Positions 1-64,000 of a DNA stretch of 64,000 nt are shown one piece after another (the first letter of the stretch is position 1; every line of letters starts with the position of its first letter). The translations under genes and the position numbers were made by a program. Source of the stretch: Salidesulfovibrio onnuriiensis (GTDB lineage: Bacteria; Desulfobacterota; Desulfovibrionia; Desulfovibrionales; Desulfovibrionaceae); the NCBI RefSeq assembly GCF_008001235.1, contig NZ_CP040751.1:1223001-1287000 (forward strand), written 5' to 3'. The notes under the pieces are model-generated. The model was not told where the DNA came from, ran no database searches, and worked only from the letters and a program-made list of their open reading frames with translations.

Positions 1-1
1 C

Positions 2-424
2 CTCCTGGCCGGGGAGCGCAACATTCGCTTTGAGCTGGCGCTCCCGGAGAAAGCCGAACTGGAGGTCATGGGCGAACCGGACGGACTGCTGCACGTGTTT
101 CACAACCTGATGCAGAATGCCGTCAAGTACAGCCCCGAGGGCGGGGTCATCACCGTTTCCGCCGAGGTGGGGGACGGCTCCGTATCCTTCTGTGTGGAGG
201 ACCAGGGGCCGGGTATCTCCAAGGAGCACAGTCTCAAGGTGTTCGAGCGGTTCTTCCGCGTGGACGAGAATACCATCGACGGCCATGGCAGCGCAGGGCT
301 GGGCCTTGCCATCTGCCGGCGCATCGTCAAGAACTTCGGCGGCGAAATCTGGCATGACGGCTATGGTGAGGATACACGGGGCGCGCGGTTCTGTTTCCGC
401 CTGAAAGCGCCCAGGGCGTCCTGA
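2..424 (+). CDS. Sensor histidine kinase, C-terminal ATPase domain (5' partial)
   Basis: The reading frame is open from base 2, so the gene starts before the window. The 140 visible residues form a HATPase_c domain with its boxes in order: N box (NLMQNAVKYSP), G1 (DQGPGI), F box (FERFFRV) and G2 (GSAGLGLAI). This domain binds ATP and phosphorylates a His in the missing DHp domain. The phosphate transporter pair begins 35 bp downstream, so a PhoR-like phosphate sensor is a reasonable guess, but the sensory part is not visible and no response regulator is in view. Confidence 0.9.
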   Translation, partial: LLAGERNIRFELALPEKAELEVMGEPDGLLHVFHNLMQNAVKYSPEGGVITVSAEVGDGSVSFCVEDQGPGISKEHSLKVFERFFRVDENTIDGHGSAGLGLAICRRIVKNFGGEIWHDGYGEDTRGARFCFRLKAPRAS

Positions 425-459
425 ATCTTCCATAAACCGTCCCCTCAGGAGGGGGATTG

Positions 460-1692
460 ATGGATTTATACGATCTGTTCTTTTACATGTCCCTGTTTGC
501 GGGCTTCATGATGGCGTTCAACCTGGGCGCCAACGATGTCGCCAACTCCATGGCCTCGGCCGTGGGGGCAAAGGCCATTACCGTCCGGCAGGCGGTCCTC
601 ATCGCCGGGGTCCTCAACTTTGCCGGCGCAGTGTTTCTGGGCTCCCACGTCACGGCCACCGTGAGCAAGGGGATCATCGACCCGAGCCGCATCGACGCCA
701 CGGTCATGATGATCGGCATGTTCTCGGCGCTCCTGGCCGCCGGGGTCTGGGTGCTCATCGCCACCCTGACGTCGCTGCCGGTTTCCTCCACCCACTCCAT
801 CGTGGGGGCCATCACCGGCTTCGGCATCTCCGCCGGGGGCATGGACGTGGTCAATTGGCTCAAGATGGGCGGCATTGTCATGTCCTGGGTCATCTCCCCG
901 TTTTTTGCAGCCATCATCGGTTTCGTGGTTTTCAGCCATATCCGGCGCTTCATTCTCTACAAGAAGCACTTCATCGAGCAGGCCCGGCGCTGGGCGCCGT
1001 TCTGGGTGGCCGTCACCGCCATCCTGATTTCCCTGTCCTTCCTGTACAAGACTCCCATAGGCAAAAGCCTCGCACTGCCCTGGCCGGTCTCCATCGGCAT
1101 TGCCGTGGCCCTGTCCGCAGTCGTGTTCCTGCTGGCGCGCATGTGGGTCAACCGCATCGTGGTGAACGTGGAAGAGGGCGCCGAGGGCGTGGAAATGGTC
1201 TTCCGCAAGATGCAGGTGGGCACCTCCTGTTACGTGGCCCTTTCCCAGGGCGCCAACGACGTGGCCAACGCCATCGGACCGGTGGCCGCCATCTATCTCA
1301 TTGCCAAGGAACACCAGCTCCTGGCCAAGGCCGAAGTGCCCCTGGTCATGCTCGTGCTGGGCGGCCTGGGCATTGCCGTGGGTATCGCGGTGCTGGGCCA
1401 CAAGGTCATGGCCACCGTGGGCCAGAAACTCACCACCCTGACCAATACCCGCGGTTTCGCCGTGGACTTTGGTGCGGCAAGCACCGTGCTGGTGGCCTCC
1501 AACCTGGGGCTGCCCGTTTCCACCACCCATGCGGCCGTGGGGGCCGTGGTGGGCGTTGGCATTGCGCGCGGCTTCGGGGCCGTGGATTTCCGGGTGCTGG
1601 GCAAGATCGTTTTCTACTGGGTGCTTACGGTTCCCATTGCGGCCTTCACCAGTATTCTGATATTCGAGTTATTGAAGTGGATGTGCCTTTAA
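460..1692 (+). CDS. pit: PiT-family inorganic phosphate transporter
   Basis: Low-affinity phosphate permease driven by H+ or Na+, inner membrane, 410 residues and about ten to twelve membrane segments. The family's internal duplication is plain: GANDVANSM near residue 22 and GANDVANAI near residue 265, each followed by a THS/THA-VGA segment (SSTHSIVGA, STTHAAVGA). I chose ATG 460 because AGGAGG lies 7 nt upstream; the in-frame TTG at 457 sits too close to that site. A DUF47 gene follows 54 bp downstream, the usual partner of PiT transporters, so the two probably form an operon. Whether it carries free phosphate or metal-phosphate cannot be read from sequence. Confidence 0.95.
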   Translation: MDLYDLFFYMSLFAGFMMAFNLGANDVANSMASAVGAKAITVRQAVLIAGVLNFAGAVFLGSHVTATVSKGIIDPSRIDATVMMIGMFSALLAAGVWVLIATLTSLPVSSTHSIVGAITGFGISAGGMDVVNWLKMGGIVMSWVISPFFAAIIGFVVFSHIRRFILYKKHFIEQARRWAPFWVAVTAILISLSFLYKTPIGKSLALPWPVSIGIAVALSAVVFLLARMWVNRIVVNVEEGAEGVEMVFRKMQVGTSCYVALSQGANDVANAIGPVAAIYLIAKEHQLLAKAEVPLVMLVLGGLGIAVGIAVLGHKVMATVGQKLTTLTNTRGFAVDFGAASTVLVASNLGLPVSTTHAAVGAVVGVGIARGFGAVDFRVLGKIVFYWVLTVPIAAFTSILIFELLKWMCL

Positions 1693-1746
1693 TATTCAAG
1701 ATACCGGCAACTTGCTGATTGCATACATTTTTTACGGAGTGATTAC

Positions 1747-2421
1747 ATGTACTTGAAGATTCCCTTTTTCGGCCTCATTGCCAAGCGTCCCCCCATGGAA
1801 GGGCTCATCGAGCACTACGACAAGATCGCCGAGTGCATCGCCACCATCGACGAGTCCCTGGAGTGCTATGTTTCCGGCGGCGTCTGTCGTGAATTCGAGG
1901 AGTTGGCAAAGACCATCGACACCATCGAGAACCATGCCGACAAGATCAAGCGCAACATCCGCAACCATTTGCCGCGCGGCCTGTTCATGGCCGTGGACAA
2001 GGGCATGTTCCTGAACTACACCAAGTTCCAGGACAACATCCTGGATGCGGCCCAGGACGCCCTGCACTGGCTGGGCATGCGCCCGGTTCCGGTGCCGCCC
2101 GCGTTCCAGAAGGATCTCATCAACCTGCTGGACAGCGTGCGCCACGCCACCGAACTGCTTGGCCCGGCCCTCAAGAACACCATCGCCCTGGTGCACGGCG
2201 AATCCCTGGACCGCCAGGGCACCAAGGAGAGCTACCGCAAGGTGCGCCATGAGCGCGAGGTGATCCGCAAGGCCGCCTACAGGCTGCAGAGCAAGATCTA
2301 CAATTCGGATATCGACTTCAAGGATATTTACCAGCTGACCCATTTCATCGATTGCCTCAGCCAGATGGGACACAACTGCGAGAACTGCGTTGATACGTTG
2401 CGCAACATGATCGCCCGCTAG
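1747..2421 (+). CDS. DUF47 / PhoU-like Pit accessory protein
   Basis: An all-helical 224-residue protein of the DUF47 family (the TIGR00153-type PhoU relatives), normally found beside PiT transporters and thought to modulate them. Typical features are an opening segment with FFGLIAKRPPM, long amphipathic helices, and repeated acidic/His positions (IENHADKIKRNIRNHLPRG) resembling PhoU metal-binding stretches. It begins with ATG 1747 after a TACGGAG ribosome-binding site. Its stop codon lies inside the left terminal repeat of a dispersed repeat element, whose central hairpin and T-run probably end the transcript. It is cytoplasmic, with no signal or membrane segment. Confidence 0.9.
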   Translation: MYLKIPFFGLIAKRPPMEGLIEHYDKIAECIATIDESLECYVSGGVCREFEELAKTIDTIENHADKIKRNIRNHLPRGLFMAVDKGMFLNYTKFQDNILDAAQDALHWLGMRPVPVPPAFQKDLINLLDSVRHATELLGPALKNTIALVHGESLDRQGTKESYRKVRHEREVIRKAAYRLQSKIYNSDIDFKDIYQLTHFIDCLSQMGHNCENCVDTLRNMIAR

Positions 2422-2541
2422 GCGGCCCAGAAAGCACCGTCTACTTTGTTACTGCAAAAACGCCAGACCCTCGCGTATGTCATATACGCGTCGGGTCTGG
2501 CTTTTTTTTGTGCCGCGTATCCGGCATTTTCTGAACCGCCT
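2419..2541 (+). repeat. Dispersed repeat family A, copy 1, with terminator hairpin
   Basis: About 123 bp bounded by imperfect inverted termini: left AGGCGGCCCAGAAA, right TTTCTGAACCGCCT. Between them are a TACTGCAAAAA block and a central hairpin at 2462-2501 (arms GCCAGACCC and GGGTCTGGC, with an inner GCGTAT/ATACGC pairing) followed by eight Ts. The left end overlaps the stop codon of the DUF47 gene. The same architecture recurs at 21364, 36752 and 43909. Confidence 0.8.
2462..2509 (+). terminator. Rho-independent terminator inside repeat A copy 1
   Basis: Nine-pair outer stem GCCAGACCC/GGGTCTGGC, an inner palindromic stem, then T8. It is placed to end the phosphate transporter/DUF47 transcript. 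Confidence 0.85.
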
Positions 2542-2754
2542 GGGGTTGGGGTTTCTGGGCTTCGGCATCCATAGCTGTCAGGGTTCGCGTCGGGCCTGCT
2601 TTTTTTGTGTCGCGTGGCTGCCGCTGCTCTATTCATGGACTGGAAAAAACGGCGGGAGGGCGCTTTGCATTCCAGAGCGGGGCGGCATGGTATGGCGGAT
2701 TATATGGGCGGCCGTCTTGCCGTGGATGGGGATTTGCGGTAAGCCATTCTTCCT
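2542..2754. other. hypA upstream region, no gene seen
   Basis: No credible coding frame. There is no clear -35/-10 pair and no strong ribosome-binding site before hypA, so the hypA promoter is probably here but cannot be placed. Confidence 0.4.
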
Positions 2755-3123
2755 ATGCATGAAATGTCCATAGCCCAAAGCATTTTGTCCATTCTCGAGG
2801 ACGAGATGACCAAGCGAGACATCGCCAAGCTCAAGCGGGTGGTCATCAAGAACGGCGCCCTGGCCGGAGTGGTTTCCGACGCCCTCCATTTCGCCTGGAC
2901 CGCCCTGACTCCCGACACCCGGTTCGACGGCACCATCCTGGAGCTGGAGGAGATTCCGCTCAAGGTGAAGTGTGGTGAGTGCGGGGAGGAATTCCACCCC
3001 GACGACACCAAGTACATGCCGTGTCCCAAGTGCGAGGCCATGCTCGGTCACGAGGTCCTGGAGGGCAAAGAATTGTATATTGATTTCGTGGAACCCGCAG
3101 ACGAAGAAGACCCGGCCGAATAA
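2755..3123 (+). CDS. hypA: Hydrogenase nickel incorporation protein HypA
   Basis: Nickel metallochaperone of 122 residues that delivers Ni(II) to NiFe-hydrogenase together with HypB. It begins MHEMS, the conserved start in which His2 binds nickel; that fixes the start at 2755 although no strong ribosome-binding site precedes it. A structural zinc site is formed by C73-x2-C76 and C90-x2-C93. hypB follows after 12 bp, indicating an operon. No hydrogenase structural genes and no hypC, hypD, hypE or hypF lie in this window, so the rest of the maturation set must be elsewhere. Confidence 0.95.
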   Translation: MHEMSIAQSILSILEDEMTKRDIAKLKRVVIKNGALAGVVSDALHFAWTALTPDTRFDGTILELEEIPLKVKCGECGEEFHPDDTKYMPCPKCEAMLGHEVLEGKELYIDFVEPADEEDPAE

Positions 3124-3135
3124 GGAGCTTTTGAG

Positions 3136-3798
3136 ATGAGCATGGAAGTCCCCATTGTCAGAAACGTTCTGGAAGCCAACGACAGGATCGCCCAAGACCT
3201 GAAGAAGATTTTTCGCGAAAAGGGCATCCTGTGCCTGAACCTCATGAGTTCGCCGGGCGCTGGCAAGACCAGCCTGCTGGAGCGTACGCTTACGGACCTC
3301 AAGGACGAGTTCAAGATGGCCGTGGTGGAAGGCGATCTTCAGACCGACAATGACGCGCGCCGCGTGGCCGCCACCGGCGCACAGGCCGTGCAGGTGAACA
3401 CCGAGGGCGGCTGCCACCTGGATTCCGGCATGGTGCTGGATGCCATGAAGTCCATGAACCTGGACGGTATCGACATCCTGTTCGTGGAAAACGTGGGCAA
3501 CCTGGTCTGCCCGGCCGAGTTCGATGTGGGCGAAGACTACAAGGTCACGCTCCTGTCCGTCACCGAGGGCGACGACAAGCCCGAGAAATATCCCCTCATG
3601 TTCCACATTTCGGCCGTCATGCTGCTGAACAAGGTGGACCTGCTGCCCTATGTGGACTTCAGCCTGGACGTTGCGGCCAACCACGCCAAGCGCCTGAACA
3701 AGGACATCGAAGTAATGCCCATTTCCTGCCGCAACGGCGACGGGCTGGAAACGTGGTACAAATGGCTGAGAGAGAAGAGGGCTGAAAAGAAAGCCTAA
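3136..3798 (+). CDS. hypB: Hydrogenase maturation GTPase HypB
   Basis: GTPase of the SIMIBI class that drives nickel insertion into hydrogenase with HypA; 220 residues. The P-loop is SPGAGKTS (residues 39-46), GDLQTDNDA follows at about 66-74, and NKVD is at 165-168. The inter-subunit metal site is kept (C93-H94 and C125). The N terminus lacks both the His-rich nickel store and the CxxCGC high-affinity motif seen in some HypB proteins, so this looks like a minimal GTPase form. AAGGAG at 3122-3127, overlapping the hypA stop region, provides the ribosome-binding site, so translation is probably coupled to hypA. Confidence 0.95.
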   Translation: MSMEVPIVRNVLEANDRIAQDLKKIFREKGILCLNLMSSPGAGKTSLLERTLTDLKDEFKMAVVEGDLQTDNDARRVAATGAQAVQVNTEGGCHLDSGMVLDAMKSMNLDGIDILFVENVGNLVCPAEFDVGEDYKVTLLSVTEGDDKPEKYPLMFHISAVMLLNKVDLLPYVDFSLDVAANHAKRLNKDIEVMPISCRNGDGLETWYKWLREKRAEKKA

Positions 3799-3871
3799 AC
3801 AGGGGCTGCTCAGGCGGGGCGTTGCCCCTGCACCCCACCAAAGGGCCAAGCCTTTTGGAATTCTGGATAAT

Positions 3872-3914
3872 AAAAAGAGACCCGGCCTCGCAAAGCGAGG
3901 CCGGGTCTCTTTTT
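3872..3914 (+). terminator. Rho-independent terminator after hypAB
   Basis: A near-perfect 19-pair hairpin: left arm AAAAAGAGACCCGGCCTCG, loop CAAAG, and a matching right arm ending in CTCTTTTT. The A-run on the left and T-run on the right allow it to work in both directions. Confidence 0.95.
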
Positions 3915-4072
3915 ACAGATAAGGGATGAGCCGTTGGCGAGTCTTCGGGCCTTACGGATGAGGACAGCAGCGATGCCCTCCGGAGGCCTATTTTTTCGAG
4001 AGGGCAAATTTTTTGCCCAAAACGGGTATTTCAGTACTTTTCATAGGGATGAATCGGGCGTAGGGTACGCCC

Positions 4073-5410
4073 ATGTCATTTCCCAAAGAGCTCCCTTTCG
4101 AAGATGTGCTGTCCTCCATCGCGGACGGTTTGTTCACGGTGGATGCGGACTGGAACATCACCTATTTCAACGAGGCCGCCGAGCGCATCACCGGCATCCC
4201 GGCCGAAGAGGCCATGGGCCAGAAATGCCGCGACGTGTTCCATTCCAGTCTCTGCGACGGGTCCTGCGCCCTGAAGGAATGCATCGACTGCGGGGGAGTG
4301 ATTTCCGGCAAGTCCATCTTTATTGTCCGGCCCGACGGCGAGCGGGTGCCCGTGTCCATTTCCGCCGCGCCCCTGCGCAACGCCAGGGGCGATGTGGTGG
4401 GCGGGGTGGAGACCTTTCGCGACCTCACCGAACTGCACCTCATGCGCCGCAAGGTGGAGGACCTGTATTCCTTCGAGGACATCGTGGGCCGCAGCGAGGC
4501 GCTGGGGAAGATATTCCGCATCCTGCCGCAGGTGAGCCGCAGCGAGGCCACGGTGCTGCTGCTGGGCGAGTCCGGCACGGGCAAGGAGCTGTTCGCCCGC
4601 GCCGTGCACAATCTGAGCGACCGGCGCGACGGCCCGTTCGTGGCCGTGAACTGCGGCGCATTGCCCGACACCCTGCTGGAATCCGAGCTGTTCGGATACA
4701 AGGCGGGCGCGTTCACGGACGCCAAGGGCGACAAGCCCGGCCGCTTCGAGCTGGCCCGGGGCGGCACCATCTTCCTGGACGAGATCGGCGACCTGCCAGC
4801 CAAGCTCCAGGTCAAGCTGCTGCGCGTGCTGCAGGAAAAGGTCTACGAGCCGTTGGGAGGGGTCAAGCCCCAGCCCACGGACGTGCGCGTGGTGGCCGCC
4901 ACCAACCGCGACCTGGAATCCCTGGTGGCCGACGGCAGCTTCCGCCAGGACCTCTATTACCGGCTCAACGTGGTCACCCTCCGTTTGCCGTCCCTGCGCG
5001 AGCGCCCCGAGGATATCCCGCTGCTCACGGACCATTTCATCCGCGAGTACAACGCCCTGCAGGGCAAGTGCGTGGAGGGGATCTCCGAGGACGTCATGGC
5101 CCTGCTGCTGCGCCATGATTTTCCGGGCAATGTGCGCGAGCTGGAGAACATCCTCGAATTCGCCTTCATTCTCTGTTCCTCGGGCTTCATCCAGCTGGAG
5201 CACCTGCCGGACAGTATCCGCCCCAGCCTGGGGCAGGACGCGGGCCTGGGCATGGTGGGCACCCTGGAGGAGATCAAGTGCCGCGCGGTCATGAGCGCGT
5301 TGGAGCGCAACCAGGGCCGCAAGATGGCCACCTGCCGCGAGCTGGGCATATCCAAGGACACCCTGCGCCGCATGATCCAGCGCTGCGACGAGCTCTCGGC
5401 GGGCGAATAA
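4073..5410 (+). CDS. Sigma-54-dependent activator with Cys-rich PAS domain (ORP cluster regulator)
   Basis: Enhancer-binding protein of 445 residues: PAS domain (about 1-118), AAA+ domain (about 135-370, Walker A GESGTGKE at 165-172, Walker B region GGTIFLDEIGD) and a C-terminal Fis-type helix-turn-helix (about 400-440). Two features stand out. The PAS domain carries five clustered cysteines (C52, C61, C65, C70, C73), suggesting a redox or Fe-S sensor. The sigma-54 contact loop reads GAFTDA (212-217) instead of the usual GAFTGA. Its position matches the regulator of the orp operons in D. vulgaris (DVU2106). A -24/-12 promoter lies 90 bp downstream, before the ORP genes, so they are the likely target. 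Confidence 0.88.
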   Translation: MSFPKELPFEDVLSSIADGLFTVDADWNITYFNEAAERITGIPAEEAMGQKCRDVFHSSLCDGSCALKECIDCGGVISGKSIFIVRPDGERVPVSISAAPLRNARGDVVGGVETFRDLTELHLMRRKVEDLYSFEDIVGRSEALGKIFRILPQVSRSEATVLLLGESGTGKELFARAVHNLSDRRDGPFVAVNCGALPDTLLESELFGYKAGAFTDAKGDKPGRFELARGGTIFLDEIGDLPAKLQVKLLRVLQEKVYEPLGGVKPQPTDVRVVAATNRDLESLVADGSFRQDLYYRLNVVTLRLPSLRERPEDIPLLTDHFIREYNALQGKCVEGISEDVMALLLRHDFPGNVRELENILEFAFILCSSGFIQLEHLPDSIRPSLGQDAGLGMVGTLEEIKCRAVMSALERNQGRKMATCRELGISKDTLRRMIQRCDELSAGE

Positions 5411-5437
5411 TACGCCCCGCAATTCCCCTGCGGCGTA
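5411..5437. promoter_or_regulatory. Inverted repeat upstream of the ORP promoter (possible activator site)
   Basis: Arms TACGCC-CCGCA and TGCGGCGTA around a 7-nt centre, directly after the regulator's stop codon and centred about 77 bp upstream of the -24 box. The position suits an enhancer-binding site. With no T-run it is a poor terminator. Confidence 0.35.
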
Positions 5438-5500
5438 GATTGCGCCGCTCCGCACCTGGGTGCGTTTTCTTATTTAGCTGAAATAACAGATGAAAGTGAA

Positions 5501-5516
5501 TGGCACAGGCTGTGCT
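5501..5516 (+). promoter_or_regulatory. Sigma-54 (-24/-12) promoter of the ORP operon
   Basis: TGGCAC, five bases, then GTGCT. The -24 GG (5502-5503) and -12 GC (5514-5515) have the exact 12-bp offset of sigma-54 promoters, with one mismatch in the TTGCW half. It predicts transcription starting near 5527, just before the AGGAG at 5528-5532. Confidence 0.8.
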
Positions 5517-5543
5517 ATGGGGCCTGCAGGAGTTATGACCAGT

Positions 5544-6002
5544 ATGAGCGAAACCATCATCTGCCTTGCCTGTTACGGCGACCGGCTCGCATCCGTTTTC
5601 GACAATGCGGACGAGTTCCGTTTCTACAAGGTGGATGGCGACGGAATTTACCCCGCAGGCCACCTATCCCTTCCCTCAAAGGACCCAATGGACAGGACAT
5701 CCGCCATACAGGCCTGCGGGGTAAGTACGCTCATCTGTGGTGCTGTATGCAGGCGGACGCAACAGCAGTTCATCAACGCAGGCATCACCGTCCGTCCCTG
5801 GGTCAGGGGCGGCGTCGAGGAAGTACTCGAAGCGTTCCGCAGCGACACCTTGAGTGCGCTGGCCATGCCCGGCTGCCGTGCCGCGGCCGACAGCAGCGCC
5901 ACGCCGGGAATGAGCTGCTGCCGGGCCGGCAGAGGTTTGGGACGGCGACGGGCCGGGGCGGACGGTGTCCTGAATATGGATAACAAACGGAGGCGGTCAT
6001 GA
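5544..6002 (+). CDS. NifX/NifB-type cofactor-domain protein, first gene of the ORP operon
   Basis: 152 residues. Residues 1 to about 105 resemble the dinitrogenase iron-molybdenum cofactor domain (ICGAVCRRTQQQF, then AGITVRPWVRGGVEEVL), also found in ORP. A short tail contains MPGC and SCC cysteines plus Arg-rich stretches. The frame is open from 5490, but that would put the start before the sigma-54 promoter. ATG 5544 lies 11 nt after AGGAG; ATG 5535 is an alternative but only 2 nt away. The last codon overlaps the ORP start (ATGA), so translation is coupled. By position it matches DVU2107; its molecular role is not established. Confidence 0.75.
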   Translation: MSETIICLACYGDRLASVFDNADEFRFYKVDGDGIYPAGHLSLPSKDPMDRTSAIQACGVSTLICGAVCRRTQQQFINAGITVRPWVRGGVEEVLEAFRSDTLSALAMPGCRAAADSSATPGMSCCRAGRGLGRRRAGADGVLNMDNKRRRS

Positions 6003-6358
6003 AAATAGCCATCAGCAGCGGCGGTCCGGACCTGAACGGTCCCCTGGATCCCCGTTTCGGACGTGCGGCGGGTTTCGTCATCTTCGACCTGGAAACCGGT
6101 GCGCATGAATTTGTGGACAATACCCAGAATTTGACGCTCGCCCAGGGCGCCGGCATACAGGCCGCCCAGAACGTCGCGGCCACCGGAGCCAAGGCGGTCG
6201 TTACCGGGCACGTGGGCCCCAAGGCCTACAAGGCGCTCAGCCACGGCGGCATCGGGGTGTTTCTCGGCGCGGGCGGTTCCATCCAGGAACTGGTGGAAGC
6301 CTACAAGGCTGGAACGCTGCAGGAAGCCGCGGGTCCGGACAAGGAAGGCCACTGGTAG
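5999..6358 (+). CDS. Orange protein (ORP), Mo/Cu-cluster protein
   Basis: 119 residues of the NifX-like cofactor-binding fold: starts MKIAISSGG, then LDPRFGRAAGFVIFD, VVTGHVGPKAYKAL and GAGGSIQELVEAY. The length, fold and operon position match the D. gigas and D. vulgaris orange proteins, which carry a non-covalently bound sulfide-bridged Mo-Cu-Mo cluster. Like ORP, it has no cysteine at all, consistent with a cofactor not held by Cys. The ORP complex in D. vulgaris has been linked to cell division positioning. The start overlaps the previous stop by four bases. The cluster itself cannot be inferred from sequence alone. Confidence 0.85.
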   Translation: MKIAISSGGPDLNGPLDPRFGRAAGFVIFDLETGAHEFVDNTQNLTLAQGAGIQAAQNVAATGAKAVVTGHVGPKAYKALSHGGIGVFLGAGGSIQELVEAYKAGTLQEAAGPDKEGHW

Positions 6359-6381
6359 GAGACTGCCGGAAAAAGATTGCC

Positions 6382-6405
6382 GGGGCGGTTTGACACGACC
6401 GCCCC
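6382..6405 (+). terminator. Hairpin between ORP and MrpORP (weak terminator or processing site)
   Basis: Eight-pair GC stem GGGGCGGT/ACCGCCCC with an 8-nt loop, followed only by a loosely T-rich stretch. Attenuation or mRNA processing is as likely as full termination, because the next gene belongs to the same system. Confidence 0.5.
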
Positions 6406-6468
6406 AGTGCTTATTTCTTGCTTTGCACCGGCCTTGGCCGGAATCCCACTTTTTTAGGAGAAAAGAAC

Positions 6469-7731
6469 ATGAGTGACGCATGTGGAAGCTGCTCCTCCGC
6501 CACCCCCGGCGGCGGATGCTCCAGCGGCGGTTGCGACAAGGGCCCCGAGAATCTCAAGCTCGAGAAAACCCTGAGCCGCATCAAGCATAAGATTGTGGTC
6601 ATGTCCGGCAAGGGCGGGGTGGGCAAGTCCACCGTCGCCACCAACATTGCCGTGGCCCTTTCCCTGGCCGGGAAGCGCGTCGGCCTGCTCGACGTGGACG
6701 TGCACGGCCCGTCCATCCCGCGTCTGCTTTCCCTGGAAGGCCAGCAGCCGCATATCGGCGACCAGGTCATCGAACCCATTTCCTGGAGCCGCAACCTTTG
6801 GGTCATGTCCCTGGGCTTCATGCTGCCCAGCAAGAACGACGCGGTCATCTGGCGCGGTCCGGTGAAGATCGGCCTGATCAAGCAGTTCGTGGAAGACGTG
6901 GCCTGGGGCGACCTGGACTACCTCATCGTCGACTGCCCTCCGGGCACTGGCGACGAGCCGCTTTCCACCCTGCAGACCCTGGGCCAGGACGCACACGCGG
7001 TCATCGTCACCACCCCGCAGGGCGTGGCCGTGGACGACGTGCGCCGCTCGGTCTCCTTTGTGCGCCAGCTGGGCAACCCCCTGCTGGGCATCGTGGAGAA
7101 CATGTCCGGTTTCGCCTGCCCCGAGTGCGGCACTGTACACAACATCTTCAGCACGGGCGGCGGTGAAGCCCTGGCCGCTGAAATGGGCGCCAAGTTCCTG
7201 GGACGCATTCCCATGGACCCGGAAGTGGCCCGCTCCGGCGACGACGGCTTCCCCCTGGTCAAGGTGGACCACGACAGCGCCACCGCCCAGGCCATGAACG
7301 CCATCATCAAGCCCATGCTCGGCATGGCCGACCTTCTTCAGGAGAACAATATGATGCCCAAGATCGACGATCTGCCCAGCGAAAACGGCAAGGTCCGCAT
7401 CGCCATTCCGGTGGTGGGCATGACCCTGTGCAACCACTTCGGCCATTGCGAAAAATTCGCCATCGTGGACGTGGACACCGAACTCAAGTCCATCATCGCC
7501 ACCACCCTGGAAACCCCGCCGCCGCATGAGCCGGGCGTGATTCCGGCATGGTGCGCGGACCAGAAGGTCAACCTGGTCATCGCTGGCGGCATGGGCGCCA
7601 GGGCCCAGGCCATGTTCACCGACAGGGGCGTCAAGGTCATCACCGGCGCTCCCGCCGTCGCTCCCGAGGAAATCGTCAACAAGTTCCTCGCAGGCTCCCT
7701 GGTCACCGGCCAGAACACCTGCGACCACTAG
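6469..7731 (+). CDS. MrpORP: Mrp/NBP35-type Fe-S ATPase fused to an ORP-like domain
   Basis: 420 residues in three parts. A Cys-rich N terminus (CGSC, then further Cys to residue 22) precedes a Mrp/ApbC ATPase with deviant Walker A GKGGVGKST (about 48-56), a DCPPGTGD segment, and the CPEC scaffold pair in SGFACPECGTVHNIF. From about residue 300 a second NifX/ORP-like domain follows (RIAIPVVGMTLCNHFGHCEKF, then a GGMGARAQAMF segment). Such fusions are known from Desulfovibrio as MrpORP, a proposed Fe-S carrier and partner of ORP. The start is ATG 6469, with TAGGAG 8 nt upstream. It probably acts in the cytoplasm. Confidence 0.92.
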   Translation: MSDACGSCSSATPGGGCSSGGCDKGPENLKLEKTLSRIKHKIVVMSGKGGVGKSTVATNIAVALSLAGKRVGLLDVDVHGPSIPRLLSLEGQQPHIGDQVIEPISWSRNLWVMSLGFMLPSKNDAVIWRGPVKIGLIKQFVEDVAWGDLDYLIVDCPPGTGDEPLSTLQTLGQDAHAVIVTTPQGVAVDDVRRSVSFVRQLGNPLLGIVENMSGFACPECGTVHNIFSTGGGEALAAEMGAKFLGRIPMDPEVARSGDDGFPLVKVDHDSATAQAMNAIIKPMLGMADLLQENNMMPKIDDLPSENGKVRIAIPVVGMTLCNHFGHCEKFAIVDVDTELKSIIATTLETPPPHEPGVIPAWCADQKVNLVIAGGMGARAQAMFTDRGVKVITGAPAVAPEEIVNKFLAGSLVTGQNTCDH

Positions 7732-7770
7732 TCGGCGTTCCCTATAGACACCTCCATTCCCAATGACGGA

Positions 7771-7805
7771 GAGGCGCTGCCATGCAGCGCCTCTTTGTTT
7801 TTTTG
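7771..7805 (+). terminator. Rho-independent terminator after MrpORP
   Basis: Ten-pair stem GAGGCGCTGC/GCAGCGCCTC with a 3-nt loop, then TTTGTTTTTTT. It ends the ORP operon and argues against any start for the next gene upstream of 7805. Confidence 0.95.
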
Positions 7806-7861
7806 GGCGCAGGTTCCGGTCATGGGTTGACGTTGTGGGAGGGCGGCGTATACCAGCCCTC

Positions 7862-8854
7862 ATGCACATGCCCACGTCCAACCGCGTTTTCAATCCGTTC
7901 TCGCTCCGGCGCATCATCCAGGTTTCGTTCGCCCTGTTCTGTCTCTATGCGGGCTGGCGCTTCCTCCTTTTCGTGGAGTGGGCCAGGGGCGGCTCGCAGA
8001 CCTTTGTTCCCAAGCCCGCTTCCGTGGAGGGATTTTTGCCCATCAGCGCCCTGCTGGGCCTGAAGCGGCTTTTGCTCACGGGCCAGTGGGACCCGGTGCA
8101 CCCGGCCGGGCTGACCATTTTCGTGGCGGCCCTGGTCATGGCCTGGCTGTTCCGCAAGGGCTTTTGCGGCTATATCTGCCCGGTGGGCCTGGTCTCCAAC
8201 ATGGCCGAGAAGCTGGGGCGCAGGCTGGGTCTGGCCCTGGTGCCGCCCAGGTGGGCGGACTATCCGCTCATGGCCGTGAAATACGTGATGCTGGGCTTTT
8301 TCCTGTACACCACCTTTGTCTCCATGAGCCTGCGGGGCATCGAGCAGTTCATCCGCGCACCGTACAACATGGTGGCCGACGCCAAGATGCTCGACTTCTT
8401 CGTTGCGCCGTCGTCCACGGCCCTGGGCGCGCTGGCAGTGCTTGCCGTGCTCGGCGTGGTGGTGCGCAACTTCTGGTGCCGGTACCTGTGCCCCTATGGC
8501 GCGCTGCTGGGCCTGTGCTCCCTGCTCAGCCCGCTGGGCATCCGCCGGGACGCGGACCGCTGCGTGGGTTGCGGCAAGTGCGACCGCATCTGCCCGGGCG
8601 GCATCACGGTGTCGGGCAAGATCAGCGTGAATTCGCCCGAGTGCATGGGCTGCACCGCCTGCGTGGGGGCCTGTCCCGTGGAGGGCTGCCTGTCCGTGAG
8701 CGCCGGGAGCAGGCGGCTGCCGTTCTGGGTGCCCGCCCTGGGCGCGGTGGGCGTGCTGCTGCTGGCCTATGCGGCGGCACGGGCCACGGGCCATTGGGAT
8801 ACGGGCATGCCCGCGGACATGGTGCGGCGCATGTACATGTCGTTCGGGGGCTGA
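7862..8854 (+). CDS. NapH-like membrane polyferredoxin (4Fe-4S protein)
   Basis: 330 residues with four to five membrane helices and four Cys motifs. CGYICP (near 102) and CRYLCP (near 206) are the membrane-edge CxxxCP pairs of NapH/RdxA-type proteins. Two ferredoxin clusters follow: CVGCGKCDRICPGG (from 234) and CMGCTACVGACPVEGC (from 261). The family passes electrons between the quinone pool and periplasmic or cytoplasmic partners. No nap genes are nearby, so the partner is unknown. The frame is open from 7763, inside the preceding terminator; ATG 7862 (or 7868) just before the first hydrophobic helix is more likely. No strong ribosome-binding site is visible. Confidence 0.85.
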   Translation: MHMPTSNRVFNPFSLRRIIQVSFALFCLYAGWRFLLFVEWARGGSQTFVPKPASVEGFLPISALLGLKRLLLTGQWDPVHPAGLTIFVAALVMAWLFRKGFCGYICPVGLVSNMAEKLGRRLGLALVPPRWADYPLMAVKYVMLGFFLYTTFVSMSLRGIEQFIRAPYNMVADAKMLDFFVAPSSTALGALAVLAVLGVVVRNFWCRYLCPYGALLGLCSLLSPLGIRRDADRCVGCGKCDRICPGGITVSGKISVNSPECMGCTACVGACPVEGCLSVSAGSRRLPFWVPALGAVGVLLLAYAAARATGHWDTGMPADMVRRMYMSFGG

Positions 8855-8977
8855 TGTTCTGGAGACTTACTCCTTGACTTCCTTCCCGGACCCTGCTTCA
8901 TAGGTGCATACCCATTGGAGCCCCAAGAGAGCCACGCGTTCACCCCGCCTGTGGACGCCATTTCAGGAGGATGCTGA

Positions 8978-9634
8978 ATGTTCGTAGGATTCAAGATGTT
9001 GCAGGATTTCGCCACCGTCACTCCGCAGACCCTGGTCAAGGACGCCCAGAAAAAGCTGGAAGAGGACAAGCTCTGGATGTTGCTTGTGGTGGATGAGGCA
9101 GGAGAACTGGTCGGATACGTTCCCAAGGAGGATATTGCCGGCGCCTTGCCCGGCGTGGTCAAAGCCATGGAGCGCCTTGGCGAGACCGTATTCCTGGACA
9201 AGCTGACCATCGAGGACATCCTGCGCCGCGACATCCGGAAGATTTCCCCCGAGGCCGAAGTGGAGGCCGCCGCGGACATGATGCACGAGATGAACCTGGC
9301 CGGGCTGGCCGTGGTGGACGGCGCGGGAGTGATCCTGGGCTACGTCAACCGCGACGCCATGCTCGACGTTCTGGTGGAGGAGATGGGCTTCCGCGAGGGA
9401 GGCTGCCGCATCACCGTGGACGTGGAGGACAAGACCGGCGTGCTTTACGAGGCCGCCGGGGTCATTGCCAACATGAAGCTTTCCATCATTTCCTCGTCCA
9501 CCTTCTTCAAGGGCGAACGTCGCCTCATCGTGCTGCGTGTGGCCACCGAGGACGCCGCGCCCGTGGAGACCGCACTCAGGGAGCGCGGTTTCAAGCTGGT
9601 CGAACCGCAGGATTTCCAGGGCAACTGGAACTGA
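8978..9634 (+). CDS. CBS-pair and ACT domain protein
   Basis: 218 residues, cytoplasmic. Two CBS motifs occupy about 1-135 (VTPQTLVKDAQKKLEED; ISPEAEVEAAADMMHEMNLA) and an ACT domain follows at about 140-210 (ITVDVEDKTGVLYEAAGVIA). CBS pairs bind adenyl nucleotides and ACT domains bind amino acids, so this is probably a small sensor or allosteric protein. No catalytic domain is attached. AGGAGG at 8965-8970 sets the start. It appears to be a single-gene unit with its own terminator. The target is unknown. Confidence 0.88.
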   Translation: MFVGFKMLQDFATVTPQTLVKDAQKKLEEDKLWMLLVVDEAGELVGYVPKEDIAGALPGVVKAMERLGETVFLDKLTIEDILRRDIRKISPEAEVEAAADMMHEMNLAGLAVVDGAGVILGYVNRDAMLDVLVEEMGFREGGCRITVDVEDKTGVLYEAAGVIANMKLSIISSSTFFKGERRLIVLRVATEDAAPVETALRERGFKLVEPQDFQGNWN

Positions 9635-9660
9635 TCCGCCACAAGCGAACGCAAGAAGCA

Positions 9661-9692
9661 AGCCCCCGGTTCAAGCGAGCCGGGGGCTTTTT
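9661..9692 (+). terminator. Terminator after the CBS-ACT gene
   Basis: Stem AGCCCCCGG/CCGGGGGCT followed by TTTTT. It sits between convergent genes; the right-hand strand has the T-run. Confidence 0.9.
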
Positions 9693-9698
9693 CATGTC

Positions 9699-10349
9699 CT
9701 ACTTCTGGAGAGGGAAGGGCTCGGGGTAGATGAAGCCCACGAAGCCCAGCGCCGAAAGCGCGATGCCGTAGTTTTTGGTGATCTGCAGGGAGGTGATGTC
9801 GAAGGTCATGTCTCCCTTCTGCTTGAGCCCCCGGATGGAAAGCTCGTGGTTGAGGGACTTGGTCAGCTGGGCCTTGGCATCCGCATAGGCCTTGTCCTTG
9901 TCCACGGTCTCGCCGCTGTAGATGCGTTCGTATTCGGCCGCGAAGCCGCCTATGTACTTGCCGTCCTTGTCCACTGCCCAGACCCGGCCCACGCCGGTGG
10001 CCACGGTGTCTCCCTTCACGCCTCCGGCCTTGGCCATGATGGTTTCCAGCACCGAGCCGTGGCGGATGTACGGCTTGGCCTTTTCAAAGGGGACCTCATA
10101 GGACTCGGGCGGAAGCACCGAGGTGTAGTAGACCACATTGAAATTCTCGATGCCCGCGTCCAGCAGGGCCAGGTCGTAGGAAAAGGTTTCGTACGGGTCG
10201 GGCGGGATGCCGTCGTCGGACTGGCCCACGCCGGTGACCGCGAAATAGGCCGTGGGGATTCGCGGGCCGAAGTTTTCCTGGGCCCGGGCGCACACGGCGA
10301 TCATCAGGATACCGATAACCATGCAGCAAGTGACGATTCTGGATTTCAT
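9699..10349 (-). CDS. Exported pyruvoyl-dependent arginine decarboxylase family protein
   Basis: 216 residues. The core (about 35-205) matches pyruvoyl-dependent arginine decarboxylases: GVGQS, a DLALLDAGIENFN helix, then YYTSVLPPESYEV around the self-cleavage site, and AAEYERI with the catalytic Glu. In this family the chain splits before a Ser that becomes the pyruvoyl group; here that is T76-S77, a Thr-Ser pair as in chlamydial AaxB rather than the usual Ser-Ser. The N terminus is a clear Sec signal peptide (MKSR, a hydrophobic run, then ARAQ), implying a periplasmic enzyme, which is unusual. The start at 10349 is supported by GAGAGGTG. If active it would turn arginine into agmatine outside the cytoplasm. 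Confidence 0.78.
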   Translation of the reverse strand: MKSRIVTCCMVIGILMIAVCARAQENFGPRIPTAYFAVTGVGQSDDGIPPDPYETFSYDLALLDAGIENFNVVYYTSVLPPESYEVPFEKAKPYIRHGSVLETIMAKAGGVKGDTVATGVGRVWAVDKDGKYIGGFAAEYERIYSGETVDKDKAYADAKAQLTKSLNHELSIRGLKQKGDMTFDITSLQITKNYGIALSALGFVGFIYPEPFPLQK

Positions 10350-10505
10350 GTTCACCTCTCGGCTGAAATTGGATTTCGCATATCCTAGCATCGATCAAAC
10401 GCACTGCAATAGAAAGCGAAGGAATCTAACCCGGCTAACAATTGTTTACAGTTTTTCGCGCGGAATACTTTGCCATAAAATCATTTGTTTACTATTTGGA
10501 TCCCT

Positions 10506-11648
10506 ATGAATGCCCGCAGATACGATATCGACAACATCCGCATCCTGGCCACGCTGGTCATTTTCCTGTTCCACAATGCCCGGCTCTTCGACACCTTTGG
10601 CTGGCACGTGAAGAACGCCCAGACTTCCGTCTATTTTTCCCTTTTTGTGGGCTTTATCGACGCGTGGGTCATGCCGCTCTTCTTTCTGCTTTCAGGCATG
10701 GCCGCATGGTATTCACTGGGCCGCCGCACGGGCGGGCTGTTCCTCAAGGAGCGGGCGCTGCGGCTGCTCGTGCCCGTGTACACCGTGGGGGTGGTGCTGC
10801 TTCTGCCGCCCCAGTTCGCCCTGGATCGCATCACCAGCGGCATGACCTTTGGCGGCTGGCTGCAGGGCTACGGGTATTTCTTCCAGCGCATGGGCTTTGA
10901 CTTCGAGCCGCCCTTTGTGCGTTTCTTTTCGGGGCATCTCTGGTTTCTGTGGTTCCTGTTTTATGTCTCGCTGGCGACGCTGCCCGTATTCCTGTGGCTG
11001 CGCTCGGAATCCGGCGGAAGGGTCCGCAAGCGCATCGCGGCCGCCTGCACCGGAGGCGTCGGACCGTTCCTGCTCGTCATTCCCCTTTTTCTGGTGCTCA
11101 TGAGTCTGCGCGGCGTGTTTCATGGTGAGCATACCTGGGCCGACTTCGGGTATTTCTCGCTTTACTCGATCATCGGCTACATCTTCGCCTCGGACGAACG
11201 GTTTGTTCCGGCCCTGCAGCGGTGCGCTCCGTGGGCCTTGCTGGTGGGCGTGGCGGGATTCGGCGCGGAAATGCATTTTCTTCTCGGGACGGGCTACCCG
11301 ATGCATGCCCAGTCCTTTTTCCCCTTCCTGCCGTATACCCTGTACCAGGTGACCATGAGCCTGCAGACGCTGAGCTGGATTGTCGTCATTTTGGGCTACG
11401 GTTCCCGCCTGCTGACCGAAAAGCGCGACTGGACGGTTTGGGGCAACGAGGCCGTGCTTCCGTTTTATATCCTTCATCAGACCGCCATACTGATCGCGGG
11501 TTGGTACGTGGTCCAGCTGGATTTGCCCATGCTGGTCAAGTGCGTGATCAACACCATAGCGAGCCTGACCATGATTCTTGTGACCTACGGAGTTTTGATC
11601 AGGCCCTTGAATCCGGTCCGTTTTCTCTTCGGGATGCATTCGAAATAG
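10506..11648 (+). CDS. Acyltransferase-3 / OpgC-like membrane protein
   Basis: 380 residues with about ten membrane helices. The N-terminal RRYDIDNIRILATLVIFLFH is the usual acyltransferase-3 opening; the conserved His of this family is in this first segment, and FFLLSGMAAWYSLGRR follows. The C-terminal half resembles glucan-modifying OpgC/MdoC proteins. These enzymes transfer acyl groups such as succinyl or acetyl to surface glycans. I used ATG 10506; the frame extends to TTG 10485 but neither has a clear ribosome-binding site. It is a single gene with no glycan genes adjacent, so its substrate is open. Confidence 0.82.
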   Translation: MNARRYDIDNIRILATLVIFLFHNARLFDTFGWHVKNAQTSVYFSLFVGFIDAWVMPLFFLLSGMAAWYSLGRRTGGLFLKERALRLLVPVYTVGVVLLLPPQFALDRITSGMTFGGWLQGYGYFFQRMGFDFEPPFVRFFSGHLWFLWFLFYVSLATLPVFLWLRSESGGRVRKRIAAACTGGVGPFLLVIPLFLVLMSLRGVFHGEHTWADFGYFSLYSIIGYIFASDERFVPALQRCAPWALLVGVAGFGAEMHFLLGTGYPMHAQSFFPFLPYTLYQVTMSLQTLSWIVVILGYGSRLLTEKRDWTVWGNEAVLPFYILHQTAILIAGWYVVQLDLPMLVKCVINTIASLTMILVTYGVLIRPLNPVRFLFGMHSK

Positions 11649-11670
11649 GAACCGCAACAGCGGGCGCATG

Positions 11671-11714
11671 AAAAAGCCCCCTCCGGGCGGAAAGTCCGGA
11701 GGGGGCGTGCTTTT
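11671..11714. terminator. Bidirectional terminator between convergent genes
   Basis: Eleven-pair stem GCCCCCTCCGG/CCGGAGGGGGC with A5 on the left and GCTTTTG on the right. It serves both the acyltransferase and the alanine symporter. Confidence 0.9.
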
Positions 11715-11735
11715 GTTGTCGCCGGGCCTTGGGGC

Positions 11736-13130
11736 CTAGTCTTCGGTCTGCGAAGCCGGTTCGAGGCTGCCGGAGCGGCCGCGCCGCTGTATGGCCTCGA
11801 AGTACTTCCTGGTTTCCCCGACCACGACCGGGGTCAGCAGGAGCAGGCCCACGAGGTTGGGAATGGCCATCAGCCCGTTCAGGGCGTCCGAGATGTTCCA
11901 GACAAGGCTGAGCTTGGCCACTGCCCCTGCCCCCACAAAACAGATGAAGAGGAGGCGGTAGGGCATGACGGCCTTCACGCCGAGCAGGTACTCGATGGAC
12001 TTTTCGCCGTAGTAGCTCCAGCCGAGAATGGTGGAGTAGGCGAACAGGATCAGGCCGATGGTGACCACATGGTCCCCGCCGGGCATGCCTGCGGCAAAGG
12101 CGACTGTGGTCAGTTCCGCGCCGGTCAGTCCGTTGGACCATGCCCCGGTGAGGATGAGCACCAGGCCGGTCATGGTACAGACCACCAGAGTGTCGATGAA
12201 GGTCTGGGTCATGGACACCAGGGCCTGGGTGACAGGCTGCTTGGTCTGAGCAGCGGCCGCCGCGATGGGGGCGCTTCCCAGGCCGGATTCATTGGAGAAC
12301 ACGCCGCGCGCGACCCCCATCCGGATACACATCATGATGGATGCCCCGGCAAAGCCGCCCACGGCGGCCGTGGGATGGAATGCCTGGTCGATGATCAGCC
12401 CGAGGGCTGCGGGAATGCCGCCTATATTGGTGAAGATGATGTACGAAGCGCCGGTCATGTAGAAGACGATCATGATCGGGACGAAGAAGCCGGTTACCTG
12501 ACCGATCTTCTTGATGCCGCCCAGGATGACCGCGGCGACGCAGACCATGAGAACCACACCGGTGACGAACGGGGAGACCTGGTAGGTCGCCTCCACTGCG
12601 TCGGCAATGGAGTTGGACTGGACCATGTTGCCGATTCCGAAGGCCGCCACCGAGGCGAAGCAGGCGAAGACCGCACCCAGCCAGGGTTTCTTGAGGCCCT
12701 TGGATATGTAGTACATGGGCCCGCCGCTCATTTCGCCGTTTTCGTCCACGACGCGGTATTTCACGGCCAGAACGGCTTCGGCGTACTTGGTGGCCATGCC
12801 GACCAGGCCGGTGACCCACATCCAGAACAGCGCGCCCGGTCCGCCCACGGCGATGGCCGTTGCCACGCCCGCGATGTTCCCGGTCCCGACCGTTGCCGAA
12901 AGCGCGGTCATCAGGGCCTGGAAGTGGGTGATATCCCCGGGTTCGTCGGTTGCTTCCTTGCGTTTGATAAGCGCCAGGTAGAGGGCGTAGCCCAGTTTCC
13001 TGATCTGGAGCCCGCGCAGGGCAAAGGTGAGCCATACGCCGGTTCCCACCAGCAGGATCAGCATGGGCGGCCCCCAGGCGAACGCTCCTATTTTTCCAAC
13101 CACTCCATCCAATATAGTCAAAAATTCCAT
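11736..13130 (-). CDS. Sodium:alanine/glycine symporter (AgcS family)
   Basis: 464-residue inner-membrane transporter with about eleven helices. Family signatures are intact: [40 protein letters not shown] and [20 protein letters not shown]. It imports alanine or glycine with Na+. The start at 13130 has AAGGAG 5-6 nt upstream. It lies 86 bp downstream of alanine dehydrogenase on the same strand, so the pair can import alanine and deaminate it to pyruvate. The sigma-54 promoter in front of ald probably drives both genes. Confidence 0.93.
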
Positions 13131-13216
13131 CTCATCTCCTTGGTTTGGTTACCTTGGATTCCGAAGGGCAAACTCCTTGATAAGCATCGTTGTTGAATTG
13201 CCGTGAGCCTTTTCCT

Positions 13217-14329
13217 TTACAGCACGTTGTCCACGGGGACGTATTCCAGACCGAAGGCGTCCGCCACACCCTTGTAGGTGACCTTGCCGTTGACGATGTT
13301 CAGGCCGGTCTTGATGGCGTTGTTTTCGATGGCGGCCTGCTTCCAGCCCTTGTTGGCGATTTCCAGGGCGTAGGGCAGGGTCGCGTTGGTCAGGGCCATG
13401 GTCGAGGTGACGGGCACTGCGCCGGGCATGTTCGCCACGCAGTAGTGGATCACGCCTTCGACCTCGTACACCGGGTTGCGGTGGGTCGTGGGCTGGGAGG
13501 TCTCGAAGCAACCGCCCTGGTCGATGGCCACGTCTACGATGACGGCGCCCTTCTTCATGGACTTGAGCATCTCGCGGGTGACGAGCTTCGGCGCCTTGGT
13601 CCCGGCGACAAGTACTGCACCGATAACCACGTCCGCGTCAAGAACCAGCTCGCGCAGCAGGGCCGGGCTGCTCATCATGGGGAAGCAATTCTTGGGCATC
13701 ACTTCCGAGAGGTAGCGGAGCCGCGCCAGGTTCATGTCCAGCAGGGAGACCTTCGCGCCCAGGCCGCAGGCCATCTGCGCCGCATTGGTGCCGACCACGC
13801 CGCCGCCGATGACGACCACGTTGGCCGGGGCCACGCCGGTGACACCGCCCATGAGCAGGCCGCGTCCGCCGAAGTCGCGTTCCAGGTACTTGGCTCCTTC
13901 CTGGATGGACATGCGGCCGGCGACTTCACTCATCGGGGTGAGGAGCGGCAGGTCACCGGCGGGGCCTTCCACGGTTTCGTAAGCGATGGCGATGGACTTG
14001 TTGGCCACGAACGCGCGGGTCAGGGGCTCGTCCGGGGCGAAGTGGAAATAGGTGAAGACGATCTGGTCTTCGCGGACCATGTCGTATTCCGAAGGTTGCG
14101 GTTCCTTCACGTGCATGACCATGTCCGAGGCGGCGTAGATTTCGGCCGGGGTTTCGACGATCCTGGCGCCCGCGGCCGCATAGGCCTCGTCCGGGAAGCC
14201 GCTGCCAACCCCTGCCGAGGCTTCGACCATGACCTCGTGCCCGTTGGCACACATGATTTCGACTCCGGTGGGGGTCATGGCGACTCTATTTTCCGCTGCC
14301 TTGATTTCTTTCAAGATTCCAACTTTCAT
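13217..14329 (-). CDS. ald: Alanine dehydrogenase
   Basis: 370 residues, the normal family length. NAD-dependent oxidative deamination of L-alanine to pyruvate and ammonium. Seen: MKVGILKEIKAAENRVAMTP at the start, HVKEPQPSEY with the catalytic Lys, YFHFAPD with the catalytic His, the dinucleotide loop VVIGGGVVGTNAA, and VDVAIDQGG with the catalytic Asp. ATG 14329 is fixed by AGGAG 8 nt upstream and by the canonical N terminus; the longer frame (to 14494) is not coding. A sigma-54 promoter lies about 80 bp upstream, and a TyrR-like activator gene lies beyond that. Confidence 0.96.
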   Translation of the reverse strand: MKVGILKEIKAAENRVAMTPTGVEIMCANGHEVMVEASAGVGSGFPDEAYAAAGARIVETPAEIYAASDMVMHVKEPQPSEYDMVREDQIVFTYFHFAPDEPLTRAFVANKSIAIAYETVEGPAGDLPLLTPMSEVAGRMSIQEGAKYLERDFGGRGLLMGGVTGVAPANVVVIGGGVVGTNAAQMACGLGAKVSLLDMNLARLRYLSEVMPKNCFPMMSSPALLRELVLDADVVIGAVLVAGTKAPKLVTREMLKSMKKGAVIVDVAIDQGGCFETSQPTTHRNPVYEVEGVIHYCVANMPGAVPVTSTMALTNATLPYALEIANKGWKQAAIENNAIKTGLNIVNGKVTYKGVADAFGLEYVPVDNVL

Positions 14330-14409
14330 TTTCAAAGCTCCTGAGTAATGGGTTTTCACGGAATTTCGCCAGGCCGGGTATGCGGCGCTGGTGTTTTTTT
14401 TCTCCATAT

Positions 14410-14425
14410 CGCAATCGCCATGCCA
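14410..14425 (-). promoter_or_regulatory. Sigma-54 promoter of ald-agcS
   Basis: Read on the minus strand: TGGCAT, five bases, then TTGCG. GG and GC have the correct 12-bp offset and only the last base of each half departs from consensus. It lies about 80 bp before the ald start. Confidence 0.82.
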
Positions 14426-14638
14426 ACCTTTCGGACAAAGCATTTCACGCCCCTGTTTTTCAGGAGGAGGTCTGCGGAAAGGCCTGCGGGACAAGGCTTT
14501 TCCTTTTTTGGGTTCGTCCCGTCAGGCGTTGCGAAACAAGCAATGTGCAATGGGAGGGGAATAGCGGAAGTGGTATGTTTTCCTGCCAAAAGGGATGGTG
14601 GGAATATCTAACTATCCGATATCAAATGTTTTTATTGC

Positions 14639-14656
14639 TGGCACGAAAACGTTCCA
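14639..14656. promoter_or_regulatory. Upstream dyad 1 for the ald promoter
   Basis: TGGCACG-AAAA-CGTTCCA, one mismatch from the second dyad (TGGAACG arm). It lies about 215 bp upstream of the -24 element. Likely binding site of the TyrR-like activator. Confidence 0.55.
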
Positions 14657-14716
14657 TGTCAGAGGCATGTGGTTCGCCTGGAGCGGCAAACCGGACAGAT
14701 GGCGGAATTTTCATGG

Positions 14717-14734
14717 TGGAACGAAAGCGTTCCA
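14717..14734. promoter_or_regulatory. Upstream dyad 2 for the ald promoter
   Basis: Perfect arms TGGAACG and CGTTCCA around AAAG. Its centre is 78 bp from that of dyad 1, and it lies just after the stop codon of the sigma-54 regulator gene, upstream of ald. Confidence 0.6.
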
Positions 14735-14754
14735 GAGGGCGGACCGGGGAGGAT

Positions 14755-16386
14755 CTACCAGGGGCTCTGCTGCTGCACGGGCGGTTCCCAGGGGATGGCG
14801 TTGTCCTCGTTGCGCAGCTGGTATTTCTTGATCCTGCGCATGAGCGCCGTGTGGGAGAGCCCGAGCTGCTTGGCGGCCTTGCGGATGCTTTTCGTGGAGT
14901 TGAGAGCGTCGAGCAGTATGCGCATCTCGAACTTGCCGACCATGTCCTTCAGGGGCTTGTCGGTCTTGGGCACCGGAGACCGGGGGCACTGTTCCGTGCC
15001 GCAGACCGGGGCCGCGCTGAGGTGCAGGGCTTCGGCCGTGATCTCGCAGGAATCGCTGAGGATGGAGGCCCGTTCAATGGCGTTCTGCAGCTCGCGCACA
15101 TTGCCCGGCCAGCTGTAGTTGTAGAGCTTGTCCAGGGCCTTCTGGCTGATGGTCTGTTCCTCTTTCTGCAGCCGCTGGTTGAACTGCTTGAGGAAGGTGC
15201 CCACCAGGAGCGGGATGTCGGCCATGCGTTCCCGCAGCGGGGGAATCTGGATGGTCAGCACGTTGATGCGGTAGAACAGGTCCTCGCGGAAATCCCCGGC
15301 CTCCACCATGTCCGCCAGGTTTTTGTTGGTGGCGGTGATCACCCGTGCATTGACCGGGATTTCCTCCACGCCGCCGATCCTGCGCACGAATCCGTCCTGG
15401 AGCACGCGCAGGATCTTGGCCTGCGGGCCCAGGGGCATGTCGCCGATCTCGTCGAGAAAGATGGTGCCGTTCCGGGCCGCCTCGAACAGGCCGGGCTTGC
15501 CCTTTTTCTTGGCCCCGGTAAAGGCCCCGTCCACGTAGCCGAACAGCTCGCTTTCGATGAGCGATTCCGGGAGCGCCGCGCAGTTGATGGGGATGAACGG
15601 TCCTGTCCTGCCGCTCTCGAAGTGGATGGCCTTGGCAAAGAGTTCCTTGCCGGTGCCGCTTTCGCCGGTGATGGAGATGATGGTGTCCAGCTCGGCAATC
15701 TTGCGCGCAAAGGAGATCAGGTTGGTGATGGCCCGGCTTTCGCCGATGAAGTCGTCGAAGTTGACGTCGATGGGGGTCAGGACCGCATCGACCATGGCCT
15801 TGACCTCCTTGAGGTCCTTCATCAGCAGCACCGCACCCACGAATTCGCCCTGGGAGTTGTTGATGGGCTTTGCCGAGCCGTAGAACTCGACCCGGCCCGT
15901 GCTGGTGACCACGGTCTTTCGCCTGCTGACGGGAACCTTTTTCTGGACGCACTCCATGAGCAGGTTGTTCTTCGGGCTCAGTTCGCTCACATGGGTGTTC
16001 AGCAGGTCCTCGTAGGGCAGGTTCAGGATCCGGCAGGCCACGCTGTTGACGGTGTTGACCATGCCCTCCGCATTGACGGAAACGATCCCCTCGCTCATTC
16101 CGTCGAACAGCGTCCGGAACCAGCGTTCCCGCCTTTCCTGGGGCAGCCGTTTCAGCTCGGCCTGGTCCTCGATCCCCGGCAGGGTCGCGAAGATCTTCAG
16201 AAGATCCTGGGTGCCGATGTCCGTGTCCCCGAAATCGATCTCGATGGAGACCAGGGCATAGCCGTTTTTCTGCTCCACCTCCATGCACACGATGTTCAGC
16301 CGGTGTGCGATGATGAGCTTGGTTATGTCGAAGACGATTCCTATACGGTCCTTGAAAAGAAGCTTGAATTTTCTTTTTTTGCTCAT
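14755..16386 (-). CDS. TyrR-like sigma-54 activator (ACT-PAS-AAA+-HTH)
   Basis: 543 residues: ACT domain (about 5-75), PAS (about 85-190), AAA+ (about 210-445; Walker A GESGTGKE from 241, GAFTGA at 287-292) and Fis-type helix-turn-helix (about 495-530, SIRKAAKQLGLSHTALMRRI). The ACT domain suggests amino-acid sensing, as in TyrR. Unlike TyrR of E. coli, the GAFTGA loop is intact, so it can activate sigma-54 promoters. It sits directly upstream of ald and agcS, whose promoter region carries a -24/-12 box and two dyads, so alanine-responsive activation is a good inference. ATG 16386 follows AGGTGA; the longer frame to 16479 lacks support. Confidence 0.9.
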   Translation of the reverse strand: MSKKRKFKLLFKDRIGIVFDITKLIIAHRLNIVCMEVEQKNGYALVSIEIDFGDTDIGTQDLLKIFATLPGIEDQAELKRLPQERRERWFRTLFDGMSEGIVSVNAEGMVNTVNSVACRILNLPYEDLLNTHVSELSPKNNLLMECVQKKVPVSRRKTVVTSTGRVEFYGSAKPINNSQGEFVGAVLLMKDLKEVKAMVDAVLTPIDVNFDDFIGESRAITNLISFARKIAELDTIISITGESGTGKELFAKAIHFESGRTGPFIPINCAALPESLIESELFGYVDGAFTGAKKKGKPGLFEAARNGTIFLDEIGDMPLGPQAKILRVLQDGFVRRIGGVEEIPVNARVITATNKNLADMVEAGDFREDLFYRINVLTIQIPPLRERMADIPLLVGTFLKQFNQRLQKEEQTISQKALDKLYNYSWPGNVRELQNAIERASILSDSCEITAEALHLSAAPVCGTEQCPRSPVPKTDKPLKDMVGKFEMRILLDALNSTKSIRKAAKQLGLSHTALMRRIKKYQLRNEDNAIPWEPPVQQQSPW

Positions 16387-16769
16387 GGCTTCACCTGGTT
16401 GCATGGTGCAGGGGCAGATCGGGGCGGCGGAAATCTGATTGCGGGGATATTGGCGATAGTGCGGCGATGATCCAAACACGCATGCGTGGTTTTCGGGTTA
16501 TGGCGTTGCGGGCGGGGAGCCGCAACGGGGTACCGGAAAATTCAAAGAGGACATGGCGTCCCGTTTCGGGGAGCCCAGCGCGGACCGATTGGGAATATTA
16601 ACCCGGACGGTCCTGCGGCTGAAGATTATTCGGTCATAAACTACAGTTTTGGGCAGGAAAAGCAAGTGCACTTCCAACCGGCGGCAGGAACAGGACATTT
16701 GCGGCTGGCTGTCCCAAAAGGTTCGAGCATGGCTTGTGCGTGTGAATCGGCCCGTGGGATGGAGAGTAC
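16387..16769. other. Intergenic region, no gene seen
   Basis: About 380 bp upstream of the TyrR-like regulator and downstream of the cobT terminator. Frames here are short or antisense shadows. It should contain the regulator's promoter, which I cannot place. Confidence 0.4.
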
Positions 16770-16822
16770 GGGGGAAGGGGGAGAGAGAACCATTTTCAAA
16801 AGGTTTTTCTTCCCCTTCCCCC
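16770..16822 (-). terminator. Terminator hairpin after cobT
   Basis: Outer arms GGGGGAAGGGG and CCCCTTCCCCC around an inner AACC...AGGTT pairing with a TTTTCAAAA loop. Similar hairpins follow the genes ending at 20223 and 33142, so this is a common local terminator design. Confidence 0.75.
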
Positions 16823-16833
16823 GGTTTGATTTC

Positions 16834-17904
16834 TTATTCGGTGGCCTCGGAGACGCCCGCGTCCGCGAACGTGGCCATTTCATTGAAGACGGCAACGGCG
16901 GCCCGCAGCAGGAACAGGGCGCAGGCCGCGCCGGTGCCTTCGCCCAGGCGCAGTCCCAGATGCAGCAGCGGCTCCTGGCCGAGCGCGCGGACGGCCGCTG
17001 CGTGGCCGGGTTCTGCCGATGCGTGGGAGAGCACGCAGTAGTCGGCCACGGCCGGGCAGATCTTGTAGGCGGCCGTGTAGGCGGCCGTGGAAATGAATCC
17101 GTCCACGCAGATCATCTGGCGGTTGCGCGCCCCGCCCAGGATCAGGCCCGCCAGGGTGGCGATCTCGTACCCGCCGAGGGCCGCGAGGATCTCCACCGGG
17201 TCGCCGGAGGACACTGCCCCGGCGTTGGCGGCCAGGCCCTTGCGGACCACCTGCGCCTTGGCGGCCACGGCGTCCTTGCCCAGGCCGGTTCCCGGGCCGG
17301 TGATGTCCTCGGGCTCCAGGCCCAGGTAGGCGCAGTAGAGGGCCGTGGACGGCGTGGTGTTGCTGATGCCCATGTCGCCGGTGCCCAGGGTGCGCATGCC
17401 GTCGGCGTGGGCCCTGTCCGCCAGCTCGATGCCCAGGAGCAGCGCCCGCAGGCATTGCTCGCGGGTCATGGCCGGGCCCTTGGCCAGGTTGGCCGTGCCG
17501 GGCGCGATCTTGCGCTGGATCAGGTTGGGGTGCTCGTCGTAGGCGCCGCCGCAGGAACCGGCGTCCACCACAAAGAGCTCGGCCCCCACGGTGCGCGCCA
17601 GCACGTTGATGCCCGCGCCGCCGTTCACGAAATTGAGCACCATCTGGCGCGTCACTTCTTGCGGGAACAGGCTCACGCCTTCCTCGTTGACCCCGTGGTC
17701 GCCCGCCACCGTGTAGATGCGGCACGGGTCGGCAACGGGCGTCTTCCCTCCCTGGGCCAGGTATATCTTCAGGGCCAGTTCCTCGAGCCTGCCGAGGCTT
17801 CCCTGGGGTTTGGTCAGGTTGTCCAGGTGGGCCTGGCCCTGGGGCGCAAGGCTTTGGTCCACCGGTTCGATTGCATTGATGGCGGTATCGAATTGTTGCT
17901 GCAT
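16834..17904 (-). CDS. cobT: Nicotinate-nucleotide:dimethylbenzimidazole phosphoribosyltransferase
   Basis: 356 residues, usual length. It makes alpha-ribazole phosphate for the lower ligand of cobalamin. Seen: LDNLTKPQGSLGRLEELA near the start, VAGDHGVNEEGVSLFPQEVT, NFVNGGAGIN, GTGDMGISNTTPS, a GPGTG loop, and LRLGEGTGAA near the end, which carries the catalytic Glu. ATG 17904 has GGAG 6 nt upstream; the frame runs on to 17982 without support. No other cobalamin genes are close, so it appears isolated. In sulfate reducers cobalamin is widely needed for methyltransferases. Confidence 0.96.
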   Translation of the reverse strand: MQQQFDTAINAIEPVDQSLAPQGQAHLDNLTKPQGSLGRLEELALKIYLAQGGKTPVADPCRIYTVAGDHGVNEEGVSLFPQEVTRQMVLNFVNGGAGINVLARTVGAELFVVDAGSCGGAYDEHPNLIQRKIAPGTANLAKGPAMTREQCLRALLLGIELADRAHADGMRTLGTGDMGISNTTPSTALYCAYLGLEPEDITGPGTGLGKDAVAAKAQVVRKGLAANAGAVSSGDPVEILAALGGYEIATLAGLILGGARNRQMICVDGFISTAAYTAAYKICPAVADYCVLSHASAEPGHAAAVRALGQEPLLHLGLRLGEGTGAACALFLLRAAVAVFNEMATFADAGVSEATE

Positions 17905-18019
17905 CCGTTTCTCCGATGTGTATTTTGGTATGGTGCATTGTGGATACACCCGGCGCCTTGCGATGTAAACACGGGGTATCACTGTTGAAGCGCGCGGTGT
18001 TCAGTGCTAGTAGGATCCC

Positions 18020-18835
18020 ATGTCCAGAGAGCTCTGCGTCATCCACGCCAACTGCCAGGGCGAGCCGCTCATGGAACGGCTGCTGGCCTGCCCGGGCTTT
18101 GCGGCCCGCTACGAATGCCGCCTGTTCACCAATTACGTGCGCGAGCCCATCCCCGCCAGCGTGCTGGAGGGCTGCGGCCTGTTCCTGTACCAGCACCTGG
18201 GGCCGGGCTGGGGCGAGCTGGGGTCGGACTTCCTGCGCTCGCGGCTGCCGGAATCGGCGCGCAGCCTGTGCATCCCCAACATGTTTTTCCTGGGCTACTG
18301 GCCGTTCTGGAACAGCGAGCCCGGTTTCAACTACCGGGACGGGGCCCTGGAAGAGCTCATTGCCAAGGGGCTTTCTGGCGAGGAGATTCTGACCCTGTAC
18401 CTGCGTTCCCGGCTCACGGACAGGTACGACCTTGCCGCCCTGCTGGAGCAAACCTTTGCGCGCGAGCGGGAGCGCGAGGCGCACACGCCGGTCAAGTATG
18501 TGGACCTCATCGAGCGGGAGTTTCGCGGGGAGCGGCTGTTCAATACCGTCAATCATCCCGGCCCCCGGCTGCTCAACCACATGGCCGCCGAGGTCCTGCT
18601 GCATCTGGAGCTGGAGCCGCCAGAGAATCTTTTCTCCATGCCCGACGCCTTTCCGGAGTTCGTGCAGCCCATTCATCCGCAGGTGGCCGCGTTTCATCAT
18701 CTGGAGTTCGCGGGCCCGGACACCGAATACGAGGTCTACGGCAAAAAGAAGACCTTCGTGCAATACGCGGCCTGCTACATCGAGGCCCGTTTGGCAGGCA
18801 TAGAGGATTTCATCGGCTATTTGCAGGTGCGATAG
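18020..18835 (+). CDS. WcbI-like polysaccharide biosynthesis protein
   Basis: 271 residues, cytoplasmic, no signal peptide. The opening CVIHANCQGEPLMERLL with the conserved NCQG, and later CIPNMFFLGYWPFW, YLRSRLTDRYDL and FNTVNHPGPRLLNHMA, fit the WcbI family, named for a Burkholderia capsule protein that binds coenzyme A and is proposed to act in glycan acetylation. Start ATG 18020, with TAGGA 5 nt upstream. It stands alone. A family B repeat follows its stop directly. Confidence 0.75.
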   Translation: MSRELCVIHANCQGEPLMERLLACPGFAARYECRLFTNYVREPIPASVLEGCGLFLYQHLGPGWGELGSDFLRSRLPESARSLCIPNMFFLGYWPFWNSEPGFNYRDGALEELIAKGLSGEEILTLYLRSRLTDRYDLAALLEQTFAREREREAHTPVKYVDLIEREFRGERLFNTVNHPGPRLLNHMAAEVLLHLELEPPENLFSMPDAFPEFVQPIHPQVAAFHHLEFAGPDTEYEVYGKKKTFVQYAACYIEARLAGIEDFIGYLQVR

Positions 18836-18836
18836 G

Positions 18837-18935
18837 AATGCCTCCGGCGGGCAGGGGGATAATCCCCCTGCACCCCTGGTTGTCAGCGCGTCTTTGTCCT
18901 CGCTTTGCTCGGTCGAATCCGTCCTGACGGGGGGA
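18837..18935 (+). repeat. Dispersed repeat family B, copy 1 (two hairpins)
   Basis: GCCTCCGGCGG, then a first hairpin (CAGGGGG/CCCCCTG), then TGTCAGCGCGTCTTTGTCC, a small inner stem and a closing CTGACGGG that pairs with the TGTCAG end. It matches the reverse complement of 36954-37047 over about 95 bp. Both copies lie just after a stop codon, in the same orientation relative to that gene. TTTTTTT follows (18936-18942), so it can terminate transcription. Confidence 0.75.
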
Positions 18936-18997
18936 TTTTTTTAAGGGGCTCTTTGTTATTTGGTGTGGTGTCCCAATAAAGTGTGGGGAGAAGTATC

Positions 18998-19954
18998 ATG
19001 CGAGTTTTGATGAATTTCCGTGTTTTGATTTTAGTACTGCTGTTGCTTGTTGTTGGCTGTAAACAGCAGGTAAAAGGCGATGCTGATTACATTCAAGCAC
19101 ATAAATATTTTGAGCAGGGTGAATTTGAGAAGTCATTCGAATTGATGCTCAAGTGTGCAGAAGATGGTAACATTGAGGCACAATTTGGGGTAGGGCATTT
19201 GTATTTGAATGGACTTGGTGTTGAGCAAAATATTGAGCATGCGTTGAAGTGGTATAAGAGTGCAGCTGATCGCGGTCATCTTAGCTCAATGTATAACATA
19301 GGTAAAATATATAGTAGTTATTTAAATGATTGTAAGGAATCATTTTATTGGTTTGTTAGAGCCGCAGATGGTGGTGATTTGTATGCCATGAATAGTTTGT
19401 CAATTATGTATAAGAATGGAGAGTGTGTTCCAAAGGATATTGATAAAAGTAAAAAATATTATGAAATGGTTATAGAGAGTGAGTCTGATTACGCAAGGTT
19501 GAAAGAGGCAGAGAGTTTATTTTGGGGAAGATTTGGCAAAATTGATTATGAAAAGTCTTTATTGCTGCTTGATGATATATATTATAATTTTGCAGCTGAT
19601 GCTGGGTATATTTATGGAGTCGCATATTCCAATGGGTATGGGGTAGAGCAAAGTAAAGAAAAAGCATTTAAGCATTTTAAATTATCTGCTTTGGCTGGTA
19701 ACGCTTCATCTCAATATAATGTGGGAATATTTTTATATAACGGATATGGTGTGCAGAAGGATAAGAAGGAAGCACTTGTTTGGATGGAGAAAGCTGCGAA
19801 TAAAAATTTGCCCAAGGCGCTTACCTTCATGGGGTACATGTACGAGACCGGCGAGATTGTTGGCAAGGATTTAACCAAGGCAAAAGAGTATTACCAAAAG
19901 GCAGTCAAATTAGGTGATAAGAGAGCGCAAAAACGTCTTGATGATTTGAAGTAG
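18998..19954 (+). CDS. Sel1-repeat lipoprotein, AT-rich
   Basis: 318 residues. A lipoprotein signal (LVVGC lipobox, Cys near residue 21) is followed by Sel1/TPR-like repeats with the usual A..G....Y..G.GV pattern (EAQFGVGHLYLNGLGVEQN, SSQYNVGIFLYNGYGVQKD, KALTFMGYMYETGEI). Sel1 proteins act as protein-binding scaffolds. The coding sequence is strikingly AT-rich compared with its neighbours, with AT-ending codons and ATA/AAA runs, pointing to recent transfer. ATG 18998 follows GGGGAG. A second AT-rich Sel1 gene lies at 34028. The partner and function are unknown. Confidence 0.85.
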   Translation: MRVLMNFRVLILVLLLLVVGCKQQVKGDADYIQAHKYFEQGEFEKSFELMLKCAEDGNIEAQFGVGHLYLNGLGVEQNIEHALKWYKSAADRGHLSSMYNIGKIYSSYLNDCKESFYWFVRAADGGDLYAMNSLSIMYKNGECVPKDIDKSKKYYEMVIESESDYARLKEAESLFWGRFGKIDYEKSLLLLDDIYYNFAADAGYIYGVAYSNGYGVEQSKEKAFKHFKLSALAGNASSQYNVGIFLYNGYGVQKDKKEALVWMEKAANKNLPKALTFMGYMYETGEIVGKDLTKAKEYYQKAVKLGDKRAQKRLDDLK

Positions 19955-20117
19955 CTTTTTGGACAGGTGTGGCATAAGCAACAGCGGTTTCAGCATCATT
20001 GAAATAATGAAAAGACCGCAGGTTGTTAGAATATATTACACAGAAAATCGGGCGAAAACGAGCGCCCGGCAAGTCGGGGCGGCTCAAGAAAAAGTGGTTG
20101 TCCCCCTGTTGTGAATC

Positions 20118-20154
20118 AAACCGCCCGGTTGCCCGCAGAGCGGCCGGGCGGTTT
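20118..20154 (+). terminator. Terminator-like hairpin downstream of the Sel1 gene
   Basis: Eleven-pair stem AAACCGCCCGG/CCGGGCGGTTT with a 15-nt loop. The T-run is only TTT, so strength is uncertain. Confidence 0.65.
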
Positions 20155-20180
20155 CGCTAAAAGGTTTGGAGGAGGGGGCA

Positions 20181-20212
20181 CGGGGGAGGGCCTTTTCAAA
20201 GGCCTTCCCCCG
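20181..20212 (-). terminator. Terminator of the FliG-C-like gene
   Basis: CGGGGGAGGGCCTTT pairs with AAGGCCTTCCCCCG with small mismatches, 10 bp after the stop at 20223 on the minus strand. Same design as the cobT terminator. Confidence 0.75.
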
Positions 20213-20222
20213 ATTTAATTCT

Positions 20223-21353
20223 TCAAAGCTCCTGAATCAGCGCCTTGAGCAGGGCCTCGTAATCCAGCGGCCGGGGCAGGAACGCGCCCACCAGTTCGTT
20301 GAGCTCGCGCGGAGAGCTGCCCTCGCGCAGGCAGAGACAGGAACGCAGCACCATCTGGGTCTTGATGTCCATTTCGTGCATCAGGGTCTGCTTGCGGCGG
20401 GTCATGACCTCGACCAGCACGTCCGGCCCGAATCCCTGCACCACCAGTTCCAGGCCCGCCCCCAGGTAGGCGTCCTCCATATTGGGCACATAGGGGGTCA
20501 GCGCGGCCAGCCCGCCCTCGTCCACGAGCATGGCCAGCTTGTACAGCTCGGCGGCCAGGTGGAGCTCCTCGGTGAGCAGCGTGCCCCGGAACGCGGTCAG
20601 CTCGGCGGCCAGATTGGGCAGCCGGTCCTTTTCCAGAAAGAGCAGGGGTGTGGTGTCGCAGAGGGAGTTCAGGATCTCTTCCAGCCCCGCGCCCCGGCAG
20701 ATGCCCAGCACGGCGCGGCGCACCAGCTCCAGCATGTCCGCATGGTGCCCGGTCATCTCCCGCTGCAGGATCTCGGCCTCCACCATGAAGCGCGTGTCGT
20801 CCAGGTCGTCGGAGGCCAGGGCCAGCACGCCTGCGGAAAAACCGTCCTCTATGGCCTCTATGGCCTCGTCGATGATCGGATTGAAGCGGTGGCGGTACTT
20901 GAAGGCTAGGAAAACCCAGAATCCCAGCAAGCCCTCGGGGGAATAGTGGGCGATGTTGCAATGGGGCAGGGGGCGCTCCAGCAGCGGATTCTGTTCGGGG
21001 TCGGGGCCGTCCCCAAGAAAGACCCGTTCGCGCACCATCTGGTATTGCACGGTCATGAGGATGTTTTCCACGGCCCGGTCCACGGCGGGCTCGATCTGGC
21101 GCATGTCCTCGAGGCCGATGGCCTCGTAGGCCGCGAGCATTTCCCGGACCCGTTCGCGTCGGATCACGTTCAGGCCGCGCAGCACCACCTCGCGGGTTTC
21201 CGGGGTGGCGCGGATCAAAGCCAGGGCCAGCACGTCGTTCTTGAGCCGCTGGCCGTTCACGGGCTGATCCGCCACATGGTAGACCGCGTTGGCGTCGAGA
21301 TAGGGGAAGATGTTGATGCCGTGTTCCTCGACCGGGGATATTTCTTCGGACAA
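20223..21353 (-). CDS. Unknown protein with FliG-C-like segment, TTG start
   Basis: 376 residues, soluble, largely helical. Near the N terminus, ALIRATPETREVVLRGLNVI, then REMLAAYEAIGLEDMRQIEPA, resembles the FliG C-terminal repeat (helix, MS-like turn, then a VxxAQxxI helix). This is a visual resemblance only. No flagellar genes are nearby. The rest, about residue 110 onward, matches nothing I recognise. I set the start at TTG 21353: AAGGAG lies 6 nt before it, and no ATG exists until well into the conserved part. The upstream extension to 21488 runs through a family A repeat and is not coding. The ribosome-binding site touches the edge of that repeat. Confidence 0.6.
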   Translation of the reverse strand: MSEEISPVEEHGINIFPYLDANAVYHVADQPVNGQRLKNDVLALALIRATPETREVVLRGLNVIRRERVREMLAAYEAIGLEDMRQIEPAVDRAVENILMTVQYQMVRERVFLGDGPDPEQNPLLERPLPHCNIAHYSPEGLLGFWVFLAFKYRHRFNPIIDEAIEAIEDGFSAGVLALASDDLDDTRFMVEAEILQREMTGHHADMLELVRRAVLGICRGAGLEEILNSLCDTTPLLFLEKDRLPNLAAELTAFRGTLLTEELHLAAELYKLAMLVDEGGLAALTPYVPNMEDAYLGAGLELVVQGFGPDVLVEVMTRRKQTLMHEMDIKTQMVLRSCLCLREGSSPRELNELVGAFLPRPLDYEALLKALIQEL

Positions 21354-21363
21354 ATCAGGCTCC

Positions 21364-21487
21364 TTGGCGGCTGTCCCTAAAGGCCCAATTGCGTTGTTGC
21401 CGCGGGAAAAACAGTCCTCACGTATTGCTGCATACGCCGCGGGCGGTTTTTCCTGGCGCCTTGCACTTGAACCTTTTTGAACAGCCA
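21364..21487 (+). repeat. Dispersed repeat family A, copy 2 (upstream of the FliG-C-like gene)
   Basis: Termini TTGGCGGCTG and CAGCCAAAG are inverted repeats. The internal blocks AAAGGCCCA, GTTGTTGC, CCTCACGTATTG and GCATACG, then TTGAACCTTTTTGAAC, match the copy at 43909 in order and orientation. The T-run is short (T5). It lies upstream of a gene rather than after a + strand gene. Confidence 0.8.
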
Positions 21488-21529
21488 AAGTAATTAAGCG
21501 TCTTCATTGAATGATCCAATTCCAGCGTA

Positions 21530-22540
21530 TCAGAACAGGGGATTCCCGTCTCCCCGCGAGAGCAGCACGATGGCGGAAACGAGCACGGCCAGGATCGTCA
21601 GCCAGATGATGACGGCCCGGACCGTGATGCGCGCGGCCTTCTTGGCCTCCCACCAGTTCATGGGCCGCACGCCCTGCAACAGGAAGGTGCCCATGCCCGA
21701 AAGATTGAGGCAGGTGACGTTGGCCACGAACAGCAGCCCGGCCCGCAGGGCGTGGTCATAGAGTCCTTTCCCGGCCAGCAGGCCCGAAGCGGCCAGGGGC
21801 GGCACCAGGGCCAGGGCCACCATGACCCCCACCAGGGACGAGCCCGAACCCATGGTGAAGGAGAGCACGCCCGCCACGCCCGAGGCGAACGCCAGCACCA
21901 GGTCGGCCATGCCCACTTCGGTGCGTCCGGCGATCTCGGCCACGGCCGGATCGAAATTCAGGACCAGCCCCAGCAGCAGGGAGAGCAGGAACGCGGCCAG
22001 CACGCCCGAGGCGTTGGAAAGGAGGGCCCTGCGCGCCAGGGCCGGGTCGCCCAGGGTTGTGGCCAGTGCCAGGGAGACATTGGGGCCCATGAGCGGAGCG
22101 ATGACCATGGCCGCCAGGGTGATGGTGGGGTTGTTCTTGATCAGGCCGATGACCGCCACCACCGTGGACAGCAGCACCAGGATGATGAAGTTGCGCGAGG
22201 CGCCGCACATGTCCTCGGCATCGGAATAGAGTTCCTCGCGGCTGGCGCGCCCGGCCTTTTTTTCCGCGCCGCCGTTCCCGTTTTCCTCCAGCCGGGGCAG
22301 CACCGCCTCCACCGGGTGGATGACGATGCGGTAGTCGCCCGTGAGCAGGAAGCGCTTTTCCACCATGTCCGTGACCTGCTCGGTGTCTTCCATGTCCATG
22401 ACCAGCTTGATGGACAGGCGGCCGCCGCGCAGGGGGGTGATCCATGTGCCGGTGTCGTCCACGCCCTCCTGGGCCATGCGCTCGAGCACGGCTTCGGATG
22501 CCTTGGACGGAACGATGATTTCGATGAGTCTGAGGGCCAT
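21530..22540 (-). CDS. DUF389 membrane protein
   Basis: 336 residues. A soluble N-terminal domain (about 1-110, starting MALRLIEIIVPSK) is followed by six to seven membrane helices with the DUF389 core: FIILVLLSTVVAVIGL, TITLAAMVIAPLMGPN, then a Gly-rich LSFTMGSGSSLVGVMVALAL. Function of the family is unsettled. ATG 22540 was chosen because the conserved start follows it; the frame runs on to 22591. No obvious operon partner is adjacent. Confidence 0.85.
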   Translation of the reverse strand: MALRLIEIIVPSKASEAVLERMAQEGVDDTGTWITPLRGGRLSIKLVMDMEDTEQVTDMVEKRFLLTGDYRIVIHPVEAVLPRLEENGNGGAEKKAGRASREELYSDAEDMCGASRNFIILVLLSTVVAVIGLIKNNPTITLAAMVIAPLMGPNVSLALATTLGDPALARRALLSNASGVLAAFLLSLLLGLVLNFDPAVAEIAGRTEVGMADLVLAFASGVAGVLSFTMGSGSSLVGVMVALALVPPLAASGLLAGKGLYDHALRAGLLFVANVTCLNLSGMGTFLLQGVRPMNWWEAKKAARITVRAVIIWLTILAVLVSAIVLLSRGDGNPLF

Positions 22541-22700
22541 GGTGAATACCGTAGCGCAAGGCTGCCGATATTCCAAGAAAAAGGCGGCCAAGGGAGGTTT
22601 GCCGGCAGGGCGTCCGCTCGAAGGCGCACGCAGGAAATCGCAATATTATCCTTGCGCCGTGTTACAACGGATCGCATGCTTGGGTCTGATGGAGGTGTGT

Positions 22701-23627
22701 ATGGTTCAGGATTTTTACAAAGAGGTGCTCGATTCACTCACGGAGGGAGTCTATTTCGTCGATCTGGATCGGAAGGTGACCTACTGGAACAAGGCGGCGG
22801 AGCGCCTGAGCGGGTACGCGGCCGAGGAAATCATGGGCAAGAGCTGCGCCGACAATTACCTGCGCCACGTCGATGAAGACGGCAACCAGCTGTGCCTTCA
22901 GGGATGCCCGCTGGCCGCGACAATGAATGACGGCGAAGTGCGGGAAGCCAGCGTGTACATGCACCACAAGTTCGGGCACAGGGTTCCGGTTTTTGTCCGG
23001 GCCTCTCCGATGCGGGACGAATTGGGGAACATCGTCGGTGCGGTGGAGGTCTTTGTCGACAACAGCAAGCATCTCGTCATCCTCGAGGAAATGGAAAAGC
23101 TGCGCAAAGAGGTGCTCACGGACAAGCTGACGGGAATCGGCAATCGCCGGTACGCGGAGATTTCATCGGACCGCCTGGATGCCTCCATGAAGGAGAGCGG
23201 GATCCCGTTCGGGGTTGTCTTTGCGGACATTGATCATTTCAAAAAGGTCAACGACCTGTGGGGGCACCATGTCGGCGACATGGTCATTGCAATGGTTGCA
23301 AGGACCCTGACGGCCTCCCTGAGGCCGCTGGATGTTGCCTGCCGTTGGGGCGGGGAGGAGTTTGTTGTCCTCATCCCCAATACCACTCCGGAGGGCCTTG
23401 CCATAGTGGCCGAGCGGTTGCGGATGCTTGTGGCCCAGTCCTGGGTGGAGCATGAAGGGCAAAGGGTGGAGGTCACGGCGTCGTTCGGGGGAGCCGCTTC
23501 CGGGAAAGGCGAGTTGGCTGCCGCAGTGATCGCCCGGGCGGACAAGCAGCTGTACCTCAGCAAGGAGGCCGGGCGAAACTGTATCTATATCAATGGGAAA
23601 AAACTGGACCAGGTCGGATCGGAGTAA
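22701..23627 (+). CDS. PAS-GGDEF diguanylate cyclase
   Basis: 308 residues. PAS sensor at about 5-125, with cysteines at C49, C65 and C69 (GKSCADNY, QLCLQGCPL). GGDEF domain at about 135-300 with FADIDHFKKVNDLWGH and an intact active site GGEEF at 217-221. An RxxD inhibitory site (RPLD, 208-211) sits five residues before the active site, so product feedback is expected. It makes cyclic di-GMP from GTP in the cytoplasm; the input signal of the Cys-bearing PAS is unknown. ATG 22701 with GGAGG 5 nt upstream. The long upstream open frame is antisense to the DUF389 gene. Confidence 0.93.
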   Translation: MVQDFYKEVLDSLTEGVYFVDLDRKVTYWNKAAERLSGYAAEEIMGKSCADNYLRHVDEDGNQLCLQGCPLAATMNDGEVREASVYMHHKFGHRVPVFVRASPMRDELGNIVGAVEVFVDNSKHLVILEEMEKLRKEVLTDKLTGIGNRRYAEISSDRLDASMKESGIPFGVVFADIDHFKKVNDLWGHHVGDMVIAMVARTLTASLRPLDVACRWGGEEFVVLIPNTTPEGLAIVAERLRMLVAQSWVEHEGQRVEVTASFGGAASGKGELAAAVIARADKQLYLSKEAGRNCIYINGKKLDQVGSE

Positions 23628-23694
23628 TGCCGTTTCTCCCCGCGACGGCCCCGGGTGGTTGTTGCGGGGCCGCCCGGAAAGGTCGGTGCATGTA

Positions 23695-24303
23695 CTACTT
23701 GAGCCTGGGCGGGCCGATGACGATCATCTCGGCGATGGTGTGGTCCACCTTGGGCAGGCTGCGCAGGTTCTTGCCCACAAAGGCCATCTCCAGCTCGGCC
23801 AGGTCCCGGTAGAGCGGGGTGCGGTTGACCATGGGGGCCTGTCCACCCCCTGCCTCCAGCCCCTCGGTGATCTCCTGGCAGCGCCAGCAGCCCGGAAAGG
23901 TCACGGACCGGCCGTCGGGACGGGTCATGAAGTTGGGCACCCCGTGCATGCGGCAGATCATGAGCCGGTGGTCGTAAAGCCCGCACTTGCCGTCCTCCAT
24001 GTTTAGGGGACACATGATGTGCGGCTTCTCGCCCCGCTGCAGGGCGGCCTGCGCCTGCTGCACGTATTCCTCGGAACGGCGGATGAACTCGTTGCGCCGG
24101 TCTTCGGGGAGCTGGTTCAGCCCTTCCCAGAGATAGGCCCATTCGATGTAGGTGTGGTGCTGGAAAAAGCTGTAGCAACAGTTGTCGGTGCAGCCCTCGC
24201 AGGTCAGGCCCATGGCCTCGGCGGCCTGGGAGTAACCCTCGGCCATGCGCTTGTATATGGCGGCAACCTTGCGGAAGGCTGCCTTGGGGGTCAATTTTTT
24301 CAT
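23695..24303 (-). CDS. YkgJ-family cysteine cluster protein
   Basis: 202 residues, no signal peptide. Cysteines occur in the YkgJ arrangement: LTCEGCTDNCCY, then MCPL, GKCGLYDHRLMICRMHG and a later GCWRC. The family is thought to bind zinc or an Fe-S centre; its reaction is unknown. ATG 24303 overlaps the stop of the shikimate-kinase-like gene by four bases (ATGA), so the two are co-translated; pyrR precedes them. Confidence 0.87.
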   Translation of the reverse strand: MKKLTPKAAFRKVAAIYKRMAEGYSQAAEAMGLTCEGCTDNCCYSFFQHHTYIEWAYLWEGLNQLPEDRRNEFIRRSEEYVQQAQAALQRGEKPHIMCPLNMEDGKCGLYDHRLMICRMHGVPNFMTRPDGRSVTFPGCWRCQEITEGLEAGGGQAPMVNRTPLYRDLAELEMAFVGKNLRSLPKVDHTIAEMIVIGPPRLK

Positions 24304-24836
24304 GAAAGATCCACTTGTTCGAGAATTCGCCGCACGCATTCTTCCGGGTCGCAGTCGTCGGTGCGCACCGTGATGTCCGCGGCCTCGCGGTACAGGGGCT
24401 CGCGTTCGCGGTACAGGGCGCGCATGGTCAGGCCCGGCGCGATGGCCAGTCCCCGTTCCGCGCCGTCGCCCACGCGATCCAGGAAGGTTTCCTCGGAAAC
24501 GTCCAGGTGCACCACGGTGCCGAGTTCCCTGAGCCTGGTGATGGCCTTTTGGGAATAGACCACGCTGCCGCCCGTGGAGATGACTGTGCGGTGGAGCATG
24601 AGCTCGCTCACGAGCTGCCCCTCGATCTGGAGGAACCGCTCGTGCCCGTATTCGTCGTAGATGGCCTGTAGGGGCATGGCGTAGTAGGCCTCGATGTGGC
24701 GGTCCGAATCCAGGTGGGCCCAGCCCAGGGCCTCGGCCAGCAGCGGGGCCAGCGTGGACTTGCCCGCCCCGGCCATGCCGATGAGGGAAACGCAGGGAAC
24801 CTTGGGCTCTTCCTGCTCAACCTTTTTGAAAGCCAT
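24300..24836 (-). CDS. Shikimate-kinase-like small-molecule kinase
   Basis: 178 residues, P-loop kinase of the shikimate kinase fold. Walker A GMAGAGKST at 20-28, DSDR at 43-46 as in the shikimate site, HERF...E at about 66-72, and a lid segment AERGLA. The usual GGG substrate motif reads GGS (89-91). The gene lies between pyrR and ykgJ, not with aro genes. Some Desulfovibrio proteins annotated as shikimate kinases have been reported to act as homoserine kinases, so either substrate is possible here; sequence alone does not decide. Confidence 0.75.
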   Translation of the reverse strand: MAFKKVEQEEPKVPCVSLIGMAGAGKSTLAPLLAEALGWAHLDSDRHIEAYYAMPLQAIYDEYGHERFLQIEGQLVSELMLHRTVISTGGSVVYSQKAITRLRELGTVVHLDVSEETFLDRVGDGAERGLAIAPGLTMRALYREREPLYREAADITVRTDDCDPEECVRRILEQVDLS

Positions 24837-24845
24837 GTGTTCCGG

Positions 24846-25382
24846 TTACTCCTCGACGATGCAGACCTGGTCTTCGGCGTCGCGTTCCAGCACTTTGACG
24901 TTCACGTGCTGGCCCTTGACGGTCTTGACGTGCTTGCCCACGTAGTCGGGCTGGATGGGCAGCTCGCGCAGGCCCCGGTCGATGAGCACCAGCAGCTCCA
25001 CGCGCTTGGGACGGCCGTAGTCGAGGATGGCTTCCAGGGCCGCGCGGATGGTGCGGCCGGAAAAGAGCACGTCGTCCACTAGGACGATGCTCGCGCCTTC
25101 GATGTCAAAGGGGATTTCCGTACAGTTGATGGCCGGCTGGATGTCCAGGGTGGTCCAGTCGTCCCGGTACAGGTTGATGTCCAGCTTGCCGAGGGGCACC
25201 TTGCGGCCCAGTTCCTTGTCCACGATCCGCTTCAGGCGGTCGGCCAGGTCTGCCCCGCGCCGCTGGATGCCGATGATGGCCAGGCTCTCGGAGTCGCCCC
25301 GGCGTTCAATAACTTCCATGGCCAGACGCTCGATGGTCCGGTTCATGTCCTTGCCGTTGAGGATGGTTCCGCATTCGCGCAT
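24846..25382 (-). CDS. pyrR: PyrR: pyrimidine operon regulator / uracil phosphoribosyltransferase
   Basis: 178 residues. The PRPP-binding loop VLVDDVLFSGRT (about 100-111) and IGIQRRGADLADRL near the front are characteristic. In Bacillus PyrR binds pyr mRNA and attenuates it; the protein also makes UMP from uracil and PRPP. Outside Gram-positives the RNA-binding role is often uncertain. I chose ATG 25382, which gives the usual PyrR length; the frame extends to 25469. A TATAAT hexamer (25428-25423 on the minus strand) lies about 40 bp upstream and may be its -10 box. Confidence 0.88.
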   Translation of the reverse strand: MRECGTILNGKDMNRTIERLAMEVIERRGDSESLAIIGIQRRGADLADRLKRIVDKELGRKVPLGKLDINLYRDDWTTLDIQPAINCTEIPFDIEGASIVLVDDVLFSGRTIRAALEAILDYGRPKRVELLVLIDRGLRELPIQPDYVGKHVKTVKGQHVNVKVLERDAEDQVCIVEE

Positions 25383-25422
25383 ATTTTCCGCCTTCTTCTT
25401 GCCAGGGGGCAAGGGGATGATC

Positions 25423-25428
25423 ATTATA
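25423..25428 (-). promoter_or_regulatory. Candidate -10 box of pyrR
   Basis: Exact TATAAT on the minus strand, about 40 bp upstream of the chosen pyrR start. No good -35 at 17 bp spacing; TTGGAT is 15 bp away. Confidence 0.4.
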
Positions 25429-25499
25429 GGAATATAAGGGATAATCCAAGCGGCAGCACCGGTCAACATTGTCTTTTAGGAATTCTTCTCATTAATGAA

Positions 25500-25505
25500 T
25501 TGACA
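25500..25505 (+). promoter_or_regulatory. Candidate -35 box for the selenoprotein gene
   Basis: Exact TTGACA, 54 bp before the start codon. The hexamer at 17 bp spacing is TACCTC, a weak -10, so the promoter may need help from an activator. Confidence 0.4.
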
Positions 25506-25559
25506 AAGGCGTTCATAGGTCTTACCTCTTCATTTCCCTATGTTTGAAAGGAGGCATCT

Positions 25560-25883
25560 ATGATTAACGTTACCGAATCCGCACAGAAGCAGCTCGAAGG
25601 CTACTTCGCGGACAAAGAATCTTCCCCTATCCGGGTTTATCTCGCATCCGGCGGCTGAGCTGGCCCCAGGCTGACTCTGGCTCTGGATGAGCCTAAGGAT
25701 ACTGACGAGGTGTTTGATGTGGCCGGGTTCAAGTTCCTGCTGGACAAGGATCTTTCCGAAGCGACCGGCGGCATCAAGATTGACATGACCTATTACGGAT
25801 TCTCCGTGGATTCCGAAAAGCCCGTGGGCGGCGGGGGAGGATGCTCCTCCGGTTCCTGCTCCAGCGGTTCCTGCGCCTGCTAG
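25560..25883 (+). CDS. HesB/IscA-like selenoprotein (in-frame TGA read as Sec33)
   Basis: 107 residues if the TGA at 25656-25658 is read as selenocysteine. AAGGAGG lies 5 nt before ATG 25560. The frame reads through VYLASGG-TGA-AGP, continues 74 codons through a HesB/IscA-like body and ends in a Cys-rich tail (CSSGSCSSGSCAC). The tandem paralogue 200 bp downstream has VYVAQGGCAGP, with Cys exactly at the TGA position. A stem-loop follows the TGA at once. HesB-like selenoproteins are a known family in related bacteria. Without Sec decoding a 32-residue stub would result. The role is unproven; IscA relatives carry Fe-S clusters or iron, and here Sec replaces a conserved ligand or redox Cys. Confidence 0.88.
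25659..25680 (+). promoter_or_regulatory. Candidate bacterial SECIS stem-loop
   Basis: Begins immediately after the TGA. CCAG (25666-25669) pairs with CTGG (25677-25680), leaving a 7-nt loop that starts with G and contains T (GCTGACT). An outer GGCT/AGCC pairing spans the TGA itself. Distance and loop type fit bacterial SECIS elements, which have little primary sequence conservation. Confidence 0.6.
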
Positions 25884-25905
25884 CGCGTTGCCACGCTGAT
25901 TCTCG

Positions 25906-25931
25906 AGCGCCCCTTTGGGGGCGCTTTTTTT
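25906..25931 (+). terminator. Terminator after the selenoprotein gene
   Basis: Stem AGCGCCCC/GGGGCGCT with a short loop, then T7. It separates the Sec gene from its Cys paralogue, so the two are probably separate transcripts. Confidence 0.92.
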
Positions 25932-26105
25932 ATGGTTGCGCGTTTGACGCGGGCGTCCATGATGTTTAGGTATGAAGTCAGTCTGTTGGGTCGAGAGATG
26001 CTATTGGCCTTTCCTATGGGAAACGTCGCAAACAGCATTGATTTTCCATTTGACGAACCCCATGATCATCCCTACCTGAACAGGGAGACAACAAGGAGGA
26101 TCTTT

Positions 26106-26447
26106 ATGATCGAAGTTACCAAGGAAGCCATTGGCAAGCTCGAAGAGCATTTCGAAGGCCAGGATCGCCAGCCCATCCGCGTTTACGTGGCCCAGGGCGG
26201 CTGCGCCGGTCCCATGCTGGGCCTGGCCCTGGACAGCGCCAAGGACGGCGACAAGTCCTTTGACATCGACGGCTTCACCTTCATTGCCGAGGAAGGCCTG
26301 TTTGAATACACCGGCGACATCAACATCCACGCCAACGAGCATGGATTCCAGGTCGCCAGCGAAAAGCAGCTTCCCGGTGGCGGCGGCTGCGGTTCCGGCG
26401 GTTGCTGCGGTTCCAGCGAAGGCGGCTGCGGTTCCGGCTGCTCCTAG
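26106..26447 (+). CDS. HesB/IscA-like protein, Cys paralogue of the selenoprotein
   Basis: 113 residues. Starts MIEVTKEAIGKLEEHF; the core IRVYVAQGGCAGPMLGLALD aligns residue for residue with the selenoprotein, having Cys in place of Sec. The C-terminal tail is Gly/Cys-rich (GGGGCGSGG, CCGSSEGG, CGSGCS), longer than in the Sec protein. AAGGAGG lies 5 nt before ATG 26106; the open frame back to 25932 includes the terminator and is not coding. Likely an Fe-S or metal-binding protein of the IscA class. No isc or suf genes are adjacent. Confidence 0.88.
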   Translation: MIEVTKEAIGKLEEHFEGQDRQPIRVYVAQGGCAGPMLGLALDSAKDGDKSFDIDGFTFIAEEGLFEYTGDINIHANEHGFQVASEKQLPGGGGCGSGGCCGSSEGGCGSGCS

Positions 26448-26532
26448 GCCCACGCTGACGGCGTTAAGTGAATTGTTGGCGAGCTAGCGAGCCTACAAGG
26501 CCTTACGCCCTAGGTGTACTGCAAAAAGAAAG

Positions 26533-26579
26533 AAGCCCTCGTGTATGTTTCAATACATGAGGGCTTTTTCTTGTTTTGA
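26533..26579 (+). terminator. Terminator hairpin, degenerate family A repeat
   Basis: Arms AGCCCTC/GAGGGCT with inner TGTAT/ATACA, then T5. The preceding TACTGCAAAAA and the following TTGTTTTGATGCC...CACGGCTTTGA resemble the inside and right end of family A, but terminal repeats are eroded. Confidence 0.75.
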
Positions 26580-26665
26580 TGCCTTGCTCTCGCACGGCTT
26601 TGACCAGCAGCAGGAATATTCTCGTGCCTGGTCAGCGCGCTTTCCGAGCAGCCGGAACAAAAAGT

Positions 26666-27802
26666 CTACTCGTCGTCGCTCGGGTTCAGGATGCCGGTTT
26701 TCTGCCATTCCGGCGGGGACGGTTCGTGGAAGACAAGATATTTGCGGCCCAGGAAATTGAAGGCGATGGTGGCCGCGCTGGCCAGCATCTTGGCGAACAT
26801 GACCGATGCGCCCGCACTGGCAAGGCCCACGGTGAGTCCCGTATCCAGCAGATAGGTCAGCACGGTGATGAGCATGAACATGGCCAGTTCCCCCCTGGTG
26901 CTCCATTGCGCCTTGTGGCGGAACAACAGGAAGATGCACAGGAAGTAGTTAACCACGATGGCCGGTATGTAGGCCACGGCGACTGACCCGGCAATGCCCA
27001 GACCGGACGAGATGCACAGCGAAAAGGTCAGGATGTTCACCAGCCAGGATGCTGCGCCGATAAAAAAGTAGGTCAGGAATTGGACCGGCAGCGGGGCCTT
27101 GTGCCCGGAGTAGTGCAGAATGCAGTATAGCGCCCGGAGTCCGTCCTTCCAATTGATCTTCTTGCCCTCTTCAAAGGTGCGTGGGTTATAGGAGATGGCC
27201 ATCTCGTAAACCCGGCAGCGAAGCTGGGCGATCTTTGCGGTCACTTCCGGTTCGAAGCCGAAACGGTTTTCCTGTATCTCGATGGACTGGATGAGCTCCC
27301 GCCTGAAGACCTTGTAGCAGGTTTCCATATCGGTCAGGCCCAGGTCCGTGTACATGTTGGAGAAGAAAGTCAGGCCCTTGTTCATCAGGGAATGCCAGAA
27401 GTACAGCACTCTTCTGCTGCTTCTGCTCAGGTACCGGGAGCCGAAGACGACGTCGGCGTGTCCCTCGCGGATGGGCTTGGTCAGCTTGATGAGTTCCTGC
27501 GGGTTGTATTCGAGGTCCGCGTCCTGGATGGCGACAATGTCTCCCGTGGCCTTTGTAATGCCCGTGCGGATCGCGGCGCCCTTGCCCTGGTTGACCCGGT
27601 GCGTTTCAATCCGGATGCGGCCATCCTTTTTGGCGAGTTCTTTCGCCGCCTCAAGGCTTTTGTCCGTGGAGCAGTCATCCACGATGATCAATTCGAGCCG
27701 GGTTTCCTCGTCAGCTATTTCAAGGACCCTTTCAACGCAGAGCGCCAGGGTGTTTTCCTCGTTGTAGCAGGGGATGACAATGCTCAGGGTGATGGGGGTC
27801 AT
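26666..27802 (-). CDS. Family 2 glycosyltransferase fused to a GtrA-like membrane domain
   Basis: 378 residues. Residues 1-230 are a dolichol-phosphate-mannose-synthase-like GT2 domain ([17 protein letters not shown], the metal-binding QDADLEY, FGSRY). About 240-365 carries four membrane helices of the GtrA type ([15 protein letters not shown], an AIVVNYFLC helix, [11 protein letters not shown]). Such proteins load a sugar onto a lipid carrier and may help flip it. The upstream gene, 10 bp away, encodes a multi-spanning membrane protein that could be the sugar-lipid-using transferase. The substrate is unknown. Confidence 0.9.
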
Positions 27803-27811
27803 GCAATGCCC

Positions 27812-29131
27812 TTATTGTTCTTGTTTGCGCCACCACTCATGGTCTTCGGCGGTGTAGTTTTCGGGATTGACAGCCATATCAAGACGCTGGCTGAGTTTTT
27901 CCTCGGAACGGTGTGCTTGGTCAATGGGGTGAACCCACGGCAGGTGCAGGAAGTGAACCGTGTTGCAAACGATCCAGGCCGCGAGGACCAACGGGACCAG
28001 CCGTTCGATGAAACGACTCTGATCCGCCCAGTGCGCCAGCGCCAGCCCGGACAGCCCGAAAACGAGAAAGGCGTAATCCGAAGGCATGTGCGGCGAGTAC
28101 TGGCGGGCAAAGAACATCTGTACCCAGGTCATGACAATGATCCCCAGCATGAGGAACCATGCGTGTCTGGGCAGCGGGATGGTCTTGCGGCAGAGCGCAA
28201 GACCGGCAATCGCCACGGCGATCCAGATGGAATAGTATTCCAGGGACAGGTGCGCGAAGCGCCCCAGTGAATCGAGCATGAGCGGGAAAATTTGCGTGTA
28301 GTCCTGCCTGAACAGCTCAATCACCCAGACGCCCTGTTTGTAATAGTCGGCATTGAAACTGTAATATTCCATCCCCAGCAGCTTGAGATAGCCGAGATAT
28401 GCCAGCATCGGCAGGCTGTGGGCGGCAAGGCTTGCCAGCACGGCCAGGTATCGCCGCTTGAAGAGGAAGAAAAAGGCCAGCGCCGCAAGATAGGTTGCGT
28501 AGTTCGGCTTGCAGAGCATCAACACCCCGATGAGAACTGAAAAGAGGATGTTCCGGGGCGTTGAATAATTGTCGGCCAGTTTTTGGAGCAGGTAGAGCGT
28601 GAAGATGGGGGTGATGAACTGCAGTTCGGTTGTGTGGAAGGCCGCTATGTACTCGATGGAAACGAAATGGCTGAAGCAGAGAAAGCAACCGATGAAGGCC
28701 GCCCGATCCCCCGTGTACCGGGACAACAGGCTGAACAGGGCCAGGATTCCCAGGGAATAAACGGCCAGCTTCATGGCCAGGTAGGCAAGTCCGGCGGCCT
28801 CAAGGTCACTCAGGGGGCTGAACGGCTTTGCCGCAGCTTGAATACACAGGGCCAGACCCTTGGCCACGGCCGGGTAGGTGGGCCGGTCCATGCGGATGCG
28901 GTAGGATTTGAAGACTTCGGGAAAGTAGGCCGCCGTGAGAATTTCCACTCCCGCGTCGGGATTGTATTGCCAGAACAGGGGAATGGTCGGATGGGTGCGG
29001 TAGACCTTGAACCCCGGATTGGGGTTGAGCCAGGCCATGTTGGCGGCGATGAGAAAAACAGCGGCTATCAGGCCTATAAGCCAGGCGCGGTAGGGCGGAG
29101 TCGTGGCGTGGCGCTGATGCAAGGGGTCCAT
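27812..29131 (-). CDS. Multi-spanning membrane protein, possible lipid-linked sugar transferase
   Basis: 439 residues, about ten to eleven membrane helices. The first helix is followed by a long loop (to about residue 95) that contains an Arg/Asp-rich segment (KSYRIRMDRPTYP), as in GT-C fold transferases. I do not recognise a specific family. It lies 10 bp upstream of the GT2-GtrA gene, and this pairing suggests it uses the lipid-linked sugar made by that enzyme. ATG 29131 was chosen because earlier residues read through the 3' end of the exonuclease gene. Confidence 0.6.
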   Translation of the reverse strand: MDPLHQRHATTPPYRAWLIGLIAAVFLIAANMAWLNPNPGFKVYRTHPTIPLFWQYNPDAGVEILTAAYFPEVFKSYRIRMDRPTYPAVAKGLALCIQAAAKPFSPLSDLEAAGLAYLAMKLAVYSLGILALFSLLSRYTGDRAAFIGCFLCFSHFVSIEYIAAFHTTELQFITPIFTLYLLQKLADNYSTPRNILFSVLIGVLMLCKPNYATYLAALAFFFLFKRRYLAVLASLAAHSLPMLAYLGYLKLLGMEYYSFNADYYKQGVWVIELFRQDYTQIFPLMLDSLGRFAHLSLEYYSIWIAVAIAGLALCRKTIPLPRHAWFLMLGIIVMTWVQMFFARQYSPHMPSDYAFLVFGLSGLALAHWADQSRFIERLVPLVLAAWIVCNTVHFLHLPWVHPIDQAHRSEEKLSQRLDMAVNPENYTAEDHEWWRKQEQ

Positions 29132-29172
29132 AATAAGTTCCACGCAGTTGAATGGGTGGTTTATATTTCTTC

Positions 29173-29781
29173 TTAGACCAGACCGAGGCTCTGCATGGCC
29201 AGGTAGATCTCGCGGCTGACCCATGCGTCGGTGGCGGCATAGGCCACCTGCTGCTTGGAAAGTTTTTCCTTGGCCCAGTTGGAACACTGCGCGGACTTGG
29301 AGATGCGGAAGCCGAGCAGGTTGGCGGCCAGGTTGCGCAGCCCGTGGGTCTGCATCTTGTGCTGCTGGGAGACCTCGCCCAGGTCGATGAAGTTGGCGGG
29401 CCTGAACTTGGCCAGCTTCTTGAGGCCGATGATGTCGTCGTGCACGGACACGCCGGTCTTGATGACCTGCTTGTCCGCGAGCAGCTCCAGCAGCCCGTTG
29501 TCCATGGGCAGCAGGTTGATCTGGAAGACGTAGACCTCGTCGGCGCTTGCCAGCTGGATCAGCGAGGGCGGGTTGGGCTTGCGGCCCTTCTTGAACACCG
29601 GACGGGTCTCGGTGTCGAAGCCGAGCACGGTTTCTTCCCGCAGGGCCTTGACCGCGGCGTCACGCTGCTTTTCGGTACGGACCACATGCACCGGGCCTTC
29701 ATATCGGCGCAGGGGCATGGCGTTGATCTCGTCCTTGGTGAACGCCCGCAGATGTTCTTCTGGTATCTCTACAACAGTCAT
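29173..29781 (-). CDS. RNase D-like 3'-5' exonuclease (DEDDy)
   Basis: 202 residues. The exonuclease motifs are in order: Exo I VLGFDTETRP, Exo II around VSVHDDIIGLKKL, Exo III YAATDAWVSREIY with Tyr and Asp. It is a stand-alone catalytic domain without the HRDC domain of RNase D, so RNA end-trimming is likely but DNA is not excluded. prfC lies 9 bp upstream on the same strand. No clear ribosome-binding site, which suggests coupling to prfC. Confidence 0.88.
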   Translation of the reverse strand: MTVVEIPEEHLRAFTKDEINAMPLRRYEGPVHVVRTEKQRDAAVKALREETVLGFDTETRPVFKKGRKPNPPSLIQLASADEVYVFQINLLPMDNGLLELLADKQVIKTGVSVHDDIIGLKKLAKFRPANFIDLGEVSQQHKMQTHGLRNLAANLLGFRISKSAQCSNWAKEKLSKQQVAYAATDAWVSREIYLAMQSLGLV

Positions 29782-29790
29782 AAATGGCGA

Positions 29791-31377
29791 TTAAACGTGT
29801 TCCCTGGTCTTGTGGAATTGGATATCCGGCCAGGTTTCGACCGCATCATCCAGCCGCCAGCGGCTCGGAGCAAGGTAAGTGAGATTCTCGTCCGAGTCCA
29901 GCGCCAGATATCTTTCGGTCTCTTTTTTGAAGGTTTTGAGCTTGTTCTGGTCCTTGCAGGAGACCCAGCGGGCGGTATGCAGCTCCACGGGCTCGTAGAT
30001 GGCGTCCACACCGTATTCGTCCTTGAGGCGGGACTGGATCACGTCGAACTGGAGCATGCCCACGGCCCCGAGGATGTAGTCGTTGTTCTGGATCGGGCGG
30101 AAGAGCTGCACGGCCCCTTCCTCGGCCAGCTGCAGAAGCCCCTTCTGGAGCTGCTTGGCCTTGAGCGGGGTCTTGAGGATCACGCGGCGGAAGATTTCCG
30201 GGGCGAAGTTGGGGATGCCCGTGAACTTGAGGGTTTCCTTGTCCGTGAAGGTGTCGCCGATCTTGATGGTGCCGTGGTTGTGCACGCCGATGATGTCGCC
30301 GGGCCAGGCCTCTTCCACGCCCTCGCGGTCCTGGGCCATGAAGATGGTGGCCTTGGAGATCTGCATGGTCTTGCCCACGCGGTGGTGCTTGACCTTCATG
30401 CCGCGGGTGAACTTGCCCGAGTTGATGCGCACGAACGCGATGCGGTCGCGGTGCTGCGGGTCCATGTTCGCCTGGATCTTGAAGCACACTCCCGAGAACT
30501 GGGTTTCCAGGGGAGAAACCTCCCGCTCCACTGCCGGGCGCGGCTGCGGGCAGGGCGCCAGGTTCACGAAGGTGTCCAGCAGTTCCCTGACCCCGAAGTT
30601 GTTGATGGCCGAGCCGAAGAAGACCGGGGTCTGCTTGCCCGCCAGGTAGCGTTCGGCGTCAAAGGGATAGCCCGCGCCTTCCAGCAGTTCCAGCTCCTCG
30701 CGCAGCTGGTCGGCCTGGGGTCCGAGCTCCTCGTCCAGCTTGGGGTCGTCCAGGGAGTCGATGACCACGCCCTGCCGGATGCCGCCGTTGTGCGTGGCGG
30801 AGAAAATATGCAGCTTCTTGTCGAAGATGGAATACACGCCCTTGAACTGCTTGCCCATGCCGATGGGCCAGGAGAGGGGGGCGCATTCGATGTTCAGGGT
30901 TTCCTCGATGTCGGCCAGCAGGTCCAGGGGATCGCGGCCGTCGCGGTCCAGCTTGTTGATGAAGGTGATGATGGGCGTGTCGCGCAGGCGGCAGACGTCC
31001 ATGAGCTTGCGGGTCTGGGTCTCGACGCCCTTGGCCGAGTCGATGACCATGAGGGCGGAGTCCACGGCCGTGAGCACGCGGTAGGTGTCTTCGGAAAAGT
31101 CCTGGTGGCCCGGGGTGTCGAGCAGGTTGATCTCGAAGCCCTCGTACTCGAACTTCATGACCGAGGAGGTCACGGAAATGCCGCGCTGCTGTTCCATGGC
31201 CATCCAGTCCGAGGTTGCATGGCGGTCGGCCTTGCGGGACTTGACGGTTCCCGCCATCTGGATGGCGCCGCCGAAGAGCAGCAGCTTTTCCGTGAGCGTG
31301 GTCTTGCCCGCATCCGGGTGGCTGATGATGCCGAAGGTGCGGCGGCGTTCCACTTCTTTCCTGAGTATCTTTTCCAC
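29791..31377 (-). CDS. prfC: Peptide chain release factor 3
   Basis: 528 residues, the normal RF3 length. A translational GTPase that removes RF1/RF2 after peptide release. Seen: [19 protein letters not shown] (G1), RGISVTSSV (G2), [14 protein letters not shown] (G3), [10 protein letters not shown] (G4) and later domains with [16 protein letters not shown] set a GTG start at 31377: AAGGA lies 8 nt upstream and [16 protein letters not shown] matches the family start. The longer open frame to 31413 has no ribosome-binding site. Confidence 0.95.
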
Positions 31378-31476
31378 GTCGTGATTCCTTGTGCGCAAAA
31401 AATGAGGCCGCATCGGCTGCGGCCCCGCTGGTCATAATATATTTATGAACTGTGTCAAGTTTTCATCAGGGTGTTG

Positions 31477-31502
31477 AAAAGGGCCGGGGTGGATTCGGCC
31501 CC
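31477..31502 (-). terminator. Terminator of the DASS transporter gene
   Basis: On the minus strand, GGGCCG pairs with CGGCCC across a 9-nt loop and is followed by TTTTC, 8 bp after the stop at 31510. Confidence 0.7.
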
Positions 31503-31509
31503 TCCCTGG

Positions 31510-32916
31510 TCAGACATAGAAGACGGTCACTCCGATCATGGTGGCGAGATAGAGGGCCCCGAAGATCCCGCCGAGGGCCCACCAGCGCGCCTGGCTGATG
31601 AAGCCCGCCCCGTACCAGATGGGAGAGGGGCCGGTGGCGTACGGGGTGATGATGCCCATGAGCCCGAGGGAGCCCGCCAGCATGAGGGCGAGCCTGGGCA
31701 GCATTTCCGCGGGGATGAGCGGGGCGGCCGTGGCCATGAACAGGGGCAGCAGCGCCGTGGTGTGCGCCGTGGTGCTGGCGAAGAAGTAATGCAGCAGGAA
31801 GAAGAGCAGCACCAGCATGACGGCCACCGTGGGCGGGGGCATGGCCTGGAGGTAGATGCCGACGAGCTTGCCCATCCATGCCAGCACGCCGGTCTGTTTC
31901 AGGCCGCTGGCCATGGCCACCAGGGTGGCGAACCAGATGAAGACGTTGAAGGCCCCCTTGTTGGTGATGACGTCCTCCCAGGAGATGACCTTGGTCAGCA
32001 CCATGAGGGAAAGGACGAACACGGCGGCCACGGTGCTGTCGATCCCGAGCCGCTTGCCGAAGACCCAGAAGACCAGGGCCAGGACCGCGTAGCCGAGCAT
32101 CAGCAGTTCCTTGGCGGAGATCTTGCCCATCTTCCTGAGCTCCTCGGCCGCCCAGGCCGGGGCCTCCGGGGACGTCTTCTGGTCCGGCGGATAGATCACG
32201 TAGGCGAGCCAGGGGGTCAGCAGGAAGAGCGGGAGCATGGCCGGAACCATGATCTTGGCCCATTGGACCCAGCTGATGGCGATGCCGGAGGATTTCTGGA
32301 CCATGTCCACCGCCAGGAGGTTCGGGGCCAGGGCCGTCAGGAACATGGAGCTGGTGACGCAGGTTGCGGAAATGCCGACCCAGATGAGGTAGGAGCCTAT
32401 CTTGCGCGGCGCCAGTTCCGGGGTGGACTGGAACATGGGGGGGATGTTGCTCACCACGGGATATATGGTGCCCGCGCTGCGGGCGGTGTTGGAGGGCATG
32501 AACGGCGCGAGGATGGCGTCGGAAAAGGCCACGGCATAGCCGAGCCCGAGGGTGTTTTTTCCCAGATACCGGATCAGCAGCAGGCTGATGCGTTTGCCGA
32601 GCCCGGTCTTTTTGTAGCCGAGGGCGAACATGAAGGCCGCGAAGATGAGCCAGATGACGCCGTTGGCAAAGCCGGACAGGGCCCAGTTCCGGTTTGCGGT
32701 GGCGTTGTTGGGGTCCACCAGCCCGAGCATTGCCACGACGGATACCCCGACCAGGCCCACCAGGGCCGCCGGGACGGGCTCGATGATCAGGCCGACCACC
32801 ACGCCCACGAAGATGCAGAGGAAATACCAGGCCTCGGGGGTGAGCCCCTGGGGCGTCGGCGCCAGGGCCATGAGAACTGCGACGATGACGGGGGAGAAGC
32901 TCTTGATGAAATTCAC
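31510..32916 (-). CDS. DASS-family dicarboxylate/anion transporter
   Basis: 468 residues, about twelve membrane segments. The two substrate/sodium hairpins of the SLC13/DASS family are visible: FMPSNTARSAGTIYP (SNT) and FFASTTAHTTALLP (STT), plus ITPYATGPSPIWYGAG near the C terminus. Relatives include 2-oxoglutarate/malate translocator and the CitT/TtdT antiporters, so a di- or tricarboxylate is the likely cargo. Gene symbol left empty because substrate cannot be read. GAGGT lies about 10 nt before ATG 32916. A strong inverted repeat lies about 70-120 bp upstream. Confidence 0.9.
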   Translation of the reverse strand: MNFIKSFSPVIVAVLMALAPTPQGLTPEAWYFLCIFVGVVVGLIIEPVPAALVGLVGVSVVAMLGLVDPNNATANRNWALSGFANGVIWLIFAAFMFALGYKKTGLGKRISLLLIRYLGKNTLGLGYAVAFSDAILAPFMPSNTARSAGTIYPVVSNIPPMFQSTPELAPRKIGSYLIWVGISATCVTSSMFLTALAPNLLAVDMVQKSSGIAISWVQWAKIMVPAMLPLFLLTPWLAYVIYPPDQKTSPEAPAWAAEELRKMGKISAKELLMLGYAVLALVFWVFGKRLGIDSTVAAVFVLSLMVLTKVISWEDVITNKGAFNVFIWFATLVAMASGLKQTGVLAWMGKLVGIYLQAMPPPTVAVMLVLLFFLLHYFFASTTAHTTALLPLFMATAAPLIPAEMLPRLALMLAGSLGLMGIITPYATGPSPIWYGAGFISQARWWALGGIFGALYLATMIGVTVFYV

Positions 32917-32986
32917 GGACTGACCTCACACGTTAGACGTTGGTAAAGGACTGATCCGGCGTGAAAGTCGTTTCGGGCTCCATGCC

Positions 32987-33038
32987 GGAGCAACCAGCCG
33001 TATTTCTGACTGTTTTACCGGTAGCACGGCTGGGGCTC
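32987..33038. promoter_or_regulatory. Long inverted repeat upstream of the DASS gene
   Basis: Core arms CCAGCCGT (32994-33001) and ACGGCTGG (33026-33033), extended outward by CGGAG/CTCCG with a small mismatch. Spacer 24 bp, no T-run. An operator or a leader hairpin are both possible. Confidence 0.4.
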
Positions 33039-33111
33039 CGTTGCAATTGGGTGGGAGGAAAGATGCGGTCCGGTCTATGTGGACAAGAAAACTTCGGGCC
33101 AAGGGAAAGAA

Positions 33112-33135
33112 GAAGGCCCTTTTGCAAGGGTCTTC
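33112..33135 (-). terminator. Terminator of the exported-protein gene
   Basis: GAAGGCCCTT pairs with AAGGGTCTTC around a short loop on the minus strand, 7 bp past the stop; a TTCTTTCCCTT stretch follows. Related in design to the hairpins at 16770 and 20181. Confidence 0.6.
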
Positions 33136-33141
33136 GGGAAA

Positions 33142-33792
33142 TCAGTCGAGGGCGTTCAGTTCGCAGGGCTCGAAGAAATAGCGCCACCAGAACCGGCCGT
33201 CGCATTGGTCGGGCGGGGCCAGGTTGTTGCGGCCACCCGGGCTGTAGTAGTTCCAGCGGAACTGCTCGGCTTCGGCCTTGAGCACGGCCTCTGCCGCATC
33301 CCGGGGCGTGGTTTCCCCGGCCTCCAGGGCGGCGACCTGCGCGCCGATCACCGGGTTGAGCTTTCGTTGGAAGGCGTTTTGCGGGAACCGTTTCCACATG
33401 TTCAGCGCGCCCTCGGCGTCGTCCTGCATGGCCTTGGCCAGTCCGCCGTAGAGCCAGGCCTCCCAGATGTGGGCGTCCATGGCCCCGGCCACCTGCATGG
33501 TGGCGGCCGCATCGGCGTACATGCCGGCCTTGAATTGGCAGATGCCTGCCATGACCAGCCGCGAGGTGCGCGTGCTGGTTCCGTCCTTGCGGTTTTCCTC
33601 CATGAGCTCGCGGAACGCCTTGGCCGCGGTGGTGTAGTATTCCTTTGCCCTGGCCGCGTCCTTGTTGGCCCATTCGGCGCGCAGCCCGCGCTGGAAGTTG
33701 CGCTGCCCCACCACGCCGGGCGGGGTCGCCAGGGCTGGGGCGGCGAAGAGCAGGGCGGCGGACAGGATGAAAAGACTTGGGATGAAGCGCAT
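33142..33792 (-). CDS. Exported helical-repeat protein of unknown function
   Basis: 216 residues. Clear Sec signal peptide (MRFIPSLFILSAALLFAAPALA, cleaved after ALA). The mature part has TPR-like helical pairs (YYTTAAKAFRELME, MAGICQFKAGMYADAAATM, WLYGGLAKAMQDDAEGALNM) and a Trp/Tyr-rich end (FWWRYFFEPCELN). AAGGAGG directly before ATG 33792 fixes the start; the open frame back to 34065 is not coding. Periplasmic, unknown role. Confidence 0.75.
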   Translation of the reverse strand: MRFIPSLFILSAALLFAAPALATPPGVVGQRNFQRGLRAEWANKDAARAKEYYTTAAKAFRELMEENRKDGTSTRTSRLVMAGICQFKAGMYADAAATMQVAGAMDAHIWEAWLYGGLAKAMQDDAEGALNMWKRFPQNAFQRKLNPVIGAQVAALEAGETTPRDAAEAVLKAEAEQFRWNYYSPGGRNNLAPPDQCDGRFWWRYFFEPCELNALD

Positions 33793-34027
33793 GGTTCCTC
33801 CTTGTGTGCAGCCTGTACGCTGGCACGATCCGGCGGGAACAGCCATGATTATATGGGGCGGCATTGCCCGTTTCAAAAAAAGTGTGGTGGCCCCGCAAAA
33901 GGAGTTCTGTTGCGGTTGCATTGGCTTGTTGATATCGAGGGGCTGGACAACACTCTGGCTGCCATCCATGTCGCCCGGCTGAGAGCTTGGGATTGGACAT
34001 ATGTGGGATGAAATGAGGGAAGAATCA

Positions 34028-34963
34028 ATGAGAGGATTACCTTTTTGCGTACTGCTTTTTATCATTATTGGAACGAATTCATTTGCGGCTTCTGTGGAAG
34101 ATGCTATGCATTTAGTAGAGGAAAATAGATTTGAAGAAGCTATTCATATTTTAGAGTTAGAAGCAAATAAGAATGACCATGAAGCACAATATGAACTAGG
34201 TAAAATTATTTTTTATAGTGGAAAAGGGGAAAAAGATCCTACTAAAGGGGCCAATCTTTTGCGTGAAGCTGCTTCTTCCGGTAACATAAAAGCAATAAGA
34301 GAGCTGGGCTTAATATACTATAATGGATGGTTTTTAGACGTTAAGAGATATGATGCAGCGCGTGCAATGTTTGAAATTGGAGCCAATGCAGGTGATGCTG
34401 AATCAAAATATTACTTAGGTAATATGTATTTAAGTGGACTTGATGTTAAAATAGATCATAATAAAGCGTTATATTACTATAAGCAAGCGTCATTGAGTGG
34501 GTGTAAAAAAGCTAATTTTAAAATTGGATACTTGTACTGTATTGAGTCGAGCTCAGTTTATAATTTACGCCTTGCTAAAGAATATTTAAAAAAAATATAT
34601 AAAGAGAGTGCTCCTTCGTCTTTTTTGCTTGCTTTGATTTGTTCTGATGATGATGGCTGCAGTGATGAAGACTATTTTAAATATATAAAAACCAGTCATG
34701 ATCTTGGCTTCCATCATGCTATTGCGAGATTGGCTGACTGTTATTTTAGCGGCATAGGCGTGCAGAGGGACTTTGTTAAGGCTATTAATTTGTATAAAGA
34801 AGGCTCTTTTCTTGGGAATGTAGACTGTATGAACAAGCTTGCGTATCTGTATGCTGAAGGAATAATTGTTCCTTGTGATCAGCGTATGGCTAGATCCTAT
34901 CTAAATCGAGCATCATGTGCGAGCGATAATAAAGTAGATATGTTTTTTGATCTTGAGCATTAG
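34028..34963 (+). CDS. Sel1-like repeat protein, AT-rich, exported
   Basis: 311 residues. A signal peptide (MRGLPFCVLLFIIIGTNSFA) is followed by Sel1-like repeats (EAQYELGKIIFYSGKGEKD, ESKYYLGNMYLSGLDVKID, AIARLADCYFSGIGVQRD, CMNKLAYLYAEGI). Several Cys occur in the second half. Strongly AT-rich with codon use unlike its neighbours, so probably acquired. ATG 34028 with GAGGGAAG 6 nt upstream; ATG 34001 in the same frame is less likely. It has the same style as the gene at 18998 but only distant similarity, and a signal peptide rather than a lipobox. Confidence 0.82.
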   Translation: MRGLPFCVLLFIIIGTNSFAASVEDAMHLVEENRFEEAIHILELEANKNDHEAQYELGKIIFYSGKGEKDPTKGANLLREAASSGNIKAIRELGLIYYNGWFLDVKRYDAARAMFEIGANAGDAESKYYLGNMYLSGLDVKIDHNKALYYYKQASLSGCKKANFKIGYLYCIESSSVYNLRLAKEYLKKIYKESAPSSFLLALICSDDDGCSDEDYFKYIKTSHDLGFHHAIARLADCYFSGIGVQRDFVKAINLYKEGSFLGNVDCMNKLAYLYAEGIIVPCDQRMARSYLNRASCASDNKVDMFFDLEH

Positions 34964-35019
34964 ATGGCAAGGCTTGGTTTTGGGGGGGGCAGAAATGATG
35001 GTGCGAAGGACGCAAACTT

Positions 35020-35050
35020 GGGGGCACCTTTCATAAGGTGTCCCCTTTTT
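35020..35050. terminator. Terminator between convergent genes
   Basis: Stem GGGGGCACCTT/AAGGTGTCCCC with a 4-nt loop and T5 on the right. Ends the Sel1 gene. Confidence 0.9.
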
Positions 35051-35052
35051 GT

Positions 35053-35799
35053 TTACGACGGCATGTACGCCCGGGCGATCTTGAAGATGTCGTCATAGGG
35101 CAGCTTGTCGCGGATGCCCACGGCCATCTCCAGGGACATGTCCATTTTGCGCAGGGTCTCGGCCATGGTCTGGTCGCGGATGCCCTCCAGGTGATAGGCC
35201 AGGAAGTCCGGCTCGAAATTGTCGATGGCCAGGGAAAGGCCCTCGGTGAAATAGCGGGACTTGGTGTAGCGCAGCAGGCCGTCCAGCCGGTGCTTGTCGG
35301 GTCGCGCGTACATGACGTAGAAGAGCAGCTTCACCACCAGACGGTCAAAGGGCATCTTGTGGTCCACGGCCAGCAGGGTGGCGCGGTCCGCGCCCTTTTC
35401 CTGCACCGCGTCCATGAGGCCCTGGGCCATGTCAAAGGCCTTTTTCTCGCTCATGGGAGCGTGGGCGAACTTGGAATCCATGCGCACCAGGGTCACGCGC
35501 GGGTTTTCCCGCGAGGCGACGGCAAAGAGCGCCAGACGCATGAGGTCGATCTTGCGGCGGTAGTCGTCCAGCAGGGTGTCGCGCTTGACCTCGGCCAGGC
35601 GGCGCACCAAGGCCAGGTCCATCTTGGAGAACACGGTCTCCAGCAGGTGCCGGATGTAGGATTCCTGCGTGCCCGCGATCTCGTCCTTGATGATGGTCTT
35701 GCCCTTGCGGCCATCCAAGATCTTCTTGATGGATAGCCAGTAGGCGGCCAGCCCCTCGAAGGGCATTTCCAGTATGTCGAGTTCCTGTTCGGTGCTCAT
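35053..35799 (-). CDS. Conserved-looking soluble protein of unknown function
   Basis: 248 residues, soluble, charged, mostly helical. No motif I recognise; segments such as YRRKIDLMRLALFAVASRENPRV, read in two parts, and DKLPYDDIFKIARAYMPS suggest a compact helical fold. No signal peptide or membrane segment. ATG 35799 with GAGG about 7 nt upstream. It is a lone gene between the Sel1 gene and lgt, transcribed away from lgt. Codon use matches the rest of the window, so it looks native. Confidence 0.65.
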   Translation of the reverse strand: MSTEQELDILEMPFEGLAAYWLSIKKILDGRKGKTIIKDEIAGTQESYIRHLLETVFSKMDLALVRRLAEVKRDTLLDDYRRKIDLMRLALFAVASRENPRVTLVRMDSKFAHAPMSEKKAFDMAQGLMDAVQEKGADRATLLAVDHKMPFDRLVVKLLFYVMYARPDKHRLDGLLRYTKSRYFTEGLSLAIDNFEPDFLAYHLEGIRDQTMAETLRKMDMSLEMAVGIRDKLPYDDIFKIARAYMPS

Positions 35800-35985
35800 G
35801 CGCGTGCCTCGTGGGTGTGATTCTTTGCCGACTTTAGCGCAATCTTCCGAAAAAACAAAGACATGGGGGTGCGGGTGCGGCGCGGGGATTTTCCGGAGGT
35901 GCAACCGCCTTGTCATGCACCGGGGATGAGACTATGACAGAGCCTGCACGAGAAATCGCAACCGCCCCTATTTTCCGGAGAATAC

Positions 35986-36762
35986 ATGCTGCAATATCCC
36001 CATTTCGACCCGGTCATTTTCACGATAGGCCCGTTCCAGGCCCGCTGGTACGGCATGATGTACGTCATCGGCGTGCTGGTGGGATGGGCCCTGGGCCGCT
36101 GGCGCGCAAGCAGGCCGGGCAGCGGCTGGACCGCCGCGGAAATGGACGACTTCGTCACCTACCTGATCCTGGGCATCGTTCTGGGCGGCCGCCTGGGGTA
36201 CGTGTGTTTCTACAATCCGTCCTACTATTTTTCCAACCCGTCCGAGATCATTGCCGTGTGGAACGGCGGCATGTCGTTCCACGGCGGGGTCATCGGCGTG
36301 ATCACGGCCTGCTGGCTGTTCGCCCGCAACAAGGCCAAGCCGCTGCTGGCCGTGGGCGATTTCGTGGCCCCGCTGGTGCCGCCGGGCATCTTCTTCGGCA
36401 GGCTCGGCAACTTCATCAACGGCGAGCTCTGGGGCCGCACCACGGACGGCTGGTGGGGCATGGTTTTTCCGGGCGCGGGCAGCCTGCCCCGGCATCCCTC
36501 CCAGCTCTACGAGGCCACCCTCGAAGGCCTGGCGCTCTTCCTCCTGCTCTGGTTCTATTCGGCCAGGCCGAGGCCGCGCGGGGCAGTGGGCGGCCTGTTC
36601 CTGGTGGGCTACGGCGTGTTCCGGTTCACCGTGGAATTCGCCCGCCAGCCCGACGCGCAGCTGGGCTTCGTGGCCCTGAACTGGATGAGCATGGGGCAGG
36701 TTCTATGTCTGCCCATGATACTGTTCGGCCTCTGGCTGATGTTCAGGAAGCAAGGCGGCTGA
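35986..36762 (+). CDS. lgt: Prolipoprotein diacylglyceryl transferase
   Basis: 258 residues, seven membrane helices. It attaches diacylglycerol to the lipobox Cys of prolipoproteins. The signature GRLGNFINGELWGR with its essential Arg/Asn/Glu is intact, as is the early QARWYGMMYVIG segment with the conserved Tyr. GGAG lies 5 nt before ATG 35986. The final codons (KQGG) and the stop fall inside the left terminal repeat of a family A element, so that element now encodes the protein's last residues. Confidence 0.97.
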   Translation: MLQYPHFDPVIFTIGPFQARWYGMMYVIGVLVGWALGRWRASRPGSGWTAAEMDDFVTYLILGIVLGGRLGYVCFYNPSYYFSNPSEIIAVWNGGMSFHGGVIGVITACWLFARNKAKPLLAVGDFVAPLVPPGIFFGRLGNFINGELWGRTTDGWWGMVFPGAGSLPRHPSQLYEATLEGLALFLLLWFYSARPRPRGAVGGLFLVGYGVFRFTVEFARQPDAQLGFVALNWMSMGQVLCLPMILFGLWLMFRKQGG

Positions 36763-36878
36763 AAAAGGCCCGTCTGCTTCGTCGCTGCGAGAAAAAGCAG
36801 GCCCCTCGCGTACCGCTTTGTACGCGTCGGGTCTGCTTTTTTTCTGCTCCTGGCATCCAAATCTTTTTGAGCCGCCTT
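36752..36878 (+). repeat. Dispersed repeat family A, copy 3 (overlaps the lgt end)
   Basis: Termini AAGGCGGCTGAAAAAG and CTTTTTGAGCCGCCTT are near-perfect inverted repeats. The central hairpin uses AGCAGGCCC/GGGTCTGCT with inner CGCGTAC/GTACGCG and T7, giving a terminator for lgt. The blocks AAAGGCCCGTCTGCTT and GTCGCTGC match the other copies. Confidence 0.85.
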
Positions 36879-36953
36879 CGGGATGGGCGGGGAAAGGCGA
36901 ATTGCCTGATGGGGTGGTCTGACTTTTGTAATTGCCTAAAATATTTCCCATTC

Positions 36954-37047
36954 CCGTCAGCGCGGAATTGAGCCGGCGAAGCCGGGACAAAGACGCGCTG
37001 ACAGCCAGGATCCCAAAGGGTTTAACCCTTTGGCCGCCGGAGGCCTT
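36954..37047 (-). repeat. Dispersed repeat family B, copy 2
   Basis: Minus-strand reading: GCCTCCGGCGG, hairpin CCAAAGGG/CCCTTTGG, then CTGGCTGTCAGCGCGTCTTT and a closing GCGCTGACGGG. It matches 18837-18935 along its length. It directly follows the glutaminyl cyclase stop at 37049. Confidence 0.75.
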
Positions 37048-37048
37048 C

Positions 37049-37861
37049 CTACTTTTTGCCTTTCAGCAACTCCGGGACCTTGATGGCGTAGAGGGTGTCC
37101 CAGAGCTTGCCGGTGACGAACAGCCGGTTGTTTGCGGCGTCATAGGCGATGCCGTTGGCCACCCCGGCGCGCTTGTTGCGCGGCGTCAGCAGCGGGGTCA
37201 GGTCGATCCAGGCGGCCACGAGGCCGGTTTCCGGGTCGATGACCGCGATGCTGTCCCGCTTCCAGACATTGGCCAGCAGCCAGCCGTTCACCCATTCCAG
37301 CTCGTTGAGAAAGCGGACTTCCTTGCGTACGTTCATGACCCTTGCGGTCCGGGTTACGTCGAAGGAGACCGGGTCGATCCACTGCAGAACCGCGGACCCG
37401 TTGCTCAGGATCAGGCTGCGGCCGTCGAACGCCAGGCCCCAGCCCTCGGCGGCCTCGTCGGCCACGGGGATGGCAAAGGTCCCGAGCTGCACGAAATCCG
37501 GCCAGGACTCGTCGAAATCCGAGACATCGAAGATGTAGCCGTCCCCGGACAGCCAGGTGAGCACGTAGGCGCTGCCGTCCACGATGGCCACGCCCTCGCC
37601 GAAATGGTCCGGGCTCAGGGCCGTCTTGCGCAGCACCTCGCCGGTTTCTGGCCGCACCTTGCGGATGGAGGAATGTCCGTACTCACCGGTGATCTCCACG
37701 AGCACGTCGCCGAGACAGGCCAGCCCCTGGGTGGAGGCGTGCGGGTCGTGCGGATACTGCGCCAGCACCTCGGCCGGGATGACCGGCGTGCCCGCAAGAA
37801 CGGGGATACTCCACAAGGCGAGCAGCAGTACGAGGGTGGTGGAAACGAGACGGTTAGCCAT
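37049..37861 (-). CDS. Exported glutaminyl-peptide cyclotransferase
   Basis: 270 residues. Signal peptide (MANRLVSTTLVLLLALWSIPVLAG) then a five-bladed propeller of the plant/bacterial (type I) glutaminyl cyclase family: STQGLACLGD, EGWGLAFDG, LNELEWVNGWLLANVW, GVANGIAYDAANNRLFVTGK and a closing LWDTLYAI. It converts N-terminal Gln of peptides to pyroglutamate, here probably in the periplasm. No ribosome-binding site is obvious before ATG 37861. Confidence 0.9.
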   Translation of the reverse strand: MANRLVSTTLVLLLALWSIPVLAGTPVIPAEVLAQYPHDPHASTQGLACLGDVLVEITGEYGHSSIRKVRPETGEVLRKTALSPDHFGEGVAIVDGSAYVLTWLSGDGYIFDVSDFDESWPDFVQLGTFAIPVADEAAEGWGLAFDGRSLILSNGSAVLQWIDPVSFDVTRTARVMNVRKEVRFLNELEWVNGWLLANVWKRDSIAVIDPETGLVAAWIDLTPLLTPRNKRAGVANGIAYDAANNRLFVTGKLWDTLYAIKVPELLKGKK

Positions 37862-37875
37862 AGCCCAAATAAACA

Positions 37876-37908
37876 GAATCCCGGGCGATGGTCAATCGCC
37901 CGGGATTC
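37876..37908 (-). terminator. Terminator of the RND efflux operon
   Basis: Perfect 14-pair stem GAATCCCGGGCGAT/ATCGCCCGGGATTC with a 5-nt loop; a TGTTTATTT stretch follows on the minus strand. Confidence 0.85.
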
Positions 37909-37920
37909 CATACGATCTGG

Positions 37921-40900
37921 TTATGCCTGCTGTTTTCTGCTGTCCAGGTAGGTCGCTTTCAGCGAGCAGAGCACCGGCACCACGACGAGTGTCAGCAGGG
38001 TGGCGACGGCCAGGCCGAAGATCACGGCTACGGCCATGGGGCCCCACCATTGCGAGGACTCGCCGCCGATGTCCCAGCGGAAGTTGATGAAGTCGAAGCT
38101 CACGCCCGTGGCCATGGGCAGCAGCCCCAGCACGGTGGTGATGGCCGTGAGCAGCACGGGCCGGAAGCGGGTCATGCCCGCCTGGATGATGGCCGTGCGG
38201 GCCGCGATGCCCTCGCGCACGAGCTGTTCGTAGTAGTCGATGAGCACGATGGCGTTGTTGACCACCACGCCCGCCAGGCTGATGACGCCCACGCCGGTCA
38301 TGATCACGCTGAAGGCGGTTCCGGTGACCACCAGGCCCAGGAACACGCCGATGAGCGAGAGCATGACCGAGGTCAGAATGATGAACGGGGTGGCCACGGA
38401 GTTGAACTGGGTCACCAGCACCAGGAAGATGATGAAGATGGTGGCCACGAAGGCCTTGCCCAGGAAGGCGCTGGCGTCGTCCTGCTCCTCCTGCTGGCCG
38501 GTGAAGGAATAGCCGTAGCCGCGCGGGAACTGGACGTCCCGGAGCACTTCCTGGATGTCGCGGATGATCTCGCCCGCGTTGCGGCCGTCCACCTCGCCCG
38601 AGATGGTCACCATGCGTTTCTGGTCGATGCGGTTGATGCCGCCGAGGCCCGAGGCCAGGGATATCCGGGCCAGGCTGGTGATGGGCACGGGCTGGCCGTC
38701 CTGGCCGGAGACCGTGATGCGGCGCAGGTTCTCCACGCTCTGGCGGTCCTTTTCCGGGAGCCGGGCCACGATGTCGTACTCGTCCTTGCCCTCGCGGAAG
38801 GTGCCCACCTTGGAGCCGTTGATGGCCGCCTTGACCGTGGTGGCGATGGTCCGGGTGTCCAGCCCCAGCAGGGCGGCCTTTTCCTTGTCCACGTTCACGG
38901 TGATCTCGGGCTTGCTCTTGACGAAGTCGTCCTTGAGGTCCACCAACCCGGGGATGGACTTGATGCGCTTGCGGATGGTGTGGGCCAGCTCGCCCAGCAC
39001 GCGGATATCCTCGCCGGATATCTCCAGGTTCACGGGAGCGCCGGTTTCCGGGCCGTGCTTTTCCTTGTCCACCATGATCTCGGCTCCGGTGATGACCTTG
39101 TTCAGCTGGTCGCGGATCTCGGTGATGAGTTCGGACGAGGGACGCGAACGGTCATGGATGTCCGGGAATTCGATGGTCACTAGGCTGTAGTGGGTGCCTC
39201 GCTCGTCCGAGCTGTTGGTGGCCCCCACGCTGGCGATGGTGTACTTGATGTCGTCGTATTTGGCGCAGACCTTTTCCACCTGCTTCACCAGGGCGTCCGA
39301 GGTGTCCAGGTTGGTGCCCACCGGTGCCTTGATCTTGATCCAGGCGCGCTGTGGCTCGGTCTCGGGCATGAATTCCACGCCGTTGCCGAACAGGGCGAAG
39401 ATGGCGATGCTGGCCACGAGCATGGCAAAGGCGAAGCCCAGGGTCTTGAGCCTGTTTTCCAGGCTCCATTCCAGCAGGGGCAGGTAGGCGTCCTTGAGCC
39501 GTTCCAGGAAACGGTCCACGCGGGTGGGCCTTTTTTCCAGGTCGCATTTGCGGATGGTCTGGAACCGGGACGAGAGCACCGGGTTGACCACCAGGGCCAC
39601 GAACAGGGAACCCACCAGGGCGATGATGACCGTCTTGGGCAGGAAGGCCATGAATTCGCCCATGATGCCCGGCCAGAAGGCCATGGGGAAGAACGCGCCC
39701 ACCGTGGTCAGGGTGGAGGAGATGACCGGCCAGGCCACCTCGTCCGTGGCGATCTGGGCCGCCTGCTCCCGGGTCTTGCCGTCCTGCATGTGGCGGTAGA
39801 CGTTTTCCACCACCACGATGCCGTTGTCCACGAGCATGCCCAAGGCCAGGATGAGCGAGAAGAGCACCACCATGTTCAGGGTGATGCCCAGCGCGCTCAG
39901 TGCGATGAAGGTGATGAGCATGCTGATGGGGATGGACAGGGACACGAACAGGGCCGAGCGGCCGCCGATGAAGGCGAAGACCACCAGCAGCACCAGGATG
40001 AGCCCGGAAATGATGTTGTTTTCCAGGTCGGCCACCATGCGCCGGATGTCCTCGGACTGGTCCGAGGTCAGGTCGATCTTCAGGTTGGGGGGCAGCTGGC
40101 CCTGGAGATTCTTGAGCCGTTCGCGGATGGCGTCGTTGATGTAGATGATGTTTTCGCCCGAGCGCTTCTTTACCGCAATGGTCACGCTGGGCTGGCCGTT
40201 GAACCGGCTGCGGTCCGTGGGGTCCGCGTAGTGGTCACGGATGCTGGCCACGTCGCGCAGGTACACGGGCTTGCCGTCGCGCACGAAGGCCACGATGTTC
40301 TCGATCTCCGAGGGGTGCTTGAAATCCTCGGGCACGCGCACCGTGTACTTGGCCTTGCCGATGTCCATGGAGCCGCCGGGCATGTTCACGTTGCCCGATT
40401 CCACGGAGTCCATGAGCGAGCTCAGGGGCATGCGGTAGTAGGCCACGCGGTCCAGGTCGAAGAGCACGTGGATCTCGCGCTCCAGGCCGCCGTAGATCTC
40501 CGCGTCCAGCACGCCCTGGACCGACTCGATCTGGTCCTCCAGGTTTTCGGCGAAGACCTTGAGCCGCTTCAGGCTGTAGGGGCCGGACAGGATGATGTTC
40601 AGGATGGGCTGTTCCGAGAGGTTGACCTCGTTGATCTCCGGGTCGTCCGGCAGGTCCGAGGGCAGGTCCGGCTTGGCCTGGTCCACCTTTTCCCGCACCT
40701 TCTGGAGCGCGTCGTCGATGTCGATGTCCGGCTCGAACTCGCAGCGGATCAGGGAGACGCCGTCGTCCGAGAGGGAGGAAAGCTCCTTGAGGTCGGAAAG
40801 TCCCTTGAGTTTGCGCTCGAGCGGGATGGTGACCAGCTTTTCCATGTCTTCGGGGGCCACACCCTCGTAGTAGGTGGAAACAAAGATATATGGGATGGTG

Positions 40901-41019
40901 ATGTCCGGCGAGTTTTCGCGCGGCAGGGAATAGTAACAGGAAAACCCCGCCAGCACGATGAACACGAGCAGGACGATCACTGCCGATTTGCGCTGGAGCG
41001 CGGCAGAATTGATGATCAT
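37921..41019 (-). CDS. RND efflux pump, inner-membrane subunit (HAE1/AcrB type)
   Basis: 1032 residues with the RND plan: N-terminal helix, large periplasmic loop, six helices, second loop, five helices. Seen: RENSPDITIPYIFVSTYYEG near the start, the helix IV segment LALGMLVDNGIVVVENVYRH and a closing GPMAVAVIFGLAVATLLTL. In AcrB the proton relay in helix IV is an Asp-Asp pair; here it reads Asp-Asn (VDN), as in many RND proteins of this branch. The start overlaps the stop of the membrane-fusion gene (ATGA), so the two are co-translated. No outer-membrane channel gene is present. Substrate unknown. Confidence 0.92.
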   Translation of the reverse strand: MIINSAALQRKSAVIVLLVFIVLAGFSCYYSLPRENSPDITIPYIFVSTYYEGVAPEDMEKLVTIPLERKLKGLSDLKELSSLSDDGVSLIRCEFEPDIDIDDALQKVREKVDQAKPDLPSDLPDDPEINEVNLSEQPILNIILSGPYSLKRLKVFAENLEDQIESVQGVLDAEIYGGLEREIHVLFDLDRVAYYRMPLSSLMDSVESGNVNMPGGSMDIGKAKYTVRVPEDFKHPSEIENIVAFVRDGKPVYLRDVASIRDHYADPTDRSRFNGQPSVTIAVKKRSGENIIYINDAIRERLKNLQGQLPPNLKIDLTSDQSEDIRRMVADLENNIISGLILVLLVVFAFIGGRSALFVSLSIPISMLITFIALSALGITLNMVVLFSLILALGMLVDNGIVVVENVYRHMQDGKTREQAAQIATDEVAWPVISSTLTTVGAFFPMAFWPGIMGEFMAFLPKTVIIALVGSLFVALVVNPVLSSRFQTIRKCDLEKRPTRVDRFLERLKDAYLPLLEWSLENRLKTLGFAFAMLVASIAIFALFGNGVEFMPETEPQRAWIKIKAPVGTNLDTSDALVKQVEKVCAKYDDIKYTIASVGATNSSDERGTHYSLVTIEFPDIHDRSRPSSELITEIRDQLNKVITGAEIMVDKEKHGPETGAPVNLEISGEDIRVLGELAHTIRKRIKSIPGLVDLKDDFVKSKPEITVNVDKEKAALLGLDTRTIATTVKAAINGSKVGTFREGKDEYDIVARLPEKDRQSVENLRRITVSGQDGQPVPITSLARISLASGLGGINRIDQKRMVTISGEVDGRNAGEIIRDIQEVLRDVQFPRGYGYSFTGQQEEQDDASAFLGKAFVATIFIIFLVLVTQFNSVATPFIILTSVMLSLIGVFLGLVVTGTAFSVIMTGVGVISLAGVVVNNAIVLIDYYEQLVREGIAARTAIIQAGMTRFRPVLLTAITTVLGLLPMATGVSFDFINFRWDIGGESSQWWGPMAVAVIFGLAVATLLTLVVVPVLCSLKATYLDSRKQQA

Positions 41020-42101
41020 TGTACTGTGACTCTGGTTCCGTCTTCGATGTCGGTTTGGCCGGTGACGATGAGATTTTCACCGGATTCGAGACCGCTGAGG
41101 ATCTGCACTGTGTCGCCGCTGATGACGCCGATCTCCACGCTGCGCGCCTGGGCCACGCCGTCCTTTTCCACGAACAGGATGCGTTCGCCGCCCCTGTCCT
41201 GCAGGGCGAAGAGCGGGGCCGTGACGGCAGCTTCGATGTTGCGGCGCTGGAAGGTGGCGCGGGCCAGCATGCCCGGGCGGATGCGACAGTCCTGATTCTG
41301 GACCACCACGCGGGTCTTGAAGGTGTTGGTGGCCGAGTCGGCCTTGTAGGCCACGAAGTCCACGACTCCCTGCCAGGCGCCGTCGCTCCAGGCGTCGATG
41401 GTCACGGACACGGGATCGCCCTTCTTGAGGTAGCGCACGTCCATTTCCGGCGCGTCCACGTTGATGCGGATGGTCTTGACGTCAACGAGCTCCACTACCT
41501 TGTCCCCGGCGCTCACGTATTCGCCCGGGTCCACGGCGAGGTCGTTGATGATTCCGTCCACGGGCGCGATGATCTGGCCCTGGCGGAAGTTGACCTCGGC
41601 CTCGCGCAGGTTGTTTTCCGCAACCTTGAGCTCGGTTTCGGCCTTGTCCAGTTCCTCCATGGAGACCACCTTGCTCTTGCGCAGCCGGGCCTTGCGGTCG
41701 GCCTGCTTCCGGGCCAGCTCGTAGTTGGCGCGGGTGCGGTTCAGCGCCGCCTGGAGCGCGGAAAGGTCGATGGTGGCGATGACGTCGCCCGCCTTGACCT
41801 CGTCGCCTTCCCTGAAGTTGGCGGTTTCCACGCGGCCGCCGCGTTCGGCGGACATGGTCAGGTCGTGGTAGGCCTCGGTCTGGCCGGGCAGGACCAGTTC
41901 GTCGCGGATGGCCCTGGGTTCCACCTTCTGGATGGTGACCTTGACCGTTTCCACGGCGCGGGGCTCGTTGGCCTTGGACGGGGATTCCCCGCCGCCCAGG
42001 GCCACCACGCCCACAAGCACCGCCAGGGCGGCGATGCCTGCGAACAGGTATCGTTTCTTCTTGAATGTATGGATGGAAAGTCTCTTGTGCAGAGAATGCA
42101 T
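41016..42101 (-). CDS. RND efflux membrane-fusion protein (AcrA/HlyD type)
   Basis: 361 residues. One N-terminal membrane anchor (about 18-36), then lipoyl half-motifs (SAERGGRVETANFREGDEVK; GQIIAPVDGIINDLAVDPGE), a coiled-coil hairpin between them (residues about 115-170) and a beta-barrel. It links the pump to an outer-membrane channel. AGGAG lies 9 nt before ATG 42101. Upstream on the same strand is a TetR regulator, 132 bp away; all three may be one operon or the regulator may repress the pair. Confidence 0.93.
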   Translation of the reverse strand: MHSLHKRLSIHTFKKKRYLFAGIAALAVLVGVVALGGGESPSKANEPRAVETVKVTIQKVEPRAIRDELVLPGQTEAYHDLTMSAERGGRVETANFREGDEVKAGDVIATIDLSALQAALNRTRANYELARKQADRKARLRKSKVVSMEELDKAETELKVAENNLREAEVNFRQGQIIAPVDGIINDLAVDPGEYVSAGDKVVELVDVKTIRINVDAPEMDVRYLKKGDPVSVTIDAWSDGAWQGVVDFVAYKADSATNTFKTRVVVQNQDCRIRPGMLARATFQRRNIEAAVTAPLFALQDRGGERILFVEKDGVAQARSVEIGVISGDTVQILSGLESGENLIVTGQTDIEDGTRVTVQ

Positions 42102-42233
42102 TGCGAAAGGCTCCTGTATGGTATCGCCGGGACGCTGTGATGCGTCCCGTTCAAATCGTTGCGTTGAAGATTGCGCCGGTCCCCTGTTTTCCCGGTCCGC
42201 GTCGGTCGCCTCAACGCACGATTCGACGCGATG

Positions 42234-42872
42234 CTAGGAGTCCCGGATTGCCTTGAGCCCGCCGATGGTGAACTTGACCATGTGGTCGGCGAACCGTTCC
42301 AGGTCTTCCTGGACCCGGGCCCGGGGCGGGGAGAGCCGGTCCGTGAGCGGGGTCATGACCAGGGGGTCGAGCAGCTGCCCCCAGATGCTCAGGGCGCAGT
42401 CCTGCACCACCTGCTCCACCGGGGCCACTTCGAGCATTTCCGCCACAATGCCGCGAAGCTCCTCCACGGCCGCCTGGACGTATTGCTCCACCAGCAGGTT
42501 CAGGTTTTCGCTGGGGTTGGCCACTTCCATGAGAAAGATGGACCAGTGGTCCGAAGCCAGACCCGTTGTCCCGTCCAGGACGTATATGTCGTGCAGCTTG
42601 CGGCGGATGTAGGCCTCGAGCCTTTGCTCGGGCGAGGCGTCGCCGTTGTATTCCCGCTGCCGGAAAAGCTCTGTCCGCCGGCCGATGACATGTTCCAGCA
42701 CTGCGGTGTACAGGGTGTTCTTTCCGCCGAAATGGTAGTTGACCGCCGCCACATTGGCATTGGCAAGCTGGCAGATTTCGCGCACAGTGGCGGAGGCGAA
42801 CCCCTTGGCTGCGAAAACCTTGACCGCGGCTTCCAGCAGTGCGGTCTTGGTATCCATGTCGTTTCTGCTCAT
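42234..42872 (-). CDS. TetR-family regulator of the efflux genes
   Basis: 212 residues. Helix-turn-helix at about 10-57 (TALLEAAVKVFAAKGFASAT, VREICQLANANVAAVNYHFG). The C-terminal part (about 90-205) is a ligand domain of the CerR type. It probably represses itself and the adjacent RND pair, as is common. GAGGGAG precedes ATG 42872; a clear inverted repeat lies 13 bp upstream of it. Confidence 0.9.
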   Translation of the reverse strand: MSRNDMDTKTALLEAAVKVFAAKGFASATVREICQLANANVAAVNYHFGGKNTLYTAVLEHVIGRRTELFRQREYNGDASPEQRLEAYIRRKLHDIYVLDGTTGLASDHWSIFLMEVANPSENLNLLVEQYVQAAVEELRGIVAEMLEVAPVEQVVQDCALSIWGQLLDPLVMTPLTDRLSPPRARVQEDLERFADHMVKFTIGGLKAIRDS

Positions 42873-42884
42873 ACGTGCTCCCTC

Positions 42885-42920
42885 TTGTCTCAAAACGTTT
42901 AAAACATGCGTTTGAAACAA
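42885..42920. promoter_or_regulatory. Inverted repeat, likely TetR operator
   Basis: Arms TTGTCTCAAAACG and CGTTTGAAACAA with an 11-nt spacer, 13 bp upstream of the tetR start. AAACGTTT inside it is itself palindromic. Confidence 0.55.
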
Positions 42921-43052
42921 GAGAGTGTTCACGGAGTTGCGCGTTTTGTCAAGGCTGGAATAGTGTAAAGGGCAGAAACATGCCGGGAGTCAAGCAGGCA
43001 ATTGTAAAAAAATGTTCTTGTATTTGAATAAAGTAATACATGGTGAGACAAA

Positions 43053-43910
43053 ATGACGCGATTATCCGTACGGTTGGCTGAAACCGCCGGGTTCTGCATG
43101 GGCGTGGACCTGGCCCTGCAGCGGCTCGACAGGCTCATCGAGGAACTGGGCGGGCGGCCCATCCACATCCTCGGCCCCATCATCCACAATCCCCAGGTGC
43201 TGGAGCGTTACGCCCGGAAGGGCGTGGTCATTGCCGAAAAACCGTGCGACGTTCCCGAAGGCGGCCACGTGGTCATCCGCGCCCACGGCATCCCCCGCGA
43301 GGTGGAGGCCGAGCTGGAGGCGCGCAACATCACCATCAAGGACGCCACCTGTCCCAAGGTGAAGAAGGCCCAGGTCCTCATTGCCCGGCATACCCGGGAT
43401 GGCCGCCATCTGCTGCTTTTCGGCGAAGAGGACCACCCCGAGGTGCGCGGGCTGATGAGCTATGCGGCCGGGGAGGCCTGCGTCTTCGGCGCTCCCGAGG
43501 AGCTGGACAAATGTCCCCTGGAAAAGGGCGGCAAGTATGTGCTGGCGGCCCAGACCACCCAGGACCGCGAGCAGTTCGACCGCCTGGCCGCGCAGCTCGA
43601 CGCCGACCCCGGGCTGGACGTGACCGTGCTGCACACCATCTGCGACGCCACCAAGCTGCGCCAGAAAGAGGCCATGCAGCTGGCCCGGGAAGTGGACGCC
43701 ATGGTGGTGGTGGGCGGCAAGAACAGCGGCAACACCCGCCGGCTGGCCCAGGTGGTCCTGGAACAGGGCACCCCGGTCGTGCATGTGGAGACCGCCGAGG
43801 AACTGGATCCCGATGCCTACCGGGCCGTTTCCCGCGTGGGCGTCACTGCCGGGGCTTCCACGCCCCGCGATCTGGTGGAGGCGGTCATCGCCCGACTCGA
43901 GTCTTTTTAA
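43053..43910 (+). CDS. ispH: 4-hydroxy-3-methylbut-2-enyl diphosphate reductase
   Basis: 285 residues, last step of the MEP isoprenoid pathway, giving IPP and DMAPP. The three Fe-S cysteines are in place: C15 (ETAGFCMGVD), C100 (KDATCPKVKK) and C197 (HTICDATKLRQ). The His motifs GPIIHNPQV, RAHGIP and the Glu segment also fit. GGTGAG lies about 6 nt before ATG 43053. A family A repeat overlaps its stop codon and offers the terminator. Single gene, no other MEP genes nearby. Confidence 0.96.
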   Translation: MTRLSVRLAETAGFCMGVDLALQRLDRLIEELGGRPIHILGPIIHNPQVLERYARKGVVIAEKPCDVPEGGHVVIRAHGIPREVEAELEARNITIKDATCPKVKKAQVLIARHTRDGRHLLLFGEEDHPEVRGLMSYAAGEACVFGAPEELDKCPLEKGGKYVLAAQTTQDREQFDRLAAQLDADPGLDVTVLHTICDATKLRQKEAMQLAREVDAMVVVGGKNSGNTRRLAQVVLEQGTPVVHVETAEELDPDAYRAVSRVGVTAGASTPRDLVEAVIARLESF

Positions 43911-44031
43911 AGCCGCCCGAAAGGCCCATCTGCTTTGTTGCTGCAAAAATGCCGGGTCCTCACGTATTGTAGCATACGCTGCGGCCCGGCGTTTTTTTGC
44001 GCCGCGCATTTGAACCTTTCTGAACGGCTTT
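43909..44031 (+). repeat. Dispersed repeat family A, copy 4 (overlaps the ispH stop)
   Basis: Best-preserved copy: termini AAAGCCGCCCGAAAGG and CCTTTCTGAACGGCTTT. Central hairpin GCCGGG/CCCGGC with inner CGTAT/ATACG, followed by T7. The ordered internal blocks AGGCCCATCTGCTT, TTGTTGCTGCAAAAATG and CCTCACGTATTG recur in the other copies. A short inverted fragment (TTTTTGCAGCAACA) lies at about 44135. Confidence 0.85.
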
Positions 44032-44679
44032 GATGTTTCCTGGCTGATGAGTTGGCTTGATGGCTCATGCTGGAGAAGTACCATGCCGGTCGTAAGGTGG
44101 AATGTGAATGCATCATGCCGATGATCGGAATTGAGCTTTTTGCAGCAACACAGCGATCATGCGTTTATGGATTGCCAGAAAAAGTGGGGCCAGGAGGTTC
44201 CGAAGACGGGCATTTCCGGAAGCTGCCTGGCCCCTAATATCAGTTGCGATCCGGACAGTGGAGGCGGGCCGCTGTCATGCTGCCCCGGCTCATGCTCCGG
44301 TGTAGCCTGGTGGAGGACAGGCTTGGGCTGCCGGAGGCGTTTGGAGCCGTTTTGCCGAACACTGTTTCCCGGTGTCTGTTTTCCATCCTTCGGACTCGGG
44401 CCTGATCCGCTTGCCGGATGGAATCGGGCTGGCTGGCACCGGGCCGGAACGCGCATGAGGGAGGAATGTTCGTTTTGTCTGCCGCGTAAGCTGTTGCCAA
44501 TCCGATGGTTATTCCTTTTCTTATGATCGAGTATACACGGATCAAGGTCTGGTAGTATTATATTCCCCGATTCTAACGCCTTGTGATGAAGGGTCCGACC
44601 GGCCCGCCGCAGGTTGTTCTTGCGGCGAAAAGAGCGTAATTCTCGTCCGGCGTCTGAACGCAGCAAACAAGGAGCCGTC
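44032..44679. other. Long intergenic region before moaE, structured leader possible
   Basis: No credible gene in 650 bp. It holds two consecutive hairpins: GACAG/CTGTC at 44254-44276, and a two-tier stem at 44294-44337 (GCTCCGG/CCGGAG outside, AGCCTG/CAGGCT inside). Both loops contain TGGAGG. A cofactor-sensing leader for the molybdopterin genes is possible but I cannot match it to the Moco riboswitch with confidence. Confidence 0.35.
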
Positions 44680-45045
44680 ATGGATATAAGCAAGGAGATC
44701 GCCCGGCTGAAGCGGGAGCCCGGATTCAGCGACAACGTGGGCATGGTGCTGGTGCACAACGGCATCGTGCGCGGCTGGTCTCGCGCGGACCGCTCCACGG
44801 TGACCGCCATCGAGATCACCCCGGACTACGAGCGCATGGAGGAGATCCGCAAGGAGATCGAGGCCCGCAAAGGCATCTGGCGCGTGGTCTGCAAGGCCCA
44901 TGAGGGCAGGATGCAGCCCGGGGACGACGTGCTCTTCCTCATTGTGGCGGGCGATATCCGCGAAAACGTCAAGGCCGCCCTTTCCGACCTGCTGGACAGG
45001 GTCAAGGCCGAGGCCGTGACCAAGCGGGAAATCTTCGCCGAATAG
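44680..45045 (+). CDS. MoaE-like molybdopterin synthase large subunit
   Basis: 121 residues, shorter than typical MoaE (about 140-150). VLVHNGIVRGWSR and the segment around ITPDYERMEEIRKEIEARKG and RVVCKAHEGRMQPGDDVLFL fit the MoaE fold, which with MoaD inserts the dithiolene sulfurs. The usual C-terminal WKKE motif is missing; the chain ends TKREIFAE. AAGGAG lies 5 nt before ATG 44680. It leads a molybdopterin cluster with an FmdE-MoeA fusion and moaA. No moaD is visible, so a full synthase is not encoded here. Confidence 0.8.
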   Translation: MDISKEIARLKREPGFSDNVGMVLVHNGIVRGWSRADRSTVTAIEITPDYERMEEIRKEIEARKGIWRVVCKAHEGRMQPGDDVLFLIVAGDIRENVKAALSDLLDRVKAEAVTKREIFAE

Positions 45046-45132
45046 TTTTTCGATTTTCACGCAGTGCGGGCCGCCGGTTTGCGGGAGCTTCCGGCGGTCT
45101 GCCTTTGCCTGTCCCGTGCCCAAGGAGAGTTC

Positions 45133-46761
45133 ATGAACATTGGTGAATACACGTTCGGGGAATTCAAGCGCCGTGCAGCGGAGTTCCACGGCTACCCAGC
45201 GCCGGGCCTGCTCATCGGCGGCTACATGGTGGCGATGGCCAAGCGCGAGATGCCGGAAGGCACCCTGTTCGACGTCATCGTGGAGACCGGAAAGTGCCTG
45301 CCCGACGCAGTACAGATGCTGACCCTGTGCAGCATCGGCAACAACTGGATGAAGATCAACAACCTGGGCCGTTATGCCCTGTGCATGTACGACAAGTTCA
45401 CGGGCGAGGGCGTGCGCGTCTGGCTGGACGCCGCCAAGCTCGGCCCCTACCGGGAGATCCATGACTGGTTCCTCAAGCGCAAGGCCAAGCGGGACCAGGA
45501 TTCGGACCGGCTGTTCCGGGAGATCGAGGAAGCCGGGGACACCATCTGTTCCCTGGAGAAAATCCGCATTCCGGGCCGTTTCCTCGGGCACAAGCACATG
45601 TCCGGGATCGACCTGTGCCCGTCCTGCGGCGAGGCCTACCCCACGGTGGACGGCGGCATCTGCCGCGGCTGCCAGGGCGAGGCGCAGCATGTTTCCCTGG
45701 AGCGGCGCATTGCCGAGACCTCGGATCCCGAGATGATTGCCGTGCCCGTGGAAGAGGCCGTGGGCAGGACCGCCCTGCACGACATGACCCGCATTGCGCC
45801 CGGCGAGAGCAAGGGGGCGGAATTCAAGGCGGGCCAGCGGATCACGGCGGGGGATGTCTGCCGCCTGCAGCAGATGGGCCGTTCCAACCTGTATGTGGAG
45901 GAGCTGGCCGACCCGGGCGCGGAATGGGTCCACGAGGACGAGGTGGCCGAGGCCTTTGCCCGGCGCATGGCCGGGCCCGGCGTCGAGTACGACCTGCCCG
46001 CCCACGAGGGCAAGATCAATTTCCGGGCCAGCTGTGACGGCCTGCTGACCGTGGACCGGGAGCGGCTGGAGGCCTTCAACCTGGTGCCCGACGTCATGTG
46101 CGCCACCCGGCAGGGCGATACCGTGGTGCAGCGCGGCAAGAATCTGGCCGGGACCAGGGCCATCCCCCTGTATCTTTCCCTCAGGAACCTCAGCAAGGCG
46201 CTGGCCGTGCTGGGCGAGGAACCGCTTTTTTCGGTGCTGCCCCTGCGCAAGGCAAGGGTCGGCGTGCTGGTGACCGGCACCGAGGTGTTCCAGGGTCTGA
46301 TTGAGGACAAGTTCATTCCGGTTGTGACCAGCAAGGTACATGCGCTAGGCTCCGAGGTGGTGGCCACGGACGTGGCCCCGGACGACCGCGCGGCCATTGC
46401 CGACCGCGTCCGGGGGCTGCTGGACAAGGGCGTGGACCTCATCGTGACCACGGCCGGTCTTTCCGTGGACCCGGACGACGTGACCCGTCCGGCGCTGGTG
46501 GACGCGGGCCTGGAGGATTTTCTCTACGGCGCGCCCGTGCTGCCCGGGGCCATGACCCTGGTGGGCCGCATTCGGGACGTGCAGGTGCTGGGCGTTCCGG
46601 CCTGTGCGCTCTTTTACAAGACCACCAGCCTCGACCTGCTGCTGCCGAGGCTGCTTGCGGGCAGGACCGTTTCCCGCAGGGATCTGGCGCGGCTGGCCGA
46701 GGGCGGTTTCTGCCTGGGCTGCCGTACGTGCACCTTCCCCAAGTGCCCCTTCGGGAGGTAG
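45133..46761 (+). CDS. FmdE domain fused to a MoeA/MogA-type molybdopterin-binding domain
   Basis: 542 residues. The first 130 or so resemble FmdE (FKRRAAEFHGYPAPGLLIGG, VIVETGKCLPDAVQMLTLCS), found with formylmethanofuran dehydrogenase. A zinc-ribbon-like part follows (CPSCGEAYPTVDGGICRGC). From about 190 to the end is a MoeA-like region with a molybdopterin-binding segment (RVGVLVTGTEVFQG; TTAGLSVDPDDVTRPAL). The end is Cys-rich (FCLGCRTCTFPKCPFG). AAGGAG precedes ATG 45133. The likely task is molybdenum or tungsten insertion into, or handling of, the cofactor. Flanked by moaE and moaA. Confidence 0.85.
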   Translation: MNIGEYTFGEFKRRAAEFHGYPAPGLLIGGYMVAMAKREMPEGTLFDVIVETGKCLPDAVQMLTLCSIGNNWMKINNLGRYALCMYDKFTGEGVRVWLDAAKLGPYREIHDWFLKRKAKRDQDSDRLFREIEEAGDTICSLEKIRIPGRFLGHKHMSGIDLCPSCGEAYPTVDGGICRGCQGEAQHVSLERRIAETSDPEMIAVPVEEAVGRTALHDMTRIAPGESKGAEFKAGQRITAGDVCRLQQMGRSNLYVEELADPGAEWVHEDEVAEAFARRMAGPGVEYDLPAHEGKINFRASCDGLLTVDRERLEAFNLVPDVMCATRQGDTVVQRGKNLAGTRAIPLYLSLRNLSKALAVLGEEPLFSVLPLRKARVGVLVTGTEVFQGLIEDKFIPVVTSKVHALGSEVVATDVAPDDRAAIADRVRGLLDKGVDLIVTTAGLSVDPDDVTRPALVDAGLEDFLYGAPVLPGAMTLVGRIRDVQVLGVPACALFYKTTSLDLLLPRLLAGRTVSRRDLARLAEGGFCLGCRTCTFPKCPFGR

Positions 46762-46847
46762 GCTGCCCGTTGTTTTTCTGCTCCCGGCGCATGCGCCGTG
46801 GTGAGCGGCCTTCGCAGGGCGAAGGGTTTAACGAGGAGATGAAAAAG

Positions 46848-47851
46848 ATGTCTGAAGCCCCATTGACCGATCAATACGGCCGCAGGGTCAGCTATATGCG
46901 GGTCAGCGTCACCGACCGCTGCAACCTGCGATGTAGATATTGCGTGAGCCAGGATATGGAGTTCATTCCTCACCCCACCATCCTGCGCTACGAGGAGATC
47001 CTGGACCTCATGGGCATCGGCGCATCCCTGGGGGTGGACAAGATCCGGTTCACGGGCGGGGAACCGTTCGTACGCAAGGGCTTCATGGATTTCCTGGAAT
47101 CCGCCGCCGAGCGATTCCCCGGGGTGGAGCTGTGCGTGACCACCAATGCCACGCTCATCGAGCCGTTTATTCCCCGGCTGGCCGCGTCCGGTGTCCGGCG
47201 CGTCAACATCTCCCTGGACACCCTGGATCCGGACAAGTTCGAGCGCATCACCGGACGGCCCCTTTTCCGCGAGGTGCGCGCCAATATCGACCGCGCCGTG
47301 GAGGCGGGGCTGAACGTCAAGGTCAACGTGGTGGCCATGGGCGGCGTGAACCAGGACGAGTTGCCCGGTTTCGTGGATTTGGCCCGCACCCTGCCCATAG
47401 ACCTGCGGTTCATCGAGTTCATGCCCATCGGCGACGGCACCCGCTGGTCTCGGGATTCGGTCTGGCTGGCCAAGGACATCCTCGCCGGGGTGTGCGAACT
47501 GGCCGAGGTGGAGCCGGTCAAGGGCGAAAAACGCAACCGGGGCCCGGCCCGCATGTACGACCTCAGGGACGGCAAGGGCCGCATCGGGATCATATCGCCC
47601 TACAGCAACCATTTCTGCGCCTCCTGCAACCGTCTGCGACTGACCTCGGACGGCAACCTGCGCACCTGTCTCTTCTCGGACCGGGTCTACCGCCTGCGTC
47701 CGGTCCTGCGCCATCCCGCGCTGGGGCTGCCCTTTGTGGACCGCATCATCCGCGCCGCCACTCAGGAAAAGCCCATGGGCCACAAACTGCTTGAATCCAT
47801 GCCCTCGGGGGCGGGGTGTGTCACACGCGCATGTCGGCCATCGGCGGTTGA
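46848..47851 (+). pseudogene. moaA: GTP 3',8-cyclase MoaA, apparent -1 frameshift near the end
   Basis: Radical SAM enzyme for the first molybdopterin step. Seen: VTDRCNLRCRYC near the start, the GGEPF motif, and the second cluster FCASCNRLRLTSDGNLRTC. The frame that encodes all this runs on to 47927 with an unrelated tail. The conserved end, R-MSAIGG then stop, is encoded in another frame at 47828-47851. Adding one base in the G5 run at 47807-47811 restores a normal 335-residue MoaA ending in the essential Gly-Gly. Start ATG 46848 with GAGGAG 9 nt upstream. This is either a real lesion or a lost G in the sequence; the latter is favoured because mscS shows the same error type. Confidence 0.85.
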
Positions 47852-47939
47852 GCAGAGGCTTATAATCATTGCCTGTTTTATTGCGGAAACCTTGAAGATT
47901 CTGTTATCGTGCCTTGACCAAGCATAGGTGCGCCCGCAG

Positions 47940-50831
47940 ATGTATACCTTTTTGCAGAACATAAGAATCAGCTCCCGCCTCATGGTGGGCTATTCGCTGC
48001 TGTTCATCGTGGCCTTTGTCACGGCCGGCTTCATCGTCCATTCCCTTGTTCGCGACGTCCTCAAGCAGAGCATTGAAAACGAACTGCAGGTTTCCACGGA
48101 CACGGTGGTCAACATGGTGGAAACCGCGGCCTCGGTTTCCATCAAGAATCGGTTGCGCGCCATTGCCGAAAAGAATCTCGAAATCGTCACCAATATCTAT
48201 CAGCAATACGAAAAGGGCGACCTGGACAAACAGGCCGCCATGCGGAAAGCCTCGGATATCCTGCTTGGACAGACCATCGGCGAGACCGGCTACATTTACT
48301 GTCTGGACGGGAAGGGGATCGTCCGGGTTCATCCGATGCGGGAGTTGGTGGGGGAGGATATCAAGGACCTGGACTTCATCCGGGAACAGCTGGAGCGGCG
48401 CAACGGCTTTCTGGAGTATCAGTGGAAGAGCCCCGGGGATGAACGCCCGAGGCCCAAGGCCCTGTACATGGTCTCTTTCGATCCCTGGGACTGGATCATT
48501 TCCGTGTCCGCCTATCGTTCGGAATTCACCACTCTCGTGGACGCCGAGGACTTCCGCGAGAGCATTGCCCGGCTCCGGATGGGCGAGTCCGGGTATTCCT
48601 TCATCGTGGACGGCTCCGGACGGACCGTCATCCATCCCTTTGCCGGGGAGAACCTCTTCGACCTGGCCCGCGCCCAGGGACGGGATACCGTGCGGGACCT
48701 GCTTTCCCGCAAGTCCGGAAGCATTCTCTACCAGTGGAAGAACCCCGGCGAAGAACAGGCCCGGGACAAGATCCTCGTCTTCCGCTATCTCCCCGAGTTC
48801 GACTGGATCGTCTGCTCCACCAGCTATGTGGAGGAGATGTACGCCCCCCTCCGGAAGCTTTCGTGGATCATTCTTTCCACCGGCCTGGCGACCCTGCTGC
48901 TGGTGCTGTCCATCAGTCTGGTGCTGGGCAAGAGCGTCACCAAGCCCCTGTACCGGCTCATGAGGGATTTCGAGCGGGCCGCCGACGGCGACCTGAGCCT
49001 GCGCAGCGGCATCGAGAGCCGGGACGAGGTGGGCCTGCTGGCCCGCCAGTTCAACATGTTCATGGGACGGCTGGAACTTTCCCGCGACGCCCTGGAAAAG
49101 GAAACCGAGGTCCGGGAGGAAGTGGAGTACCGCCACAAGTTGTTCGAGAAGGTCTTCGAAAGCGCCCTGGAGGGCATTCTCATCACCGACAGGGACGCCC
49201 GGATCGTGGCCGTGAACCCGGCTTTTTCCGCCATCACCGGGTACGAGCCCTACGAGGTCATGGGCCATACGCCCCGGATACTCAAGTCCGACCGGCATGA
49301 GCCGGAATTCTTCCGGAGAATGTGGGACGACCTGGCCGATTCCGGACGCTGGACCGGCGAGATATGGAACCGGCGCAAGAACGGCGAATCCTATCCGGAG
49401 ATCATGTCCATCAGCGCCATCCGCGACGTGAACGGCGAGGTGACCCATTACGTCTCGGTGTTCCACGACATCACGGACATGAAGCTCCAGGAGGAGCGCA
49501 TCCAGTTCCAGGCCTATCATGACGCCCTGACCGGGCTGCCCAACAGGGACCTGCTCTGCGACAGGCTCACCGTGGCCATTGCCCATGCGGCCCGCAAGGA
49601 CGTGCGGGTGGGGCTTCTGTGTATCGACCTGGACAACTTCAAGAACGTCAACGATTCCCTGGGGCACGCCAAGGGGGACCATCTCCTGCAGGAGGTGGGC
49701 AACCTGCTCTCCCTGGAGCTGGGAGCGGACGCCACCGTGGCCCGCCTGGGCGGCGACGAGTTCGTGATCATGGTCGAGGGCGAAGTGGACGCGCGGGGCA
49801 TGGCGGACTACGGCAACCTGATCCTTTCCCTGTTCCAGAAGCCGTTCAGGCTGGAGGGCGAGGAATTTTACATCACCCCCAGCATCGGCATGACCCTGTA
49901 TCCCGATGACGGTGACGATCCCGGCACGCTGATCAAGAATGCGGACATGGCCATGTTCCAGGCCAAGGAGAGCGGCAAGAACTCCTACCATCTGTTCACC
50001 CCGGCCATGAACGACAAGGTCAGCCGGCGGCTCAAGATGGAAAGCGACATGCGCAAGGGGCTGCGGCGCGACGAATTCATGGTCTACTACCAGCCCAAGA
50101 TCGATCTGTGCAATCACTGTGTCAGCGGCATGGAGGCCCTGGTGCGCTGGATCCGGCTGGACGGCAGCCTCATGAATCCGGGCGAGTTCATTCCCCTGGC
50201 CGAGGAGACCGGGCTGATCGTGGAGATCGGGGAGCGCGTGCTGGACAAGGCCTGCGCCTTCCTGCGCCTGCTGGACGAAACCGAGTACAGGGGCCTTTCC
50301 GTGGCCGTGAACCTCTCGCCGCTCCAGTTCCGGGAAAAGGACTTGGTGAGCATGGTGGCCCGAACCCTGAAGATACACGAGCTGCCGCCCGAGCGCCTGG
50401 AGCTGGAGATCACGGAATCCACCCTCATGAAGGACGTGGACGAGACCATCCGCAAGCTCAACGAGCTGGTGGACATGGGCATCCGCATTTCCATCGACGA
50501 CTTCGGAACCGGATATTCCTCGCTCTACTATCTCAAGAATTTCCCCATCGACACCCTCAAGATCGACCGTTCCTTTGTTCGCGACATCAACGAGGACCCC
50601 AACGACGCCCAGATCGTGCAGACCATCACGCTCATGGCCGAAAACCTGGGCATCGGCGTGGTGGCCGAGGGCGTGGAGACCAGGGAGCAGGAGGCACTGC
50701 TGCTGTCCTTCGGCTGCGCCCAGGCCCAGGGGTTCCTGTACAGCAAGCCCCTGCCCGGCACCGAGTTCGAATCGTTCCTGCGGCGGCTGGGCGAGCAGCC
50801 CTGCAAGCCGAAATCCCCGGCCGGTTCCTGA
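47940..50831 (+). CDS. Cache-HAMP-PAS-GGDEF-EAL membrane sensor of cyclic di-GMP
   Basis: 963 residues. Helix at about 15-37, periplasmic double Cache-like region (about 38-305), helix at about 307-330, HAMP (about 330-385), PAS (about 395-520), GGDEF (about 530-690; GGDEF at 604-608) and EAL (about 705-955). The EAL motif is intact (EALVRW from 732, IDDFGTGYSSL, LKIDRSFV, EGVET). The GGDEF site is also intact, but no RxxD inhibitory site precedes it (GADATVARLGGDEF). Two Cache halves share a YQWK sequence (LEYQWKSPGDE, LYQWKNPGEE). It may make or break cyclic di-GMP. ATG 47940 follows a weak AGGTG; GTG 47928 is an alternative. Confidence 0.92.
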   Translation: MYTFLQNIRISSRLMVGYSLLFIVAFVTAGFIVHSLVRDVLKQSIENELQVSTDTVVNMVETAASVSIKNRLRAIAEKNLEIVTNIYQQYEKGDLDKQAAMRKASDILLGQTIGETGYIYCLDGKGIVRVHPMRELVGEDIKDLDFIREQLERRNGFLEYQWKSPGDERPRPKALYMVSFDPWDWIISVSAYRSEFTTLVDAEDFRESIARLRMGESGYSFIVDGSGRTVIHPFAGENLFDLARAQGRDTVRDLLSRKSGSILYQWKNPGEEQARDKILVFRYLPEFDWIVCSTSYVEEMYAPLRKLSWIILSTGLATLLLVLSISLVLGKSVTKPLYRLMRDFERAADGDLSLRSGIESRDEVGLLARQFNMFMGRLELSRDALEKETEVREEVEYRHKLFEKVFESALEGILITDRDARIVAVNPAFSAITGYEPYEVMGHTPRILKSDRHEPEFFRRMWDDLADSGRWTGEIWNRRKNGESYPEIMSISAIRDVNGEVTHYVSVFHDITDMKLQEERIQFQAYHDALTGLPNRDLLCDRLTVAIAHAARKDVRVGLLCIDLDNFKNVNDSLGHAKGDHLLQEVGNLLSLELGADATVARLGGDEFVIMVEGEVDARGMADYGNLILSLFQKPFRLEGEEFYITPSIGMTLYPDDGDDPGTLIKNADMAMFQAKESGKNSYHLFTPAMNDKVSRRLKMESDMRKGLRRDEFMVYYQPKIDLCNHCVSGMEALVRWIRLDGSLMNPGEFIPLAEETGLIVEIGERVLDKACAFLRLLDETEYRGLSVAVNLSPLQFREKDLVSMVARTLKIHELPPERLELEITESTLMKDVDETIRKLNELVDMGIRISIDDFGTGYSSLYYLKNFPIDTLKIDRSFVRDINEDPNDAQIVQTITLMAENLGIGVVAEGVETREQEALLLSFGCAQAQGFLYSKPLPGTEFESFLRRLGEQPCKPKSPAGS

Positions 50832-50956
50832 CGTTCCGGGGCTGGCGTTTCGTACGGGCCCGGGACTTGAAAATAATGCCGTTGTATCATTGTTGATGTC
50901 GGGGCATTGTGCCGGTCTTGCAGCCCATGTCGTTTTGCGCCGCCCGAGGAGGAACC

Positions 50957-53256
50957 ATGGCCCGGAAAATCCCTGTCTTTGCCGTCCTGCTGATCCTTGT
51001 CCTTTCTGTGGTCCCGGTCCGGGCCCAGACCATGTTCATGACCACGGGCAAGTCCGCCAAGGCTCCCCGGGAGATCGTCATCCCGCCGGACGCCACCCCC
51101 GAGCAGGTGGGCGAGATCCTCGGCGGCATGAGTGACGAGCAGGTCCGTAAGGTGCTGCTGGCCTATCTCAAGAAGGACGCCGCCAGGCAGGAGGCGGAAA
51201 AGGAACGCACGGGCATCCGGGCGCAGCTCGACGCCATGCGCGACAAGCTGGGGCATGTGCGGGCCCGCGTCGAATACGTGCTTTCCGGGGCCGCGCTGGT
51301 GCCGGCCCTGTATCCCAAGCTCCTGGGATCTTCGGAGCCGGAAGAGCGGCGCATGCCCCTGGGACGGCTGTTGCTGGGGCTGGCCGTGCTCACCCTGCTC
51401 TGGTTCGCCACCAAATGGCTGTTCAAGAGGATGACGGTTGGGCTGCGCCGGGATATCGACGGCACCCCCGCGAGTCCAGCTGGTTCCACAGGGCCGGGAG
51501 GCTGTTCCTTCGTCTGGGAATCGACATCGGGACCCTGCTGGCGGTTATGGCCCTGCTGGGCGTCATCTACATGGTTTTCTTCCACGATCCCATGCGCCAG
51601 CGGCCCCTGCTGCTTGTCTGGCTCCTGGCCGTTCTGGTCCATGAGCTGTTGCGCATGGGCGCGCGTTTTCTTTTTTCCCCGAGCGCTCCGGCCTTGCGTC
51701 TCGTTCCCGTGCCGGACCAGGGCGCAGTGCGCCTGTTCCGCTATGCGGAGGTCATCGGCTGCGAACTGGCCCTCGGGCTGCTCCTGGTGGGCATTGTCCA
51801 GCTGCACGGCAGCAGCGAGGCCCTGTATCTTCTGGTCATTTCCTCCCTGGGCTTCCTGGTGGTCCTGACCCTCGGGGCCATGGCCCTGGGCCATGCAAGG
51901 AGCGGGGCCGAGGCCCTGCGCCGGGCTTTCCCTCCGGGTACGGTCCGGCATCGGTTGGCCTCCTCGTGGCACTGGCTCACCGTGGCCTATGTCCTGGGCT
52001 TCTGGGCCTTCTGGGTCATCGACCTGCTGGCCTTCGGCTACGGGGCCATGGTTTCCGGGGTCCTGACCCTGGTGGCCGTTCCCGTGTACCTGTTGCTGAC
52101 ATGGGTGGTGGACCGCACCGTGGTTTTTGCAGGGGAACTGGCCAGGGGCGCGTTGCTGGAGGAGGGGCAGGAACCCGCCGACCCGGCCACGGACTTCCTG
52201 GTCAAGGAGGACGGCAGCCCCCTGGTGACGGAATGCCCGGTGGCCCGCATGCGCCGCTTCCTGCACAAGATGTTCAGCGTGGTGCTTTTCTCCACCATGG
52301 TGCTGGTCGTCCTGCGGATATGGGGCATTGACCTGCCCGTTGCCATGCGGGTGGCCGAGGGCGCGCTCAGCGTGCTGGTGACCCTGGTGCTGGCCTATAT
52401 CTTCTGGGCGGTCTCCAAGGCGGCCATCGAAAAGAAGCTGCGCGGCCAGGCAGAAGCGGACGAGGAAAGCGAGGAGGGCGGCGCGGGCGGCGACAGGCTG
52501 ACCACGCTGCTGGAGCTCCTGAAACGTTTCATCTTCGCGGTGCTCATCGTGGTGGTGGTGCTCATCGTGCTCTCCAGCCTGGGCGTGGATACCGGCCCGC
52601 TGCTGGCCGGAGCCGGGGTGTTCGGCATCGCCATCGGCTTTGGGTCCCAGACCCTGGTCAAGGACATCATTTCCGGCGTGTTCTTCCTCATGGACGATGC
52701 CTTTCGGGTGGGGGATTACATCCAGGTGAGCAACGCCAAGGGCACGGTGGAGCAGATTTCCGTGCGTTCCATGAAGCTGCGCCACCATCTGGGCATGCTC
52801 TATACCATCCCGTACGGCTCCATCAAGGAAGTGCGCAACATGACCCGCGACTGGAGCATCATGAAGCTCGAGTACCTGGTGCCGTTCGACACGGACATCC
52901 AGCAGGTCAAGAAGATCGTCAAGGAGATCAACAAGGAGATCAAGTCCATCCCGGAACTGGCGGGCGGCATGCTCACGGACATCAAGTCCCAGGGTGTCAA
53001 GGCCATGGAGGAATACGGCATGCGCATGCGCATCAAGTTCATGACCAAGCCGGGAAGCCAGTTCACCATCCGCAAGCTCATCCTGGCCAAGTTGCGTAGG
53101 AAGTTCGAGGAGCACGGCCTGCAGTTCGCCTACCGCAAGGTGTCCGTGGCCCTGCCCGAGGAGATCAAGAGGGATCCGGAAAAGGTGCGCCAGGTCGGGG
53201 CGGCCGTGGCCCAGGCCATCGAGGAAGAGGAAAACGCGGCGGATGAACAGAAGTGA
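50957..53256 (+). pseudogene. MscS-family mechanosensitive channel, apparent frameshift
   Basis: The N-terminal part (signal peptide, periplasmic helices, first membrane helix) is read in one frame from ATG 50957, which has GAGGAGG in front. The rest, with about eight helices and the MscS pore and barrel (GVFGIAIGFGSQTLVKDIIS, VGDYI, then VRSMKLR), continues one frame over to 53256. The two join at the C5 run at 51465-51469; one extra C restores IDGTPRESSW and a single 767-residue protein. Like moaA, this is a one-base loss in a 5-nt run. The repaired product is a large multi-helix MscS relative of the MscM/YbdG-like kind that protects against osmotic downshock. Confidence 0.85.
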
Positions 53257-53275
53257 CGGGGAGGCGGGCTGAGAG

Positions 53276-54028
53276 ATGAAGATCGTTCGATTCCAATATG
53301 CGGGGGAGGTGCGCTACGGCGTGCACGAGGACGATTCCGTCCGCCTTGCGGAGGGGACTCCGTTCAGCGGCTGGAAGCTCGTTGACGAGCGGGTCGCCCC
53401 GGGCGAGGTGAGGCTCCTGGCGCCGTGCGAGCCGAGCAAGGTAGTCTGCATCGGGCTCAACTACGTGGACCATGCCGCCGAGCTGAACATGGCCCTGCCT
53501 GACGAGCCGCTCATGTTCCTGAAGCCGCCCACGGCGGTGTGCGGGCCCGGCGATACCATCGTCTACCCGGCCATGACCGGCAACCTGCATTACGAGGCCG
53601 AACTGGGCATCGTGATCGGCGGGCGGGCCAAGGACATCCCCGAGGACGAGGCCCTGGGATGCGTGCTGGGCTACACCTGCGCCAACGACGTCACGGCCCG
53701 CGACCTCCAGGCCAGGGACGGCCAGTGGACGCGCTGCAAGTCCTTCGACACCTTCATGCCCCTGGGGCCGTGCATTGAGACCGTGTTCGAGCCGGACAAT
53801 GCGGCCATACGGCTGACGCTCAATGGCGAGGAAAGGCAGTCCTCCAACATCTCCAATTTCATCTTCAAGGTTCCCCGGCTGGTTTCCTTTGTTTCCCAGG
53901 TCATGACCCTGCTGCCCGGTGACGTGATCATCACGGGCACGCCTCCGGGGATCGGTCCCATGGAAAGGGGCGACAGCGTGCGCGTGGAGATCGAGGGCAT
54001 CGGCGCGCTGGAGAATCCCGTCGGCTGA
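53276..54028 (+). CDS. Fumarylacetoacetate hydrolase family protein
   Basis: 250 residues. The metal-binding part is intact: IGLNYVDHAAE, LHYEAELGIVIG with the Glu ligands, and the Asp in CANDVTARDLQ; later PGDVIITGTPPGIGPM. Members cleave or isomerise beta-diketo and oxo acids, or decarboxylate oxaloacetate. No catabolic neighbours narrow down the substrate. It starts 19 bp after the mscS gene, so it may be co-transcribed. Confidence 0.88.
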   Translation: MKIVRFQYAGEVRYGVHEDDSVRLAEGTPFSGWKLVDERVAPGEVRLLAPCEPSKVVCIGLNYVDHAAELNMALPDEPLMFLKPPTAVCGPGDTIVYPAMTGNLHYEAELGIVIGGRAKDIPEDEALGCVLGYTCANDVTARDLQARDGQWTRCKSFDTFMPLGPCIETVFEPDNAAIRLTLNGEERQSSNISNFIFKVPRLVSFVSQVMTLLPGDVIITGTPPGIGPMERGDSVRVEIEGIGALENPVG

Positions 54029-54088
54029 CGGAAAAGATCAAGCCCCTTGTCTTGCTTTCATGTATGGTCGCTGCAAAGGAGGCCAGCC

Positions 54089-54883
54089 GTGAAAGTGACC
54101 ACCTGCTCCAAACGGCCCATTCTGGAGCCCTGCGGCCTGGAAAATCTCAACTACCAGATCGACCCGTACGTGGGCTGCGGCCACTACTGCCGCTACTGCT
54201 ACGCCCTGGCCCGGGCGGAAACCGACTGGCGTGAAGAGGTGCGCATCCATGGGGACATCGTGGGGCAATTGCGGCGGGAGTTGGAATCCGTCGAGCCCCA
54301 GATCATTTACATGGGCTACAACACGGATCCCTATCAGCCCGTGGAGGCCGAGCAGCTGCAGACCCGCAAGGTGCTGGAGCTTTTCATGGAGACCGGCCAT
54401 TCGGTGAGCTTCCTGACCAAGTCAGACCTCTTCGTGCGCGACCTCGACCTGTTGACGCGGATGATGGAGGCCCGCGCGAGCATTTCCGCAGCCTTCACCG
54501 TGGATGAGGTCCGCGAACAGTTCGAATACAACACCACGCCCACACACAAGCGTATGGCGGCGCTCAAAAGGGCCAGGGAGGCCGGACTCAAGACCTCGGC
54601 GCTGCTCTGCCCTATCATTCCACATATCACGGACGTCATGACCCTGGTGGAGCAGCTTGCGCCCATCACCGACACCATCTGGATCTACGGGCTGAACATC
54701 AGCGACCGTGGCGGGCTCAACTGGAAGAACATGGAAGCCATTCTCGGCAGATATTTTCCGAACCGGAAGGACCGTGTGGTGGAGGCGGTTTTCGACCGGG
54801 AACATGCCTATTGGAAGGAGCTGCGAAGCCGGCTGGAGGCCCTGCGGCAGGAAGGCATGCCGGAGCTGAGGATACATATTTAA
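54089..54883 (+). CDS. Radical SAM protein of the SPL/Rv2578c type
   Basis: 264 residues. The radical SAM cluster is CGHYCRYCY at C30, C34, C37. Further along: YMGYNTDPYQPVE, TKSDLFVRDLDLL, and ICGLNISD-like features (IYGLNISDRGGLNW) seen in proteins related to spore photoproduct lyase. Function in this subgroup is unknown. I chose GTG 54089, with AAAGGAGG 6 nt upstream; the open frame from 54047 lacks a ribosome-binding site. A strong terminator follows. Confidence 0.85.
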   Translation: MKVTTCSKRPILEPCGLENLNYQIDPYVGCGHYCRYCYALARAETDWREEVRIHGDIVGQLRRELESVEPQIIYMGYNTDPYQPVEAEQLQTRKVLELFMETGHSVSFLTKSDLFVRDLDLLTRMMEARASISAAFTVDEVREQFEYNTTPTHKRMAALKRAREAGLKTSALLCPIIPHITDVMTLVEQLAPITDTIWIYGLNISDRGGLNWKNMEAILGRYFPNRKDRVVEAVFDREHAYWKELRSRLEALRQEGMPELRIHI

Positions 54884-54885
54884 AA

Positions 54886-54923
54886 AAGCCCCCGTCCGCA
54901 TACGCGGTCGGGGGCTTTTTTTA
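54886..54923. terminator. Bidirectional terminator
   Basis: Stem GCCCCCGTCCG/CGGTCGGGGGC with a 6-nt loop, A6 on the left and T7 on the right, between convergent genes. Confidence 0.93.
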
Positions 54924-54942
54924 TTGTTTTTTGGACAGCGGG

Positions 54943-56397
54943 CTAGCCGATCATGTCGTTGAACTCGTTGATGAGTTCGTCCATCTGCTCGGCCTGGTTG
55001 AAGGTGCCGAACCAGTAGTTGTCGGCGTCGTACCACTGGGCGTTGAGTTCCGCCAGTTCGCGGCCCTGCTGCTCGATCCAGGTGAAGTACTTGAGGTTGT
55101 GGATGCGCTTTCTGTCGTAGTGGCGCAGTTCCTCAACGTTGTCGTAGGTCATGTCGTTCATGAGCTGCACGTCCTGCCATGCCACGGCCTCGGTGTATTC
55201 GCCCCGCTCCGCGGCGAGCTCGGCCACGCGGGAACCATAGAGCTGCATGGAGTCGGTGGCGATGGTCACCACCACGTCGTCCTCGGTCAGTTCGCTGTAT
55301 TTGGCGTACTTGATGGCGGCCAGGGTGTTTCCGATGCCGGAGATGCCCAGCAGGTCGAGCTGCTCCACCAGTTCCGGGTCCACGCCCTGTTTGCGCAGGA
55401 TGTCGCGGCCCTTGGGCTCGTTGAACAGGCGCAGGAGGCGCATGGGCTTTTCATCGTCCACGGCCACCACGAAGTCGGTGTCGCGGCAGTGGTGCACCCA
55501 GGGCACGTGCTTGTCGCCGATGCCTTCGATGCGGTGGTCGCCGAAGCCGTTGGTGAGCAGGGTGGGGCACTGGAGCGCCTCGGCCACCACGAGCTTGGAT
55601 TTCGGGTACCGGTTTTTCAGGTAGTAGCCGCCGCCCAGGGTTCCGCCGGAGCCCGAGGAGGAAACATAGGCCGCAAAGCGCTTGCCCTTGGCCAGCATGG
55701 GTTCGATGACCTCTTCCACGGCCGGGCCGGTGACGTTGTAGTGCCAGAGCGGGTTGCCCAGCTCGTCGAACTGGTTGAAGATGCGCAGGTCCTCGCCGGA
55801 GGCGGAGAGCTCGTTGCACTTGTCGAAGATTTCCTTGACGTTGGACTCGCAGCCCGGGGTGGCGATGACTTCGCCGGCCACGCTGCGCAGCCAGTCGAAG
55901 CGCTCCTGGCTCATGCCCTCGGGCAGGATGGCGATGGCCGAGCAGGCCAGCAGGGCCGAGATGTATGCGCCGCCGCGGCAGTAGTTGCCGGTGGAGGGCC
56001 AGACGGCCTTGGTGGTCTGCGGGTCGTACTGGCCGGTGACCAGGCGCGGCACCAGGCAGCCGTAGGTTGCGCCCACCTTGTGCGCACCCGTGGGGAACCA
56101 CTTGCCGAGCAGCAGCACGATGGAGGCCTTGCAGCCGGTCAGTTCCGGCGGCAGCACCAGGTGGTTCACGCCGCCGAACAGGCCGCCCTTTTCCCTGGGT
56201 TCGTTCTTCCAGCAGATGCGGTAGAGGTTCACGGGGTCGATGTCCCACAGGCCGGTCTTGGCCAGTTTGTCCTTGACCTCGGCCGGAACCTTTTCCGGGT
56301 CGCGCATCATTTCAAAGGTGGGCAGCTTGATGCCCTTGGCGCGGCAGTAGGCCGCGTTGGCTTCCATTTTCTTTCTGTCGAGAGTCAGGTCGATCAT
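54943..56397 (-). CDS. PLP-dependent fold-type II enzyme (TrpB-like)
   Basis: 484 residues. The PLP lysine is K107 in WFPTGAHKVGA; the phosphate loop is SSSGSGGTLGGGYY near 245; NYCRGGAY and TNGFGDHRIEGIG are further conserved-looking parts. It resembles TrpB2/cysteine-synthase relatives but is no standard TrpB. AAGGAG lies 6 nt before ATG 56397. The threonine-synthase-like gene is 16 bp upstream, so the two PLP genes form an operon. Substrate unknown; an amino-acid beta-elimination or replacement is a fair guess. Confidence 0.78.
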   Translation of the reverse strand: MIDLTLDRKKMEANAAYCRAKGIKLPTFEMMRDPEKVPAEVKDKLAKTGLWDIDPVNLYRICWKNEPREKGGLFGGVNHLVLPPELTGCKASIVLLLGKWFPTGAHKVGATYGCLVPRLVTGQYDPQTTKAVWPSTGNYCRGGAYISALLACSAIAILPEGMSQERFDWLRSVAGEVIATPGCESNVKEIFDKCNELSASGEDLRIFNQFDELGNPLWHYNVTGPAVEEVIEPMLAKGKRFAAYVSSSGSGGTLGGGYYLKNRYPKSKLVVAEALQCPTLLTNGFGDHRIEGIGDKHVPWVHHCRDTDFVVAVDDEKPMRLLRLFNEPKGRDILRKQGVDPELVEQLDLLGISGIGNTLAAIKYAKYSELTEDDVVVTIATDSMQLYGSRVAELAAERGEYTEAVAWQDVQLMNDMTYDNVEELRHYDRKRIHNLKYFTWIEQQGRELAELNAQWYDADNYWFGTFNQAEQMDELINEFNDMIG

Positions 56398-56413
56398 GCA
56401 ATTCTCCTTGGGG

Positions 56414-57589
56414 CTAGGGAATATCGTTCAGCGATTCAATCACGACATCGGGCGCATCCACACCCTTCATGGCCGTGTTGGTGTCCTTGAGTCCGTTGCC
56501 CGTGGCCAGGACAACGAAGGTCTCATCCTTGGGAAGCTCGTTCACCACATCCAGGAATCCGGCAAAGGCCGTGGCCCCGGCGGGCTCGGTGAACAGGCCG
56601 GTGCTGGCGGAAAGCCGGGCCTGGGCCACCGGAATGGAGGCGTCCCGAACAGTGACGGCGCGTCCTTCGTGCTCCTTCATCCACCGGAGCACCGGGCGGC
56701 CGTTGGCGGGCACGTCCACGGAGATGGAATCGGCCAGGGTGGAGGCGCTGATCTTTTCGAATCTGCCGCTTTCCAGGGCGCGGTTGATGGCGTCGCTCTT
56801 GTCGGACTGCACGCACCAGATGGTGGGCATGCGGTCGGAGATGCCCAGGCGCATGAGGTCCAGGAAGCCCTTGAACACGCCGCCGATGATGCAGCCGTCG
56901 CCCGTGGGCACGAAGACGTGGTCGGGCACGCGGCCGAGCTGCCGGAATATCTCCAGGGACACGGTCTTCTTGCCTTCCATGGTCATGGGGTTGTAGGCCG
57001 TGTTGCGGTTCATGCCGCCGTGGCTCTTGCTGTATTCCTGGGAGAGCGCATAGGCGAAGTCGTAGTTGCCGCGCACCTTGAACACGCGCGCGCCGTACTG
57101 CAGGGCCTGGATGATCTTTGCGGGCGGAGCCGCCTCGGGCAGGAACAGGGTGATGCGCTGGCCCGCGGCCGCGCCGATGCCCGCCATGGACGAGCCCGCG
57201 TTGCCGGTGCTGGCCAGCACGATGTCCTCGATGCCGTGCTGTCTGGCGAAGGCCGAGACCAGGTAGGAGGCGCGGTCCTTGAAGGACGAGGTCGGGTTGG
57301 CCCCGTCATCCTTGATGTAGAGGTTGGGGGTGCCCAGCTCCCTGCGCAGGTTCTGCGGCTCCCAGAGCGGGGTGCCGCCCACGGGGGCGGGCGGGAAGAA
57401 TTCCTCGGGAACCGGTAGCAGGTCCATGACCTTCCAGTTCTCGGGGGCCTTGCCTTCGAGCACCACTTCCAGCACGCCCATGAGCGGGGTTTCGGGCTCC
57501 TGCTTCGCGGCGCAGTAGGGGCAGACCGTCAGTTCCGGTTTGATCTCGAAGACGGCGTCACAATCCGTGCACCGATACGAATATTTCAT
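56414..57589 (-). CDS. Threonine-synthase-like PLP enzyme with zinc ribbon
   Basis: 391 residues. The N terminus has a zinc ribbon (C7, C10, C23, C26). The PLP lysine is K104 in NPTSSFKDRAS, the SFKD signature of threonine synthases, and STGNAGSSMAG is the phosphate/substrate Asn loop. It converts O-phosphohomoserine to threonine in canonical members; threonine synthase, cysteate synthase and related enzymes share this layout. The operon with another PLP enzyme, and not with hom or thrB, leaves the reaction open. A strong inverted repeat lies 60-110 bp upstream. Confidence 0.82.
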   Translation of the reverse strand: MKYSYRCTDCDAVFEIKPELTVCPYCAAKQEPETPLMGVLEVVLEGKAPENWKVMDLLPVPEEFFPPAPVGGTPLWEPQNLRRELGTPNLYIKDDGANPTSSFKDRASYLVSAFARQHGIEDIVLASTGNAGSSMAGIGAAAGQRITLFLPEAAPPAKIIQALQYGARVFKVRGNYDFAYALSQEYSKSHGGMNRNTAYNPMTMEGKKTVSLEIFRQLGRVPDHVFVPTGDGCIIGGVFKGFLDLMRLGISDRMPTIWCVQSDKSDAINRALESGRFEKISASTLADSISVDVPANGRPVLRWMKEHEGRAVTVRDASIPVAQARLSASTGLFTEPAGATAFAGFLDVVNELPKDETFVVLATGNGLKDTNTAMKGVDAPDVVIESLNDIP

Positions 57590-57652
57590 TGCGCAACTAT
57601 CCTTTCAGGCCGCCGGTGTATCCAGTTCCGGCCGACCTGCCTTTATATGTTC

Positions 57653-57696
57653 CTTTGCCATTGCGAATAACACAGTCTCAAAACGCAATGGCAAAG
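57653..57696. promoter_or_regulatory. Inverted repeat upstream of the PLP operon
   Basis: Perfect 13-bp arms CTTTGCCATTGCG and CGCAATGGCAAAG with an 18-bp spacer, centre to centre about three helical turns. A likely operator for a dimeric regulator or looping pair; it overlaps a plausible sigma-70 promoter. Confidence 0.6.
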
Positions 57697-57857
57697 CCCG
57701 CATGCAGGCAAGAATAGTGCCGTTTTATCAGGTTGATAAGGCGTAAAAATACATTGCCTGCATTACGCGTCATCGTGTTTTGGAGCCTAAATATTGCGCA
57801 TCGCAAGGTCAAGTCCGGACGGCCGGATTCCAACAATGATTAGGATCCTTATCAGGG

Positions 57858-57871
57858 TGAGAAATTTCTCA
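57858..57871. promoter_or_regulatory. 14-bp perfect palindrome
   Basis: TGAGAAATTTCTCA in an AT-rich stretch; a second, imperfect GAGAAGAGATTTC follows. Position between the two units allows an operator role, unproven. Confidence 0.35.
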
Positions 57872-57974
57872 TTTCGAGAAGAGATTTCAGGGCCGGGAAG
57901 GGGGGGGCCGCTTTCAGAATGGAAACCAGCCTCGATCCAGCCGGAACGGCCGCGTTCCAGCTGAACCAAAGCGA

Positions 57975-58023
57975 ATGCCGCGCCAGGTTTTTGGGAGGAG
58001 GCTTGCGGTCCCTGGCGCGGCAT
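57975..58023 (-). terminator. Terminator-like hairpin after the amidohydrolase
   Basis: Thirteen-pair stem ATGCCGCGCCAGG/CCTGGCGCGGCAT with a long 23-nt loop. The T-run on the minus strand is weak (TTCGCTTT). Confidence 0.55.
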
Positions 58024-58046
58024 CGGTTGGGTAGATGCAATATGAT

Positions 58047-59405
58047 TTAGCGGTGCGGTGCGATGAGCTCCTGCGCCGCTCTGGTGTGCCGTTGCATGAG
58101 ATCAGCAAGGTCCGTGCCGACGGGCATGCCGTCTTCCACTTTCCACTGGCCCTTGATCATGACCTTGTCCGCGCGGTCGTGGCCGATGACCACCAGGGCG
58201 GCCAGCGGGTCGCCCGCGCCCGAGAAGCGCAGCTCGTCCAGCTTGAACATGCCCAGGTCGGCCTGCTTGCCCGGGGCCAGGGTGCCGATGTCGTCGCGGT
58301 TGAACACGGATGCGCCGCCCGCCGTGCCCCAGCGCAGGGCGTCGTAGTGGGTGATCTCGTCGGCCTCGTAGCGCAGGCGGCCGATGAGCAGGGCCATGCG
58401 CACTTCCTGGATCATGTTGGAGCAGTCGTTGGAGGCCGAGCCGTCCACGGCCAAGCCCACGGAAACCCCGGCCGCGTCCAGTTCCTTGGTGCGGCAGATG
58501 CCCGAGGCCAGGATCATGTTGGAGGACGGACAATGGGCCACGCCCACGCCGGCCTTGCCCATGCGCCGGATCTCCTCGTCCGTGAAGTGGATGCCGTGGG
58601 CGTACCAGACATTGGAATCCAGCCAGCCCAGGGACTCCATGTAGTCCAGGGGACGCTGCCCCACGAACTGCTTGCAGAAATCGTTTTCGTCCTGGGTTTC
58701 GGCCAGGTGCGTGTGCAGAAGCACGTTCCTTTCCCTGGCCAGATCGGCCGAGGCCTTCATGAGTTCGGCCGTGACCGAGAAGGGCGAGCACGGGGCCAGC
58801 ACGATGCGGCACATGGAGCCTTCGGAGGCGTCGTGCCACTGGCTGATGAGCCGCTCGCTCTCGGACATGATGGTTTCCTCGCTCTGGACCACGGACTGCG
58901 GGGGCAGGCCGCCCTGGTCCTGGCCCAGGCTCATGGAGCCCCGGGTGAGCATGACGCGCATTCCCAGGCGTTTGGCCACCTCGGCCTGGATGTCAATGCA
59001 GTTGGGTGCTGTCTCGGGGAACACGTAGTGGTGGTCCGAGGCGCAGGTGCAGCCCGAGAGCATCATTTCGGTGAGGGCCAGCTCGGTGGAAACCTCGATG
59101 TGCGCGGGCTTGAGGCCCGCCCAGACCGGGTACAGGGTCTGGAGCCAGGGGAAGAGCTTCTTGTTCAGGGCCGGGGGAAACGCCCGGGTCAGGGTCTGGT
59201 AGAAATGGTGATGGGTGTTGATCAGGCCCGGGATGAGCACGTGCTCGCCTGCGTCGACGGTCCTGTCCACGGGCCGGGACGGTTCGCCGCCCGCAGGGAC
59301 CAGCTCGGCCACGGTGTCGCCCTCGACCACGATGCCCGCGCCCGCGTCCATGTCGGTCCCGGTGTATATTGCCAGGGGATTCTTGATCCAGATTCTTTCA
59401 CTCAT
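58047..59405 (-). CDS. Amidohydrolase of the 8-oxoguanine deaminase type
   Basis: 452 residues of the cytosine deaminase-like/ATZ-TRZ amidohydrolase group. Metal and active-site features: PGLINTHHHFYQTLTRA near 60, SGCTCASDHHYVFP near 115, LLHTHLAETQDE, YAHGIHFTDEE and AVDGSASND. SGC/SDHHYVFP-type sequences are typical of bacterial 8-oxoguanine deaminases, which make urate. GAGGAG precedes ATG 59405. No xanthine dehydrogenase or urate genes are in view; a nucleoside hydrolase gene lies 2 kb away. Confidence 0.83.
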   Translation of the reverse strand: MSERIWIKNPLAIYTGTDMDAGAGIVVEGDTVAELVPAGGEPSRPVDRTVDAGEHVLIPGLINTHHHFYQTLTRAFPPALNKKLFPWLQTLYPVWAGLKPAHIEVSTELALTEMMLSGCTCASDHHYVFPETAPNCIDIQAEVAKRLGMRVMLTRGSMSLGQDQGGLPPQSVVQSEETIMSESERLISQWHDASEGSMCRIVLAPCSPFSVTAELMKASADLARERNVLLHTHLAETQDENDFCKQFVGQRPLDYMESLGWLDSNVWYAHGIHFTDEEIRRMGKAGVGVAHCPSSNMILASGICRTKELDAAGVSVGLAVDGSASNDCSNMIQEVRMALLIGRLRYEADEITHYDALRWGTAGGASVFNRDDIGTLAPGKQADLGMFKLDELRFSGAGDPLAALVVIGHDRADKVMIKGQWKVEDGMPVGTDLADLMQRHTRAAQELIAPHR

Positions 59406-59567
59406 GCGTTTCTCCTCGGTGCGGGCTGTTGAAATATTCATGCAGCACACACGTCAACAATGATTTTGTCGGCCTTTCCTGTCGATTGGACCACAAATCT
59501 CAAGCAAGAACCGTTCCTGACGTTAGGAGCCTAAGGAGGGGGGGGAGAATATCAGGTTAGAAGGGCG

Positions 59568-60056
59568 CTATGAACGCCTATTTGCGTAATATTCAACATA
59601 TTTTACAACGGTTTCATCTATTTCACGTTTACATATTTCACCTTGCTGTCTGACTTCCTCTGGAAGGCGGTTGTGGTCTATCATATTGTCTAACTTTACT
59701 TTTTCTGGATAGTCATCAAGGCATTCAAGTTGAACGGTACTTTTGTCGGGTAAGACTGTTCCAACTTTACGAACTCTACATTTTAGGGGTTCTGCCATAT
59801 AATTTAATGCCGCTTTAGCCATGGCTTCCCCTTCTTCCCCATGCTGTATCAGTTGGCAAAAGAGGTTTTTCAATCGGTCCATCGGATTGTGTTGGCCCTC
59901 AGAGTTTTGTGGAGAAGTACAATACCTAGCAATTTGCGATTTGCTACATTGCAAATGGTTTCTAAGTTGTCCTGAACCGATTAAATCTTTTATTTCGTAG
60001 AGAATTTTCCAAGATTCCAAGTAGGTTATGTAGTCAGTGGGGTCTTGGTTCTTCAT
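59568..60056 (-). CDS. AT-rich protein of unknown function, possible phage-type regulator
   Basis: 162 residues, soluble, many charged residues. The segment LIGSGQLRNHLQCSKSQIARY has the look of a helix-turn-helix, and SPQNSEGQHNPMDRLKNLF resembles the end of phage CII-like regulators; this is a visual impression. Base composition is markedly AT-rich versus neighbours, so it is probably acquired. AGGTAGGG lies just upstream of ATG 60056. The divergent zinc-ribbon gene and two dyads lie next to it. Confidence 0.6.
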   Translation of the reverse strand: MKNQDPTDYITYLESWKILYEIKDLIGSGQLRNHLQCSKSQIARYCTSPQNSEGQHNPMDRLKNLFCQLIQHGEEGEAMAKAALNYMAEPLKCRVRKVGTVLPDKSTVQLECLDDYPEKVKLDNMIDHNRLPEEVRQQGEICKREIDETVVKYVEYYANRRS

Positions 60057-60083
60057 TTGTCCCTACCTCATAGGGGAATGTGG

Positions 60084-60103
60084 TTGTTATTTAGAGAACA
60101 ACG
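60084..60103. promoter_or_regulatory. Dyad 1 in the divergent promoter region
   Basis: GTTGTT, eight bases, AACAAC, between the two divergent AT-rich genes. Confidence 0.4.
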
Positions 60104-60116
60104 GCAGAGGTAGTTC

Positions 60117-60132
60117 AGCCTATACAGGCTGG
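60117..60132. promoter_or_regulatory. Dyad 2 in the divergent promoter region
   Basis: CAGCCT-ATAC-AGGCTG, perfect arms, 33 bp upstream of the zinc-ribbon start codon. Confidence 0.45.
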
Positions 60133-60164
60133 TTTGTATTAATCAAGTATAAAGGAGATTCAAT

Positions 60165-60302
60165 ATGAATCCGAATAGCCCCTCTGGCATCTACAAGTGC
60201 ACCAAATGTGGTAATGAGGAAACTCATGTAGAAGGCAAGCCTTTTGCTCCGTGTTCCAAGTGTGGTTCGCAGAGTTGGAAGCTTGTCCGACGCACTGACT
60301 AG
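60165..60302 (+). CDS. Small zinc-ribbon protein
   Basis: 45 residues: MNPNSPSGIYKCTKCGNEE at the start, then a second pair CSKCGSQSW, so a four-Cys ribbon (CxxC...CxxC) that should bind one zinc. AAAGGAG at 60151-60157 gives 7 nt spacing to ATG 60165. AT-rich like the divergent gene, and likely from the same acquired segment. Many such short ribbons are fragments of larger protein complexes or act as adapters; no function can be assigned. Confidence 0.8.
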   Translation: MNPNSPSGIYKCTKCGNEETHVEGKPFAPCSKCGSQSWKLVRRTD

Positions 60303-60317
60303 GTTGCCCCTCGACTA

Positions 60318-60353
60318 AATAGGGAGGCGAAGATATCGCCTCCCTATTTTTTT
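60318..60353. terminator. Terminator shared by convergent genes
   Basis: Stem TAGGGAGGCGA/TCGCCTCCCTA then T7. Its right arm overlaps the stop codon of the nucleoside hydrolase (60344-60346) on the other strand. Confidence 0.9.
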
Positions 60354-61342
60354 ATTCTTTTGCGTAGGATGGATTCGAAGTGGCGCCGCTGCACGTTGCA
60401 GGCCACGCGCACTTCCGGGCCGTCGCCGGAATCCGTCAGGAAGGTGCCGTCCGGGGCGAGCAGGACGGCCTCGTCCACGCGCATGGGCCGGGTGCAGCAC
60501 AGGTGGGGCAGGAAGCTCAGGGCCAGGGCCAGGGGGTCGTGCAGGTGCATGCCCTCCAGCCTGCGGCAGGCGCGGGACCATTCGATCCAGGGTTCGCAGC
60601 AGCTAAAGAGGTGGCGGTGAAAGGCGCTTTGCGATTCGCGCAACGGCTCCAGTTCGCCGGGCCGCAGGAAGACGTTCATGGTCACGTTGGCGGGGACCAC
60701 GATGACCGGGACTCCCGAGCGGAAAACCATGAGCGAGGCCTCGGGATCGTGGAGCGGGTTGAAACGCAGGGTGTCCCGCCAGACCTCGGGCGGGATGTCC
60801 GGGGTGCTGTCCTCCCAGCGGATGTCGTCGTCCCGGTACGCGCCGCCCATGTGGATGACTTCGCGGATGAGCGGGGCGATGCCCGGCTCCGCGAGCAGGG
60901 CCAGGGCCAGGTTGGTGAGCGACCCCACCATGACCACCACCAGTTCGCCGGGGTATTCCCGGGCCTTTTCAATGATCAGTTCGTGGGCTTTGAGGGGGGA
61001 GAGCGGCGGCACCTGGGCCGGAGGTGCGGGCATGGCGCGCCAGAATGCGGCCTCCTGTCCGGAAAGGGGCTGCTCCATGTGCCTGAAATGCGCGCTGCGG
61101 TCGCGCAGGAACGGCTCCTCGCGCCCGGCGGCCACGGGGATGTCCTCGCGCCCGGCCAGGAAGAGCTGGTGCGCGGTGTTGCGTGCGGACTCGTGCGTGC
61201 GGCAGTTGCCCGCGCAGGCAGTGCAGCCTACGAGACTGATTTCCGGCGAGGCCAGGGCCAGCGCCAGGGCCAGCGCGTCGTCCACGTCGCGGCCGGGGAT
61301 GCCCGCCGCATTGTCCATGTCCAGGATGACAGGAATGCTCAT
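60344..61342 (-). CDS. Nucleoside hydrolase (IUNH family)
   Basis: 332 residues. It cleaves ribonucleosides to base and ribose using a calcium. The Asp cluster is DMDNAAGIPGRDVDDALAL (residues 8-26): the standard DTDPGIDDA motif with an insertion, as in one IUNH subgroup. MVGSLTNLALALL, HMGGAY and NVTMNVFL are other conserved parts. ATG 61342 (MSIPVILD) fits the family start better than 61360. Possible partner in purine salvage with the amidohydrolase about 1 kb away. Confidence 0.87.
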   Translation of the reverse strand: MSIPVILDMDNAAGIPGRDVDDALALALALASPEISLVGCTACAGNCRTHESARNTAHQLFLAGREDIPVAAGREEPFLRDRSAHFRHMEQPLSGQEAAFWRAMPAPPAQVPPLSPLKAHELIIEKAREYPGELVVVMVGSLTNLALALLAEPGIAPLIREVIHMGGAYRDDDIRWEDSTPDIPPEVWRDTLRFNPLHDPEASLMVFRSGVPVIVVPANVTMNVFLRPGELEPLRESQSAFHRHLFSCCEPWIEWSRACRRLEGMHLHDPLALALSFLPHLCCTRPMRVDEAVLLAPDGTFLTDSGDGPEVRVACNVQRRHFESILRKRIKK

Positions 61343-61413
61343 GGTTCCAGAATGCCTCATGGCTTGAGGTTTTGCAAAGGCGGAAAGGTGAAAGTCGCTT
61401 TCGTCCGTTCGGG

Positions 61414-62049
61414 CTATTGCCGCTCCGGGGGCTGGTAGCTGTACCTGAACGGCTCGTATGCCTGTTGCTCCTTCCAGATGGGTGCTATCTGCTGCACCTG
61501 GAGTTGTTCCCTGAGCATCTTGATGTCGGTTCTGGTGGCGTTGAGGGATTCATAAAGGCCTTGGGTGAGCGGGTCCTTTGCGGGCGACGCTTCTCCGGGA
61601 ACCGAAAGACGGGCCTTGAGTTCCGCCGCCTGCTTCTCCTCCTGGCGCTGCTTTTCCGCCAGCGCCTGTTCCGCCTGCTCCACCTCGGTTTGCACCTTTG
61701 CGTAATAGTCGCGCCATCCGGACCTGATGTTCGGCGAAACCGTGACCGTGGAAAAGAATCGCGCCAGCTCCAGCCGGGTGGCCGGGCTCTTGTCCACGAT
61801 GTGGGGGATGAGGGTGGTCAGGTGCTTCTGCTCCTCCAGTTCCACGCTCCGGAGCTGGATTTGGTGGTTCACGGCAATGGACACCAGGGCCAGCACAAAG
61901 GAGCCGAGGGCGAACTTGGCGAACCGGAGCCACTGCTGCCGCTCGGGATCGCTCCCGGCTCGGAACGCCAGAACAAGGGAGGCCGCAATGGTCATCAGTA
62001 CCCCCAGAGTGACGGGGATAATGAAATAGGGGGAGCTGAGTTCGACCAT
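61414..62049 (-). CDS. Membrane protein with coiled coil, unknown function
   Basis: 211 residues. Two membrane helices (about 8-30 and 44-62) separated by a short charged loop, then a long heptad-bearing part (about 95-150, VEQAEQALAEKQRQEEKQAAE) and a Pro-rich end. No known family. It follows the substrate-binding lipoprotein by 27 bp on the same strand, probably co-transcribed, so it may act with it. Confidence 0.7.
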   Translation of the reverse strand: MVELSSPYFIIPVTLGVLMTIAASLVLAFRAGSDPERQQWLRFAKFALGSFVLALVSIAVNHQIQLRSVELEEQKHLTTLIPHIVDKSPATRLELARFFSTVTVSPNIRSGWRDYYAKVQTEVEQAEQALAEKQRQEEKQAAELKARLSVPGEASPAKDPLTQGLYESLNATRTDIKMLREQLQVQQIAPIWKEQQAYEPFRYSYQPPERQ

Positions 62050-62076
62050 TGCGGGCCTCCTTGGTGTCCGATTTCG

Positions 62077-63309
62077 TTACTGGGCGTTGAGCACGTATTT
62101 ATCCCAATCCCGTTCCAGCAGTTCCAGGTATGCGGCCGGTATCTCGGGCACGGCCACCGAAGCCAGCACCTCGGGCGACAGGGTGGCGGGTCCCAGGTCC
62201 ACTTCGCGGAACCTGGCCTGCATTTCCGTGGGCAGCTTGCCCATGGAGATGGCCGGGGAGTCGCCCCAGTTCTTGGGGTCGTACTTGGAGAGCTGCGCCT
62301 CGGGCGAGAGCAGGAAATCGGCCGCGACCATGGCTCCGGCCTTGTTGGGGGCCGAGGCCGGGATGGCCGTGAAGTGCGTGTTGTAGATGGAGCCGTCCTT
62401 CATGACCAGGGTGCGCACGCTTTCGGGGTAGCTGCCCTGCAGGATCATGCTCTGGGCATGGGTGGGGTGGTAGGCCATGGAGAAGTCCACCTCGCCCCGG
62501 GCGAACAGGGTGTCCAGGGTGGCGGATTCCTTGGGGTAGGTCCTGCCCTGTTCCCAGAGGAACGGCTTGATCTCGTTGAGATAGGCCCAGAGCTTGGGGG
62601 CGTTTCTTTCGTAAAGCTCCCTGTCGAAGCCGTGCATGTACTGCTCATGCCCGCCCGTGGTCGCGTAGAGCGCCTGGCGGATAAAGGCGGAACCCGTGAA
62701 GTCGGGCGGCTGGGGATAGGTGAACTTTCCGGGGTGCTCCTTGATCCACTGCGCCAGCTGCGCAAAGCTCTGGGGCGGCTGTTTCACCCGTGCCGAGTCG
62801 TACTCGAAGACGAACTGGGCGCGGCCGTAAGGGGACTCGTACCCCTCCACGGGGTAGCCGAAGTCGGTTTCCGCGGATTTCGGGTTCACGAATGTCTTGA
62901 AATTGGGAAGCTGCGGGGCAAAGGGGCCGAAGAGTACTCCCGCTTCCTTGGTGTTTTTGAAGTTTTCGCCGTTGATCCACAGCAGGTCGATGGTGCCGGT
63001 CTGCTTGCCCGCGCCCTTTTCCGTGAGCAGCTTGTTCACGAACGCCTCGGCGTTCATGGGCACGCGCACCAGGGTGATGTCGAAGCGCTTCTTGAGCTCC
63101 CCGGCCACGTAGGTGTCCACCCAGCGGTTGATGCTGGCGCTGCCTCCCCACATGTAGAAGCGCACCGTGCTGCCTCTAGCCTGGTCCAGGGTTTTCGCCC
63201 AGCTCTGGGCGGCGTTGAATTCGGTTGTTTCCGGTTCCCGGCCGCATCCGGCCAGCAGGAAAAGGCAGAGCAGGAACAGGAAGGATAATACGCACAAGCG
63301 TCTGAACAT
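62077..63309 (-). CDS. ABC-type substrate-binding lipoprotein (YnjB-like)
   Basis: 410 residues. Lipoprotein signal with LLAGC lipobox near residue 22. The body is a type 2 periplasmic binding fold: VRFYMWGGSASINRWVDTYV, ITLVRVPMNAEAFVNKLL, DLLWINGENF, FSMAYHPTHAQSMI. It resembles YnjB-type proteins with wide, poorly defined substrate (thiamine or sulfur compounds proposed). No permease or ATPase gene is adjacent, so it is an orphan here. Start ATG 63309. Confidence 0.85.
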   Translation of the reverse strand: MFRRLCVLSFLFLLCLFLLAGCGREPETTEFNAAQSWAKTLDQARGSTVRFYMWGGSASINRWVDTYVAGELKKRFDITLVRVPMNAEAFVNKLLTEKGAGKQTGTIDLLWINGENFKNTKEAGVLFGPFAPQLPNFKTFVNPKSAETDFGYPVEGYESPYGRAQFVFEYDSARVKQPPQSFAQLAQWIKEHPGKFTYPQPPDFTGSAFIRQALYATTGGHEQYMHGFDRELYERNAPKLWAYLNEIKPFLWEQGRTYPKESATLDTLFARGEVDFSMAYHPTHAQSMILQGSYPESVRTLVMKDGSIYNTHFTAIPASAPNKAGAMVAADFLLSPEAQLSKYDPKNWGDSPAISMGKLPTEMQARFREVDLGPATLSPEVLASVAVPEIPAAYLELLERDWDKYVLNAQ

Positions 63310-63407
63310 GGATGAACCTCCGAAAGAATATGTCGTGTTTCATGGGGATATCACGACTTGTTCGCGAGGTGAACCATGTGCGGGAAAATATTGGTCCGAT
63401 CAATGAA

Positions 63408-63439
63408 AAAGCCGCACACCCATCGAGGTGTGCGGCTTT
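63408..63439 (-). terminator. Terminator after trpB
   Basis: AAAGCCGCACACC pairs with GGTGTGCGGCTTT; TTTTTCATT follows on the minus strand. It ends trpB with no trpA behind it. Confidence 0.88.
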
Positions 63440-63461
63440 GATTCTCTGTTATTCCGGCAGG

Positions 63462-64000
63462 CTACTTCTTGTAGTGGGGCAGTTCGAAGTCGCCGTTTGC
63501 GACCATCTGCTCGATCTGGGCCACGTCCTTGTCGCCTCGGCCGGACAGGTTGACGATGATGATGGTGTCCTTGGAGAGCTCGGGCGCGATGCGGATGGCG
63601 TGGGCCAGGGCATGGGAGCTTTCCAGGGCCGGGATGATGCCTTCCATCTGGGAAAGCATGAAGAAGGTGTCCACGGCCTCCTTGTCGGAAGCGTAGACGT
63701 ATTCGGCGCGGCCCAGGTCCTTGAGCTGGGCGTGCTCGGGGCCGACGCTGGGGTAGTCCAGGCCCGCGGAGATGGAATAGACCTCGGCGGGTTCGCCCTT
63801 GTCGTCCTTGAGCATGTAGGAATTGAAGCCGTGCATGATGCCGGGTTCGCCCAGGCACAGGGTGGCGGCGTGGTCTCCGTAATCCAGGCCCCGGCCCGAG
63901 GGCTCCACGCCCACCAGCTTCACTTCCTTGTCTTCGATGAAATCGGCAAACAGCCCGATGGCGTTGGAACCGCCGCCCACGCAGGCGATGCAGTAGTCGG
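63462..64000 (-). CDS. trpB: Tryptophan synthase beta chain (5' partial)
   Basis: The last 179 residues of TrpB; the gene starts beyond the window. Seen: [17 protein letters not shown] (the PLP phosphate loop), [20 protein letters not shown] with the helix that contacts the substrate, [16 protein letters not shown] and [10 protein letters not shown] at the end. It makes tryptophan from indole and serine. trpA usually follows trpB but here a terminator does. Confidence 0.95.

Follow-up and report, generated by a model that had tools for sequence, protein, structure and literature searches.

Does the TGA codon that interrupts a short open frame in the genome of Salidesulfovibrio onnuriiensis stand for selenocysteine (Sec), and what might the resulting protein do? 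The frame lies in a window of 64,000 nucleotides, the whole stretch of DNA that was analysed, together with a tandem paralogue that carries Cys at the same place. The features of the locus are collected in Table 1.

Table 1. Features of the predicted Sec gene and its Cys paralogue, in positions of the window
Feature	Position	Strand	Basis
Shine-Dalgarno sequence AAAGGAGG, 5 nt 5' of the ATG of the Sec gene	25547..25554	+	read directly
Predicted HesB/IscA-like selenoprotein gene, 107 residues, Sec33 from TGA, Gly/Ser/Cys tail	25560..25883	+	NF038090, PF01521, genus-wide TGA
In-frame TGA (codon 33), at the place of the conserved HesB-domain Cys	25656..25658	+	paralogue alignment
SECIS-like hairpin GGCUC-UGGAU-GAGCC, its loop 25 nt downstream of the UGA	25679..25693	+	pairing, synonymous suppression, fold z
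Intrinsic-terminator-like hairpin after the Sec gene	25905..25926	+	weak on its own
Shine-Dalgarno sequence AGGAGG of the Cys paralogue	26094..26099	+	read directly
Tandem paralogue with Cys, 113 residues, lacking the SECIS-like hairpin	26106..26447	+	NF038090, 98.1 bits
Intrinsic-terminator-like hairpin after the Cys gene	26530..26569	+	weak on its own

Reading frame and translation signals

The frame of the Sec gene starts with ATG, has the TGA as its single interruption and continues for 74 residues beyond it, into a tail with four Cys beyond residue 90. In the alignment with the tandem copy (53% identity), the TGA falls on Cys33 of the paralogue (GG-TGA-AGP versus GGC-AGP). These points had been claimed in the original prediction and can be read in the sequence, as can the strong ribosome-binding site that it described; a Shine-Dalgarno-like string is found no more than 20 nt from the start in all 62 Sec copies that we collected. 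Under translation table 11 the gene terminates after residue 32, and the table 11 list of open reading frames of at least 60 aa has no entry for it on that frame, in agreement with the claim that ordinary ORF calling truncates it. The further claim, that default annotation would lose the gene, is true of such a plain list; however, a curated model, IscA_HesB_Se, exists, so annotation that uses this model may well find it.

Family assignment and predicted fold

Both copies pass the 85-bit cut-off of NCBIfam family NF038090 (IscA_HesB_Se), the Sec copy with 121.5 bits and the Cys copy with the score given in Table 1. In hmmscan, the Sec copy also passes the gathering cut-off of Pfam PF01521 (Fe-S_biosyn; 33.5 bits against 26.3), and the Cys copy, at 25.7 bits, stays just under it. 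A whole-genome search with PF01521 gave no matches at all, although hmmscan passes the Sec copy and nearly the Cys copy; this search being insensitive, NF038090 was used for the genome searches. With 37.9 bits against TIGR01911 (HesB_rel_seleno), whose curated cut-off is 66.35, the Sec copy falls outside that subfamily. It also scores far below the canonical carrier cut-offs for IscA (TIGR02011, 27.7 against 150.6 bits), SufA (TIGR01997, 21.1 against 136.2) and ErpA (NF010147, 21.1 against 117), and neither copy reaches the cut-off of TIGR01911, of TIGR00049 or of whichever IscA, SufA and ErpA equivalogs it matches. The Sec copy has the motif UxGP, as U33-A-G-P, its UGA falling on the conserved HesB Cys in the alignment. 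Rfam, at gathering thresholds, detected nothing in the window.

A sequence search of the PDB returned IscA-type entries, including 1nwb and 1s98, at E values of 1e-4 to 7e-3, along with weaker chance matches. The AlphaFold2 model, built from 15 sequences, has a mean pLDDT of 76.8 and a pTM of 0.61, with residues 91–107 below 50. Among PDB structures it most closely matches those of IscA and SufA, with E values as low as 1.5e-6, the highest TM-score being to 1s98 (0.69 by query, 0.75 by target); the DsrR structure 2k4z matches as well (E 1.1e-3).

Selenocysteine machinery

The genome, a single contig of 3,886,744 bases with a completeness of 100 by the tool's figure, encodes selA (615.6 bits), selB (402.2 bits), selD (327.6 bits) and a tRNA-Sec with anticodon TCA, that is, the full Sec decoding trait. 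The original prediction had called for these genes, and all are present. The selD gene (locus L018, G000:C1:1015077-1016003) has an in-frame TGA near its own start (AAG-TGA-AAK), so that SelD is probably a selenoprotein too.

We looked for selA in 20 genomes, 12 with a listed TGA copy of the family and eight without a listed TGA copy over the cut-off. It was found in 16, including all of the first 12. Among the other eight, selA is present in G036, G060, G077 (which has a TGA copy over the cut-off after all) and G113, and was not found in four. Three of these four (G040, G042 and G069, 95–100% complete) contain TGA-free family matches only, as expected. The fourth, G061 (84% complete), departs from expectation: its TGA copy, at 44.6 bits and thus below the family cut-off, retains an intact hairpin. 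This genome counts against our preferred explanation, and its incompleteness may account for the apparent lack of selA. The diverged Sec copy of G061 (L112, hairpin GGUUC-UGGAC-GAACC) is located just upstream of a gene that, judged by eye, resembles one for a Tat-type ferredoxin-like protein. The 2.5 Mb genome G036, from the same family as S. onnuriiensis, has nine HesB-Se matches (in loci L107, L114 and L116–L120), three of them with TGA and eight below the cut-off, which represent either an expansion or weak chance matches.

Conservation downstream of the TGA

NF038090 matches 114 of the 118 genomes searched as relatives (S. onnuriiensis included), 107 of them over the cut-off; the four genomes without a match are 53–89% complete. 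Among the matches listed, a TGA-bearing copy occurs in all 36 genomes of the genus, again counting S. onnuriiensis. The sets used for dN/dS and synonymous divergence consist of genus copies only, 33 distinct Sec copies and 22 Cys copies. Pooled dN/dS for the Sec copies amounts to 0.106 before the TGA and 0.178 after it; the Cys copies are less constrained, with 0.296 and 0.400 for the same two parts. No Sec copy of the genus has a further in-frame stop in codons 34–85 and all 33 have stops in both other frames, so the open frame is more than chance. The stretch beyond the TGA evolves under purifying selection. Relatives that have a stop here and no conservation downstream, named in the original prediction as the outcome that would tell against it, are thus not what the genus contains.

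A SECIS-like hairpin

Sec and Cys copies were harvested from the fetched loci with the regular expression [GA][GASTC][CU]xGP. After removal of 17 duplicates and three rows with an offset other than 31 or 32 (chance matches), 115 rows were reduced to 95 motif-bearing copies: 62 Sec copies, drawn from the genus, family, order and beyond, and 33 Cys copies.

The SECIS-like hairpin occupies positions +23 to +37, counted from the T of the TGA. All five of its pairs form in 62 of the 62 Sec copies, as opposed to one of the 33 Cys copies at the same places. Among the Sec copies, two-sided changes are seen at three of the five pairs and the loop reads UGGAU in 55 and UGGAC in seven; the sequences are related, so none of these hairpin counts represents independent events. 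A sixth, outer pair (+22/+38) is limited to 23 of the 62. The stem codon at +24 is GCT in 60 of the 62 Sec copies versus four of the 33 Cys copies. Within the genus, Sec copies have a synonymous divergence of 0.066 across codons 40–45 and of 0.390 elsewhere in the gene; the corresponding values for Cys copies are 0.436 and 0.350. The hairpin is protected from synonymous drift in the Sec copies.

Folded on its own, the 21-nt hairpin has an energy of -8.8 kcal/mol and a z of -3.34, whereas the 48 nt after the TGA give an unremarkable z of -1.10, a comparison between stretches of different length, the shorter of which was picked with the conserved hairpin already known. For the 48 nt after the Cys codon of the paralogue, the fold has a z of +0.71. 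In single-sequence folds of 48 nt, the hairpin is not the minimum-energy structure in some Sec copies (for example, L037, L057, L059, L089, L094 and L100), its pairs being possible there nonetheless. The bacterial SECIS (bSECIS) model given in PMC13188914 has a loop of 3–9 nt, a stem of 4–16 bp, a G in the first two loop positions, a spacing of 16–37 nt and a minimum free energy of -7.5 kcal/mol or lower. The 5-nt loop UGGAU, 5-bp stem, 25-nt spacing and energy of the 21-nt hairpin all fall within it.

The original prediction had placed a stem-loop directly after the TGA and had proposed SECIS folding as a check. Such a stem-loop does fold there in the sequence of S. onnuriiensis but is not conserved; we dropped it as the SECIS because the 48-nt folds of relatives differ and the z of the 48-nt fold is ordinary. 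A SECIS-like element is supported slightly further on, in the next hairpin.

That the TGA is a true stop, behind a pseudogene or a functional 32-residue product, agrees with the table 11 reading, but the selection data already make it very unlikely, and with the TGA kept across the genus, the hairpin shielded from drift and the machinery complete it has practically no chance of being correct. Another reading, in which the UGA is translated as Trp or Cys, or with the help of a near-cognate tRNA, has nothing specific in its favour. It is contradicted by the Cys at the aligned position in the paralogues, the tRNA-Sec in the genome and the absence of the bSECIS-like hairpin from 32 of the 33 Cys copies, which all point to Sec, and we consider it extremely improbable. 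The TGA of the Sec gene is, on this comparative evidence, almost certainly decoded as selenocysteine; taken by itself, with any carrier role set aside, the selenoprotein assignment is one about which we have scarcely any doubt.

The Sec/Cys gene pair

Neighbouring copies on the same strand form 33 pairs among the fetched loci, with gaps of 112–1211 nt; Sec precedes Cys in 31 and follows it in two. Five of the 33 rows have gaps identical to others and are apparently repeat fetches, which leaves about 28 distinct pairs, 26 versus two. The two copies are not neighbours in every genome; in G049, Sec and Cys copies are about 68 kb apart.

On the tree of the copies, which has few columns for its rows and 31 of its 90 inner branches drawn open, the Sec/Cys label needs 11 changes, at least eight of them forced by starred forks. 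Sec and Cys copies of the same genome are sisters with starred support in G037, G066, G044, G049 and G057, all outside the genus. The Sec/Cys pairing therefore seems to have more than one origin. The sister copies fit repeated duplication with Sec-to-Cys conversion; gene conversion between the copies could produce the same picture. Of the 22 Cys copies of the genus, 21 fall into one 22-row group (support 95/69, not starred), the remaining row of which comes from G063 of the same family, so the pair seems to be old within the genus.

The only Cys copy with a full SECIS-like hairpin, including a UGGAC loop, is that of G044 (locus L020, TGT codon). This hairpin is likely to be a fossil SECIS left by a recent Sec-to-Cys conversion; a SECIS remnant of this kind is reported for a HesB-like protein of Desulfitobacterium hafniense in PMC1794560. 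A Sec/Cys tandem pair of the HesB-Se family did not appear in the titles and abstract openings of the open-access literature that was searched. The tandem Cys copy, with its own ribosome-binding site, may be a selenium-independent paralogue that serves as a backup.

Each gene of the S. onnuriiensis pair is followed by a terminator-like hairpin, but two such sites in the region are not above expectation (shuffled mean 1.5, sd 1.2). A scan of positions 25400–26650 for sigma-70 promoters found none. The hexamer TTGACA occurs at 25500–25505, upstream of the Sec gene, with no matching second hexamer in the scan. The two genes might be transcribed separately.

Proposed function

We propose that SelB and Sec-tRNA insert selenocysteine at UGA codon 33 in vivo, directed by the hairpin with its GG-containing loop 25 nt downstream. 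In the HesB domain, Sec33 would then stand in for the first Cys ligand; further ligands would come from the flexible tail of Gly, Ser and Cys instead of from a C-terminal CxC. A-type carrier activity is the probable role of the small protein: Sec33 (Cys33 in the paralogue) and thiols of the tail would coordinate an Fe-S cluster, or iron, for transfer to apo-proteins. The proposal as a whole, a HesB/IscA-fold selenoprotein with UGA33 read as Sec by means of the hairpin and a probable carrier role, we regard as likely, with room for error.

In a TIGR00049 search of 37 genomes, of which 23 belong to the genus, no A-type carrier exceeded the cut-off, whereas eight of 14 control genomes pass the same search. 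Both genes of the window do match this model, so that the negative result differs in nature from that of the insensitive PF01521 search, and those weaker matches that were compared fall at HesB-Se places; a diverged canonical carrier could still be missed by the search. A-type carriers are described in PMC2682760 as absent from many Delta-Proteobacteria, and the genome encodes a NifU-type scaffold. From these three observations we infer that the pair does the job of an A-type carrier.

Canonical A-type carriers have a C-terminal CxC motif. The lack of this motif in its place and the low confidence with which the tail is predicted count against a carrier. In the alternative reading the product would be a selenoprotein with the IscA fold but no Fe-S carrier: a redox protein, or one that handles metals, sulfur or selenium, as DsrR-like proteins may be. 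DsrR, whose structure the model also matches, belongs to the IscA-like proteins and is not known to act as a carrier. The function of the HesB-like selenoprotein of Methanococcus maripaludis is given as not clear in PMC11097638, and PMC13188914 considers that most uncharacterised selenoproteins are likely to have redox roles. Against this alternative, Sec or Cys still fills the first HesB ligand position, three to five Cys follow residue 80 in all 62 collected Sec copies, and no TIGR00049 carrier passes the cut-off in the 23 genomes of the genus that were searched. We hold it to be possible but unlikely, and keep a probable A-type carrier as the preferred reading. A more far-reaching version, in which the HesB-Se family provides the only A-type carriers of the genus and the Sec/Cys pair is a selenium switch, repeatedly re-created by duplication, Sec-to-Cys conversion and SECIS decay, appears doubtful to us.

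Comparison with known HesB-like selenoproteins

As the original prediction stated, HesB-like selenoproteins are known in related bacteria. They have been in print since 2006–2007: those of Desulfovibrio vulgaris and D. desulfuricans are tabulated in PMC1794560 (2006), PMC1914089 (2007) lists DVU_1382 of D. vulgaris as a gene of the HesB family with a TGA, and the HesB-like family appears, with the motif UxGP, in a 2026 table (PMC13188914). The Sec gene is therefore a further member of an established family and would not in itself surprise a selenoprotein specialist. Passing NF038090, and with UxGP and a Sec at the conserved HesB Cys, it shows no difference of kind from the deltaproteobacterial members, DVU_1382 having been compared by description. 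The tandem Cys paralogue at the locus has counterparts at many related loci. To TIGR01911 (HesB_rel_seleno) the Sec copy aligns over residues 17–77 with an E value of 2e-9.

The HesB-like selenoprotein of M. maripaludis, found by mutagenesis and 75Se labelling (PMC11097638), is by description likewise a HesB-like protein with Sec. It differs in being archaeal; archaeal SECIS elements are, according to PMC13188914, of another type and mostly located in the 3'-UTR. A disruption mutant was unimpaired in nitrogen fixation, an unpublished observation quoted in PMC11097638 that counts against our preferred explanation. With the canonical carriers IscA, SufA and ErpA the Sec copy shares the PF01521 domain and the predicted fold; unlike them, it has Sec for the first Cys and a Gly/Ser/Cys tail instead of CxC, and it scores below their cut-offs. 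The gene is a well-supported addition to the selenoprotein family, in bacteria without a canonical A-type carrier over the cut-off, which allows the Sec and Cys forms to be compared within one organism.
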